Under the pieces are notes generated by a model. That model worked only from the letters and a program-made list of their open reading frames with translations, did not search any database and was not told the origin of the DNA. A program made the translations under genes and the position numbers. A DNA stretch of 49,725 nt from Halobacteriovoraceae bacterium (GTDB lineage Bacteria > Bdellovibrionota > Bacteriovoracia > Bacteriovoracales > Bacteriovoracaceae): positions 1-49,725 of the forward strand of contig PASP01000006.1 of NCBI GenBank assembly GCA_002712005.1. The letters run 5' to 3'. Below, piece after piece: positions 1-49,725 of the stretch; position 1 is the first letter of the stretch; each line of letters opens with the position of its first letter.

Positions 1-54
1 CTATTTAAACTCCTTAATCATTTATTAACCAAAACCACGAAGCGAGACTTTCTC
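1..54. repeat. Direct repeat copy 1, upstream of small secreted gene
   Basis: This 54-bp stretch matches 805-858 at 50 of 54 positions by hand alignment. Both copies lie about 100-180 bp upstream of a small secreted-protein gene in the same orientation. Weaker similarity continues after the core (both have a later ACAAA...TACTGG stretch). Copy 1 begins exactly at the window edge, so the repeat may extend further left. The likely explanation is a duplicated promoter/leader region. Confidence 0.75.
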
Positions 55-229
55 GTTCTTTCTCATTTCCTATTCGCAAATAGGTTAACAAAAGAAGAAA
101 TCGTACTGGTTCACTCTCCCTTTTCCATCGTAGTTATTCTCTGAAGCTAGAGTATTCAGTTTTAAACTTAATGAAATATTTGCTCGTTTCTGTTAACCTA
201 AATGTAAAATCGTCATGGAGGATCTTGAA

Positions 230-712
230 ATGAAGAGCTTATTTTTAGGCTTAATTTGCCTTATATCACTTAATGCAAATGCACTTATCGTAAATGATAG
301 CAGAGAAGATATTTTTAGCTTATTAAAAACGTTTGATCTGTTAAATATTCCAATAATTGTACCAAGTCAGATAGATAAAGACCTTGCTTATAATAATGAC
401 AATAACAAAATATCCCCTGGTGAACTCGTTTTGTTAACTCATGACAAAATTGATTCAAATAATTTTACATGCCTATTTAGAAGTTCTAATTCGAATAAGT
501 GGGTCTCACAAAATGAATATCGAAAAGAGTTTAGTCTACCGACTCAAGCATGTATAAATAGCGCAAAAGAATGCTTGATAACAATAATTGACCTAGGGCT
601 AAACAGTGAGACAAATAAGGCTTTAATGGCCATTTCGAATGCAGTTCCTCCAGGAACTGAATTTCGTTGTTTAAGTTACTCAGGAGGCTTTGAAGCTACC
701 ATTATAGATTAG
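230..712 (+). CDS. Small secreted protein of unknown function
   Basis: I do not recognise this 160-aa protein. It starts with a clear signal peptide (Lys2, hydrophobic LFLGLICLISL core, cleavage near ANA-L about residue 18), so it is probably exported to the periplasm or beyond. The start at 230 is preferred over an in-frame ATG at 215 because GGAGG at 218-222 sits 7 nt before it and would lie inside the longer version. The mature protein is acidic/polar and has three or four cysteines in its second half (FTC, QAC, KEC, FRC), which could form disulfides. The gene is followed by a palindromic element and then by a second small secreted gene with a related upstream region. Confidence 0.7.
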   Translation: MKSLFLGLICLISLNANALIVNDSREDIFSLLKTFDLLNIPIIVPSQIDKDLAYNNDNNKISPGELVLLTHDKIDSNNFTCLFRSSNSNKWVSQNEYRKEFSLPTQACINSAKECLITIIDLGLNSETNKALMAISNAVPPGTEFRCLSYSGGFEATIID

Positions 713-758
713 TAGCAAGTTTACAATGCCTAAAAATGGTCAAAAAAAGATGAAAAAG

Positions 759-787
759 GGTGCTTTGGCACACCAGTCCCGGGCACC
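759..787. repeat. REP-like palindromic element
   Basis: GGTGC at 759-763 can pair either with GCAC at 768-771 (tight 4-bp hairpin, TTTG loop) or with GCACC at 783-787. The segment between holds the palindrome CCCGGG (778-783). This GC-rich island sits in very AT-rich sequence and has the nested-arm look of small dispersed palindromes. I saw no second copy in the window. It could also act as a weak terminator after the upstream gene, although no long T run follows. Confidence 0.4.
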
Positions 788-804
788 ATTCTTCTTTTGA
801 TAAT

Positions 805-858
805 CTATTTAAACTCCTTAATCATTTAATAAACAAAACCATGAAGCGAGATTTTCTC
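805..858. repeat. Direct repeat copy 2, upstream of second small secreted gene
   Basis: Partner of the repeat at 1-54, with 4 differences in 54 positions. It lies 104 bp before the start of the gene at 963. The shared leader suggests that the two small secreted genes arose by, or acquired, a duplicated regulatory segment and may be co-regulated. Confidence 0.75.
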
Positions 859-962
859 TTTAGCTGAGACTACATTATTCAACAAAGAGATTAGGATAGG
901 AACTCTACTGGACAAAACCCCTTCATTCTTACTATTTTATCTTATATAACGAGGAGAGGGTC

Positions 963-1391
963 ATGAAATCATTTTTACTATTTACTGCTTTAATCATTCA
1001 AACTTTTAGTTCAAGCTTTGCAAGCCCTGAAGACGAGGGAACTATTCTAAGAACAATCATTAATGGCAATGAGTTTAGCTATACAGTTAGACATAATGGT
1101 CGGTATGGATCAGGACAGATACATCCAAATTTTGAATATAAAAGTGGGAAACTCTTTGTCCTTGATTATCTCAATGACGAGCCTAATGCTGCGACTAAAG
1201 ATCAAATTATTACTGAAGCTGAAGAAAATTGTGAAGTTCTCGCCCTAAGTGAATTTAAAGAATACCGAGATGATCGATATACTTATGAGCTTCACTATTT
1301 TCTAGAATCAGAGAGAGGTTATTTTTATAGTGAGCCTTCGACGGTAGCTGGTCTACTCTGTCGAGTTGAAGTTATTTGGAAAAAGAAGTAG
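963..1391 (+). CDS. Small secreted protein of unknown function
   Basis: This 142-aa protein has an N-terminal signal peptide (MKSFLLFTALIIQTF, cleavage near SFA-S about residue 20). It is preceded by a strong ribosome site (GAGGAGAGGG at 951-960). The mature part is rich in Tyr, Glu and Arg and has two cysteines (ENC and LLC) that could form one disulfide. I see no similarity to the upstream secreted protein beyond the leader type, and I recognise no family. An overlapping shorter frame inside it (1063-1248) is a shadow. Confidence 0.7.
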   Translation: MKSFLLFTALIIQTFSSSFASPEDEGTILRTIINGNEFSYTVRHNGRYGSGQIHPNFEYKSGKLFVLDYLNDEPNAATKDQIITEAEENCEVLALSEFKEYRDDRYTYELHYFLESERGYFYSEPSTVAGLLCRVEVIWKKK

Positions 1392-1465
1392 CTAAGTTCA
1401 TCTTAAACATGTCATTCTATGACATACAATAGATAAATGAGAGTTTAGAAAAAGGATTTAAAAAG

Positions 1466-2362
1466 ATGCAATTAAGCTGGGATGAAGTAGAGTCAATACT
1501 AGGTAAAGATCGCTCAATGACGGTGTCTGAAGATTTTCATGAAGATATCCATCAAACTCAGTTTTATGATCTCGGCTCGGGCCATGCCTTCATCTTTAGA
1601 TATCTAAACTTCAAAGATAGAAAACTAGAATTTGAAACTGACTATTTCTTATATTTAAAAGAGCAATTTTGGTTATACAAAGACGATCAATTTAAACATC
1701 TTTGCAGTAGTGAAGATGATTTCTTGGATATTCTCTATTCTAGGTTTGAAAGAAATAAAGAGATTGCCCTCATGTATTCCAATCAACTAGATGAACTCGA
1801 AGATGATCTCTACAACAGAAAAATCTCTAATAGCTTTATGGACAACTGGTTTGATTTGAAAAAAGATATTTCTCGAATTGAGAGATTTTTAAATCGTCAG
1901 ATCTTTGCTCATAAGGATTATTTGAAAAATGGTGAGAAAAAAACAAATTTCCCTGTACTCGATTTTGCAAACTATATTAACGATATTCAATTTCTCATGG
2001 CCACGACTCAAGGTCTCTTAGGTAGATTAGATAATGCTCACAATTACTTCACTTCGCTTAAAAATGATAAACTAAATAAGAATATTTATCTTCTTACCGT
2101 ACTCTCTGGGATTTTCCTTCCTCTCAATTTAATCGTCGGTTTTTTTGGCATGAATACGGAAGGCCTACTCTTTAAAGATAATCCCCAAGGTACGACTTAT
2201 GTCCTCTATACATTAATTGGAATTTTCCTCGTCTTTGTTCTCGGCTTCAATATTTTAAATCTCATTGATCGCTTTGTTTTTCGCTGGTGGCTTGGAAGAA
2301 GTAAAATTTATAATAAGATGTCTTCTAAGATTGAAGAGGCCAAAGATAAGTGGACATTTTAG
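1466..2362 (+). CDS. CorA-type divalent cation transporter
   Basis: This 298-aa protein matches the CorA (2-TM-GxN) family of Mg2+/Co2+ and sometimes Zn2+ channels. The diagnostic GMN motif is in FFGMNTE, directly after the first C-terminal membrane helix (about residues 208-225), and a second hydrophobic helix follows at about 248-268. The N-terminal two-thirds is a charged cytoplasmic domain with long helices, as expected for the CorA funnel. It is slightly shorter than typical CorA (about 315 aa). The C-terminal tail is basic. It belongs to a short run with a DUF6122-like protein and a ZIP transporter, hinting at a metal-ion theme. Substrate cannot be told from sequence. Confidence 0.88.
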   Translation: MQLSWDEVESILGKDRSMTVSEDFHEDIHQTQFYDLGSGHAFIFRYLNFKDRKLEFETDYFLYLKEQFWLYKDDQFKHLCSSEDDFLDILYSRFERNKEIALMYSNQLDELEDDLYNRKISNSFMDNWFDLKKDISRIERFLNRQIFAHKDYLKNGEKKTNFPVLDFANYINDIQFLMATTQGLLGRLDNAHNYFTSLKNDKLNKNIYLLTVLSGIFLPLNLIVGFFGMNTEGLLFKDNPQGTTYVLYTLIGIFLVFVLGFNILNLIDRFVFRWWLGRSKIYNKMSSKIEEAKDKWTF

Positions 2363-2407
2363 TATTCATTTTCTCAAATACATAAAGAGTAAGGATCAAA
2401 AAATTTT

Positions 2408-2737
2408 ATGATACGATTTCTTATTCATTATGGACTTCATTTTGTTGCTCCCTACTTTATTGCTACTCTTTATGCTAAACATTCTATTCAAGAGAAGTAT
2501 CGAGTTTATGTCCTTTTTCTCGCTTCGATGTTAGTCGACCTCGATCATCTCGTGAGTGATCCTGTTTTCGATCCCCATCGACTAAGCGTTGGGCATCATT
2601 TTCTTCACAGTTACTACGCCCTTACGCTCTATGCTTTTGCCCTTTTCTATAAAAGAACACGACTACTCGCTTTTGCTCTGATTTTTCATATGTTCTCGGA
2701 TATAATGGATTATCTCCTTTATCTTATTGGTTTATAG
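2408..2737 (+). CDS. DUF6122-like small membrane protein
   Basis: This 109-aa protein is strongly hydrophobic with about three to four membrane segments. It carries conserved-looking acidic/histidine pieces: a DLDHL motif at about 44-48, FDPHRLSVGHHFLHSYYA at about 55-72, and HMFSDIMDY near the C-terminus. The arrangement (early IHYGLHF, then D-x-DHL, then FDPxR...HxLHS) is what I recall for DUF6122, whose function is unknown. Clustered Asp and His in membrane context resemble YdjM/DUF457-type membrane metal-dependent hydrolases, so metal binding is possible but unproven. It starts 45 bp after the CorA-type gene. Confidence 0.7.
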   Translation: MIRFLIHYGLHFVAPYFIATLYAKHSIQEKYRVYVLFLASMLVDLDHLVSDPVFDPHRLSVGHHFLHSYYALTLYAFALFYKRTRLLAFALIFHMFSDIMDYLLYLIGL

Positions 2738-2761
2738 GTAAGACAAAAGAGATAGGACTAT

Positions 2762-2775
2762 AGGAGGCTCCCATT
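2762..2775 (+). promoter_or_regulatory. Ribosome binding site with AUU start codon
   Basis: AGGAGG (2762-2767), five spacer bases, then ATT (2773-2775). The reading frame downstream is ZIP family from its first helix. The perfect Shine-Dalgarno sequence may compensate for the weak start codon. AUU starts are known in infC, where they permit IF3-dependent control. Confidence 0.65.
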
Positions 2776-3540
2776 ACAGATCTACAACTCACTATTCTTG
2801 GCACGACCGTAGCAGGAATTGCTACAGGTCTTGGAGCACTTCCTATCTATTTTAAAAAGAATTTTGATAAATCGAGTTTAGATATTGGGATGGGAATGAG
2901 TGCAGGGGTTATGCTAGTTGCTTCCTTCATATCTCTTATTTTACCGGCCATCGATAAATCAAAGGAAATCTATCCTCACCTCTGGGCCTTTCCCTTAGTT
3001 ATGCTAGGACTCTTTACCGGTTACTTCTTTATCATAACCGTCCATCGCTTTTTGCCCCACGAACATATCTTTAAGAAAACAGATATGGATCATCCTGGAA
3101 AAATGAGTCGAGTGACTCTTATTGTATTGGCTATTTGCTTACATAATCTACCTGAAGGTCTGGCCGTTGGGGTGGGCTTTGGTAGTGGGGACATGTCTTC
3201 AGGAATGACCTTGGCCTTGGCCATTGCTCTTCAAAATATGCCGGAAGGACTCGTTGTTGCCATTGGACTGCTTAGTGAGGGCTCCTCCAAAAATAAGGCC
3301 TTCCTCTGGGCCCTCATTTCTGGTTTAGTCGAGCCCGTAGCTGCGACTGCAGCACTCTTCTTTACTCAAAGCTCCCTCATTACTCTCCCCTTTGCCCTCA
3401 GTTTTGCGGGGGGAACTATGCTCTTTGTTATATGTCAGGAGATCTTTCCCGAGCTCTTTCGCCAAGGTCATGAAAAGCTGGCTTCCATTGGTGTAGTCAT
3501 AGGCATTATTCTTATGCTTGGTCTCGATCACTACTTATAA
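2773..3540 (+). CDS. ZIP-family metal transporter, probable AUU start
   Basis: This 255-aa ZIP-type (ZupT/GufA-like) transporter imports divalent metals such as Zn2+ or Fe2+. The metal-site motifs in the middle helices are visible as HNLPEG (LHNLPEGLAVG) and QNMPEG (LQNMPEGLVVA). The first ATG (2890) would cut off the first ZIP helix, which reads clearly upstream (TILGTTVAGIATGLGALP). No ATG, GTG or TTG occurs in frame between the TAG at 2761 and 2890. A perfect AGGAGG at 2762-2767 sits 5 nt before ATT at 2773, so AUU is the likely initiation codon. About seven membrane helices can be counted. It lies 35 bp after the DUF6122-like gene. Confidence 0.85.
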   Translation: MTDLQLTILGTTVAGIATGLGALPIYFKKNFDKSSLDIGMGMSAGVMLVASFISLILPAIDKSKEIYPHLWAFPLVMLGLFTGYFFIITVHRFLPHEHIFKKTDMDHPGKMSRVTLIVLAICLHNLPEGLAVGVGFGSGDMSSGMTLALAIALQNMPEGLVVAIGLLSEGSSKNKAFLWALISGLVEPVAATAALFFTQSSLITLPFALSFAGGTMLFVICQEIFPELFRQGHEKLASIGVVIGIILMLGLDHYL

Positions 3541-3607
3541 TTTACTCCTTATGAGGCATATTTTTCCCGACTATTCGAATTATCCTTGATTCTTGGTAGG
3601 CTAAAGT

Positions 3608-3823
3608 ATGTCTTGTATGAAATGTAAGCACTATTTTTCAACTTTCGACCCTGCCAAACCCAGAGGTTGCAAGCTCTATGCTATGAAAACCGTTCAATTT
3701 CCTGAAGTTATTGTTAAGAGGGAATCTGGTAAGGAATGCTTGGGATTTGAACCAAGAAAGAAAGTTGTGGAGAGAGAAAAGCCTCGCCAAATTCGAGACT
3801 TTAATGATCCTAGTTTATGGTAG
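3608..3823 (+). CDS. Small four-cysteine protein, zinc-ribbon-like
   Basis: This 71-aa protein has the pattern C-x2-C (CMKC, residues 3-6) ... GC (about 22) ... EC (about 43), together with HYF and a proline-rich turn. Four cysteines in this layout suggest a small metal-binding or zinc-ribbon-like fold. Similar short proteins are widespread and are sometimes labelled uracil-DNA glycosylase in databases, but at this length it cannot be the enzyme. The C-terminus is charged (VVEREKPRQIRDFNDPSLW). It converges with mnmA, whose stop lies only 1 bp away. Confidence 0.65.
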   Translation: MSCMKCKHYFSTFDPAKPRGCKLYAMKTVQFPEVIVKRESGKECLGFEPRKKVVEREKPRQIRDFNDPSLW

Positions 3824-3824
3824 A

Positions 3825-4991
3825 TTAATTAGGGCTTTTATTGAGCTCTAAATCATCAGGCAAAGCTTTATTTCTTTCAAAATAAGTTTCCCCTCTCTTT
3901 GCAATCATTCCCCCGCCAAGGCAGATTCTTTCACCGCCTTTATCACAATAGAAAACAATACTTTGTCTAAGCGTGACAGCTCTTTGGGCCATGGGAAAAG
4001 TGATATGAAGAGTCTTTGTATCTTTACAATAGGATTCGATGACCGCGGGTTGATCGGGTTGGCGGTAGCGAATCTTAGCTCCAACTTCCATAGGGAATTT
4101 TTGGTTTTCTAAAAAGCTTGGATCCACGAATGAGAGCTCATTGGCCCAAAGTTCATCACAGTAGAGAGCAGGATGCTTTTCCCCTCTTTCTACAATCACG
4201 ACATTACGATCAGTATCTTTATCAACGACAAACCAAGGCTCTCCCTGACCACCCAGACCAAGTCCCTTTCTTTGTCCTATGGTGTAGTAGGCTGAACCAT
4301 CATGTTTTCCAACAATTTCACCTGCTAGAGTTTCAAAATTTCCAGGCTTCAGTTGAATATATTGCGAGAGGAAGTTTTTGAAGTTTCTCTCTCCAATAAA
4401 ACAGATCCCCGTAGAGTCTTTCTTATCTTTTGTAATGAGGTCATATTTATGGGCAATTTCTCTAACTTTCGACTTTTCGAGATGCCCTATAGGAAAGAGA
4501 ACTTTTTCAAGAACCTCTTGTCTCATTGTGTAGAGGAAGTAAGTTTGATCTTTTCTTGAATCCTTTCCTTTGACGAGATGAGCTTGCCCATCAATTTCTA
4601 TATTTTGGCAATAGTGTCCAGTAGCCAAATAGTCTGCACCAAGTTCCATCGCTTTTTCAAAGAAGACTTTAAATTTAATCTCTCGGTTACAAAGGATATC
4701 AGGATTCGGAGTATGGCCTTCACTATATTCATCAAGGAAGTTTTGAAATACATTTTCTCTATATTCCTTAACGAATTCTACAGAGTAGTAAGGAATATCT
4801 AATTTCTCACAAACTTTAATAACATCTGCGTACTCTTTAGATGCCTGACAGACACCATTTTCATCTTCTTCTTCCCAGTTTTTCATAAACATGCCCACGA
4901 CATTATAGCCTTCTTCTTTTAGAAGGGCTGCCGTTACGGAGGAGTCAACTCCCCCACTCATGCCTACAATAACTGTTTTATTCGCGTTCAT
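3825..4991 (-). CDS. mnmA: tRNA-specific 2-thiouridylase MnmA
   Basis: MnmA uses ATP and a sulfur relay to thiolate U34 of Lys, Glu and Gln tRNAs. The 388-aa protein is of normal length. The PP-loop SGGVDSS is at residues 12-18. The catalytic cysteines are C101 (NPDILCN) and C197 (TGICFIG), matching the E. coli pair in position. The tRNA-binding and beta-barrel C-terminal parts are present (YTIGQRKGLG, then KIRYRQ). It is the last gene of a minus-strand group with an M28 peptidase (89 bp upstream) and a degenerate MnmA paralogue. Confidence 0.97.
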   Translation of the reverse strand: MNANKTVIVGMSGGVDSSVTAALLKEEGYNVVGMFMKNWEEEDENGVCQASKEYADVIKVCEKLDIPYYSVEFVKEYRENVFQNFLDEYSEGHTPNPDILCNREIKFKVFFEKAMELGADYLATGHYCQNIEIDGQAHLVKGKDSRKDQTYFLYTMRQEVLEKVLFPIGHLEKSKVREIAHKYDLITKDKKDSTGICFIGERNFKNFLSQYIQLKPGNFETLAGEIVGKHDGSAYYTIGQRKGLGLGGQGEPWFVVDKDTDRNVVIVERGEKHPALYCDELWANELSFVDPSFLENQKFPMEVGAKIRYRQPDQPAVIESYCKDTKTLHITFPMAQRAVTLRQSIVFYCDKGGERICLGGGMIAKRGETYFERNKALPDDLELNKSPN

Positions 4992-5080
4992 GGCCGCACT
5001 TTAACATGTTGCTCATGCCCAGAAAAGGTATTGAGTAGAAAATAAAGTGATATCTAACTTCGCTGTGCGAATGATCCTTT

Positions 5081-6292
5081 TTAGCGACTAATGCCAAAGG
5101 CCATCGACATAACAGCTCCTCCAATGAACTGAAAGGCCCTATAAAAGGTATTGATATTAAGGGTTTCCACGAAATCATCACTGGTGTGATAGCGTTTGGG
5201 ATCAAAGTCATTTTCCCAGTCCCCAGTCATGGTGAGGGCAACGAGATCTTCATTCCAAAAGCTTACATTATCAGAGTTTTTAAATTGATTCCCTACGATT
5301 TCAAAATGGATGGAGGGGCTAATATTGTCACCCAGATCTGATATCTTTTGGGCCAACCTTTTATCATGGATATGACCTTCACTGCCCTTTCTTCTAAGAT
5401 ACATCTTCATATTGCCGTATTTCTTTTCCTTATCGAGAAACTTAGAATCATAGCCCAAGCGATCGAGATTGATGAGACCGAGAAAATTCTTATCTGTAAA
5501 TTCATTCTTATACTTATTAACAAAGGCCCGTGAACCCAGAAAGCCCAATTCACCCCAGTCAAAGAAGACAACTCTCACAGTCATAGGAAGCTTCATCTGG
5601 GAGAGAAGCTTCACTAGAGAAAGAGCAATGATTACACCAGAACCATTATCATTTGCTCCAGGCATAGAAGCTTCATCTTTGATTAAGAGAGTTGCAGGAT
5701 CTTGTACAAGGGTATCGTAGTGAGCTCCTATAACGAGAATATCTTTAGGCCTCGTGTGCCCTCGCTTCTCCCAAATAATATTCTTTCCTTTAAAAGACTT
5801 TCTCTCCTCTAAAAAAGAAGTCGTGTGCTTGGTATATTCAAGCCACTTCTTATATTCAGGATCTGAGGGTTTGTAAGCGGTTTTAATTTGGCGATTAAAA
5901 TCATCACAATACATTTTTTTGGCGTAGTCCACATCGGGATTAAAGGTATCAATATAGATGAGGCTATCTTTATTCTTATTGGTTTCTTCTAGCTTTTGAT
6001 GCAAAAACTTTTGAGCAGCTTCGTGCCCAGAACTTCCTACGAGACGACTTGGTCTTGAGGCCTTTACAAAACTTCGCAAGGTATCGACTAATTCATCTTT
6101 ATCAATAAGCTTGAGATTGGCCTTGATATCATAAACTTTGGTGGGATTATCACGTATTTTAGCGATGGCCAGAGCATAGCTAGGTTTTGAGTATAGGCCA
6201 ATCAATAAGAATAGAGTCGATAAAAAGAGTACTAACCCCAGCTTTTGGTTAGAATTTGAACTTATAGATATCGATAACCTCACTTTCTTCAT
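5081..6292 (-). CDS. Exported M28-family zinc peptidase, atypical active site
   Basis: This 403-aa protein has an N-terminal hydrophobic segment (about residues 18-40, ending KPSYA-L), so it is exported or anchored to the envelope. The M28 zinc ligands are recognisable: H191/D193 (GAHYDT), D215 (GANDNGSG), E248 (DWGEL), D277 (NLDRLGYD) and a late His (RYHTSDD). The usual M28 motif is D-x-E-E-x-G, where the first Glu is the general base; here it reads DWGELG, so that Glu is replaced by Gly247. Activity may be altered or lost. The start is uncertain: ATGs occur at 6352, 6304 and 6292. I chose 6292 because it leads directly into the signal peptide and has AAGGA upstream. Its 5' end overlaps the upstream gene by 44 bp. 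Confidence 0.85.
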   Translation of the reverse strand: MKKVRLSISISSNSNQKLGLVLFLSTLFLLIGLYSKPSYALAIAKIRDNPTKVYDIKANLKLIDKDELVDTLRSFVKASRPSRLVGSSGHEAAQKFLHQKLEETNKNKDSLIYIDTFNPDVDYAKKMYCDDFNRQIKTAYKPSDPEYKKWLEYTKHTTSFLEERKSFKGKNIIWEKRGHTRPKDILVIGAHYDTLVQDPATLLIKDEASMPGANDNGSGVIIALSLVKLLSQMKLPMTVRVVFFDWGELGFLGSRAFVNKYKNEFTDKNFLGLINLDRLGYDSKFLDKEKKYGNMKMYLRRKGSEGHIHDKRLAQKISDLGDNISPSIHFEIVGNQFKNSDNVSFWNEDLVALTMTGDWENDFDPKRYHTSDDFVETLNINTFYRAFQFIGGAVMSMAFGISR

Positions 6293-7511
6293 CTTCGATT
6301 TCATCCTTCTTTTTAGGAAAGCTTTTAAACTTCCCATTATCAATATGTCCACAGGTTCTTACGGTTCCACATCCAATGATTCGACCAGTTGTTCCTGGAC
6401 GATTATAGAAGGCCACATACTCTCCTTGTGGAATGAGACCAACAAATCTCTCTTTAAACTCTATCTTAGCGTGACCATTATTGAGAAAGTAGAGATAGGC
6501 CGGCTGTATTTCTGACTTTTCTCTTGTTTTCACATAGACTTCAAGAGGTCTACTCGTATCTGTCCCAATGGGATAATAGACTTCCGTTAGAAGAAGAAGA
6601 TCGTATTCTAAATCTTCTTCCATTCCCACATAAACGGTTCCGGCGGTATATTTAAAACCAATAACCATATAATTCTTATCAATAAGAGAGCCGGAATTAT
6701 TTTTAATACTCTTACTTCCTAATGAAAACTCGTGAATCCCGCTATGCTCACCAAGAAAAGCATCATTGCGATAATCAATGATATGTCCTGTCTTAAACAT
6801 CTTGGTGGGCATACGGTCAGCCACAAAATGACCTAAGCTTCTTCTCTCCATTAGAGGTTTAATATTACTTTCCTCTAAAAAACTTAATTTTAATCCTTTT
6901 CCAATTTTCTGAACTTCTGCTTTTCTCATATCAGACAGAGGAAGACGTACCATAGAGAGAATTTCTTCTTTTAAACCTGAGAGGAGATAACTTTGGTCGT
7001 GATCAAGATCATGGGAAACAAATATATGTGAGGTTTGAGAAGCTTGATTTTTTACAATCTTAGAATAATGTCCAGTGGCTATATACTGAGCTCCAAGAAC
7101 AGATGCTTTCTTTGCCAAAACTTCAAATATTAAACTGGTGGCATTGACCTTGGGAGAAAAACTTCTCCCTCCAGCACGAGCTGCAACAACATAGTCGGTG
7201 ACCCTGTCTTTGTACTCAATCGAAGCATCCACAGCATAGAAAGTTATACCCAATGAATCTGCTAACTCTTTTACAGGATCAAAACCCTCTAGATTGTATA
7301 TTCCTTCAAAAGGAGCAGGAGTGATTTCTTCTCCATTTTCATCATAGCGTTTCCTGAGGGTTTCCGCAGCTTTAGAGCTAAAGGTAATCCCAAGGCCTAT
7401 CACTTGGAATCCTTGTCTCTTTAATAGGTATGCAGCCACCACAGAGTCTAAGCTGCCATTAAAGCCACATACAATTTTTTGACCCTTTGTCTGCTTTTTA
7501 AAACTTTCCAA
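6249..7511 (-). CDS. MnmA-like paralogue lacking both catalytic cysteines
   Basis: This 420-aa protein aligns with MnmA along most of its length: an altered PP-loop (GFNGSLDS at 16-23 in place of GMSGGVDS), the ATGHYSKI motif at 145-152, and DLDHDQSYLL matching DSRKDQTYFL. The first catalytic Cys position (NPDILCN in MnmA) is Asn123 here, and no Cys exists in the region of the second. The only cysteines are C15 and two near the C-terminus. It may still bind tRNA and ATP, but it is unlikely to be a standard thiouridylase. It starts with TTG, with GAGG five bases before it, and overlaps the M28 peptidase gene at its end. Confidence 0.8.
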   Translation of the reverse strand: MESFKKQTKGQKIVCGFNGSLDSVVAAYLLKRQGFQVIGLGITFSSKAAETLRKRYDENGEEITPAPFEGIYNLEGFDPVKELADSLGITFYAVDASIEYKDRVTDYVVAARAGGRSFSPKVNATSLIFEVLAKKASVLGAQYIATGHYSKIVKNQASQTSHIFVSHDLDHDQSYLLSGLKEEILSMVRLPLSDMRKAEVQKIGKGLKLSFLEESNIKPLMERRSLGHFVADRMPTKMFKTGHIIDYRNDAFLGEHSGIHEFSLGSKSIKNNSGSLIDKNYMVIGFKYTAGTVYVGMEEDLEYDLLLLTEVYYPIGTDTSRPLEVYVKTREKSEIQPAYLYFLNNGHAKIEFKERFVGLIPQGEYVAFYNRPGTTGRIIGCGTVRTCGHIDNGKFKSFPKKKDEIEDEESEVIDIYKFKF

Positions 7512-7638
7512 ATGGACCTCTAAACCTTCGATTTATATATGAAATTATTATATCAGAACTTCAGAAACCTAGATTTTCGATCAATTATTTTAGGCAGAAT
7601 CTTCCCTATAAATTCAGCAAATCCTTAAATTTATTCTC

Positions 7639-8394
7639 ATGAGCACCGATAAAGGATTGATGACTATAGGCCAGGCCAGTTTTAGGCCAGAAATTATATT
7701 CTTTGAAAATGATCAAAAGAAGTCTCACGGGACTCTTAAGAGATTTCTCACTTTCTTGAAAGTAAAGAGAGTTCCAGGGCCTATTCGTTTTGCTTTCATT
7801 GATGAACTTGGACCTATGATTCCTAATCTAAGTCTTAGAGAGAATATAAGTCTAGACTCCATTCCGAGCACAGTGAGTTCAGATAAAGAATTTAGTTTAG
7901 AAGATTATTTAGAGAGAAGAGGAAATGAACCTCTTACTAAACTCTATAATAATATAAAACTTGTAGAGGACTTCCCCAGTGAAGTTGATTCTCAAACCCT
8001 AAAAATAGCCTCTTTGATTAAGGGCCTTCTTCAAGACGGCCAATATCTCTTTTTAGAAAACCCCGAGCGCTTTCTCGATAAAGAGAATCTAAAATTATTT
8101 ACGGAGGCCTTACTCCTCCAACTTAAACAAAAGAAACAAACTCTCCTCTTAAAGAGTTCTTCTCCTGCTATCTGGGCCCCTCATGTTACGCAGTGGATAA
8201 AAGAATCCACATGTCCAGAGACCGGTAGAATCCACATGAACCACATGAAAAAGGGCACTTCCTCTGCGCCACAGCAAAATGATAGGGCCACTGTGCTTCC
8301 CTTGAAGCAGAAAGAAGGGCCTGTAAGTACGCCTGCTGCAAGTTCTCATGAAGACCAACAAGCAGAAAATAACTCTGAACCAAAAGCTGCGTAG
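7639..8394 (+). CDS. Degenerate ABC-ATPase-like protein without Walker A
   Basis: This 251-aa protein has no strong family match that I can name. It resembles the back half of an ABC ATPase: a Q-loop-like piece (FIDELGPMIPNLSLRENI at about 55-72), then a helix in the signature position (SQTLKIASLIKGLLQDG) followed by a Walker-B-like strand (QYLFLENPERFLD). There is no Walker A GxxGxGK[ST] and no LSGGQ. The C-terminal 60 residues are low-complexity (Ser, Gln, Pro, Glu, Ala). A 12-bp direct repeat (8202-8213 and 8227-8238) lies at the start of that tail. Nucleotide hydrolysis is therefore unlikely, and a regulatory or structural role is possible. Confidence 0.6.
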   Translation: MSTDKGLMTIGQASFRPEIIFFENDQKKSHGTLKRFLTFLKVKRVPGPIRFAFIDELGPMIPNLSLRENISLDSIPSTVSSDKEFSLEDYLERRGNEPLTKLYNNIKLVEDFPSEVDSQTLKIASLIKGLLQDGQYLFLENPERFLDKENLKLFTEALLLQLKQKKQTLLLKSSSPAIWAPHVTQWIKESTCPETGRIHMNHMKKGTSSAPQQNDRATVLPLKQKEGPVSTPAASSHEDQQAENNSEPKAA

Positions 8395-8444
8395 CAATAG
8401 AATCTCCCCTTCTTTCTTCCCTAAAAATCTATAATTTTCAATAG

Positions 8445-8474
8445 TTGACAAAAACTTGCGGTGAATCGGATAAT
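8445..8474 (+). promoter_or_regulatory. Sigma-70-type promoter for the DNA methyltransferase
   Basis: A perfect -35 TTGACA (8445-8450) is followed by an 18-nt spacer and the -10 GATAAT (8469-8474, 5 of 6 consensus). Transcription would begin near 8481-8483, about 40 bp before the methyltransferase start. This is the cleanest housekeeping-type promoter I found in the window. Confidence 0.7.
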
Positions 8475-8521
8475 ACTTATAACAACACCACAACACTCCA
8501 TTGCGACAAGGAATTATACCC

Positions 8522-9769
8522 ATGGCAAGCCCTGGCAAGAGCTCTTCATCTAAAAAATCAACCCCTGAATCCTCAAGTAAAAAAACCACAAAAAAATCCT
8601 CAAAGAAAGCTAAACTCAACTTTATCGACGTATTCGCCGGTGCCGGAGGACTTTCATGTGGGATGGAGCAAGCGGGAATGAATTGTATCTTAGGGGTCGA
8701 TCACGATAAACATGCCATGGATACCTTTGCCCTTAATCATAAGAATGCAGAAACTTATTGTGGAGATATTAGAAAGTTAACAAAGAGAAAATTAGAAGAT
8801 CTCATTGGTGATACTCCTGTTCACGCAGTAGTTGGTGGTCCACCTTGCCAAGGATTCTCTACTGTTGGACTTGGAAATCCCAAAGACGATAGAAACGCCC
8901 TCTTTCTTGAATTTGTCAGACTTGTTCGCTTAACTCGCCCCTACTTTGTCGTCATGGAAAATGTCACAGGTCTTGTGGCCAAGAAGAATGAGGATACTCT
9001 CAAATCTATTTTTAAAAAGTTTCACTCTCTTGGTTACAACCTCAATGTAAAGGTAATGAGTGCGCATAATTATGGCGTGCCTGAAAAGAGAAGAAGAACG
9101 ATTATTATTGGTACGCGTATTAATGATGAGCCTATCTATCCCAAACATACCCATGGGGACAAAGAAGAAAAGACTCCTAAACCTACAGTAACTGTGGGCG
9201 ATGTGATCTTTGATCTAGCGGATAAGAAAGGGGTTATTCATAATCACGATGAGCAAGCTGCCGCAGTAAAAAATAAAATGGATGCCAAGCGATTGGCCAA
9301 AGTACCTGAAGGAAAAGGCATTCGCTATGAAAGAGATGAGCTCGCCTATCTCCCAAAATCACTTCATCTTGGAGTTGATTGGCAGGCCCTTCCTGAAAAT
9401 CGTTTTCGTCAATCTAAGTATCAAAGACTCGATCGCAAAACTGCGGGACCAACAATCATGACTCACCGTCATAGCTATTTCCATCCCGTAGAAAATCGCT
9501 ACCTAACGGCAAGAGAAGCTGCTAAGATCCAGAGTTTCCCTAATGATTTTATCTTCTCAGGTCCTTTATCAGCTCAGTGGCGACAAATTGGAAATGCCGT
9601 TCCTCCCCTTCTAGGCAAGGCCATTGGACGTGCTCTAGTCGATCTTTTCAAAAAGGCAAAAGTAGAAGACTTAGACTTCAAAAAAAGAAAGAGACCTAAT
9701 GATCACGCTATTAAGTATGAGCGTGGAAAAGCTTTTGTTTATAAAAGACAAAAAGAAGTCAGTGCCTAA
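8522..9769 (+). CDS. Cytosine-5 DNA methyltransferase, apparently solitary
   Basis: This 415-aa enzyme transfers methyl from SAM to C5 of cytosine in a specific DNA site. Motifs appear in canonical order: I (FAGAGGLSCGMEQAG, about 38-52), IV (GGPPCQGFS, nucleophile C109), VI (MENV), VIII (PEKRRRTIIIGTR), IX (RxTAGPTIM...AREAAKIQSFP) and X (QIGNAVPPLLG). The N-terminal ~30 residues are a Ser/Lys-rich tail. The start at 8522 is supported by AAGGA nine bases before it, against an upstream TTG at 8501. No restriction enzyme is adjacent. The closest nuclease candidate is at 44906-45994. It has its own strong promoter and may act in regulation or as half of a split system. Confidence 0.95.
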   Translation: MASPGKSSSSKKSTPESSSKKTTKKSSKKAKLNFIDVFAGAGGLSCGMEQAGMNCILGVDHDKHAMDTFALNHKNAETYCGDIRKLTKRKLEDLIGDTPVHAVVGGPPCQGFSTVGLGNPKDDRNALFLEFVRLVRLTRPYFVVMENVTGLVAKKNEDTLKSIFKKFHSLGYNLNVKVMSAHNYGVPEKRRRTIIIGTRINDEPIYPKHTHGDKEEKTPKPTVTVGDVIFDLADKKGVIHNHDEQAAAVKNKMDAKRLAKVPEGKGIRYERDELAYLPKSLHLGVDWQALPENRFRQSKYQRLDRKTAGPTIMTHRHSYFHPVENRYLTAREAAKIQSFPNDFIFSGPLSAQWRQIGNAVPPLLGKAIGRALVDLFKKAKVEDLDFKKRKRPNDHAIKYERGKAFVYKRQKEVSA

Positions 9770-9806
9770 CGGTCTATAAAACCAAAATATATTTAAAGGA
9801 AAGATT

Positions 9807-10550
9807 ATGAAAGGTACATTTCATATAGCCGGCCAATCCCTTGAAATCACCCTAGATAAGCAAGTGTGGAATAACGATGATATTCTCACAGGAAAGCTTC
9901 ATCTTACCTCTCAAGCTGAACTCGATGCGGATAAGATATTGGCCTTAAATCTTTGCGAAATCGATTTAAGAAAACTAAAGAAGAAAGATCCCAAGGCCTT
10001 TCAAAGCCTACAAAGAATTGAACTGAATTCGGGAACTAAAGAATATGATATCCATCTCGATCCCAACCAATTGGGTCATCTCCACGTTATTAGCGATGGC
10101 GTCTTTAGTGTTGCTGTCGTCATTGAAGAGAATAACAACCTCTTAGATGCTCCTCAGCTTCAACTTCAAATTAAACCTTCTCCCGTGATTGATGAATTCT
10201 TAAAGATATTTGAAACATTTAAAAGATGCTCCATTAAATCCATTAAAAATAAGAAGAAAGAAATTGAAGTCAAACTAAAGACACCCACTACCGGAGAAAT
10301 GGCCAAAGTAGACTCTCTTGCCCTTCTTATTAATCTTCAAAATAAAAATCTAAAACTGACCTACCAATTTCAAATTAAGAAAATCGTAATGGGTGGTGCC
10401 GGTGTTGAGACCAAGAAAGAAAAGATTAAAGTCGTTCAGGAACTTGAAGAGAAGGACTTTATGAGTTTTGGTGAACTCGATCAACAAAAGTGTCTCTCAA
10501 AAATAGATCAGGCCTTTCAATCGGCGCTTGAAAACTCTGCGGCTTCGTGA
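9807..10550 (+). CDS. Unknown cytoplasmic protein, beta-rich N-terminus
   Basis: This 247-aa protein has no signal peptide or membrane segment. The first ~130 residues look like a beta-sandwich (short alternating strands, with VWNNDDILTGKLHLTS resembling the early strand pattern of arrestin/Spo0M-type domains), but the resemblance is weak. The second half is very Lys-rich and charged, consistent with nucleic-acid or membrane-surface contact. It starts 37 bp after the methyltransferase, so the two are probably co-transcribed. It is not a recognisable nuclease. Its end overlaps the convergent exporter gene by 34 bp. Confidence 0.55.
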   Translation: MKGTFHIAGQSLEITLDKQVWNNDDILTGKLHLTSQAELDADKILALNLCEIDLRKLKKKDPKAFQSLQRIELNSGTKEYDIHLDPNQLGHLHVISDGVFSVAVVIEENNNLLDAPQLQLQIKPSPVIDEFLKIFETFKRCSIKSIKNKKKEIEVKLKTPTTGEMAKVDSLALLINLQNKNLKLTYQFQIKKIVMGGAGVETKKEKIKVVQELEEKDFMSFGELDQQKCLSKIDQAFQSALENSAAS

Positions 10551-12409
10551 AGTTTAGCGAAATGCCCTTGTCCGGAGAAGAGCTCCTCTCTGGTCCCCTT
10601 CTCAACGAGACGTCCCTGATCAAAGACCATAATCTGATCACAACTCTCAAGAGTGGCCAGACGGTGAGCAATGATTAAGCAGGTACGTCCATCCATGACT
10701 GCATCAACGGCCTTATGAATAAGGGCTTCATACCAAGGATCAATATTGGCAGTAGCTTCATCTAAAATAAGTATGGAAGGATTATTGATTAAAACCCGGG
10801 TAAGAGCGACTAGCTGACGTTCGCCAACAGAGAGATTTGCTCCCGCATCATAAACAAGAGAATCGAGGTCTTTATTCTGAGCCGCCATGGCCTTAGTCAA
10901 CCCGGTTATCTCACACGCCTTTAGAATTTCTTCATCTCTTAGACTTTCATTTACGGTCAAATTCTCTCTAAGAGTTCCCTTAAAAATGATGGCATCTTGA
11001 CCTACAAACCCAATATTCTTGCGCAAAGATGAACGCTCAAACTGACGGATATCTTGTCCATCTATAAGGAGTTCACCCTTTTGAAATTCATATAAACGTG
11101 ACAGAAGACTCACCGTTGTTGTCTTCCCACATCCAGTTGTTCCCACGAGCCCAACTTTCTGGCCGGTCTCAATTTTAAATTGAAGGCCTTTAAGAACCCA
11201 GTTTTCTCCACTATAGGCCATCCAAAGATCTTTAAATTCAATTTCCCCTTGAAGGCCTTCTACTAGTTGAGTTCCATCTTTTCCTAGACTAACTTCCTCT
11301 TCATCATGATTTAAGAAAGAGGCAACTCGTTCAGTACTGGTAAAGGCCTGCTGGATAACATGAACTTCTCGTGCCAAATTCATAATAGGCATATAGAAGC
11401 GCTCACAATAACGGATAAAGGTAACAAAGAGCCCCACCTGCATACTTCCCTCAAGAACTCGCGCTCCTCCAAACCAAATAAGAACTAAGAGTGGCGCATT
11501 ACAAAGTAGAGAGACAAGAGGCCTAGTCCAACCATAGAGAAAGTTGGCCTTCAGGTGACCTGTTCTATATTCTTCAACTTGATGGTCATATTGTTGCTTT
11601 GACCAATCCTCTAGGCCATAACTTCTAATCACTTCAAGCCCATTGATAAATTCAGATAGCTTCGCATTGAGCATACTGCTGGCCTTGGATAGACGTCGAT
11701 TGGCCTTCCTGACCCAACCTCTCGTTATATAAATAAAAAGAAGCGATGGAAGAATACTGATAATCAACATACTTCCGAGTTTGAAGTCAGTAACTAACAT
11801 AGCGACAATGGCCAGTGTGGCCATAAAACCTGAATTAAGGAGGCGACCCAAGCTTCCGGTAAAGAAGTTTTCAATTCCCTCCACGTCATGAGTTACTCTT
11901 GTAACGACGCGCCCTTGAGGTTGACGATCATAGAATCCGATTGGAAGTTTTTGGAGGTGCTCAAAAAGGGCCAAACGAACGGCATAGATGGATAAACCAC
12001 TATTTAAAGAAATAAGTCGGCGTCCCAACCACATAAAGATCAGTGAACTCACCTCTAGGCCCAAAATACCTAGAGCAAAACGATAGGCCGAAGAAGAGTC
12101 TGCGGGAATAAGCCCTTCTTCGACTAACTTCCCCATGAGCCTTGCAGAGGCCAGAGCACAAAGAGAGCTTCCCATGATGAGAAAGAGTCCCATAAGTAGA
12201 CCCTTCTTATATTCGGAGGCATAGGTCAGTAGCTTTTTAAAAGAAGCGAGATCAGAAAGTGAAAAGGACTTCAAGGACTGATCGTCTTGTTCATCAGCCA
12301 AGAGAAAACTCTTATTCACCTGTTCAGACTTCTTCTGATCGCCTTTACTCTTCACACTCGCTTTTGCGGTGTTATCTAATCGTGATTCATTCTTCTTTCT
12401 TTTAACCAA
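10517..12409 (-). CDS. ABC exporter subunit, MdlB type
   Basis: This 630-aa type-IV ABC exporter half has a six-helix membrane domain (about residues 70-350) fused to an ATPase domain. Walker A is GTTGCGKTT, the signature is LSVGE, Walker B is ILILDEATANID with the catalytic Glu present, and the H-loop is IIAHRLAT. It pairs with the next gene upstream, whose catalytic Glu is replaced, as in MdlAB/BmrCD-type heterodimers where only one ATP site is fully active. The N-terminus has about 55 extra charged residues. The start is TTG (12409) with AAGGA nine bases upstream. The substrate is unknown (lipid, drug or peptide are the usual ones). Confidence 0.88.
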   Translation of the reverse strand: MVKRKKNESRLDNTAKASVKSKGDQKKSEQVNKSFLLADEQDDQSLKSFSLSDLASFKKLLTYASEYKKGLLMGLFLIMGSSLCALASARLMGKLVEEGLIPADSSSAYRFALGILGLEVSSLIFMWLGRRLISLNSGLSIYAVRLALFEHLQKLPIGFYDRQPQGRVVTRVTHDVEGIENFFTGSLGRLLNSGFMATLAIVAMLVTDFKLGSMLIISILPSLLFIYITRGWVRKANRRLSKASSMLNAKLSEFINGLEVIRSYGLEDWSKQQYDHQVEEYRTGHLKANFLYGWTRPLVSLLCNAPLLVLIWFGGARVLEGSMQVGLFVTFIRYCERFYMPIMNLAREVHVIQQAFTSTERVASFLNHDEEEVSLGKDGTQLVEGLQGEIEFKDLWMAYSGENWVLKGLQFKIETGQKVGLVGTTGCGKTTTVSLLSRLYEFQKGELLIDGQDIRQFERSSLRKNIGFVGQDAIIFKGTLRENLTVNESLRDEEILKACEITGLTKAMAAQNKDLDSLVYDAGANLSVGERQLVALTRVLINNPSILILDEATANIDPWYEALIHKAVDAVMDGRTCLIIAHRLATLESCDQIMVFDQGRLVEKGTREELFSGQGHFAKLHEAAEFSSAD

Positions 12410-12447
12410 GTTAATTATTCCTTTGTCTTACTAAGATCTTCACAAGA

Positions 12448-14205
12448 TCACACCTCAAATTCAATAAGGGTATCGCAATACTTTAAAGTAGACTTTCTAT
12501 GGGCTACCCAGACCAGTGTTTCCTCTTTAAGGTTTTCATTGAGAAGAGATAATATTTTCTCTTCAGTAATGGTATCCACCGCACTTAAACAGTCATCAAA
12601 GAGATAGATTTCACATTGTCTGGCCAAGGCACGGGCCAAGGTAAGCCTTTGCTTTTGACCACCTGAAAGATTGATACCCCACTCACCAAGTGGTGTATCT
12701 AAACCGTGTTTAAAGCTTCTAATATCTTCATCTAAGCAAGAAAGTTTTAAGTAATGCCAAACCTCTTCATCACTCATTTTCTTGTCGAGAGTGATATTGG
12801 CCCTAATTGTATCAGCAAAGAGAAATGGCTTTTGTGAGACATGGCCAATTCTTTTACGGAGTTGTTCGTGAGTATATTCAGAAAAGGGACGATCAAAGAA
12901 AGTGAGACTTCCCTCAAAGTCACGAATAAGTCCAGATAGGATTTTAATCAAGGTACTCTTTCCACTACCAATAGGTCCTGTAATACCAAGACGTTTCCCA
13001 GCGTGTAACTCGAGATTAAAATCTTTGATCAGTTCCTCAGAAGAATCATTGAAGCGAAAAGTGAGATTCTCTAATTGATAGACAACTTGAGATTGAATCT
13101 CTTGATCATCTTGATCTTCTCTTTTGATTACTTTTGGCCTTACCTGATCATCATAGGCATCTGCGAGGTGAGGATCTTTTTCTTGTTGAAAAATTTCATC
13201 TAATCGCGACAAACTGGTAAATGATTTCTTCCACTCAGAAATAATAAAGCCCAATTCAAATAGAGGATCTTGAAGTAAGAAAATAAGCCCTTGCATGGCC
13301 ACAAAGTCACCAATCGAGAGAGTGCCCTCCATAACAAAGGGAATTCCAATGAAGAAGAGAACCACATAGCTCACAATGGAAGAGGAGCCCATGACAGGTA
13401 TATATCTTAAGGAAGTATATACGGCATCAAGACGTTTTAAACGATAGGCATCGGCAATCGCCTTAAGTTTCTCATACCAGAAGTATCCCGTTTGATTCAC
13501 CCTCTGAAGACGAATAGTAGATACCACCTGTGTGGTGAGATCATTAAACTCTCCTAAGTTTTCTTGGGCAAGACGGTACTTTTCCATCTCCATGGCCGAT
13601 AGTTTACGAATAAAAACCGGAAGGATAAAAAGAATAGCAAATGCATAGAGAGTTAAAGGAATATGAATGGTAAGCATAGTTCCTAAAGTAAAAATCCCTA
13701 AAAAGACGACATCAAACATTCCCACGAGGGTGAAACCATAAATAAAGCGCCCCGAATTAACATCTGAAGTACTGGCATTCATCAGCACTCCCTTAGAGAA
13801 GCGCTTTACTAAATCATCTGTTTTGAAAAAACGAACGTGACGCCATAATTCTGATTTAAGTTCACTAGAGGCCTTATGAGTCTGACGGGCCATGGTTAGA
13901 CGCCATCCCATTCTAAAAAAGAAAAGAAGAACTCTAAAAGCAATTACGGTTATAAAGAGCACAAAGAATATCTCTTTTCGCTCATGTGCTCCCCATTCAT
14001 TAAAAATTTCAGGAATAGGCTTCTTAGCAAAGAAGTCTAAAATCCATCCCATGGACCTCGTCACCAGAACTTGAAAGAGATCTGTTAAAATGACAAAAAG
14101 GATACCAAGAGAATAAATTGGCCAATTAGATAAGATATATTGAATCCAACTTTTCTGAGCATTTCGATAATGTTTTGAATGGAGTTGTTCGGCTGATGAA
14201 GACAT
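12448..14205 (-). CDS. ABC exporter subunit, MdlA type with degenerate catalytic site
   Basis: This 585-aa ABC exporter half has Walker A GPIGSGKST and a canonical signature LSGGQKQR, but Walker B ends LFDDCLSAVD: Asp takes the place of the catalytic Glu, as in MdlA-type subunits (LDDALSAVD). The H-loop reads VAHRKST. The protein is expected to form a heterodimer with the downstream MdlB-type subunit (38 bp away), with one consensus and one degenerate ATP site. Six membrane helices occupy about residues 25-310. It lies 71 bp after the lipoate ligase gene in the same run, which may or may not share its transcript. Confidence 0.88.
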   Translation of the reverse strand: MSSSAEQLHSKHYRNAQKSWIQYILSNWPIYSLGILFVILTDLFQVLVTRSMGWILDFFAKKPIPEIFNEWGAHERKEIFFVLFITVIAFRVLLFFFRMGWRLTMARQTHKASSELKSELWRHVRFFKTDDLVKRFSKGVLMNASTSDVNSGRFIYGFTLVGMFDVVFLGIFTLGTMLTIHIPLTLYAFAILFILPVFIRKLSAMEMEKYRLAQENLGEFNDLTTQVVSTIRLQRVNQTGYFWYEKLKAIADAYRLKRLDAVYTSLRYIPVMGSSSIVSYVVLFFIGIPFVMEGTLSIGDFVAMQGLIFLLQDPLFELGFIISEWKKSFTSLSRLDEIFQQEKDPHLADAYDDQVRPKVIKREDQDDQEIQSQVVYQLENLTFRFNDSSEELIKDFNLELHAGKRLGITGPIGSGKSTLIKILSGLIRDFEGSLTFFDRPFSEYTHEQLRKRIGHVSQKPFLFADTIRANITLDKKMSDEEVWHYLKLSCLDEDIRSFKHGLDTPLGEWGINLSGGQKQRLTLARALARQCEIYLFDDCLSAVDTITEEKILSLLNENLKEETLVWVAHRKSTLKYCDTLIEFEV

Positions 14206-14276
14206 AAATCTATAGTAGAGACAAGCTTATGGATTGAATAGAAGCATTAGCTAAAAAGAAGTAAAAAAAGGAAATC

Positions 14277-15293
14277 TTAACCTAATTGCAAGGACTCAGA
14301 TATTTGACGCAACTGACCAGCAATCTTGACTCTTTCCGCTTCCTCACAATCTTGAAAATAAGGATGATGCAGTAGAATTTCAAAAGAAGGCCATGACTCT
14401 AATGCTCTACGGACTGACTTATCTACAAAGAAGAGAAGCTCTGAAATACTCTCCTCTCTTTTTAAGTAGGCCTTCTCACATTTTCCTTTAAAAAGACTAA
14501 AGTGGATTGAAACACTCTGAGACAACTCAACTTCTAGCTCAAAACGCGGAGTTTCTCCCCATAGCCAGCTCCATTCACTTAATAACTTTCTCTCCTCATT
14601 GATGGCCGCATTTAGACCTTCTTCTCTCCATATAAAAGCATCCGTGTTAAATAGATTTTCAAAGGCCTTGTACCAATCTTCAAAGCTTAAATTTCCAAAG
14701 ATATCTGATAAATTAATCACGGGAGAGGATACAGAGCGAACCCCCTTACCTTCAATCTTCCAATGTTTAGGATGACCAAGAGAGCCCCTCAAGTCTTGAA
14801 GTTTTGCATCCATAAGAAGTGTACCATGATGGAGAGACGTTTCTTTCTTTTGCTTAAATGCAGAACCCGATACTTTGAAAATCGACTCCCCTCCCTCTTC
14901 TTTACTTTCTCTATAAACTAAATCATACCTATCATTGGCCTCAACTTGAAATCCTAAATGATCTAGCGCTGCTATAATGAGTTCTAAATTCTTCTTTCGA
15001 GGAAGATCCCGCTGTTTATGAATAAAGCAATAATTCCAATTACCGAGATCGTGATAGACGGTTCCTCCTCCCGATCTTCTTCTAACGAGAGAGATATTTT
15101 TAGGAAGTTGAGAAAAATTGATTTCTCGCCAAGGAACTTGGAAGCGACCCATAACAATTGAGGGGTCATTTCTATAGAGAAAGAGATGATTCTCTTCAGG
15201 GAAATGACCTTCGATGAGATAATTTTCTATGGCAAGATTCGTATAAGGGCAATGGATGGAAGAAATACTCAATCCATAATCAAGGGGATTCAT
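14277..15293 (-). CDS. Lipoate-protein ligase A family protein
   Basis: This 338-aa member of the biotin/lipoate ligase fold would attach lipoate (via lipoyl-AMP) to E2 and GcvH-type proteins. The key motifs are RRRSGGGTVYHDLGN (about 71-85), KVSGSAFK (about 140-147) with the conserved Lys, and HHGTLLMD. The length matches LplA with its C-terminal accessory domain. It starts within TAATG shared with the stop of the upstream envelope-protein gene (1-nt overlap), implying translational coupling to genes with no obvious link to lipoylation. Confidence 0.9.
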   Translation of the reverse strand: MNPLDYGLSISSIHCPYTNLAIENYLIEGHFPEENHLFLYRNDPSIVMGRFQVPWREINFSQLPKNISLVRRRSGGGTVYHDLGNWNYCFIHKQRDLPRKKNLELIIAALDHLGFQVEANDRYDLVYRESKEEGGESIFKVSGSAFKQKKETSLHHGTLLMDAKLQDLRGSLGHPKHWKIEGKGVRSVSSPVINLSDIFGNLSFEDWYKAFENLFNTDAFIWREEGLNAAINEERKLLSEWSWLWGETPRFELEVELSQSVSIHFSLFKGKCEKAYLKREESISELLFFVDKSVRRALESWPSFEILLHHPYFQDCEEAERVKIAGQLRQISESLQLG

Positions 15294-16060
15294 TAGAAGG
15301 CAACTCCAAGACTAATGGCCAAGGGAACAAAGGATTTTAATTTTCCTAGAACAAAGTATTCCGCTCCTACATTGAGATTCACATACTTCCATTGCCAAAA
15401 ATAAGAGGCCCCAAGAAGTGGTCCCCACTTATTCTCCCCTTGATTTATGACTGTTTCACCTTCTACCTCTAGTCTCTCCACATCGACATCGGAGGCCAAT
15501 TGATTATAGTGAGCTCCTAACTTGATGACCGGTCCATTACGAAAGGCCTTCTTCTGAGAATTTAAGTAGAAATTAAATTCTAAAGAGTAGTGATCGAGAC
15601 CTGGTACAATACCGTCATTGCCATTTCCATTTTCTGAACCATAATAGGCCCCATAGAAGCGACCATAGTAGAGACCAGCTGATATCTGACTCCATAAAGA
15701 TTTTTCTAGACCTATTTTGTTAAGATGCCCTAGGTATCTATAATTGAAACCTAGGCCAAGACTAGGAATGTAGCGCTCATCATCTGGACTATCATAATGA
15801 TAGAGAGAAGTATTTTCTTTATGAGAAGCTTTCTTCTCATAAGTAAATGAATCCTCTGAATAACTTAGAGGACTCTTTTCATAATTTTCTTTTTCATGCT
15901 CCGGATTGAATTGCTTATGATCAATCGCTTGGTTAACAGGAGCTTCTTCATTACTCATTTGTGTCTCTTCAACAGAGGCCAGAGGACTATCGACTACGAG
16001 GATTTGACCGAGAACCAAAAGGAGCGATAGAAAAGATAAATATTTCAATTGATTTCTCAT
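15293..16060 (-). CDS. Exported probable outer-membrane beta-barrel protein
   Basis: This 255-aa protein has a signal peptide (SFLSLLLVLGQILVV, cleavage about residue 28). A polar, disordered-looking stretch (about 30-95) is followed by alternating amphipathic strands rich in Tyr, Gly and Phe (GLGFNYRYLGHL, SAGLYYGRFYGAYYG, LEFNFYLNS) and a hydrophobic terminal strand ending LAISLGVAF, which has the aromatic C-terminal residue typical of barrels. An outer-membrane location is therefore inferred. It overlaps the previous gene by ATGA (4 nt) and is the last of four unknown envelope genes. Confidence 0.65.
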   Translation of the reverse strand: MRNQLKYLSFLSLLLVLGQILVVDSPLASVEETQMSNEEAPVNQAIDHKQFNPEHEKENYEKSPLSYSEDSFTYEKKASHKENTSLYHYDSPDDERYIPSLGLGFNYRYLGHLNKIGLEKSLWSQISAGLYYGRFYGAYYGSENGNGNDGIVPGLDHYSLEFNFYLNSQKKAFRNGPVIKLGAHYNQLASDVDVERLEVEGETVINQGENKWGPLLGASYFWQWKYVNLNVGAEYFVLGKLKSFVPLAISLGVAF

Positions 16061-17154
16061 TGGTCCACACTCACTTTAAGATTGAGAAGTTTTGCCTTAG
16101 CACCCAGGACAATGGAAGGAATCCTTACAGGTGAATCTTCATTTTCCTCAGAGGAATCTATAACACTTGCGATCCCACTTCCCACTTTATTTATACCTGG
16201 AAGAGCAACGGCTGAGTGGAATTCAAAATTAATTTTATCAAAGACAGTACTTGTATCAACGAGAATAGAGACACCTTTCATATCTACCCATAGGGGACTG
16301 GCCTTTAGATCATCACGCATAAAGTAGGAATCAATAGAGCGCGGAATATCTCTATGAATCTGATTTAAATCATTCACTAAGAATTCAAAACCTCCAAGAA
16401 GCTTCACAGGTTCTTTAATGAAATTCTTCGCTTTTCTCATTTGCTCCGTCTTTTCAATATCTTCGAAATAGAATTCACTTCCATGAGCAATCACGACTTT
16501 AATAATTTCTTCAACGGTTGCATCTGATTCAGTAGCAACTTCATTAATGGGAATTTCTACGCCTCGATCGGGATGACGAGCAAAAATTTGAGCAAAGAGC
16601 TTACCACTTTTACGTCCAAATCTTATTTTTTTAATTTGTTCGATAATATCTCGCACTTCCGGACCCACTTCCATTTCAGCAAGGTTTTCGAACGCCCCAA
16701 TCAGCATAAGTATATCTTGCTGACCCATTTCATACTCACCGATCTCTGCCATATATCTTAGAATATAAAGAGTCAGAGTAAGAGAATCAGATACAGAATA
16801 TTCTTCACTTACCCCCTTGGCCACATGATAGATACCTGTTGCGACAGTACCCATTTGTTCACTATTAAGTCCTACATTACCTAGAATCGCCGTATCTTCA
16901 CTTGAGATCTCTTGTGTTTGAGTACCAGGCAAAGAAGATGAACTTGGTAACTCTTCATTTACTTCTTCTTGAGTAGGAATACGCTTTTGTGCGGAAAAAG
17001 AAGATGAGGGATGTGACGATCCCATTGAATCATTGAGATCAGTAAGCCCAAAGTTTCCACCATAAACACGGACCATCGTTAAACTCAATACAACAACGAG
17101 AGTAACTCCAAAGATTAAGTTGAAATAATGTATCAATCGGTTGAAAAGGGCCAT
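16057..17154 (-). CDS. Membrane-anchored envelope protein of unknown function
   Basis: This 365-aa protein has one N-terminal membrane segment (about residues 12-30, LIFGVTLVVVLSLTMV), so most of it should lie in the periplasm. A Ser/Pro/Glu-rich linker follows (about 45-80), then a helical acidic domain. I chose the ATG at 17154 because GAGGTGA, a near-perfect Shine-Dalgarno, lies 8 nt upstream; a GTG at 17166 is also possible. It overlaps or nearly abuts the genes on both sides, suggesting one coupled operon with the 1080-aa exported protein and the barrel-like protein. No family is recognised. Confidence 0.6.
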   Translation of the reverse strand: MALFNRLIHYFNLIFGVTLVVVLSLTMVRVYGGNFGLTDLNDSMGSSHPSSSFSAQKRIPTQEEVNEELPSSSSLPGTQTQEISSEDTAILGNVGLNSEQMGTVATGIYHVAKGVSEEYSVSDSLTLTLYILRYMAEIGEYEMGQQDILMLIGAFENLAEMEVGPEVRDIIEQIKKIRFGRKSGKLFAQIFARHPDRGVEIPINEVATESDATVEEIIKVVIAHGSEFYFEDIEKTEQMRKAKNFIKEPVKLLGGFEFLVNDLNQIHRDIPRSIDSYFMRDDLKASPLWVDMKGVSILVDTSTVFDKINFEFHSAVALPGINKVGSGIASVIDSSEENEDSPVRIPSIVLGAKAKLLNLKVSVDQ

Positions 17155-17158
17155 AACT

Positions 17159-17488
17159 CTACTCACCTCTATTCTCCTTCTGTCTTAGGCTTTCTTTATT
17201 ATGTTTTAAAATTTGCGAAACTACGGAATAGGTTTTTTGACTATAAAGAGCATCTGAATAATAAGTATAATTCCAGTCCGTAGGTCCCTTATTAAGAATC
17301 GATTCATTCTTCTTAAGAAAATGAGTTTCATAAATTTCCAAAAGAGGAGATATAAATCGTTCTTGAAGTTCTCTAGACTTATTTTTCATATCTAGTAAGT
17401 AAGGAACCTCACGGTTTATATACTCTAATTTTCCAATAACTTGATCTAAACCAGACTTTAAGAAATAAGCTGAAGCTAAGAAATACAT
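17159..17488 (-). CDS. Small protein of unknown function in envelope operon
   Basis: This 109-aa protein has a short hydrophobic N-terminus (MYFLASAYFLKSG) and is then helical and charged (GKLEYINREVPYLLDMKNKSRELQERF), with a Tyr-rich middle (YTYYSDALYSQKTYS) and a basic tail. The N-terminus is too short for a confident signal peptide. It sits 15 bp after the 1080-aa exported protein gene and ends beside the next start, so it is firmly part of the four-gene set. Confidence 0.55.
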   Translation of the reverse strand: MYFLASAYFLKSGLDQVIGKLEYINREVPYLLDMKNKSRELQERFISPLLEIYETHFLKKNESILNKGPTDWNYTYYSDALYSQKTYSVVSQILKHNKESLRQKENRGE

Positions 17489-17503
17489 GACTTCTACCCC
17501 AGC

Positions 17504-20500
17504 TCATGTAATCATCCTATTATTAAATTCAGCAGAAGTGATTCCAAATTCTTCGTTGATTTGACTATGAATGGCCTGTATTAATCGATCATCCGTTTTC
17601 ACCACTTCTTGAACACCTTGATAATAAGATAATACTTTCTTAAGGCGATGAAAGAGAGATAATTTACTATAGTCAGAATTGTGGATGGCCCTGTCGTATA
17701 GAACGAGAAGTTCTTCATCCGTAACTTCAGAGAGTGAACGTTCGGCAACAAGATCACTAAAGAGTGCTTTAGAATCTTTCATAATATCAACAAGAGCACC
17801 CTTATCTACTGCGGCCATATTACCTGATGTCGAGAAATGAAAAAGAATAGAGTCATCTTTCTTTGAAATAACTGTACCAATTTTCTTCCCACCAAAGACT
17901 TGATTTCCAACACTTCTAATATCAAAGGCAGCACTTAAAATATGAGGATTCAATTGAATAAGAAGTTCTTCACGATGAGTAAGGACTTTAGCATAACGAT
18001 TGATCTTAATCCCACCCAATTCAACTTTGCCATTCTTAGTTGCTTCCGTAGAGTGGAGATATTTTTGGATAAAGTCTAAGGCCAAAACTTTTGCCTTTTT
18101 GGCCAAAGAATTTCCTTTAAAATCAACCTTTCTTGCAACTAAATTTATCGCCTTATCAAGAAGTCCAGTATCCCCTTTTATCTGTAAACCAACCGACTCT
18201 AAATCAATAGAGAGAACCTCATCTCCAAAGAAAACTTCATCAGGAGCAAGAGTTAATTGATTCTTATACTTTTCTAAAGACTCAGTTGTCAGATTGATCT
18301 TTGCCCCCACTTGAAAGGCCTTCTGTTCAACCTTAAATTCTTCAGAAAATAGTCGTGCTAAAAGACCATTCTTCTTTTTCTCCACCACCTGAACGGTCAT
18401 ATTGAGAAGAAGACGATTATCCGAAGAAGCTGAAATATTGAGATCTCTCATAAGATAGTGAGATTGTTCCCTATCTTCTCTTAAGAGCTGAGACACTTCT
18501 TTAAGTTGCTTATCCGAAGCATCTGAGAAGATTTGATTAATAAAGTTCTCGAAATAAGAAAAGCTCATTTCCGTAATCAAGTCACTTGGAGCTGTTTTAT
18601 TTTCAAGGGAAGTTCCTGAGAAGTTTTCAGAGTCCTTCTTCTCTTGCCTTTCCGAAATATAATCAATATAGGTCTTAGAACGAACTCCTTCTCCAATAGA
18701 GGCCTCTAAGAACACTTGATTTAAACTTTGATCATAGAGACTTTCAATATTCCAAACTTGAAGTTGATTCGAAGTTTCATATATTTTCTTTGCTGCAATC
18801 TTAGGATCAACTTTAAAAAGCATTAATCCAGTTGAGTCATCATAAGATATAAGATCTTCAAAAAGATAGCGAACCTTTGTGGCCACTTCCTGACTTCCCA
18901 CTTGATTGAATGGATTCTTAGCAATATCAATTTCAGCTAATTTAACAAGTTTAAGCAGTTGGTCTTCAGCACTTTGTTGAAATTCTGTAGCCGTATATTT
19001 TGCATACTCTAACGCTTGAATTTGAATTTTATTGAGGGTCTCTTTAAAGTAGAGATCATTATCACCACTTTGTGAGTCACTCTCTTCAGAAACAAGTGAA
19101 GTATCTGAGGAATCATCCATTGCCATTGTGGTAAGGGCCTCTACTAAGGCCATCTTTGTCCACTTAATCATAATTTGAGCATGACCATTATTAGCCGATA
19201 GATTCATTTTTTCGCTACCCGAGAGAATAGAGAAATTTTGAATATCAACTCCAAGTTCACCGTTATCAAACATATGAAATCTCAGAGAAAGTTCAAACGG
19301 AAGGGCCTTATTCCAGATATCTTTAGAGATATGCCATGGTGTATTTCCCCAGTCTATTCCTTCCCCTTCTAGACCTAATTCCATAAAAGTTCTCACATCC
19401 ATATTCATGAGACCTCTAAGAATGACCCCTGGAATCTGGGGTGCAAGTACAACGTCTAGTTCAGCAAAGAGCTCCCCTTGATCAAAGTTAAAGTCACGTG
19501 CAAATCTAATTCCTTGAGAAAGAGAACGTTGAGATAATTTCTGAGTAAGAAGGGGTAGACCTTGATGATCTGCACTTCCTCCATGCTCGATACGATATTG
19601 GGCCAAAGATTGCTTTTTCATCATAACCAATTCACTAAGGATCAACGCCTTGGTTTCTTCTTTAGTATTGTCATGGCCCCAAATGGGATCTGCACTGAAG
19701 ATAGGATTATCGATAGAAAGACCGGCACTAATCTTCGCTCTCATCTTTCTTTGAAGTTCTTCAAAATCATTCTCTTGATTTCTCTCCCAAATAGGGAAAT
19801 TTAAAGAATTCTTTGTTACAAGTGCATAGGAATAGAGCTCTTCGTACATCTTTTCACTATTTCCTAATTCTATATAGAGCTCTTTCTTAGCTTCTTTAAG
19901 ACTTTGAGTTTCTCCTTCTCCTCTTTTTGAAATAGCATCAAACCAGGCCTGCCCAGGTTTCCCTAAACCTGCTTCCATTTGAAGAGCCGCTATATCAGTC
20001 CCCTTTAAAAGCACAGGATAAAGATTCCACAAGCGAAATTCAGTTAAGCTCGCATAAGAAGAGAGAACGCCAATTTTTGAAAAGTCTAATTTGAGATAGA
20101 TACTTTGATTTCTAATCATGATCTCTTTGCTATCAAAGAGCTTCTTTAAGCGAAGAGAATCTCTATCCTCAGATAAACTCTCTTGTGCTTGTGAACCAAC
20201 CGACTCCGGCCCCTCTAATATCCAATCCATTAAAGAGGTTTGAGATAAGAAACTTACTAGAAACTCACCAATGCGAGTAACTCCAGATGTATAGTCTTGA
20301 CCACCAATATTGAGTTCTACGACTTTAAAAACAACATAGGAAGACACGCTCAATTTTTGAGCAGAGGGAAATTCTACAATTAAACGAAACTTTTGCTCAC
20401 TACTGAATACTTCTCCCCCAGCAATCTCATCCATATCACGAACTATATCTTGAGGAATAAGGGCCGATCCTTCGATTAAGAGATTCTTCGCCATAGGATC

Positions 20501-20746
20501 TAATTTGAAGCGAGTGATTTCTTTTAAATAACGTTCAGGATATTCTTCCGAAGCAACTAAGTAGTCCGATAGAATATTTTGAATGAGAGTTTCAGGAAGA
20601 GTAAGTCTTACGAGCCCCTCTTCTGTCACTTGTCCTTGAGCGGGATTGATAGTGACAGAGGGATCACTTACCTTACTGTATGAAGGTTGGACGGCCATAA
20701 AAAATATGGTCAATAGGCCAATAAAAGTAAATTTTATTGAATGCAT
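17504..20746 (-). CDS. Very large exported protein of unknown function (1080 aa)
   Basis: The protein begins with a signal peptide (KFTFIGLLTIFFMAVQPSYS-K, about 24 residues) and has no further membrane segment, so it should be periplasmic or surface-exposed. It has essentially no cysteines. Long stretches alternate hydrophobic and polar residues (for example QLSVSSYVVFKVVEL-like strands) separated by amphipathic helices; this pattern is compatible with lipid-binding elongated periplasmic proteins (TULIP/AsmA-like), but that is only a guess. An acidic Ser-rich patch lies near residue 545. It heads an operon of four unknown envelope genes, 89 bp after the SecF-linked gene. Confidence 0.65.
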   Translation of the reverse strand: MHSIKFTFIGLLTIFFMAVQPSYSKVSDPSVTINPAQGQVTEEGLVRLTLPETLIQNILSDYLVASEEYPERYLKEITRFKLDPMAKNLLIEGSALIPQDIVRDMDEIAGGEVFSSEQKFRLIVEFPSAQKLSVSSYVVFKVVELNIGGQDYTSGVTRIGEFLVSFLSQTSLMDWILEGPESVGSQAQESLSEDRDSLRLKKLFDSKEIMIRNQSIYLKLDFSKIGVLSSYASLTEFRLWNLYPVLLKGTDIAALQMEAGLGKPGQAWFDAISKRGEGETQSLKEAKKELYIELGNSEKMYEELYSYALVTKNSLNFPIWERNQENDFEELQRKMRAKISAGLSIDNPIFSADPIWGHDNTKEETKALILSELVMMKKQSLAQYRIEHGGSADHQGLPLLTQKLSQRSLSQGIRFARDFNFDQGELFAELDVVLAPQIPGVILRGLMNMDVRTFMELGLEGEGIDWGNTPWHISKDIWNKALPFELSLRFHMFDNGELGVDIQNFSILSGSEKMNLSANNGHAQIMIKWTKMALVEALTTMAMDDSSDTSLVSEESDSQSGDNDLYFKETLNKIQIQALEYAKYTATEFQQSAEDQLLKLVKLAEIDIAKNPFNQVGSQEVATKVRYLFEDLISYDDSTGLMLFKVDPKIAAKKIYETSNQLQVWNIESLYDQSLNQVFLEASIGEGVRSKTYIDYISERQEKKDSENFSGTSLENKTAPSDLITEMSFSYFENFINQIFSDASDKQLKEVSQLLREDREQSHYLMRDLNISASSDNRLLLNMTVQVVEKKKNGLLARLFSEEFKVEQKAFQVGAKINLTTESLEKYKNQLTLAPDEVFFGDEVLSIDLESVGLQIKGDTGLLDKAINLVARKVDFKGNSLAKKAKVLALDFIQKYLHSTEATKNGKVELGGIKINRYAKVLTHREELLIQLNPHILSAAFDIRSVGNQVFGGKKIGTVISKKDDSILFHFSTSGNMAAVDKGALVDIMKDSKALFSDLVAERSLSEVTDEELLVLYDRAIHNSDYSKLSLFHRLKKVLSYYQGVQEVVKTDDRLIQAIHSQINEEFGITSAEFNNRMIT

Positions 20747-20834
20747 CGCTCCTCCATAAAGTTCTGAAATATCAGATAGTTATCACTGATATCTACAGAA
20801 AATAGCTTCGGTATAAGCTATAGAGGTGCAAGCG

Positions 20835-21575
20835 CTAGGCCAAAAGTGTTTTATTGGCGATGTGAAGAAAGGGGGAAATTTCCGTATAAAAGAAGCCCAC
20901 AAAGAGAGCTAATCTCAGGGTAAAAAAGAAGAGCCATCTTTTAAAATGAGTTCCAAGACCAGCGGACTTGGCCTTATGGGCCTTCTTCACTATAAAGGCC
21001 ACCAGCCATATGGCGACATTAATAATGAAAAAGAGAAGTAATTTGGACTTCTTCTCTAAAATAGAAAAGAATTGAGGTATGGCGATAGGATCTCTTAAGC
21101 TTTGAACGAGGAAGTCCATGAGTTTAGGAAATTGAGTGAGTAAGGAGCCTACAGGATTTCCAGAAGTCTTGGCCAAGAGATGCGCCCTTAATTCTGTTTC
21201 ATTCATGGCCTGAAAACTCTTGAGAGAAACCGCGACCATTTGTTTCATTTGCTGAGTGGAGCCGCTCTTTAAAGACTTGGTGAGCTCTTCAGTCAAGGCC
21301 TTAACCTTTTCTTGATCGCCTGCCTTAATGGCCTCTTGTAAGGCCTGAGTTTTCTTGAGTTGATCAGGAGTGATATTTTGTACCACTCCTTCTTGATCTT
21401 TGCGGAAGTCTTCGAGTTGAGATTCGAGGGCCTCTAGGTCCCTCTCGTCTTGATCAACAAAATCTTCGGCTCTTAATACAGATGAAGAAACGAGATTCAT
21501 CAACAGAAAGAGCCCAGTAAGAAGTAGATTAGAAATGCGTAAATTAAGCTTTAACACCTTCAGCTGATCCCTCAT
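20835..21575 (-). CDS. Membrane protein with coiled-coil domain, linked to secF
   Basis: This 246-aa protein has an N-terminal signal or anchor segment (LLLTGLFLLMNLVSSSVLRA), then a Glu/Lys-rich coiled-coil region (about 38-100, DLEALESQLEDFRKDQ and following), and two C-terminal membrane helices (LLLFFIINVAIWLVAFIV and WLFFFTLRLALFVGFFY). Its start lies 32 bp inside the end of secF, so it is likely translated together with the Sec accessory subunits. Whether it works with SecDF is unknown. I do not recognise the family. Confidence 0.6.
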   Translation of the reverse strand: MRDQLKVLKLNLRISNLLLTGLFLLMNLVSSSVLRAEDFVDQDERDLEALESQLEDFRKDQEGVVQNITPDQLKKTQALQEAIKAGDQEKVKALTEELTKSLKSGSTQQMKQMVAVSLKSFQAMNETELRAHLLAKTSGNPVGSLLTQFPKLMDFLVQSLRDPIAIPQFFSILEKKSKLLLFFIINVAIWLVAFIVKKAHKAKSAGLGTHFKRWLFFFTLRLALFVGFFYTEISPFLHIANKTLLA

Positions 21576-22470
21576 TTGTTCCTGTTAATTTTTGGAAAAT
21601 TAATGTAACTGGAGCGGCAACATAAATTGAAGAGTAAGTACCGATGACTACCCCTAAAGTAATGGCCAAGAAGAAATCGCGAATGGCCAATCCTCCGAAG
21701 AAGAACATGGTAGCAGAAATAAAGAGAGTCGTTCCCGAAGTTAAGAAGGTACGAGAAAGAGTCTCATTAATCGCATTATCAATTTGTAATTTTAGAGGGA
21801 GATGAGAGAATTTCTGCTCATGCTCACGAACTCGGTCGTACACAATAACGGTATCGTTAACCGAGTAACCGATAACGGCAAGTAAAGCGGCGACTGTTTG
21901 CAGAGTAAATTCGGTACCTGTAAAAGCAAATACACCGAGAATAATCGTAACATCGTGAAAGAGAGCGATAATAGCACCTGGTGAATATTTGAAATCAAAA
22001 CGAAGTCCGATATAAACCATAATGGCAATAAGGGCCCAAAGCATGGCCTGAAAACCGGAAAAACGAAGTTCTTTCCCTGCTTTTGGTCCAACAATATCAA
22101 CTTTTCTGATCTCAACCCCTTGTGAGGCATAGTCCGTAGTTAGGGCCTTTGAAACTTTATCCGTAACAGCATTGAGATTATCCTCATCAGCTGCAACTTT
22201 TAAAAGAAATTCATGATTACTCACTTCACCTATCTGCTGAACTTGAACTTTAAAGCCTTCTTCTTTAAGAGTTCCACGCATCTGGTTAAGATCAATGGAC
22301 TCTTGGAATTTAACTTGAATTTCAGCTCCCCCGCGAAAATCAACTCCATACTTCATTTTAGTAAAGAGCCCAAAGAGTGATGCTGCTACCAGTATAATTG
22401 AGATAAGGGAGGTTACTGTATAGTGCTTAGAAAATGTAAATTTTGTATTGGGATTAATTATTTCCATCAT
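21544..22470 (-). CDS. secF: Protein translocase subunit SecF
   Basis: SecF forms, with SecD, the proton-driven accessory complex that pulls secreted proteins through SecYEG. The 308-aa protein has the first helix followed by YGVDFRGGAEIQV (SecF-type), the periplasmic domain, and the five-helix C-terminal block with GYSVNDTVIVYDRVRE and RTFLTSGTTLFISATMFFFGG. Length is normal. It follows secD after 45 bp. Confidence 0.97.
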   Translation of the reverse strand: MMEIINPNTKFTFSKHYTVTSLISIILVAASLFGLFTKMKYGVDFRGGAEIQVKFQESIDLNQMRGTLKEEGFKVQVQQIGEVSNHEFLLKVAADEDNLNAVTDKVSKALTTDYASQGVEIRKVDIVGPKAGKELRFSGFQAMLWALIAIMVYIGLRFDFKYSPGAIIALFHDVTIILGVFAFTGTEFTLQTVAALLAVIGYSVNDTVIVYDRVREHEQKFSHLPLKLQIDNAINETLSRTFLTSGTTLFISATMFFFGGLAIRDFFLAITLGVVIGTYSSIYVAAPVTLIFQKLTGTNEGSAEGVKA

Positions 22471-22515
22471 AGTATTTTACCTTAGTTTGTAATTCTCAAT
22501 TCTTGAGGACCTCTA

Positions 22516-24228
22516 TTAAATAGAGAGGTCCTGACCTTCTGTTTTTGTTAAGTAGAATTCAAAAAGAAGCTTACTTACAAAGTAGGAACAATAAATAGTA
22601 GCCGCGATACCAATTAAAAGTGTGACTGCGAATCCACGAATGGGTCCCGTACCAAAATTAAGAAGACAAAGTCCGGCCAATGCCGTGGTGATATTGGCAT
22701 CGATAATGGTCCAAAAGGCATGAGCAAAACCCGTTTCAACCGCTTTATAATAGCTCAGCCCACGACGAACTTCTTCTCGAATCCTTTCATAGATAACGAT
22801 ATTCGCATCAACCGCCATACCAATAGTAAGAGCGATACCGGCAATACCTGGCAGAGTTAGAGTCGCTTCAAAAGCAACAAGTGCTGCAACAACAAGAGTT
22901 ACGTTAAGAAGTAGAGTTAGAATCGCAATGAAACCACTAATTTTGTAGTAAATCAGGATGAAGAGAAAGACAACGATAGCACCAATGATAGAAGCGTATC
23001 TGGCCTTAACAATCGAGTCGTGACCAAGACTTGGACCAACAGTTCTTTGCTCTTCAAAGTCAAGCTGAACAGGAAGTGCACCCGCTCTAAGTACGAGAGC
23101 AAGGTCACGAGCTTCTTTCATCATACGATTAAAGCCACCGGCACCTAATGAAATTTGAGCACGCCCCCCACCAATTCTTTCACGAATAGAAGGAGCTGAA
23201 TAAACATTTCCATCAAGAATAACGGCCATACGACGGCCCACATTCTTTGCCGTTAAATTTTCAAAGATCTTAGCCCCTTGAGCTTTAAACTCTAAAGAAA
23301 CGTAGGGCTCATTCTTTTGTTGATCAATTTGCACACGAGCATCTTGGAGCATATCCCCTGTTAGTTTACTATTATCTTCAACTACGTAAGGAATCATATC
23401 AGTGATTTCATTAGTCGCTTTTGAAACAGTCTTTTGGAAGGCCATTTCAAATCCTTGAGGAAGAAGCTTTTCAGAAACAAGATAAGTATTTAGGGTTTTT
23501 AAATAGTCGGAGAAACGAATTCCTTTCTTATACTCAATTCCACTCTCCTTAGCTTTTGAAAGCCAAGAGCTCATTGTAGGTAGAGCAATATCATCGTTAA
23601 CCATTTTAAATTCAAGCTTCGCAGTTTTACCGATAAGCTCTTTCGCTCTTTCGATATCTTTTACACCTGGTAACTGAATAACAATACGATTGCTACCTTG
23701 AGAAACAATCTCAGGCTCAGTTACACCAAATTCATCAATACGGTTACGAATGACTTCAATCGACTTCGTGAGTGCTTGTTCTTCAATCGTCGTTTTTTGA
23801 ACCTTAGTAAGACCGTAGAATAGAGTCGAACCTTGCTCTTGCGTTAACCTTAGAATAGAAGGAAAGAATTTCTTTACCTCTTCTTCAGCTCTATCAACTT
23901 GAGAAGCATCCTCAATAACAACGGAGTATTGAGGGTCAGTAATATCATCTTTTCTCAGAGTGCCTGCCGTTGCTTTAATTCCATTATCATTGAGAATATA
24001 AGCAATTTTATTGGCATAACCTTTAACTTCATCTTCATAGACTTTGTTAAAGTCGATTCCTAAGATCATATAAAGTCCACCTTGAAGGTCTAGACCTAAG
24101 GTAATCTTTGATTTTACCGGAAAACTTGAATCTTCTTTGAAGTCCAAGGCCGTAGGAATGATCATGCTAATAGAAATAAGAGTAACAACGATTAGTAAGG
24201 TAAACCGGATCCACCAGCTTCGTTTCAT
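22516..24228 (-). CDS. secD: Protein translocase subunit SecD
   Basis: This 570-aa SecD has the first helix, then TLGLDLQGGLYMILG, the P1 head domain, the ARDLALVLRAGALPVQL stretch and the C-terminal helices with GMAVDANIVIYERIREE and DANITTALAGLCLLNFGTGPIRGFA. The start at 24228 (MKRSWWIRF) is chosen over an upstream in-frame codon at 24267 because GGAG lies 8 nt before it and the leader would otherwise gain 13 unusual residues. Confidence 0.97.
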   Translation of the reverse strand: MKRSWWIRFTLLIVVTLISISMIIPTALDFKEDSSFPVKSKITLGLDLQGGLYMILGIDFNKVYEDEVKGYANKIAYILNDNGIKATAGTLRKDDITDPQYSVVIEDASQVDRAEEEVKKFFPSILRLTQEQGSTLFYGLTKVQKTTIEEQALTKSIEVIRNRIDEFGVTEPEIVSQGSNRIVIQLPGVKDIERAKELIGKTAKLEFKMVNDDIALPTMSSWLSKAKESGIEYKKGIRFSDYLKTLNTYLVSEKLLPQGFEMAFQKTVSKATNEITDMIPYVVEDNSKLTGDMLQDARVQIDQQKNEPYVSLEFKAQGAKIFENLTAKNVGRRMAVILDGNVYSAPSIRERIGGGRAQISLGAGGFNRMMKEARDLALVLRAGALPVQLDFEEQRTVGPSLGHDSIVKARYASIIGAIVVFLFILIYYKISGFIAILTLLLNVTLVVAALVAFEATLTLPGIAGIALTIGMAVDANIVIYERIREEVRRGLSYYKAVETGFAHAFWTIIDANITTALAGLCLLNFGTGPIRGFAVTLLIGIAATIYCSYFVSKLLFEFYLTKTEGQDLSI

Positions 24229-24446
24229 GAGAACAACTCCCTCATTAAAGGTAAGATAAAAAGTCACTGGATTAGCTTATCGAACGTAAGAAATAACAGA
24301 CGATCATATCCACAATGGGATAGAAAAATCCTTCCTTAGGGGCAAAAGCCTAATCCATTTAGACCAACAATTTGAAATTATAGGGGAATAACAGACCTTA
24401 AGGCAATGGGAAATATATTTAAAAATGAGTTTTAAAGACCTAAGGC
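24229..24446 (-). promoter_or_regulatory. secD: secD leader region, probable internal promoter
   Basis: This 218-nt gap is the largest in the minus-strand run from queA to the exporter genes. It probably carries a promoter that lets secDF and the downstream genes be expressed apart from queA-tgt-yajC-tat. It is AT-rich, and I could not pick a convincing -35/-10 pair or a strong hairpin by eye. Confidence 0.35.
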
Positions 24447-24842
24447 CTAGCTCTGCTTTTTCTTTTGCTGATCGTCATTTACAGCTGTAGAGGGAGCTTG
24501 CTCGGGGGCATGATTTTGATCACTGGTTAACGCAGAGTGATGTTCAACATCGGCATCATATTCTTCAAAGCCTGTCTCAGCGCCATCATCGAGAATTTCA
24601 GTTTTTTGATTTTCGGCAACGGCTTCAGTGGGCTGAGATGCACTTTCTTTCACCTCGGATATCTCAGACTTAAGGTGATCCGCTTCTTCTTGAACCTGGG
24701 CCATCAAGTCATCTTTGGCCTTTTGAAATTCGCGAATGCTCTTTCCTAGCCCACGGGCCAATTCAGGTAGTTTCTTGGGGCCAATGAAAATAAGAGCAAA
24801 GGCCAGAATGATTAACATTTCCCCTGCACCTAATCCAAACAT
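24447..24842 (-). CDS. Twin-arginine translocase TatA/TatB-family protein
   Basis: This 131-aa protein has an N-terminal membrane helix (EMLIILAFALIFIG), the hallmark hinge GPKKLPELARGLGKS and an amphipathic helix, followed by a long acidic tail (Glu, Asp, Gln-rich, about residues 55-131). TatA exports folded proteins with TatC. The tail is longer than in a minimal TatA, so a TatB role cannot be excluded. No tatC is in the window. It lies between yajC and secD, so Sec and Tat genes are linked here. Confidence 0.92.
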   Translation of the reverse strand: MFGLGAGEMLIILAFALIFIGPKKLPELARGLGKSIREFQKAKDDLMAQVQEEADHLKSEISEVKESASQPTEAVAENQKTEILDDGAETGFEEYDADVEHHSALTSDQNHAPEQAPSTAVNDDQQKKKQS

Positions 24843-24866
24843 ATGACCCCCTTAAACTTGAATCAA

Positions 24867-25223
24867 TTATTTCTTTGTTTCTTTCTTTTCAAAAAGTTTA
24901 CTGGAAAGACCTGCAATTTGACTACGAAGAACTTTAACTTTCGCATTTTCAGAGATCTCTAAAGTGATAACCTTTTCCGTCATACCTACTACAGTACCTA
25001 GAATACCAAAGCTCGTATAAACTTCGTCACCTTTTTGGAGAGCATCCATAAGGGCCTTTTGCTCTTTTTGCTTTTTGGCTTCGGGACGAATCATAAAGAA
25101 GTAAAAGATAACCCCGATGATTACAATAGGAAGAAAACCTTGAAGACTTGGAGCGGCTCCACCTTCTTGAGCAAAGAGATTTAGAGAGAGAGCGAAGGCT
25201 GCTAGGGCTGTTAATTTTTTCAT
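24867..25223 (-). CDS. yajC: Sec translocase accessory protein YajC
   Basis: This 118-aa protein has one main membrane helix (LPIVIIGVIFYFFMIRPEAKKQKEQ), the classic YajC signature, and a small C-terminal domain (KGDEVYTSFGILGTVVGM). An extra N-terminal hydrophobic stretch (MKKLTALAAFALSLNLFA) looks like a signal peptide. The start at 25223 has AGAGGA 6-7 nt upstream, which rules out the longer in-frame version. Gene order queA-tgt-yajC-secD-secF is conserved in many bacteria. Confidence 0.93.
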   Translation of the reverse strand: MKKLTALAAFALSLNLFAQEGGAAPSLQGFLPIVIIGVIFYFFMIRPEAKKQKEQKALMDALQKGDEVYTSFGILGTVVGMTEKVITLEISENAKVKVLRSQIAGLSSKLFEKKETKK

Positions 25224-25273
25224 ATTTATCCTCTTTAAATATATGGGGATCATTAAATAAGAAACTTTCTTAC

Positions 25274-26386
25274 TTAATTATCCGACTGTGTGTAGGAGTT
25301 ATAAAACGACTGATAATACTCGTCAAACTTTCCGTTTAATATCGCTTTACGTGCGTTACGAGTCATCTCTAAATAAAAATAAAGATTGTGGTGGGTGATC
25401 AATTGACCGGCCAAATATTCTCCGACATTGAAGAGATGGCGAATATAGGCCCTTGAGTAATGACTACAAGCTTTACATGAGCAATTCGGATCGAGGGGAC
25501 CTTGATCTTCTTTATAACGCTGGTTCTTTATATTGACTGGTCCTAAACTCGTTAAAACCTGACCGTTTCGCGCATTCCGCGTGGGAAGCACGCAGTCAAA
25601 CATATCAAGACCATTTTTGATTCCTGTTAAAACATCTAAGGGCTTTCCCACCCCCATTAAGTAACGGGGTTTGTCAGCAGGCATAGTGGGACAAAAGTCA
25701 CTACAAAATTGGATCATCTCCTCATTCTTCTCCCCTACACTCAGACCACCAAGGGCATATCCTGGAAAGTCCATTTCCTTTAATCTTTCCATGCACTCCG
25801 TTCTTAAATCAATATGAAGTCCCCCTTGAATAATTCCAAAGAGGTTTTGATATTCTTTAAGCTCATAATCTTTACAGCGCTTAGCCCATCTCAGAGTAAG
25901 CTCCATACTTGTTCGCAGGGTCTCTTTTGAAGCGGGAAGAGCGGGACATTCATCAAAGGCCATAACGATATCACTACCTAAGGCCTTTTGGATTTCCATA
26001 GATTTCTCTGGGCCAATCATGTGGCGTGAACCATCGATATGACTTTGAAAGATAACTCCCTCTTCTGAAATCTTATTCAAAGAAGATAAACTGAAAACTT
26101 GATAGCCTCCTGAGTCCGTAAGGATAGGCTTCTTCCAATTCATAAATCCATGTAAGCCTCCCCCCACTTTTTCAATCAATTCATGACCGGGACGCAAGTA
26201 GAGGTGATAGGTATTTCCTAAAATAATTTGAGATCCGATATCTTCTAAGTCTTCGCTTGTCATCGTTTTAACAGAAGCTCGGGTTCCAACGGGCATAAAA
26301 ATAGGAGTTTCAATGACCCCATGGGCAGTATGAATTTTACCGGCGCGGGCCTGTCCATCCGTTTTTTCAAGTTCATAGAAACTCAT
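25274..26386 (-). CDS. tgt: tRNA-guanine transglycosylase Tgt
   Basis: Tgt swaps guanine-34 of Asp, Asn, His and Tyr tRNAs for preQ1 in queuosine synthesis. The 370-aa protein has TDSGGYQVFSL (about residues 92-102), the FDECPA active-site loop, GGLSVGE, the nucleophile Asp in GLDMFDCVLPTRNARNG, and the zinc site CSCKACSHYSRAYIRHL. Length is standard. It lies 21 bp after queA. Confidence 0.98.
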   Translation of the reverse strand: MSFYELEKTDGQARAGKIHTAHGVIETPIFMPVGTRASVKTMTSEDLEDIGSQIILGNTYHLYLRPGHELIEKVGGGLHGFMNWKKPILTDSGGYQVFSLSSLNKISEEGVIFQSHIDGSRHMIGPEKSMEIQKALGSDIVMAFDECPALPASKETLRTSMELTLRWAKRCKDYELKEYQNLFGIIQGGLHIDLRTECMERLKEMDFPGYALGGLSVGEKNEEMIQFCSDFCPTMPADKPRYLMGVGKPLDVLTGIKNGLDMFDCVLPTRNARNGQVLTSLGPVNIKNQRYKEDQGPLDPNCSCKACSHYSRAYIRHLFNVGEYLAGQLITHHNLYFYLEMTRNARKAILNGKFDEYYQSFYNSYTQSDN

Positions 26387-26407
26387 AGTATTTCCTTTAT
26401 ATTAAGA

Positions 26408-27499
26408 TCATTGTGATTGTGATAAAGAGGCCTTCTTAACTTTATCGGGGTCTCGCAAAATGAGCATAGCGTCTCCATAGCTAAAGAAGCGGTATTCTTT
26501 GGCCACAGCTTCACGATAGAGTTCTAACGTTTTATCTCGCCCGATTAAAGAAGAAACCAACATGAGTAAAGTACTCTCTGGTAGGTGAAAATTTGTGAGA
26601 AGGGCCGATATACTTTGAACTTCAACACCGGGATGAAGAAAGATGGATGTCTCTTTCATCTCACCTCCTCGATACTCTTTTCTCTCTGGCCAAAGGCTCT
26701 CAAGAACGCGAAGTGAAGTTGTTCCCACGGCCACTCTAAATTCTGAAGAACAAATTTCATCCCAATCATTTGGTGAAACAAAGTAATGCTCACTATGCAT
26801 ATTATGTTCTCGAATATCCTCACTCTTAACGGGTAGAAAAGTTCCCAACCCCACATGAAGAGTCACAAAATTCTTTGAGATATTCTTCTTGGCCAAATTC
26901 TTAAAAACTTCTTCAGTAAAGTGAAGCCCAGCAGTCGGTGCAGCAACCGAACCCTCTTCCTCTTTTTGGGAACCAGCGTAGATGGTTTGGTAATTTTCTC
27001 GATCCCTTTCATCTGACTCACCACTGCGAATATAAGGAGGTATAGGAATTTTGGCCTCTTCTTCAATGATCGTGTGAACGAGAGAGAGATGAGAAAACTC
27101 AATACGGTAACCACCAGAAAGAGAAACTTCTCGAATGGTGGCAAAGAGATCTTCAGTAAAAATAATCTTATCCCCTAATTTCTTTTTGCCATTTGATTTG
27201 ATTAAGCAGGGAAAGAGTCCTTTTTCATCAGCGTGTTTTTTAAGAAGAAAAATTTCAACCTTCGCCCCTGTGGGCTTATGACCAATAAGACGGCAGGGAA
27301 AGACTTTCGAATTATTCAGAACTAATTTTGCACCGGCAGGGAGAAATTGAGGTAGATTATAGAAATGCTCATGAGTGATGGTGTCTTCTTTTTCATTATA
27401 GATAAGAAGACGCGAATGATCTCTGGGCTCACAGGGCCTTTGGGCAATAAGGGAGCTTGGAAGCTCGTAATGATAGCTCTTTAATAAATGGTCACTCAT
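26408..27499 (-). CDS. queA: S-adenosylmethionine:tRNA ribosyltransferase-isomerase QueA
   Basis: QueA converts preQ1 in tRNA to epoxyqueuosine using the ribosyl part of SAM. The 363-aa protein is of normal length and has recognisable conserved pieces: YELPSSLIAQRP near the N-terminus, LNNSKVFPCRL, APTAGLHFTEE, THVGLGTF-type VTLHVGLGTFLPV, and NFHLPESTLLMLVSSLIG. It heads the minus-strand run and is transcribed away from the acyltransferase gene at 27659. Confidence 0.98.
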   Translation of the reverse strand: MSDHLLKSYHYELPSSLIAQRPCEPRDHSRLLIYNEKEDTITHEHFYNLPQFLPAGAKLVLNNSKVFPCRLIGHKPTGAKVEIFLLKKHADEKGLFPCLIKSNGKKKLGDKIIFTEDLFATIREVSLSGGYRIEFSHLSLVHTIIEEEAKIPIPPYIRSGESDERDRENYQTIYAGSQKEEEGSVAAPTAGLHFTEEVFKNLAKKNISKNFVTLHVGLGTFLPVKSEDIREHNMHSEHYFVSPNDWDEICSSEFRVAVGTTSLRVLESLWPERKEYRGGEMKETSIFLHPGVEVQSISALLTNFHLPESTLLMLVSSLIGRDKTLELYREAVAKEYRFFSYGDAMLILRDPDKVKKASLSQSQ

Positions 27500-27658
27500 A
27501 AACTTATCAAATAGATCTTATGGGTTCACGGCCATCATCGAGGCCATGGGAGAATCTCACATTAGCCCCTGTTTATGACACATCTCGCTTATTTAGAAAA
27601 GGAAAATTAGGTGCATTTAAACTTTGTCTTTGTAAGGTGGGCCCTCTAAAATAGTTCT

Positions 27659-28273
27659 ATGCTAGATCGACTTATTTACTTTATTGTTCGTGCCCTGAGT
27701 TGCACATATCGCTACCAGATTGTCTCCGGTGCTGAAAACCTACAAAAGGCCCGTGAGCTATCCCCTTCTCGAGGTTATTTATTTGCCATTTGGCATCAAA
27801 ATCTCTTTCAAGGAATCACGGCCCAGACCGGTGACCAACATGTCGTTATCGTTAGCCGTTCAAAGGATGCTAATCCGGTGGCCTATACCTGTAGAAAGTT
27901 GGGTCATGTTGTCTGTCGAGGCAGCTCAAGAGCAAAAGATGGACGCGATAAGGGCGGCAAGGTGGCCATGGAAGAAATGGTTCAAGTCTTACAGAAAGGA
28001 CTTCCTGGAGCAGTAACCGTGGATGGTCCCAAAGGACCTGCCAAAGAAGTCAAACCTGGGATTATTGCAATGGCAAAAAAATCTCAGACGGCCATCATTC
28101 CCTATGCCCCACTTGCCACTTCCTATTGGGAATTCAAGAGCTGGGACCGTTTTAGGCTCCCGAAACCCTTTTCTAAGATAAATATCTCCTATGGTGAACC
28201 TATTCTCGTTGCAGATGAAGACTTTAGCCATTATCAAGAACTCTTAAAAGAAAAACTCAATCTAATCTCCTAA
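27659..28273 (+). CDS. DUF374 lysophospholipid acyltransferase-like protein
   Basis: This 204-aa protein matches the DUF374 branch of the LPLAT superfamily. The HxxxxE/D-type active-site histidine is in FAIWHQNLFQG (about residues 42-52), followed by SRSKDA, VVCRGSS and the substrate motif VTVDGPKGPAKEVKPG. These proteins transfer acyl groups to lipid or lipid A precursors near the inner membrane; the acceptor is unknown. A short N-terminal hydrophobic helix could anchor it. It is followed 12 bp later by a fatty acid cis/trans isomerase, giving a two-gene membrane-lipid unit. Confidence 0.85.
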   Translation: MLDRLIYFIVRALSCTYRYQIVSGAENLQKARELSPSRGYLFAIWHQNLFQGITAQTGDQHVVIVSRSKDANPVAYTCRKLGHVVCRGSSRAKDGRDKGGKVAMEEMVQVLQKGLPGAVTVDGPKGPAKEVKPGIIAMAKKSQTAIIPYAPLATSYWEFKSWDRFRLPKPFSKINISYGEPILVADEDFSHYQELLKEKLNLIS

Positions 28274-28285
28274 ACCAGGACCCCT

Positions 28286-30625
28286 ATGAAGTCATATTTT
28301 ATTTATCTTTTTCATTTATTAAGCCTCCTTACTTTTATGGCCATAGGAACTTCTTGTACCGAATCCACATTTAATAAAGAGACCGATAATCATCGTCAAA
28401 ATGTAGCGTTCTATTCTGAACAAGTTCAGCCCATATTTGATCAAAAATGTATTGCTTGCCACTCCTGCTTCAATTCCCCATGCCAACTCAATCTCACTTC
28501 TTACGAAGGAATTATGAGAGGGGCTAACCAAACAAGTATTTACGATTTCCCAAAATTTAAGGCCCGTAATCCAACTCGACTCTATATTGACGCCAATAAC
28601 CCTCAACAATGGCAGAAGAAAGGTTTCTATTCCGTAACTGAGAGAGAAGATAAACTCTCTATTCTTGAAACTCTCATCCACGATATGCCCGGAATCGAAT
28701 CTCAACTTCAAAAGAAATATCACTCTGAAAATAGTCGCGTCTGCATTGGCGATACCTCAAAGGATTCCCTTGAAGCTTATAAAGTCGCCAATCCTGCCGG
28801 AAGAATGCCTTATGGGCTACCGAAACTCTCTCAAGATGAAAAGAAGGTCATTAGTAAGTGGATCGACCTTGGTACACCAGGTCCTGAAACTCTATCTTTA
28901 GAAGAGAATCTGATAAAGAAATCCGGTGTCGCTGATAAAATAAAAGTATGGGAAGAATTCTTTAATCGTGGAGATATGAAAGCTAGGCTTTCCGCACGTT
29001 ATATTTATGAACACCTCTTTTTGGCCTCTCTTTATTTTCCAGAAAGTCCCCAATACTTCTTTCGTCTTACGCGCTCTAAAACTAAAGATGGCCCATTCGA
29101 AGAGGTCTCCACGACCTTTCCCTTTGGGGAACCCAATGGTTCTTTCACTTATCGATTTAGACCGATAACAAATACTCACATGCATAAGCACCACATTCCA
29201 TTTCCCCTAACCCAAGAAAAAAGAGAAACGTGGCAAAAGAATTTTATCGACAGTAAATGGAGATTCATTCCTAAGGAGATGCCCCCCTACGGAAGAGCCG
29301 GGGCCAATCCCTATAAAACCTTTGCCGCCATTCCGGCGAAGGCGCGCTATAAGTTTATGTTGGAAGAAGCAGGCTATCATGTCATGACCTTTATCAAAGG
29401 TCCTGTTTGTCGGGGTCAAACGGCCCTCAATGTCATTAATGATCATTTTTGGGTTCTTTTCACCGATCCTGAAGAAGATGTAATCTCCAATCATAATCCT
29501 ACTTATGACTATGTTGCTGAGTCCACTTTCCTACCGGCCCAGGCAGAAGATACCCTTGAGCCCTTCATCGACTTCAGAAAGAAATATTGGAATTCAGTAG
29601 AAAAGAAATTCTCCTATATGAAGAAAAAGAAATTAAGTGAAAACTTCTTTTGGAAAGGACTCGAAGGAGATAAGCCCAATACCAATGCAACCTTAACTGT
29701 TTATCGCCACTTCAATAGTGCGAAAGTGTTAAGAGGGCTCCAAGGAAGAACACCTAAAACGATTTGGGTTCTCGATTATCATATCTTTGAATCCATCTAT
29801 TATAATCTCACCGCAAGTTACAATGTATTTGGACCTCTATTGCACCAACTTCATTCACGCCTCTATATGGAAATTTCTCGAATCGCTTCTGAAGATCTCT
29901 TTATCAGTTTTCTTCCCCAAGAAGAGCGTCTCAAAATTAGAAAAAAATGGAATGAACAAGTCCCTAAAGATAAGCAATCTATTTATAAGAAAATTTTTGA
30001 TTTCGTGACGAAAGAAACGGAAGAAAAAATGCAATTTGATTACGCTTATATGGGGCAGGATGTATCTTCCACTTTAAAGCTCGATCGAGAAGCTCCTAAA
30101 GAAGACTTTATCAAAAGAATAGTCTCAACCCTCTATACTCAAGAACAAATTAGCCCGCGAGGTTATAAGCCTATTCCTCCTGAGCTTCATGTTATAAAGA
30201 ACTTTAATGCAAAGAAGTTAAGTCTATTTCCAGACAGCATGCTTCTCAAAGTTGAAAGAAAGAATGGAGAACATGAAGTTTATACTCTGATTCGCAATAA
30301 AGATCACTACAACGTCTCGATGCTCTTTTTTGAACAAGATAGAAGGAGAATCTCCGGCGACACAATTGATATTATTGCAGGAACAGCTACGAGTTATCCT
30401 AATCTCTACCTTATCATACCAGAAGCTAAGCTGAAGGAATTTTCCCATATGCTTGGACAAACCCAATCTGCGAAGAAAACCTTTTCCATTCTTAAGCAAT
30501 TCTCCATCACCCGATCTCATATTGATTTTTGGAAGCACCATTTTTGGTTCTCCAATCACACCCATAATGAACTTACCAATGAAATAGGTATGCTCGATCT
30601 CAATCGCTATATGGGTCTTTACTAA
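28286..30625 (+). CDS. cti: Fatty acid cis/trans isomerase with haem c motif
   Basis: Cti converts cis unsaturated acyl chains in membrane phospholipids to trans, a rapid response to solvents or heat. The 779-aa protein has a signal sequence ending in AIGTSC (possible but poor lipobox) and an early cytochrome-c-type haem site CIACH (residues 56-60), preceded by EQVQPIFDQKC, as in known Cti proteins. A second Cys-rich piece (SCFNSPC) follows. Its length is close to Pseudomonas Cti. It acts in the periplasm. Its position directly behind an acyltransferase gene supports a lipid role. Confidence 0.88.
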   Translation: MKSYFIYLFHLLSLLTFMAIGTSCTESTFNKETDNHRQNVAFYSEQVQPIFDQKCIACHSCFNSPCQLNLTSYEGIMRGANQTSIYDFPKFKARNPTRLYIDANNPQQWQKKGFYSVTEREDKLSILETLIHDMPGIESQLQKKYHSENSRVCIGDTSKDSLEAYKVANPAGRMPYGLPKLSQDEKKVISKWIDLGTPGPETLSLEENLIKKSGVADKIKVWEEFFNRGDMKARLSARYIYEHLFLASLYFPESPQYFFRLTRSKTKDGPFEEVSTTFPFGEPNGSFTYRFRPITNTHMHKHHIPFPLTQEKRETWQKNFIDSKWRFIPKEMPPYGRAGANPYKTFAAIPAKARYKFMLEEAGYHVMTFIKGPVCRGQTALNVINDHFWVLFTDPEEDVISNHNPTYDYVAESTFLPAQAEDTLEPFIDFRKKYWNSVEKKFSYMKKKKLSENFFWKGLEGDKPNTNATLTVYRHFNSAKVLRGLQGRTPKTIWVLDYHIFESIYYNLTASYNVFGPLLHQLHSRLYMEISRIASEDLFISFLPQEERLKIRKKWNEQVPKDKQSIYKKIFDFVTKETEEKMQFDYAYMGQDVSSTLKLDREAPKEDFIKRIVSTLYTQEQISPRGYKPIPPELHVIKNFNAKKLSLFPDSMLLKVERKNGEHEVYTLIRNKDHYNVSMLFFEQDRRRISGDTIDIIAGTATSYPNLYLIIPEAKLKEFSHMLGQTQSAKKTFSILKQFSITRSHIDFWKHHFWFSNHTHNELTNEIGMLDLNRYMGLY

Positions 30626-30669
30626 TAGAGTGGCTTTCACTTTTCCTGTTGAATGGAGATAATCTCTAT

Positions 30670-30999
30670 ATGAAAAGATTATGCAAGCTAAGTCTATTGA
30701 TTCTTAGGAAAGAGATATTCGCCCTTCTCCTCCTACTGCCCTGTGATATCGTCATCGAAAGTAGTGTATTGGCCAATTCAGAAGATCTTGGAAAAAGACT
30801 GTGGCAAGAGTTGGAAAAGAGTAAGCACAAAGTCCTTGAAGCTGACTTAAATGAGCTTGCTAAACAAACAGAGGAATCGATTAAAAAAGATCAAAATAAA
30901 GAGAAAGTCGATCAAATCTCCACCCAAATGTCCTCAACTCTAAGAGAAGACTCCCCAAAGCAGAGACCCACCAGCTCATTTCGTTCTCGAAGCCGCTAA
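30670..30999 (+). CDS. Small exported protein of unknown function
   Basis: This 109-aa protein has an N-terminal hydrophobic stretch (IFALLLLLPCDIVIESSVLA) that can serve as a signal peptide or anchor, and then a charged helical region rich in Lys, Glu and Gln (about residues 38-90) and a Ser/Arg tail (SSFRSRSR). The ATG at 30670 is preferred, but a TTG at 30649 is in frame and the ribosome site (GGAG) is 12 nt away, so the start is uncertain. It begins the unknown exported cluster. Confidence 0.5.
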   Translation: MKRLCKLSLLILRKEIFALLLLLPCDIVIESSVLANSEDLGKRLWQELEKSKHKVLEADLNELAKQTEESIKKDQNKEKVDQISTQMSSTLREDSPKQRPTSSFRSRSR

Positions 31000-31084
31000 C
31001 GTATTATCAAACACTTACCTATTTACTCATGCAAAATTTAAACTCTGAGTAGTTTTATCCGATAAAGACTATGAGGGAATGTGT

Positions 31085-31669
31085 ATGAAAGACAGAAAAA
31101 TAAAGATTCAATCTAAAGCCTATACTTTAATTGCGCTCTTTGCGATTGGTGTTCTGACACCTTTACAAGCGGTAGACTCCAAAGATACGCAAAAGCTTGA
31201 TAAAATCATCAAACTTCCAGCAGGGCGTGAATTAAAACTTAATTCTAATTGGATGAAATATACCTCAAAGAAAATTCTCTCCAAGATTAGCTCTTATCCT
31301 ATGTTAGAAAATAAGAATCATCATGGCCTCATGGGCACCCTTAATACAGAAGTTAAATTCTTTAACAAAAAGAGAGAAGGAAATATTACTCAATGGTTTG
31401 GCAAAGAATGTAATCGATTAAAAGATCTCTACCCTCCTCAAGATTCCAAGGTCATTTATGAAAAAGAAAAGCTTCTCTGTAAAATTGAACTCCATCCAAG
31501 TTCAAAGACCAAAGGGATGATTCAATATCTTAAGGCCAAAAATATTCGCGATAATAAAGTCTTTATTTATAGTTATAATTTTTTCACTCCTCTAAAAAAA
31601 TCAAATAAGCTTGCCCAATGGACGGATATGAAAAAAGAGGTCTCAAAACTTATGGAGGCCAATCTATGA
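31085..31669 (+). CDS. Exported protein of unknown function
   Basis: This 194-aa protein has an N-terminal signal peptide (AYTLIALFAIGVLTPLQA-V, about 29 residues) and a very basic mature part (many Lys and Asn) with two cysteines (KECNRL and KLLCKIE). The start at 31085 is chosen over ATG 31079 because GAGGG ends 7 nt before it. Its stop overlaps the next start in ATGA, so it is translationally coupled to the 737-aa protein and the two probably work together. Confidence 0.6.
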   Translation: MKDRKIKIQSKAYTLIALFAIGVLTPLQAVDSKDTQKLDKIIKLPAGRELKLNSNWMKYTSKKILSKISSYPMLENKNHHGLMGTLNTEVKFFNKKREGNITQWFGKECNRLKDLYPPQDSKVIYEKEKLLCKIELHPSSKTKGMIQYLKAKNIRDNKVFIYSYNFFTPLKKSNKLAQWTDMKKEVSKLMEANL

Positions 31670-33879
31670 AAAAGAATGAGCAAGGAAAACTATTAAGAAA
31701 GTGTCGGTCACTACTCTTTGTAACGAGTTTATCCCTAAGTTCTTTCGGTCCTATCACCCCCATCAATTCGATCTGGGCGGAGACGGCCAATATTGGAGAC
31801 CCAGGAGGTTGTCCATTTGAAAACTCATCGAGTACAAGTGACTCCATAGCCAAAGTAAAGGCCTCCCTACAAACTCTTGCGGGAAGCTCGGATGCTTGTG
31901 GTGAAACCATTGGCGCAAGTGCCGCCAGTCTATCTAGTCTTCTCGATGGAATTCTTGATTCAAGTTTTCCGGTAACGGAGATTGATGTTGATGGAAGTAC
32001 TACTCTTACCTGTGACAACTATGTAGCAATCCTCGCAAAAGAAAAGTCTTTGGCCATGGAAGCCAAGAATAATGAGTACTTTGTTGTCGGAACAGATTTT
32101 CTTACTCGCTATGCCCGTTGTGAAATTTTCACTCGTCCTGAAGAAGAAGTTAACGAAGAAGATCTTCAAGAAGAATATCACGGGCTCTCCCAATCTCAGC
32201 GTTACGATCTCTGTGTCGATACCATTTACCAAGAGACCTTTTATCGTAAAGTAGAAGAATGTGACATTATTGAAAATATTGAATACGAAAATAATAAAAA
32301 TCAGGCTTATAAAGACCAGATCACTCAAGTCACAGAAATGGCCACAAACCTTATTTCTTCTTCCGAAGGCTGTAGTAAACCCGATATTCTAAGAAATATC
32401 ACTCAATCCATTATTCCGTTAATTACAACTCTAGGAACCTATAGTGTATCGGGACCTTTCCTAGGAGCTGGGGTCGCCTTTGGTGGAAATCTTGCTTCCG
32501 CTCTTGTAGATCGTTTCTTTAATACAGATGGACCCAATGAATATATTGACCTTCTCGAAGGAGAAAGTGAATGGGAAAATCTCAATTGCCTCTACTATCA
32601 AGTTCAAAATGAAGCCTTGGCCTGTAATGCGCCAGACTTTGAAGAGATCCCTCCTCTCGAGAGACAAGTTTCCTGTGAGGCCCAAAGAGAAAATCAAATT
32701 ATTGATGATATCAGTGACCTCTCTCTGATTATAAAGAGTTTAGCTAATTCAACTTCACCACTAGGTAAAGCTGAAAGAGCCGATCAAATCCGTGACCTCC
32801 TCAATAAAGAGATCACTTATCCTGATGGTTCTAAGACCTTAAAACTATCCGAATACTTAAAAGAAGTTGCCGATGGACTATCCAATGACCCGAGTCGTTC
32901 AGCTGATCTCTTTCAGGCCTCTCGCTTAAATAAAATCATCGACAATATTGATGAATATAATGGAATCGTTGCGACTTCTCCTATTGATGCCGAAAAAGTG
33001 ATGGAGAATAACGCTGCTCTACACGGTCTCGTCAAAGATGGCTCAGGAGTTTTTGATCTCGTGGATACGGTTTCACGTTATTGGAATAGACAGGAAAGAA
33101 CTTATTCATCTGGAATGATCGGTCGCCTTAAAGCAGTAGAAACGGCCTCTCCTTTGGCCTCAATTGTTCCTCTTGATGATTCAGACATGCAATCAAGTGA
33201 ATCCACAAAAATTGCTCACGATGCCTTGGTCGATCTTTATAAAGGTAAGTTTGAAAAACGATTGCAAGACCAACAAGAAACTTATCTAAGTAATCGTAAG
33301 CCAAAAACAGACTCTCAAAGAAATAGTAATCTTGACTATATCATTCCCCTCTTTCAATCTTGTACATTAAATTCAGGAATGTTCCACTATGCTGAAAAGA
33401 ATAATGACACTCACAGTATCAATCTTATTGGCACCCCTTCAGAGGAATATAGTAATATCTGTGCAAAATTTAAATGTCCGGATGGAAGCTTGCTTCCAGA
33501 ATTTAAGGTCGATAATACGCCAGGTTCCGACTCAGCTGGAACTCAATTCAAACGCTATCAATGTGCAGTAAAGGCCCAATATAATCAACTCTATAAGAAA
33601 CTGGTAAGGCGCTATCGTGAAACGGGAGAAATCTGTCCCCCTCCACGAACAGCTAGCCCTAACCCTGTTCGCAATGCCTCTGATAATAGAGAAATTCCTG
33701 GTAGTACTTCACGCGTACCTTCTCAATATATTTCACCTGAAGGCAACGCCTACCAAGCCTATGATCCCGATGCTGCTGGCTATGGTAGACAGAATCAAAA
33801 CCAAGGCGGAGGCTTCTTTGGAGCTATTGGAAATTTCTTTGGTGGAATCTTTAACTTCTTATTTGGTTGGATGAAGTGA
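31666..33879 (+). CDS. Large Cys-rich exported protein with Gly/Phe tail
   Basis: This 737-aa protein has a signal peptide (SLLFVTSLSLSSFGPITPINSIWA, cleavage about residue 38). The mature protein is acidic and has about 20 spaced cysteines (for example PGGCPF, SDACGE, LTCDN, ARCE, LCVD, EECD), suggesting many disulfides and an extracytoplasmic location. A hydrophobic stretch around residues 250-280 (IPLITTLGTYSVSGPFLGAGVAFGG) could insert in a membrane. The C-terminus is Gln/Pro-rich and ends in a repeated Gly/Phe motif (GGGFFGAIGNFFGGIFNFLFGW). GGAGG precedes the ATG by 7 nt. No family is recognised. Confidence 0.65.
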   Translation: MKKNEQGKLLRKCRSLLFVTSLSLSSFGPITPINSIWAETANIGDPGGCPFENSSSTSDSIAKVKASLQTLAGSSDACGETIGASAASLSSLLDGILDSSFPVTEIDVDGSTTLTCDNYVAILAKEKSLAMEAKNNEYFVVGTDFLTRYARCEIFTRPEEEVNEEDLQEEYHGLSQSQRYDLCVDTIYQETFYRKVEECDIIENIEYENNKNQAYKDQITQVTEMATNLISSSEGCSKPDILRNITQSIIPLITTLGTYSVSGPFLGAGVAFGGNLASALVDRFFNTDGPNEYIDLLEGESEWENLNCLYYQVQNEALACNAPDFEEIPPLERQVSCEAQRENQIIDDISDLSLIIKSLANSTSPLGKAERADQIRDLLNKEITYPDGSKTLKLSEYLKEVADGLSNDPSRSADLFQASRLNKIIDNIDEYNGIVATSPIDAEKVMENNAALHGLVKDGSGVFDLVDTVSRYWNRQERTYSSGMIGRLKAVETASPLASIVPLDDSDMQSSESTKIAHDALVDLYKGKFEKRLQDQQETYLSNRKPKTDSQRNSNLDYIIPLFQSCTLNSGMFHYAEKNNDTHSINLIGTPSEEYSNICAKFKCPDGSLLPEFKVDNTPGSDSAGTQFKRYQCAVKAQYNQLYKKLVRRYRETGEICPPPRTASPNPVRNASDNREIPGSTSRVPSQYISPEGNAYQAYDPDAAGYGRQNQNQGGGFFGAIGNFFGGIFNFLFGWMK

Positions 33880-34284
33880 TTGAACTTCTTTTTTAAGATC
33901 TTGGATTTCTTCTAAGATCTTCTTCACATAACGTGCTTCTTTCATAAGGGACTCATAGAGTTCCTTATTTTTTTTCTCCGACTCACTAAGAGACTGAACC
34001 ACTTTCGACTTATCCTTTTTGGAAATACCCATCTCTTTCCAAATGGCCACCCTCTCCTTAAAAGCATTGCGATAACACAATCCCTTCGATTTGCTGCACT
34101 CAATCTGATCTTGGCCCTTAAGATCTGCACATTTAATTTCATGGCAAGAATTGAGCTTCTTTTCTAGATCTTTATCGATGGCCCAGGTTGTGGGGGCGGC
34201 AAGAATAAATCCCCATATCAATAGACATCTTTCTTTTTTCTTAGCGTATGCAGCAATTGATTTCAAAATTGATCCTTTATCCAA
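33859..34284 (-). CDS. Small exported Cys/Lys-rich protein of unknown function
   Basis: This 141-aa protein has an N-terminal hydrophobic segment (CLLIWGFILAAPTTWA-I) consistent with a signal peptide. Next comes a four-cysteine stretch (NSCHEIKCADL...IECSKSKGLCYRN, about residues 47-71) and then a long, highly charged coiled coil to the C-terminus. It is read toward the 737-aa gene and overlaps its end by 21 bp. The Cys spacing suggests two disulfides. No family is recognised. Confidence 0.55.
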   Translation of the reverse strand: MDKGSILKSIAAYAKKKERCLLIWGFILAAPTTWAIDKDLEKKLNSCHEIKCADLKGQDQIECSKSKGLCYRNAFKERVAIWKEMGISKKDKSKVVQSLSESEKKNKELYESLMKEARYVKKILEEIQDLKKEVQSLHPTK

Positions 34285-34325
34285 TAAAACACCCCCTCAG
34301 TATAACCCAAAAACTGGGTCATTAG

Positions 34326-34451
34326 AGTGGGGATAAGGAAAAGTTAAATGATTAATTTCTTTACGCTTTTCGAGGTTTAAAGATAGGCACTTACAAGACT
34401 ATTAAGCTAGGTCTCTGATTTTATTTAGTTTTTTGAGAAATTATCCCCACT
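34326..34451. repeat. 11-bp perfect inverted repeat in divergent gap
   Basis: AGTGGGGATAA (34326-34336) and its exact complement TTATCCCCACT (34441-34451) are separated by 104 nt in the divergent intergenic region between the genes at 33859-34284 and 34579-37215. The arms would close a structured RNA of about 126 nt, or could be two operator half-sites. The inner 9 bp also resemble DnaA boxes with one mismatch (TTATCCCCA), in opposite orientations. Confidence 0.5.
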
Positions 34452-34578
34452 ATTGTAGCCCAGTTCCCAGGTGACAAAAGTTTGGTTTGAGGACGTATTT
34501 TTTTCACATTTGTGAATTTATATGGCAAAACAACCCTCTAAACTTTTAAACTTTAAAGATATAGACAGAGGATTCACC

Positions 34579-37215
34579 ATGCCACAAAGCATACGCATTA
34601 CATTTTTGAGCTTTCTTCTTATTCTTAGCTGTTGGAAAGTCCAAGTATTCGCCCAAACGACAAATACGTGGTCTTCGGAATTTATGGCGAGAATGGATCA
34701 TAGTATAGGCCAAGGTTGGGATGATGCTGGTGACCGTCTATCTGCTTCTATTTTTGAATCTATAACCGATCAGGAATTTTTTAAAACGAATGTTGTTGGG
34801 GATGTACAGGCCTCTCTCAAAGTTCAAAGAAAGATCTATGACAATCAAGATATCTTAGACTCTTGGACAGTTATGGATATCATGCGTGCCCCTCTCTATC
34901 TCCCCATACCTTTGATGTCAGACGATATGAATCTATCAGGGGGCTCTTTTGGGCTCAAGCTTGGAATCAACTTTACGGGTGTTGCTTATAATATTCGTCA
35001 GGTAAAGCCTGGCAATATCGATAAACTCATTCGCACTCAAGAGCTTCAAAGAAAACTCAATGAGGCCAAAGAAATTGGGGATCAGATTATCGAGCTTGGC
35101 AGTGATGAGGATTCCTTACTCTATGATAATAATGATGAAAAAGATGATAATATTATCGATACCATAGCTAATTTTGCTTTTTGGAGTAAGAATAACCCTA
35201 AAGTGAGAGCACGTTATAGCAAGCTGTGGAATATTCTCACCCATCCCCTTTCCATCCCCCTTTCTAAGAAGGCCTTTGATCGCTACCCTGTCGGCAATAT
35301 TTCAAGCTATGGTGTAGAGGGATCGGTTCAACTTGGAGCGAGTATAGGATGGGATCAATTTGATGTCACTGGACTCAGCGCTGGTCAAATTCAAGCCGGG
35401 GTTGGGCTCAGTACTTATATCAGTGGTGACTTTAGAATTAGTATTTTAAAAGAAGATGAAAACCATGCCCAAGTGAAACTTACTAAAGTGAGGAATGTTG
35501 GGCAAACTTTCAGTCTCGGCCAAACAAAGCTTGAATATGAAATCTTTGAAGGTTTTATCATTGCAGGAAATACAGTTCTCAATATAAAAGAGGAAATCAT
35601 TCCTTTTTCTGTGGTTTTCAATCGTAACCAGGCCAAGCAATTTGATGTGGCCTACCGCTATGATCTCTCTAAACTTGAGGCTGCTGTCGCTTATGAGAAA
35701 GCAACCTTAGGTCGATTTAAGGCCAGTGAAGAATTATCAAAAATTGAAGGATCAGGAGTTGAGCGCAGTTTTACAAGAGAACAAATAGAAAGAAGAGAGA
35801 CGGTCACTAATAAAGTAAAGCTCTCGATCCTCTTTGAAAGCGCAACCTCAAGCTCGCGCGCTACGACAAAGGCGATCATTAGTCTGGGTAAAGAGAAGCA
35901 TCATCTCTTTAGTTCTGAAAATATCCAATATACTGGATATGATACCCTCTGGGGAACTTCTGAAAGCAAGAAACATTCTTTTATTACGTCCGTTATTTTA
36001 GATGATCCTAATCACTTCACTCCTGAAAAGGTATCCCTAAGAGTCGAAGGAAGGATTGATGATTCTCATACCACAGTAAAGGAATTGGCCAGCTACTATA
36101 GTGAGGTAGAAACGGCCCTTCAAAAAGAGCTCTTATTTCCAAGCCCCCCTGCTTATAACTTGAGACTTACCTGTGAAGAATTGGTTGATCATCTTGTCTA
36201 TAGTTATGTTAAAGAGCAATGTGAAAATGAAGATAATGGAATTGAAGAAAAGTCTGACTATGGACAAGTGTCTTTCTTCTATCAACTTGACCTAGGCTTT
36301 CGTCAACTTGAGATCATCCGTAATGCGGATAAAGATGATATGTGGGCGGCATTAGAGAAGGCCTATGGAGTAGATTCTGGAAATTGGTCTTCTACTTGGA
36401 GAAGAGGTTTAAGTTTTTTAATTAACTCTCCCCTCACTTTATTGAATATTCCTCTTTATTTGGCGAATCTCAATATCCCCAATGGAGGGCGACTTATTTC
36501 TGCGATCAAATTCTATAGAGCTTGGAAGAAGCTGAGAAAAGTAAAAGACTCAAAGGAATTCGTAACTGCATTTGGCAAACTTTTTAGAACCGTTTATTTT
36601 TCAGCAGAGATAGTGAAGGCCATAAGGATTCTTACGGCCCATGAAAAAGTTCCCTATTTCTTCACGGCAAAGGCCGAAAGAATTTGGGGGCAGATGTCTT
36701 CTGCAGGAGATAGCATGGGCAGGGCCATTCCTCTAATCCAAGAGGCCAACGATATTATTGAATTTGATCGCGCTGGTCCCAGGGCCAATGGTGATAGGAC
36801 TGCAATCGTTGAAAAAATCAATTTGAAAAAAATAAGTCGAACAGCGATTAAGATCAATTTCACGTTGAGTGAAACGCCAGAATATCTTTATTTTAGAATT
36901 GACCGCTCACCAAGTTGGGGAAGGTATAAGAACCTTATGAAGGCCATGATCCTCAATCAAGGAAACTTTAAAAAAGGTGATAACGAATTTATTGTCGATA
37001 TTGAAAACTCCACCGGTTTTATGAAAACACTTGCGGAAAAGTTATTCAACGGAAAATACTCAACTCTCTTATTGGCCTACTCAATAGAAGAGCAAAATTT
37101 TGGACCCGTTAATTCGACTCGATTCGAATTTGAGTATGAGCCTCTCGATGATGATGAAGAAGAAAATAAAGACCAAGAAGTCATCTCCAATCAACTCCTC
37201 ACTGGTGCCCAGTAA
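34579..37215 (+). CDS. Large exported protein of unknown function (878 aa)
   Basis: The start at 34579 is favoured because GAGG lies about 7 nt upstream and the signal peptide (ITFLSFLLILSCWKVQVFA-Q) follows at once; a longer frame from 34522 would bury it. The mature protein has a beta-rich central part with many alternating strands (about residues 110-420, GVEGSVQLGASIGWDQFDV, AGVGLSTYISGDFRISIL), then a helical region and a C-terminal beta domain ending in an acidic tail (PLDDDEEENKDQE). Few cysteines. It is probably periplasmic or attached to the outer membrane. I do not recognise the family. Confidence 0.65.
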   Translation: MPQSIRITFLSFLLILSCWKVQVFAQTTNTWSSEFMARMDHSIGQGWDDAGDRLSASIFESITDQEFFKTNVVGDVQASLKVQRKIYDNQDILDSWTVMDIMRAPLYLPIPLMSDDMNLSGGSFGLKLGINFTGVAYNIRQVKPGNIDKLIRTQELQRKLNEAKEIGDQIIELGSDEDSLLYDNNDEKDDNIIDTIANFAFWSKNNPKVRARYSKLWNILTHPLSIPLSKKAFDRYPVGNISSYGVEGSVQLGASIGWDQFDVTGLSAGQIQAGVGLSTYISGDFRISILKEDENHAQVKLTKVRNVGQTFSLGQTKLEYEIFEGFIIAGNTVLNIKEEIIPFSVVFNRNQAKQFDVAYRYDLSKLEAAVAYEKATLGRFKASEELSKIEGSGVERSFTREQIERRETVTNKVKLSILFESATSSSRATTKAIISLGKEKHHLFSSENIQYTGYDTLWGTSESKKHSFITSVILDDPNHFTPEKVSLRVEGRIDDSHTTVKELASYYSEVETALQKELLFPSPPAYNLRLTCEELVDHLVYSYVKEQCENEDNGIEEKSDYGQVSFFYQLDLGFRQLEIIRNADKDDMWAALEKAYGVDSGNWSSTWRRGLSFLINSPLTLLNIPLYLANLNIPNGGRLISAIKFYRAWKKLRKVKDSKEFVTAFGKLFRTVYFSAEIVKAIRILTAHEKVPYFFTAKAERIWGQMSSAGDSMGRAIPLIQEANDIIEFDRAGPRANGDRTAIVEKINLKKISRTAIKINFTLSETPEYLYFRIDRSPSWGRYKNLMKAMILNQGNFKKGDNEFIVDIENSTGFMKTLAEKLFNGKYSTLLLAYSIEEQNFGPVNSTRFEFEYEPLDDDEEENKDQEVISNQLLTGAQ

Positions 37216-37218
37216 TTC

Positions 37219-38709
37219 CTAGAGAATGGGAGAAAAGAGTCGACACACTTTGACGACAACTTGCTCCCAAAAGGGACGATTCTTTAGAGCATAAGGACCA
37301 AGCAAACTGGACTTCTTGAAGTCTTCTTCCAACATCCTCTCTATGGCCCCAATCATTTCTGGTCCTTTAAAAAGCCCCGTTAATTCAAAGTTCAAGCGAA
37401 AGGATCGGTTATCTAGATTCGCTGTTCCCACGGCAGCATAACTTTGATCAATCAGAAAAACCTTCTGATGAAGAAAGCCATCTTCATAGTGATAAAATTT
37501 TACCCCTGCATTTTGTAACTTTTCATAGAAATCCCTACGAGCAAAATAAACCATTCGATGATCGGGCTTATTTGGCAAGAGAATCCTTACATCTACCCCT
37601 TTAAGGGCAGCAAGGATTAAAGCCGATGATATTTTACCATCAGGAATAAAGTATGGAGAAGCGATCCAAAAACGCTCTTTGGCCATATGAATGGCCTGAA
37701 CAAACATCAGACCACAAGTTTCTAGCAGGTCTGCTGGACCACTAGGAACGAGCAATGCTGTACAGTTTTCACTATAGTAGCTCTGATCCCAATTAAGCTC
37801 GGGCAACTCTCCCACACTTTGAAGTTCTCTCACAAAATACCAGTCTTCAAGAAAAGAGATCTGTAAGGAAGAAATAAGAGGACCCCATACTTGAACGTTA
37901 GTATCTCGCCAAGGAGATAAGACGGGGTGGATTCCCATATATTCATCACCAATATTGTGTCCACCAAAGAAGGCCGTAAGGCCATCAACGATCACAATCT
38001 TGCGGTGATTTCTAAAATTGAGTTGAAAGCGTCGCGATCTTCTCTCCACCACATGAAAGAGATGAACATCAACTCCACTTGCAGCAAGTTCGTCCCAATA
38101 GCCTTCACTTACTTGATAACAACCAATGGCGTCGGGAATGAAGTATACTTTTACTCCCCTATGAGCCGCTTCTTTTAGTTTGGTTTTCAACTTAAGTCCT
38201 AAATCATCTTCGCGCACAATATAGAATTGAATCAGAATATAGGAACTGGCTTTATCAATAGCATCAAATATGGCCTCAAAGGTTTGGGCTCCGTCTTTTA
38301 ATAATTTAGTTTGATTTCCTTTGACCCAAGAGAGTTTTGCTAAGTGGTGAAAAGAAAGATCTTCTTCACTCAAATACTTCTCTTCTAAAATAAAATTCTT
38401 TTCAAGAGAACGAGCGTGAAGTTCTTCTAGGAAGGGAAAGATTTCTTGCCCTGACTTTCTTCTAAAGTTTGCCATTCCAATAAATTTCGAACGACCAAAA
38501 GCTACATAGAAGAGAATGGCAAAAAATGGAAGGGTGACAAGGGATAAACTCCAAGCGATAGCACCTTGTGAAGTTCTGGCCTTACGAATGGCCTCAATGG
38601 CAAGGAAGATTCCAATCAACTCAATCAAACCATAGGCAAGCGCATAGAACTCAATACTCAAATCGCTCTTAAGGGCTTCAATGACAAATGATATAGGATC
38701 GGCCTCCAA
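37219..38709 (-). CDS. Cardiolipin synthase, phospholipase D type
   Basis: This 496-aa enzyme joins two phosphatidylglycerols into cardiolipin. Two HKD motifs are present: HRKIVIVDG (about residue 235) and HQKVFLIDQ (about residue 420), each followed by the Gly/Asn-containing segment (GGHNIGDEY and GTANLDNRSF). Two N-terminal membrane helices (AYGLIELIGIFLAIEA and SLVTLPFFAILFYVAFG) match ClsA. Length is normal. It ends 3 bp after the convergent 878-aa gene. A ClsA-like assignment is likely, but the paralogue cannot be fixed. Confidence 0.93.
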   Translation of the reverse strand: MEADPISFVIEALKSDLSIEFYALAYGLIELIGIFLAIEAIRKARTSQGAIAWSLSLVTLPFFAILFYVAFGRSKFIGMANFRRKSGQEIFPFLEELHARSLEKNFILEEKYLSEEDLSFHHLAKLSWVKGNQTKLLKDGAQTFEAIFDAIDKASSYILIQFYIVREDDLGLKLKTKLKEAAHRGVKVYFIPDAIGCYQVSEGYWDELAASGVDVHLFHVVERRSRRFQLNFRNHRKIVIVDGLTAFFGGHNIGDEYMGIHPVLSPWRDTNVQVWGPLISSLQISFLEDWYFVRELQSVGELPELNWDQSYYSENCTALLVPSGPADLLETCGLMFVQAIHMAKERFWIASPYFIPDGKISSALILAALKGVDVRILLPNKPDHRMVYFARRDFYEKLQNAGVKFYHYEDGFLHQKVFLIDQSYAAVGTANLDNRSFRLNFELTGLFKGPEMIGAIERMLEEDFKKSSLLGPYALKNRPFWEQVVVKVCRLFSPIL

Positions 38710-38727
38710 TTAGAATTCCTTATTGTG

Positions 38728-39009
38728 CTATCTTTTAATAAAGCTAAAGGCCAAGACTGGGTCCACCATTTTCAAAACTTTCTCTAAAGAATCTACGACT
38801 TCATCCATAATGCCTTTAATAAGATCAACTGCAACCGCTCCACCAACATTTTCCATAATGATTTGAAAAATAAGTTTTAGAAAGTCGATTACCGGTTCGA
38901 GAGCAAATTTCTTAATAAGCGCATCGATAAGATTCTCCGCAGGCTCTACATCTTTACCGTCGTTAGTCACTACGTAGAGAGGATTTTTCTTTGATTTTGA
39001 ATCGGCCAT
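38728..39009 (-). CDS. Small helical protein downstream of ParA
   Basis: This 93-aa protein has no signal peptide. After a charged N-terminus (MADSKSKKNPLYVVTNDGKD) it consists of amphipathic to hydrophobic helices (LIDALIKKFALEPVIDFLKLIFQIIMENVGG, then DLIKGIMDEVVDSLEKVLKMVDP). It starts 12 bp after the ParA stop, so it is probably co-expressed with it. It does not look like ParB (no HTH or KorB-type domain). It may be the membrane or partner protein for this ParA. Confidence 0.6.
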   Translation of the reverse strand: MADSKSKKNPLYVVTNDGKDVEPAENLIDALIKKFALEPVIDFLKLIFQIIMENVGGAVAVDLIKGIMDEVVDSLEKVLKMVDPVLAFSFIKR

Positions 39010-39021
39010 ATATATTCCTAC

Positions 39022-39939
39022 TTAGTCTTGTCTTTGTTTCCAGTCCGTAATGACATGAGTGATTTCATCGAATTGTCCTCTTAAAGAGGCAAAGTCTTTT
39101 GAATTGAATTCATAAACACTTTTTTTCTGTGCTAATGATTTTACGAGATGAGCACGATTATAAAAAGGCTTAGAAATATATACCCTATTTTGGATATCTT
39201 CTAATTCCGACTCTTCAAAATCACCTAAAAGATTCTTTTGAATCTCACTTTGAATCAATTGAAGGTCATCATCTTCTTGACGTCTGCGAGCATCTACCAA
39301 ATTAGGAATATGGGCCAAAACCTCTGGCACTTCTGTAATCCCCATATCATCAATATTCTCTAGAGTTTCATAAAAATGACTTAAACCTTTCTTACTAAAT
39401 TCATCAGGTCTAAAAGGAACTAAGAGTCCATTGGCCGCACAAATAATATTAACGACTAAAAGCCCAAGTGTTGGTGGCCCATCAATTACGATATAATCAT
39501 AAACGTGTAAGAGATTATTTTTTTCTATAAATCGTGAAAGGATCGTTTGTCTGGGAACAGATATTCCCGCAATGGTAAGTTCAAATCCTGAAAGATCTTG
39601 ACCAGCAGCTATAAGATCAAGTTTTGGACCTTTTACTAAAATATCATGAACGAGCACTGGGGTATGAAGGGCCTTTAATTCTCTGATACTATTAATTAAT
39701 AAATGATGGATATTATCATCAGCATCTTCAACCCCACAGAGTAAGGAAAGATTCGCCTGAGGGTCCATATCTAAGCAGAGAACCTTATGTCCCTTATCTG
39801 CTAACCCATGGGCAACATTGAATGCCATTGTCGTTTTACCCACGCCCCCTTTTTGATTTAAAAAGGCGAGAACTTTCCCTTTGGGACTTTCATTGGACTC
39901 GTCAGAATGTTTTTGTTTCTTATTAAAAAATAACCCCAT
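39022..39939 (-). CDS. Orphan ParA/MinD-type ATPase
   Basis: This 305-aa protein has the deviant Walker A of the ParA/MinD family (QKGGVGKTTMAFN, about residues 30-42), Walker A' (CLDMDPQANLSLL) and Walker B (YIVIDGPPTLG). Such ATPases position plasmids, chromosome origins or polar protein clusters. The N-terminus has an extra ~20 polar residues; the C-terminus ends DWKQRQD without the hydrophobic MinD membrane helix, so it is more ParA-like. No parB or parS is nearby. Its neighbours are a 93-aa helical protein and a metal-binding protein. Confidence 0.9.
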   Translation of the reverse strand: MGLFFNKKQKHSDESNESPKGKVLAFLNQKGGVGKTTMAFNVAHGLADKGHKVLCLDMDPQANLSLLCGVEDADDNIHHLLINSIRELKALHTPVLVHDILVKGPKLDLIAAGQDLSGFELTIAGISVPRQTILSRFIEKNNLLHVYDYIVIDGPPTLGLLVVNIICAANGLLVPFRPDEFSKKGLSHFYETLENIDDMGITEVPEVLAHIPNLVDARRRQEDDDLQLIQSEIQKNLLGDFEESELEDIQNRVYISKPFYNRAHLVKSLAQKKSVYEFNSKDFASLRGQFDEITHVITDWKQRQD

Positions 39940-39965
39940 TTTATGACCTTTTAAAATTTAAAGAA

Positions 39966-40184
39966 TTAAATTTTAGAAAAACCGTTCACCTTAAAACCTA
40001 ATTCCTCAATACACTTCTTAATAGACATGGGAGAAAGGCTATCCTGAGACTCTGTTACCACTTCGCCGCTATCTTTATTAATGGAAGAACTCTCTAATCC
40101 TTCAAGTGTTTGAAAAGCAGTTTCAATTTTATTGACACAAGATCCGCAGTGAATCCCTTCTACATTAAATTTGTTTTTTTTCAT
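39966..40184 (-). CDS. Heavy-metal-associated (CopZ-like) protein
   Basis: This 72-aa single HMA domain has the metal motif GIHCGSC (C13, C16), a variant of GMTCxxC in which His replaces Thr. It folds as beta-alpha-beta-beta-alpha-beta and would bind Cu+ or another soft metal in the cytoplasm. No copper ATPase or CopA is nearby in the window. It precedes parA by 26 bp. Confidence 0.85.
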   Translation of the reverse strand: MKKNKFNVEGIHCGSCVNKIETAFQTLEGLESSSINKDSGEVVTESQDSLSPMSIKKCIEELGFKVNGFSKI

Positions 40185-40312
40185 ATATCTTCCTAGCTCC
40201 TATTGGCCCAATTGATTCAATCTTGTAGGAAGTCTAACTCTTTTCAAACGGAACGAATAGTCCACATCTAGCAATATGAGAGGATTCAATGCCAATGGGA
40301 CACCATGTCTAA

Positions 40313-41791
40313 TTATTCTTCTCGAATGGGTTTGGGAATAGTGTCGGGATCAATCATTTCCCCGGTAAACGGACTTCTTAGACCATCGTGATGGAAAAGT
40401 AGGTTCTGATCCACTCCACGACTCAAAATAGTATTCGTGAAGTCCATATAACCGGCTTCTTCCCAAATAATCTCCCCTTGCTCATCAACTTCATCGGCGA
40501 GAAAAATCTGATAGCGAAGACCTTTTTGGGCCACGGTTTCTACCAATTCCTCTCTGAAGTCATCTCTTGCAATGGGTTCAAGGGAGTCTTCCGCCTGAAT
40601 TTTAATCCAAGTAGGAGTACGAACATGAGAGGGATCGACTTCCCCCATTTCTGCATATTGGTGCAGAGGTCTCAATTGGGGATTCATAAAAGGAAAATTC
40701 TTTTTAAGATCGTTAGGGCTTGATAAGGCCCCTTTGGCCACGCCCAAGAGAGTGAATATTTCATAAGAATGTCTAATTTTTAAAGCATTGAGCTGAGGAT
40801 GATTGGTCATGACCCCATCGGTAAAATGCTCAAGAACTTCTCCATTGAGATCATTCTGAAATACAGCATTGGCCGTAACGACTGCTTCATTCTTATCAGC
40901 AGTAGGAAATATTTTAAAAGCAGCTGCTACCGAGCGCGCTTCTTTCTTGGCAGGTTTTCCCATGGCCCTTTCTAGCCAAGTTCGCTTTTTATACTTACTT
41001 GGATTGCCTTGGCTAATGGAGAATCTACCGAGAAGGGGAAACTCTCCCCCACGAAATGCGCCAGAGTATTTGGTGGAATGAAAGACCATCTTTCCTTCGA
41101 CCCCAACTCCCATGGGATGAATCGGCTTATTTGCACCTATGGTTCTATAATCAGCACCCTTAGTCAGAATTTCTTTTGATCGCCTTCCCACAAAGAAATC
41201 CACAAAGATATTTTTAAAGAAGCGAAACATCTGAAGGGGAATTGTCGGGGCTCTGCCCACGGGATAGGGATCCTTTTTCATAATCTCTAAAACTTCATTA
41301 TAAGAAACGGGCTTTCTCTCTATAGGTTTTAAGGCAAAACCACGCACTTTAATCCATTTATCCGAATCCTTTACTAAGTAGAGCTTTCCCTTTTTCTCAT
41401 CATAGGCCAGTCGCTTAAGATCAGAGGCCAATTCATTAGACTTTTCGGGCTTCTTAGCTAGAGGGGCCTGGAATTGAATCTTTCCATCGGAGGTTCTTCT
41501 CACAACCACTTCTCCCCCGCTATCAGAATTTCTTAAGTAAGCGACAAATCCAGCAAAGAAGACAGGCTCTACTTCCATTGCGTCTTTATCAAGGGCCTTT
41601 AAAAGGCTTTGGTCTTGTCTCTTTAACAAAGATTCCAATAACTCAAAACAAGGCGTCTCCTCTACACTACTTGGTGCTCTTTTTCCCTGAGTACGAAGGC
41701 CATATTGGTGCGAAGAAAAGCTCTGGCATGAACTCATTAAAAGAAGAGAAATTAAAAGGGGTATGGGTAAGTATCGTTTTATCTTTTTCAT
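40313..41791 (-). CDS. Large lipoprotein of unknown function, possible catalase-like fold
   Basis: This 492-aa protein begins with a lipoprotein signal (LLISLLLMSSC, Cys at about residue 22). The middle (about 215-310) contains MVFHSTKYSGAFRGGEFPLLGRFSISQG and a VAAAFKIFPTADKNEAVVTANAVFQND stretch, loosely reminiscent of catalase-related proteins in the arrangement GxF/RFSxxxG...K.F. The C-terminus has TPTWIKIQAEDSLEPIARDDFREEL. Without a clear haem-ligand Tyr motif I give catalase similarity low weight. It may be anchored in the inner leaflet of the outer membrane. Confidence 0.55.
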   Translation of the reverse strand: MKKIKRYLPIPLLISLLLMSSCQSFSSHQYGLRTQGKRAPSSVEETPCFELLESLLKRQDQSLLKALDKDAMEVEPVFFAGFVAYLRNSDSGGEVVVRRTSDGKIQFQAPLAKKPEKSNELASDLKRLAYDEKKGKLYLVKDSDKWIKVRGFALKPIERKPVSYNEVLEIMKKDPYPVGRAPTIPLQMFRFFKNIFVDFFVGRRSKEILTKGADYRTIGANKPIHPMGVGVEGKMVFHSTKYSGAFRGGEFPLLGRFSISQGNPSKYKKRTWLERAMGKPAKKEARSVAAAFKIFPTADKNEAVVTANAVFQNDLNGEVLEHFTDGVMTNHPQLNALKIRHSYEIFTLLGVAKGALSSPNDLKKNFPFMNPQLRPLHQYAEMGEVDPSHVRTPTWIKIQAEDSLEPIARDDFREELVETVAQKGLRYQIFLADEVDEQGEIIWEEAGYMDFTNTILSRGVDQNLLFHHDGLRSPFTGEMIDPDTIPKPIREE

Positions 41792-41903
41792 CCCTTCTCT
41801 TATCGGAAAATATCAACAAAAACTAAGAATCCCAGTCAAAAGACTGCGGATAAGACCCTTTGGGCCAGACATTGAATGTTCGCCCTTCAATATTTAGTCT
41901 AAC

Positions 41904-41947
41904 CTTGAACAATGATAGTAATTTCAAGCACTTAAACATTGTTCAAG
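41904..41947. promoter_or_regulatory. 11-bp inverted repeat, candidate operator
   Basis: CTTGAACAATG (41904-41914) and CATTGTTCAAG (41937-41947) are exact complements separated by 22 nt. A third related core, TTCAAG, lies in the spacer at 41923-41928. The dyad is 101 bp before the L,D-transpeptidase start and about 113 bp upstream of the divergent lipoprotein gene, so it may bind a dimeric regulator acting on either or both. It could also form a hairpin. Confidence 0.6.
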
Positions 41948-42047
41948 TTCTATACAGCCTATGTAAAAAGAACACGACAGCGCGCAATGCAAGGCATTAT
42001 CTGATATTCTCCTTCAAACTTCTTTTTTCAAACAACGGAGCGATCAA

Positions 42048-43625
42048 GTGAAGAATATAAGAACACTCGGAATCGTATTGGGAATGACAACACTGCTACC
42101 CCAATCAATTATGGCCAAAGCCTATGACTACCCAGCACATAAGAATGTGGCTGAAAATAACTATGGAAATACAGGTTTCGCAGTAGGACCTGAGGCAAAG
42201 AGAATTCAATCAAAGTCTGATCTTGTGGTTGGTTCAACAATTATGGCCCATGATCGCTACCAAAGAATTTATAATAAAGTTGGAGACAACTATAATTACG
42301 TTACTATGATTGCCCGTCTAGATCGTATTAAAGTTCTTGATCTCAACGGTGGTGATGAGAATCCCTATATTAAAGTTAAGATCGAAAGCTCGGTAGATAG
42401 ACGACTTGTAGGAAAGACCTATTATACGAGAATTATCGGACTATCAGAGTATGAAGACTATAAGACTTTTGATGCTGATGTTTATATGGTTCAAAATATC
42501 GCCACTGAAAAACTTCGTGTTTATCAAAGAGTTTGTAAGGACTATTCTTGTCCTCCCAAGATGATTTTTGAAACTGATTTCGTATCCGGTTATAAAAAGG
42601 GTGATGACGCCCACAAATATAATACTCACGTAGGAAGCTACCGAATCTTTGAATGGGAGAAATTCTATCAAGATAGAGGTACAGGTGGTCACTACCCTTC
42701 ATGGTATGACCCAACCTATCCCCTTCCACCAGACAGAGATGACTCTTGGTCAAAGTGGTTTGATAGTGAATATATGCCTTGGGAATTCTGTGAAACCGTA
42801 GATGGTGAAAAAGAATGTAGTCACAAGGGCATGATGAGAGGTGCATTTGGTTGGTATACGGCCCTTGTAGAGCCTCATTATGGAACTGGACAATGGACTC
42901 ACGGAACGATTGGTTGGGCAGAAAGTTCAATTGAAAATATCTACCGTGCTAAAGGTGAAGACTTTCTTGGGAAGCTGGCCAATATGGTAACTTCTCTTAG
43001 AAGTTCTGGATGTTCACGAGTGAGTAACCCCTCAGTTGCTTTCTTGAGACATATTCTTCCTGTAGGAACACCTCTCATTAAGATATATGCTCTTGAATCT
43101 TATCAAGATCAGGCATCGATGGAGAGAAATTATAATATCGGTCAAACTTCAGCTTGGAACTTTATTCTAACTAAAGATGGGGTTAGAGAAACAGGTGAAG
43201 AAGCGACAACGGCCCATAAGAACTATGTAGAAGTAAGAGGTCTTGATACTCCAGACAATATCCTTGAAGAAGGGTCTTACGAGTTCAATATCTATCCAAC
43301 AGTTGTGCAGTATCAATATAAGCACAGAAGTAGTGGTAACGGATACAGAAGATCGAGAGGTTGTGTTGAAGATACAGTAGATAACTACATGAAGCCTTGG
43401 ATGACAGATGATGAAGATCGTAAATACTATGATATTGATCGTGAAGATAAGATTTCAAGTCGTCAGTGTAATGTCTATAAAATTCCTGCGGATAAATTCC
43501 AAGGAAGATTCTACCCTGATACTGGACTCATTGAAGGATATGCTCATCCTCAAGCAGAAGGTGTAATCCGAGGTGGATTTAGATCAGAAAACTGGCCAGA
43601 TTTTATCGAAGCCAAAAGGTACTAG
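42048..43625 (+). CDS. L,D-transpeptidase-like (YkuD fold) exported protein
   Basis: This 525-aa protein has a signal peptide (GIVLGMTTLLPQSIMA-K, about residues 8-24). The YkuD active-site motif is recognisable as THGTIG (His285) and SSGCSRVSN (Cys322), followed by PVGTPLIKIY. These enzymes make or edit 3-3 cross-links in peptidoglycan. The His-to-Cys spacing is 37 residues, against about 16 in YkuD, so there is roughly a 20-residue insertion. N-terminal (about 25-190) and C-terminal (about 350-525) regions are extra. The start is GTG at 42048 with GGAG 7 nt upstream. Predatory bacteria use such enzymes on prey cell walls; that role is inference here. Confidence 0.8.
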   Translation: MKNIRTLGIVLGMTTLLPQSIMAKAYDYPAHKNVAENNYGNTGFAVGPEAKRIQSKSDLVVGSTIMAHDRYQRIYNKVGDNYNYVTMIARLDRIKVLDLNGGDENPYIKVKIESSVDRRLVGKTYYTRIIGLSEYEDYKTFDADVYMVQNIATEKLRVYQRVCKDYSCPPKMIFETDFVSGYKKGDDAHKYNTHVGSYRIFEWEKFYQDRGTGGHYPSWYDPTYPLPPDRDDSWSKWFDSEYMPWEFCETVDGEKECSHKGMMRGAFGWYTALVEPHYGTGQWTHGTIGWAESSIENIYRAKGEDFLGKLANMVTSLRSSGCSRVSNPSVAFLRHILPVGTPLIKIYALESYQDQASMERNYNIGQTSAWNFILTKDGVRETGEEATTAHKNYVEVRGLDTPDNILEEGSYEFNIYPTVVQYQYKHRSSGNGYRRSRGCVEDTVDNYMKPWMTDDEDRKYYDIDREDKISSRQCNVYKIPADKFQGRFYPDTGLIEGYAHPQAEGVIRGGFRSENWPDFIEAKRY

Positions 43626-43663
43626 AATCGTAAAAGATTTTAAATAGATCTCAGCAGAAATAG

Positions 43664-43730
43664 GCGCTCTCTTTATTTTTGATAATTTTATAAAAAATAG
43701 GATTATCGAGAACGAGGAAGAGCGCTTTTC
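43664..43730. terminator. Terminator-like long hairpin after the L,D-transpeptidase gene
   Basis: GCGCTCT (43664-43670) pairs with AGAGCGC (43719-43725), followed by TTTTC. An inner stem GATAAT (43681-43686) / ATTATC (43702-43707) stacks within. The loop is long for a simple intrinsic terminator, so it may instead be a structured RNA. It also overlaps the end of the candidate 41-aa gene on the other strand. Confidence 0.5.
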
Positions 43731-43828
43731 TTTGTTAAATTATGAGAATGAGATTTCCCCATTTCCATTTTTGTTCGAAAACTCAACATAACAAAGAATA
43801 AACCTAATAAAATAAATGCCGCTCTCAT
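43703..43828 (-). CDS. Candidate 41-aa membrane peptide
   Basis: A 42-codon frame (ATG at 43828 to TAA at 43703) encodes a peptide starting MRAAFILLGLFFVMLSF, a single hydrophobic helix, followed by a basic, His-containing tail ending LPRSR. A weak ribosome site (AGG about 8 nt upstream) precedes it. It fills part of the gap between the L,D-transpeptidase and phosphatase genes and shares its 3' end with a hairpin. Short size makes chance possible. Confidence 0.35.
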   Translation of the reverse strand: MRAAFILLGLFFVMLSFRTKMEMGKSHSHNLTKKSALPRSR

Positions 43829-43877
43829 GGGTCTTACCTACTTAAATAATCATCAGTTTCATATTTTGAAAATAAGC

Positions 43878-44807
43878 TTACAAAGTGGCAAGAAAATTTT
43901 GTAGTTCTTTTAGATTTTTAAACTGGGGAAGATTTGATTTCAATTCATAATTTCCTTGAATCAAATAGGTCGGTAAGCAAAGATCAACAAGAAAATCGGA
44001 ATCCTTATCTCCAACCATCGCACAACGATCCAAATCCAAAGATAATTCTTGAGAAGCAACTAACCCCATTCCTGATCCCGGTTTTCTTAGATAGGAGTCT
44101 CTGCAATATTCTTCACTCTCCCCTTTGGGATGAAAGGGACAATAGTACCATCTATCAATAAGGGCCTCACTCTTTTGCAATTCAACATCCATCCATTTAT
44201 GAAGCTCTTGAACATCCTCTTCTTTATAATAGCCTCGTCCAACTCCTGATTGATTGGTCAAGACTACTACATAATCATATTTGGTTTGTAAGAATTGAAT
44301 GAAGGATGTGATCCCTGGCATAAATTCCACATCTTCTTTTTTGAAGACATACGCTTTATCCACGTTAATGATGCCATCGCGATCGAGAAAGAAAGCCCTC
44401 TTATTTCCCTTATAGCTAAGAGGTAAGAGAGTCGGCTCCTCCATGGATTCATAGGCCTTGGGAGTTCTCGTAAAGAAAAGACCTAATGTTTCGAGTAGAT
44501 CTTCTTTTTCTTTATAGAGGCAGGCTTGAAAAAGAGCGTTCTTACTTTCCTGGTTTTCTAACTTCCCCCCTTTAGAGAGAAGGATTCCCCGCTTAAGCCA
44601 AAAGAAGAGATCCCAGCTTTCATCCCAAGATTTTTCATCTAAGAACTCAGGGGTAATATAAATATGGTTTTCTTCTTTCTGATCCGCAAGATAGGGATTT
44701 AATTTGGCCTGAATACTTTCAAGTTCCTTCTCTAACTTTTGTGCCCTTTCTTGGTTTGAATAATGAAGGGTGAATGTTCCCACAGATTGAGAAAACTGAA
44801 AGTTCAT
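43878..44807 (-). CDS. GmhB-like HAD phosphatase with unusual N-terminal region
   Basis: The C-terminal ~175 residues (from about 136) are a HAD-family phosphatase of the histidinol-phosphate/heptose-bisphosphate type. The nucleophile motif is FLDRDGIIN (D142, D144); VVLTNQSGVGRG, CPFHP...C, LRKPGSGM and MVGDKDSD follow. GmhB dephosphorylates heptose 1,7-bisphosphate for LPS core synthesis. The zinc-site set seems reduced (one Cys of the usual C-x-C is missing before RKP). The first ~135 residues are not part of typical GmhB (about 190 aa alone); their function is unknown. An AT-rich dyad lies just upstream. Confidence 0.85.
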   Translation of the reverse strand: MNFQFSQSVGTFTLHYSNQERAQKLEKELESIQAKLNPYLADQKEENHIYITPEFLDEKSWDESWDLFFWLKRGILLSKGGKLENQESKNALFQACLYKEKEDLLETLGLFFTRTPKAYESMEEPTLLPLSYKGNKRAFFLDRDGIINVDKAYVFKKEDVEFMPGITSFIQFLQTKYDYVVVLTNQSGVGRGYYKEEDVQELHKWMDVELQKSEALIDRWYYCPFHPKGESEEYCRDSYLRKPGSGMGLVASQELSLDLDRCAMVGDKDSDFLVDLCLPTYLIQGNYELKSNLPQFKNLKELQNFLATL

Positions 44808-44819
44808 AAGATTTCCAAA

Positions 44820-44850
44820 TTTAATATTTAATTTATTACTGAATATTAAA
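44820..44850. repeat. AT-only 9-bp inverted repeat upstream of phosphatase gene
   Basis: TTTAATATT (44820-44828) and AATATTAAA (44842-44850) are exact complements with a 13-nt spacer, starting 13 bp upstream of the GmhB-like start. It could be an operator or a hairpin in the leader. AT-only dyads arise easily by chance in this composition. Confidence 0.35.
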
Positions 44851-44905
44851 ACAAAGATCTTCTATATATTCTACGAATTTATAGGACTTTCAGTTAGATT
44901 TACAT

Positions 44906-45994
44906 TCAATAGAGAGACTTAACGGAACAGTTGACCTTGAGACCACTTACAATAAAAGTATTCATGGGCTTGACTCTGATTTGCAGAAGGCTTGGACCAA
45001 GGTCTAATTCAAAACTACTAATTCCTTCTTTCAAAGTTGGCCATGAAGTCAGAGCATTATCTTTAATGAAAGTCTTCCTATCGAGATACTCAAAGTGATC
45101 TAATTGGTAACGCTGTCCTTTTATCTCTTTATGAAAGAGAGTGAGCTGAGACAAATCATTTGCGCTAAGGCCGGCCAGAGGTAAGAGGCACTTAGAAAAG
45201 AGCTGAGCATCCGCTTGCCAAAATTCCTCTAAACAAGAATAGAGTTTCTTTATCACTCTTTGATAGTGAGCATGAAGCTTTTGCTTAATTTCATCGGGAA
45301 GTTGTCCGGGAAGAGTGGGCAGACCATGATCTGTCCACTGCTTATCGAATTGAGTACGAGATTTATCACTTTTCGCAACTCCATCATCAAAATCTTCTGA
45401 AAAGCTTAGGTCGGCCCACTGATAGCACTCTTGTCGCATCTCTATAAAGCTTTGATCCAAGAAGGAATTGAATTCAACCTGCTTATCAGCAGCACCTTTA
45501 AAACCTGAAAAATAACGTTCAATAAAGGATCGTATTCCTCCAGATTTTGTATTCACAAAAGCACGCGATTTACAAAATTTTAAACTTAACCCTTTAACCC
45601 TATCTTTATCATCAATGAATACTAGATCTGATTCCTTTAAATCATCCCCTGCTGAAAAACTAGAGGCCCATTTACCGAGCAGATGAGTTTGGGTCGGTTT
45701 GAAATCTTTAAAGAAGGAAGTGTTCTCGCAAAGATATTGGGTGGCCAATTTTGCGAGTTGAGGCAATTGCAAATAAAGCTCTCTATCTTCTTCAAGAAGA
45801 TATTGTTGATAGCGACTGAAGTCTTGATGAACCTTCCCCCCATCTAGAGAAGTAAAATGGGTAAGGAATTCTGACTCATGATTCCAATGGCGGGCCAGTA
45901 ATGATGCAAGTAGAAATTCAAAGATATTACCTTTGAGCTCATTGATAAGGGCTTCTTTTTTAGCCGCTCCTTTTAATGTATTCCAGTCTTTCAA
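44906..45994 (-). CDS. Candidate PD-(D/E)XK restriction-type endonuclease
   Basis: This 362-aa cytoplasmic protein has a pattern seen in type II restriction enzymes: a helix with Glu (GNIFEFLLA, E26), then D123 (ESDLVFIDD) and S137-L138-K139 (GLSLKFCK), followed by VNTKSGGIRSFIERYF (147-162). The acidic residue normally before xK is Ser here. The SLK...NTKSGG...F...Y/F order is reminiscent of some restriction enzyme families, but I cannot name one with confidence. No methyltransferase is adjacent; the solitary cytosine methyltransferase is at 8522-9769. It is divergent from pyrB. Confidence 0.5.
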   Translation of the reverse strand: MKDWNTLKGAAKKEALINELKGNIFEFLLASLLARHWNHESEFLTHFTSLDGGKVHQDFSRYQQYLLEEDRELYLQLPQLAKLATQYLCENTSFFKDFKPTQTHLLGKWASSFSAGDDLKESDLVFIDDKDRVKGLSLKFCKSRAFVNTKSGGIRSFIERYFSGFKGAADKQVEFNSFLDQSFIEMRQECYQWADLSFSEDFDDGVAKSDKSRTQFDKQWTDHGLPTLPGQLPDEIKQKLHAHYQRVIKKLYSCLEEFWQADAQLFSKCLLPLAGLSANDLSQLTLFHKEIKGQRYQLDHFEYLDRKTFIKDNALTSWPTLKEGISSFELDLGPSLLQIRVKPMNTFIVSGLKVNCSVKSLY

Positions 45995-46137
45995 AGAAGA
46001 ACCTTTTTTATTTTCTTTATTCTTGGCAAAGTTAGTTTATGTGATTTAGACTAACCCAAATCATAAATTATGAGAACAAATGATTAATGACGATCATGAA
46101 CTTCTCAAACGAGGATTTTGAGGAATCAAGGGGACAC

Positions 46138-47118
46138 ATGCAGAACTTTCCTTCTGTATTTGAGTCTATTAAAGACTTAAACAAAGTTCAAATCGACGGC
46201 CTCCTCAGTTTAGCTAGCAAGTTCAAAGGATTTGCTCACGACTGGCAAGGGCTTCCTATCCCCTTTATTAAACGTCCTATCATTGCCACCAGCTTTCTTG
46301 AAAATTCAACTCGTACCAAACACTCTTTTGCTATCGCCATCAAAAATCTTGGGGCGACTTATATTGACTTTAATGCCGATACCTCAAGCCTTAAAAAAGG
46401 TGAAAGTCTAGAAGAGACTTTACGCACCCTTCATTCTCAAGGTGTTGACCTCTGTATTATACGAACGAGTGTGAGCCAAGAATTTGAAAAATTTAAAGGC
46501 AATGCTCCTATTAAAATTATTAATGGTGGAGATGGAACTCATCAACACCCCACTCAAGCCTTACTTGACCTTTTTACTATGAAAGAAATTGGAATGGAGC
46601 TTGAAGGAAAAACAATATCTATTATTGGGGACAACCTCCACTCTCGTGTCAGCCATAGCTTGATTGACTTACTTCCTCAGTATGGAGTTAAGGTCATTCT
46701 CTGTGGACCAGAACAATGTCTTCCTAAGGCATCAGAGATCGAATCTCCCCACGTAAGCCTCTCTCACGATGTAGATGAAGCCATTGCTCAAAGTGATCTT
46801 CTTTATCTTTTAAGAATTCAAAAAGAGCGTCATCAAGGTGAGAAAACTAATTATTATGAGACTTATCCCGAGAAGTATGGGGTAAGCCTAGAAAGATTAA
46901 AAAAACATAATAAGGTTATTCCTGTCTTTCATCCCGGCCCCGCTAATGTTGGGGTTGAGATCACGAAAGATCTCATGGAATCACCTTATTACTTTGGATA
47001 TGAGCAAGTTCACAATAGTATTTTTATGAGAATGGCGATCATACAGGCCGTTCTTCAAAATGCTGATAAAAACTTAGGGATTCAATTTGCAGGTAGAAAG
47101 GTTCAAGACCTCAAGTAA
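46138..47118 (+). CDS. pyrB: Aspartate carbamoyltransferase catalytic subunit
   Basis: PyrB condenses carbamoyl phosphate with aspartate, the committed step of pyrimidine synthesis. The 326-aa protein has the carbamoyl-phosphate loop NSTRTKHSF (about 56-64), the conserved HQHPTQALLDLFT (about residue 140) and DNLHSRVSHS. The ATG at 46138 is preferred because AAGGGG lies 5 nt upstream and gives a normal length; ATGs at 46087 and 46096 are in frame but lack a ribosome site. It is followed after 95 bp by a carAB fusion that would supply its substrate. Confidence 0.94.
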   Translation: MQNFPSVFESIKDLNKVQIDGLLSLASKFKGFAHDWQGLPIPFIKRPIIATSFLENSTRTKHSFAIAIKNLGATYIDFNADTSSLKKGESLEETLRTLHSQGVDLCIIRTSVSQEFEKFKGNAPIKIINGGDGTHQHPTQALLDLFTMKEIGMELEGKTISIIGDNLHSRVSHSLIDLLPQYGVKVILCGPEQCLPKASEIESPHVSLSHDVDEAIAQSDLLYLLRIQKERHQGEKTNYYETYPEKYGVSLERLKKHNKVIPVFHPGPANVGVEITKDLMESPYYFGYEQVHNSIFMRMAIIQAVLQNADKNLGIQFAGRKVQDLK

Positions 47119-47134
47119 TTCTTATTTTATTTCT

Positions 47135-47170
47135 ATGAGTTTTCCTAAACTCATTGTTTCTATTTTTTCA
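47135..47170 (+). terminator. Intrinsic terminator or attenuator between pyrB and carAB
   Basis: A perfect 8-bp stem ATGAGTTT (47135-47142) / AAACTCAT (47147-47154) with a TCCT loop is followed by a T-rich run ending TATTTTTTC. It lies 17 nt after the pyrB stop and about 60 nt before the carAB start. It could terminate pyrB transcripts or work as an attenuator for the next gene; no leader peptide was seen. Confidence 0.65.
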
Positions 47171-47213
47171 ACTAATCAAAACACATACAATCACCATCAT
47201 CACGGAGCACTTG

Positions 47214-49725
47214 ATGTCACTATCATTTAATAAGGCCATTAAGAAAACTAAAGTTTACCTACATTTTGAAAATGGGAGATCCTTTTCAGCTTGGTGTAAT
47301 CTTCCCGACTCTCATCCAAAGCTTACTCAAGGAATTTGGGGAGAAGCTGCATTTACAACAGGAATGAGCGGTTACCAAGAGACAATGACTGATCCTTCTT
47401 TCCTAGGTCAACATATTATCTTCTCAACCTCCCACGTAGGAAACTACGAAAGTGATGATGAAGTTCTCCAGAGTCGTACCTGTCACGCTACCGCTTTAGT
47501 GGCCAGGAACTTTTCTTCGAATCAATTTCTTAAAAGGATTCATGAAGAACAAGAGATTCCGCTTATCCATGGACTTGATACTCGTTCTCTCGTGCGCTTT
47601 ATGACAGATAATGAGTGCTCACATAAATCAGTCATCACTACAAATAAAAATTCTCCTGCTCAAGAAGAATTTGAAAGAGCGCAACTTCACTGTGCAGACT
47701 TAAGTCGAGTCAGCCAAAGTGAAAAAGAAGAGTTGATTCCAGGTGATAACCCTATTGTATTTGTTAATTATGGGGCTAAGCAATCCATTATCAATAACTT
47801 CAAAGATATGCGACTTCCTCTTGTTACCGTACCATTTGATACGAAGGCTGAAGCTATCGCCGCTCTTAAGCCCAGACTTATTTTTCTAAGTAATGGTCCC
47901 GGTGACCCTCGTGATCTGCACGAGGAAATCGCAGAGGTCAAAAAAATGCTGGGTCTAGGTGTTCCGATGAGAGGAATTTGCCTTGGCCACCAACTTTTGA
48001 CTTTGGCCCTTGGAGCAAAAATTAACCGCCTCCCCTTTGGACAACGTGGGGTCAATCACCCTTGCCTTGAACACGAAAGTGGAGAAATTCTTATTACTTC
48101 ACAAAATCATGGATACGCTACTGATGATGAATCCTTTGCGGCGATTCTTAATGACAATATTTTAGGAAAGGAACTCTTTGTAAGTTATCGCAGTCTCTTT
48201 GATCAATCCATTGAGGGATTGGCCACAACGGATCACTTTCTTAGGGCCGTTCAATTCCATCCCGAGGCGAATCCCGGACCTGCTGACGCCCATAAGTTCT
48301 TCACAGAAATTGAAAACTACCTTAAAGATGGTAAGAAAGAAGATATCAAGTCGTCTGAGTTAGAACCTTTAGTTGATCTCTCTAAAAAGATCGAAAAAGA
48401 AATTCCTTACAAGAAAATACTTCTCATTGGATCGGGACCCATTAAGATCGGTCAAGCTTCTGAATTTGATTACTCGGGAACTCAGGCCTGTAAATCATTA
48501 AAAGAAATCGGCATCGACGTTGTTCTTCTCAATTCAAATCCAGCGACGATTATGACCGATGCAGATATGGCCTATAGAACTTATATCGAGCCAATTACAA
48601 AAGAGACGATTAAGAAAATCATCGAAAAAGAAAATGTGGATGCCGTACTCTCTACCATGGGAGGACAAACCGCTCTTAATATGTGTATTGAGTTAGAAGA
48701 AGACGGATGGCTATCGGCTCATGATGTTGCGCTTCTTGGTGCACGTGTAGATACCATTCAAAAAACGGAAGATCGTGATTTATTTTCCGCTGAATTGGCG
48801 ACTCTAGGTTATCAAACAGGTAAGCGCTATCATGCTGCTAGCCCAGCTGAAGCTCTCATGATGGCCAATTCAAAAGTCGGTTTCCCTCTCATTATCCGAA
48901 GAGACTTTGCTCTCGGAGGAAAAGGTGCGGCGCTTGTTCACAATGAAGATGATCTCAAAGAAGTCTTTGAAACAACTGATATCAAATTTCCTATTACGAT
49001 GGAAAAATCACTTCTAGGTTGGAAAGAAGTAGAACTTGAAGTGATGGTCGATAAAGATAAGAATGGAGTTATCATCTGTTCTATTGAGAATATCGATCCC
49101 TGTGGAATCCACACGGGAGATTCAATTACCGTTGCTCCCGCACAGACGATAAGTGATCGTTGTTACCAACAAATGAGAACGATTTCTCTCAATGTTGCGA
49201 AACATATGGGAGTTGTCGCCGGTGGGGCCAATGTTCAATTTGCGATCAATCCCCATGATGAAAATGATATAGTCGTTATTGAAATGAACCCAAGGGTATC
49301 GCGTTCATCGGCCTTAGCATCGAAGGCAACAGGTTATCCTATTGCAAAAATATCTGCCCTATTGGCCATTGGATTTACTCTCAAAGAGATTCTCAATGAT
49401 ATTACCAAAGCATCACCGGTGGCCTTTGAGCCAACCCTAGATTATGTAGCCGTAAAAATCCCTATTTTTCCATTCAGTAAATTTCCTACAAGCTCTCAAA
49501 TTCTTGGACCTCAAATGAGAAGTGTCGGAGAAGTCTTAAGTTTAGGAAGTTCATTCAATGAAGCTTTCCTTAAGGCCCTACGCTCATTAGAGATAGGCTT
49601 AGAAATTCCTTCACTCTCACAACTAAAGAATACTCCAATTAAATTGGATCGCGCTTACGTAGAAAATAGGCTTAAACATCCTTACCTCTTAGGACTCTTA
49701 TCCTGTCTAGAGGGTCTACGTGTAG
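47214..49725 (+). CDS. Fused carbamoyl-phosphate synthase CarA-CarB (3' end beyond window)
   Basis: One uninterrupted frame encodes both subunits of glutamine-dependent carbamoyl-phosphate synthase. CarA part (about residues 1-375): SGYQETMTDPSF, glutaminase Cys256 (GICLGHQ), QNHGYA, and His349/Glu351 (FHPEANPGP). After a ~25-residue charged linker comes CarB, from about residue 400: IGSGPIKIGQASEFDYSG, LSTMGGQTALN, then the first ATP-grasp domain (RRDFALGGKG, EMNPRVSRSS). No stop or new ribosome site lies between them. Separate CarA and CarB are usual in bacteria; fusion is the eukaryotic (CAD-type) arrangement and less common in bacteria. GGAG precedes the ATG by 6 nt. The window ends within CarB, at residue 837 or so. 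Confidence 0.93.
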   Translation, partial: MSLSFNKAIKKTKVYLHFENGRSFSAWCNLPDSHPKLTQGIWGEAAFTTGMSGYQETMTDPSFLGQHIIFSTSHVGNYESDDEVLQSRTCHATALVARNFSSNQFLKRIHEEQEIPLIHGLDTRSLVRFMTDNECSHKSVITTNKNSPAQEEFERAQLHCADLSRVSQSEKEELIPGDNPIVFVNYGAKQSIINNFKDMRLPLVTVPFDTKAEAIAALKPRLIFLSNGPGDPRDLHEEIAEVKKMLGLGVPMRGICLGHQLLTLALGAKINRLPFGQRGVNHPCLEHESGEILITSQNHGYATDDESFAAILNDNILGKELFVSYRSLFDQSIEGLATTDHFLRAVQFHPEANPGPADAHKFFTEIENYLKDGKKEDIKSSELEPLVDLSKKIEKEIPYKKILLIGSGPIKIGQASEFDYSGTQACKSLKEIGIDVVLLNSNPATIMTDADMAYRTYIEPITKETIKKIIEKENVDAVLSTMGGQTALNMCIELEEDGWLSAHDVALLGARVDTIQKTEDRDLFSAELATLGYQTGKRYHAASPAEALMMANSKVGFPLIIRRDFALGGKGAALVHNEDDLKEVFETTDIKFPITMEKSLLGWKEVELEVMVDKDKNGVIICSIENIDPCGIHTGDSITVAPAQTISDRCYQQMRTISLNVAKHMGVVAGGANVQFAINPHDENDIVVIEMNPRVSRSSALASKATGYPIAKISALLAIGFTLKEILNDITKASPVAFEPTLDYVAVKIPIFPFSKFPTSSQILGPQMRSVGEVLSLGSSFNEAFLKALRSLEIGLEIPSLSQLKNTPIKLDRAYVENRLKHPYLLGLLSCLEGLRV

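Follow-up and report, generated by a model that had tools for sequence, protein, structure and literature searches.

A predicted exported multi-TULIP protein encoded by an interrupted gene in a probable envelope operon of Bacteriovoracaceae

The 49,725-nucleotide stretch analyzed here (the window; contig PASP01000006.1 of a Halobacteriovoraceae bacterium, assembly GCA_002712005.1) encodes a large protein, BIG, which we propose to be an exported multi-TULIP lipid binder of the periplasm, encoded within an envelope operon. We give this statement as a whole a probability of roughly 0.55. How lipids travel between the two membranes of diderms is a live question, and bacterial TULIPs are known mostly as one- or two-domain families without established function.

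Results

Organization of the gene block

The preliminary description had placed four translationally coupled genes at 15293-20746, between secDF and the lipoate ligase gene. All four minus-strand ORFs and their tight spacings were present (Table 1). The 1080-aa and 109-aa ORFs are separated by 15 nt, the 109-aa and 369-aa ORFs overlap by 8 nt (a 4-nt gap if the latter is read from the ATG at 17154 instead), and M369 and Barrel255 overlap in ATGA. The spacing stood and the gene count did not, since the 1080-aa and 109-aa ORFs are one frame and the block has three genes. Nor does the block end at 15293: the TAA of Barrel255 overlaps the ATG of lplA (TAATG), and lplA is followed by ABC2 after 71 nt and then by ABC1 after 38 nt. 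The block is probably the upstream half of a six-gene envelope operon consisting of BIG, M369, Barrel255, lplA, ABC2, and ABC1. Promoter and terminator scans gave results no better than shuffles.

As for the two flanks, the lplA neighbor recurs in relatives, and the secDF flank is peculiar to the window; secDF adjoined BIG in none of the other neighborhoods examined. The immediate upstream neighbor of the block is in fact a 246-aa gene located 88 nt away (20835-21575). Its product is predicted to be a membrane protein and belongs to no known family, and the gene shares 32 nt with the end of secF. The gene was not found beside BIG in the neighborhoods of relatives.

Table 1. Positions of the features in the window
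Feature	Position	Strand	Basis or remark
BIG, 1195 codons + stop	17159..20746	minus	Same frame across TGA; single frame in relatives
Predicted signal peptide of BIG, ~residues 1-24, ...QPSYS/K	20675..20746	minus	Sequence and alignment; cleavage site judged by eye
U1, residues 40-300	19847..20629	minus	TULIP-like by duplication; hhalign vs U2
U2, residues 392-712, with helical insert	18611..19573	minus	TULIP-like; AlphaFold model and Foldseek/VIA matches to LBP, CETP, BPI
U3, residues 716-1005	17732..18601	minus	TULIP-like by structure only
Helical C-domain, residues 1006-1195, cut by TGA	17162..17731	minus	Alignment and AlphaFold model
In-frame TGA, BIG codon 1081	17504..17506	minus	GGA/GGT/GGC in three nearest relatives
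1080-aa ORF of the preliminary description	17504-20746	minus	
109-aa ORF of the preliminary description	17159..17488	minus	ATG internal to BIG C-domain; without signal peptide
M369	16057..17166	minus	369 aa from GTG, 365 aa from ATG at 17154
Barrel255	15293..16060	minus	255 aa
LplA, lipoate-protein ligase	14277..15293	minus	PF21948, E 2.4e-49; conserved part of block
ABC exporter subunit 2 (ABC2), fused permease/ATPase	12448..14205	minus	Conserved neighbor
ABC exporter subunit 1 (ABC1)	10517..12409	minus	Nearest MsbA-type models; conserved neighbor

BIG is one gene interrupted by a stop codon

The 1080-aa and 109-aa ORFs share a reading frame and are separated only by the TGA and the five codons that precede the ATG of the 109-aa ORF. 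In a protein search, the BIG homologues of 15 relatives each consisted of a single open frame (1118-1200 aa) in which the 109-aa part is included, and every full-length Bacteriovoracaceae homologue examined was open at the TGA site. The two ORFs are one gene. The ATG of the 109-aa ORF corresponds to an internal Met that is usually conserved among relatives; given this start and the lack of a signal peptide, it is unlikely that a 109-aa protein is made and exported separately, and the earlier view of the 109-aa product as a gene of its own gives way to a C-terminal part of BIG. A single stop codon can thus make an annotation display two genes where relatives have one.

The region downstream of the TGA holds five invariant positions of BIG (G1083, E1085, Y1139, N1147, and W1158, all in the C-domain), and the T-x-x-G-x-E motif that spans the TGA is kept even in the two-unit homologues of other families. 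Identity to the nearest relative was 41% downstream of the TGA vs 46% in the rest of BIG. That relative has GGA at the site, from which TGA differs by one base. Two other stops were seen among BIG homologues, a TAA within a frameshifted stretch (genome G095) and a TAA at a natural end (G080); both differ in kind from the TGA, which is accordingly private to the genome of the window. The nonsense change would remove the last ~115 residues of BIG there, so the gene may be impaired in this genome.

The TGA may reflect a genuine mutation, in that case probably a recent one, or a base error. That the codon arose by base calling or assembly and that the gene is intact is a substantial possibility, a little short of even odds, and would be compatible with a lipid-binding BIG. 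It is in keeping with the single-base difference from GGA, with the lack of any other damage in BIG, and with a divergence that is not accelerated relative to M369; against it, the TGA is a substitution rather than an indel, and it lies in an assembly of 20 contigs that is 97.5% complete. A functional TGA, acting by programmed readthrough, by reinitiation to give two products, or as selenocysteine, would also be compatible with the proposed role, and we consider it highly improbable: the 109 downstream codons are intact and conserved about as in relatives, a stem-loop follows the TGA, and two separate chains make up the family protein in locus L105 (where the split lies at another place and each chain has an export signal), but the TGA is private to this genome, the aligned residues are G, T, N, A, V, or S and never Cys or Trp, 13 of 200 shuffles equal the stem-loop, and a 109-aa product would be without an export signal.

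The stem-loop itself (17430-17510, -19.5 kcal/mol) begins at the TGA and covers the start of the 109-aa ORF. Selenocysteine was rejected, as no Cys occurs at the aligned column and SelA was not found in the genome of the window (97.5% complete) by a search that was positive in the E. coli control.

Domain structure of BIG

The TULIP fold is an alpha/beta barrel in which a long helix is wrapped in a curved sheet, arranged as a tandem pseudo-dimer in BPI-type members; TULIP domains of the BPI/CETP/SMP kind have a hydrophobic pocket and bind lipids. The read-through BIG protein was modeled with AlphaFold from 16 sequences (mean pLDDT 72, pTM 0.62), and the model contains repeated strand/helix patterns followed by a helical C-domain. 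When the model was compared with the PDB by Foldseek, the top match was lipopolysaccharide-binding protein (LBP; E 6.2e-4, probability 0.98). The next matches included further TULIP proteins, namely the TMEM24 SMP domain (rank 3, E 0.1), SPLUNC1, Mmm1 (rank 11, E 0.44), and BSP30, which were weaker and mixed with unrelated entries, and the TM-scores were low over the whole chain. In VIA-align, CETP aligned with residues 394-977 of the model (Z 8.0, 294 residues, chain 5-465), and BPI aligned with the same part (264 residues) at Z 7.2, each over nearly the whole two-barrel target, in a tool for which a Z under 8 can reflect a common arrangement. The helical C-domain gave generic helical-bundle matches.

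Sequence profiles gave a second view of the repeats. A duplication relating U1 and U2 was detected by hhalign at P of about 1e-6 to 1e-5 (~9e-6), with reversed controls at 0.03 or worse; its core (212-278/638-703) had P 1.6e-6. Duplication of U3 from U1 or U2 was not detected by sequence profile comparison. From the model and these comparisons, a TULIP fold in BIG appears likely, with at least two and probably three TULIP-like units ahead of the helical C-domain. The preliminary description had recognized none of the families in the block. This agrees with the lack of Pfam and NCBIfam matches for the three real genes and is amended by the predicted placement of BIG in the TULIP superfamily. 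The BIG family had no Pfam, NCBIfam, or PDB-chain sequence match; in particular, 16 family members gave no match to DUF4403 (PF14356) at E <= 1 (profile threshold 28.3 bits), and there was likewise no match to the YceB/DUF1439 and LBP_BPI_CETP Pfam families at E <= 1, nor a Pfam match to AsmA/TamB profiles.

The same findings bear on a different reading, in which BIG has a structural role in the periplasm, for instance as a scaffold, resembles TULIPs by chance, and does not carry lipids. The moderate confidence of the model, the low whole-chain TM-scores, the long helical inserts, and the absence of a sequence match to any known lipid-binding family are all in line with such a protein. Chance resemblance, however, sits poorly with the appearance of several different TULIP families among the best-ranked matches in two structural comparisons and with a beta/alpha order that repeats along with the sequence duplication, and we regard a scaffold as unlikely.

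Homologues with two units (~570-662 aa) occur in two other Bdellovibrionota families (genomes G039, G305, and G054). In G054, locus L105 also contains a 281-aa exported protein that matches U1, encoded just upstream of the two-unit gene with an ATGA overlap. These genes indicate that U1 and U2-U3 are separable modules that were joined in Bacteriovoracaceae. As a separate observation, the N-terminal ~30 residues of the G054 two-unit homologue (VVIASEAKQSHRGSDEITTGFF..., L105:6246-6400) match at least five other places in that genome at 63-80% identity; this dispersed repeat is translated in-frame, in front of what is likely the true signal peptide.

The members of one deep-branching clade (L015-L017) carry a lipobox-like signal in place of the plain signal peptide, by which BIG would be tethered there to a membrane, probably the outer one. 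Outside this clade, BIG looks soluble.

Other products of the block

The preliminary description held the products of the block to be exported, which agrees with the prediction for all three real genes. M369 is predicted to be an exported protein with an N-terminal hydrophobic helix, a disordered linker, and a conserved alpha/beta domain ending in LKVSVDQ. It had been described as a membrane-anchored 365-aa protein, but in most relatives the N-terminal helix looks like a normal signal peptide, and the family as a whole is therefore not characterized by an inner-membrane anchor. The alpha/beta domain was predicted with good confidence (pLDDT 80) and had no structural match at E <= 0.001 and none with Z >= 5, which does not in itself show a new fold. 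Profile comparison did not detect homology between M369 and the BIG units, neither M369 nor Barrel255 had a Pfam or NCBIfam match, and no M369 was found on plasmids. The C-terminus of M369 (16060-16090 in the window) is a nearly fixed LKVSVDQ/LKTSIDQ in almost all members and looks like a recognition tail.

Barrel255 has a signal peptide, a variable region of ~75 residues, and a C-terminal outer-membrane-barrel-like domain ending in F, sequence features from which it is a putative outer-membrane barrel. ABC1 scored 353.9 bits against the MsbA-type model TIGR02203, for which the cut-off is 602.

Conservation in relatives

A profile search found BIG in 31 of 129 genomes of the same family. M369 was present in 30 of 369 genomes of the phylum, all of them within the family of the window, and only 11 loci yielded a barrel-family gene. 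A contig scan with the single 1080-aa sequence gave no match, and a scan with the alignment gave 14 named loci. The order that recurs in Bacteriovoracaceae is BIG, M369, sometimes the barrel, lplA, ABC2, and ABC1. BIG and M369 were adjacent in 14 loci from at least eight genera, down to about 30% identity, with spacings of -62 to +33 nt by longest-ORF coordinates, and the ABC pair adjoined M369 in nearly every locus of sufficient length. A GT51 transglycosylase gene lies upstream in many of the relatives' loci.

Scattering of the genes in relatives would have spoken against a functional block, and the comparison gave a mixed picture: the BIG-M369 pair was linked in the 14 loci, and elsewhere the genes were partly scattered, with BIG away from both M369 and the ABC genes in 16 of the 29 members of the BIG tree. 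Across the 129 genomes, 19 had both BIG and M369, 12 BIG only, 11 M369 only, and 87 neither (Fisher p 8e-8, uncorrected for kinship; p 9e-4 by genus). One complete genome of a Halobacteriovorax-like genus (chromosome of 3,435,933 bp) contained M369, and BIG was not found in it. If this genome is that of H. marinus SJ, predation as such would not require BIG. On the BIG tree, the linkage state changed 4 times vs 9.8 with shuffled labels, which suggests that the linkage is probably old and was lost several times.

These data also bear on the proposal in the preliminary description that four separate coupled proteins (a soluble periplasmic protein, a small linker, an inner-membrane anchor, and an outer-membrane barrel) form a trans-envelope apparatus. 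The tight spacing, the predicted export of the three real products, the BIG-M369 linkage kept in 14 loci, and the ABC genes nearly always near M369 accord with part of it. On the other hand, the 109-aa ORF corresponds in relatives to the C-terminal end of BIG and lacks a signal peptide, the anchor and the barrel are not conserved, BIG and the barrel are often absent or elsewhere, and the genes are unlinked in many genomes. An apparatus of this composition is very unlikely.

Two further features of the neighborhoods were noted. A pectinacetylesterase-family (PF03283) gene lies on the opposite strand beside M369 or the barrel, mostly just before lplA, in nine loci that do not include the window (L049 at 7442-8419, L050, L053, L065, L090, and L092-L095). 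Some genomes carry two M369 copies (G006, in loci L062 and L063; G013, G082, G083, G109, G110, and G111); in G006, each copy is accompanied by a barrel and an ABC pair, and one of them lacks lplA.

Discussion

Proposed role of BIG

In the multi-TULIP reading that we prefer, BIG would be a periplasmic binder of lipids or of other hydrophobic molecules. It might pass this cargo between the outer membrane and the inner membrane, the expected site of the ABC exporter pair. On the outer-membrane side, some BIG proteins are apparently lipid-anchored, and the small barrel may be a partner there. We infer the lipid binding, the direction of transfer, and the partners alike. Lipid export or uptake would fit the recurrent neighbors of BIG, namely an exported helper and the pair of ABC exporter subunits. 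It is not obvious what LplA would do in lipid transfer, which counts against the lipid-carrier reading.

A more specific version would be a pathway particular to Bacteriovoracaceae that takes lipids from an MsbA-like ABC pair by way of M369 to BIG, as a three-TULIP periplasmic carrier, and to an outer-membrane barrel. This full sequence of steps is doubtful. If it is true, lipids would pass between the membranes by a TULIP-based route that model diderms are not known to have, and this route might serve envelope remodeling or the uptake of prey lipids.

Comparison with known systems

MsbA-type exporters are the closest models to ABC1; ABC1 and ABC2 differ from MsbA in being a two-gene pair, and ABC1 falls below all curated cut-offs shown. 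YhdP is a bridge protein grouped with AsmA/TamB and is a proposed inter-membrane lipid conduit. The AsmA/TamB bridge proteins have been proposed to be such conduits in bacteria (PMC6791001). These bridge proteins are unlike BIG in being built from Chorein-N and a beta-groove and not from the TULIP barrels predicted for BIG.

Published bacterial TULIPs include YceB, DUF4403, DUF2140, DUF2993, and P47/OrfX, and a periplasmic or outer-membrane location has been predicted for some bacterial TULIPs (PMC6791001). DUF4403 (PF14356) is a pseudo-dimeric bacterial TULIP that is exported in diderms and often predicted to be an outer-membrane lipoprotein (PMC6791001). BIG resembles it in being an exported diderm protein with two tandem predicted TULIP domains, and differs in being more than twice as long, in having probably three units, helical inserts, and a unique C-domain, and in giving no hmmscan match. 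A DUF4403 search of 144 Bdellovibrionota genomes gave no match, but the control genomes were also without a match.

SMP-domain lipid transfer proteins such as TMEM24 and Mmm1 share the TULIP fold predicted for BIG, although they are intracellular membrane-contact proteins and their match E-values were weak. The best structural matches were the eukaryotic TULIPs BPI, LBP, and CETP, whose two tandem barrels cover residues 394-977 of BIG. Unlike them, BIG has a probable third unit, inserts, and a C-domain, would reside in the bacterial periplasm, and has no detected sequence similarity to them. A three-unit TULIP-like protein encoded with an ABC exporter pair in a predator-containing lineage would be a testable counterpart of the eukaryotic lipid-transfer proteins.
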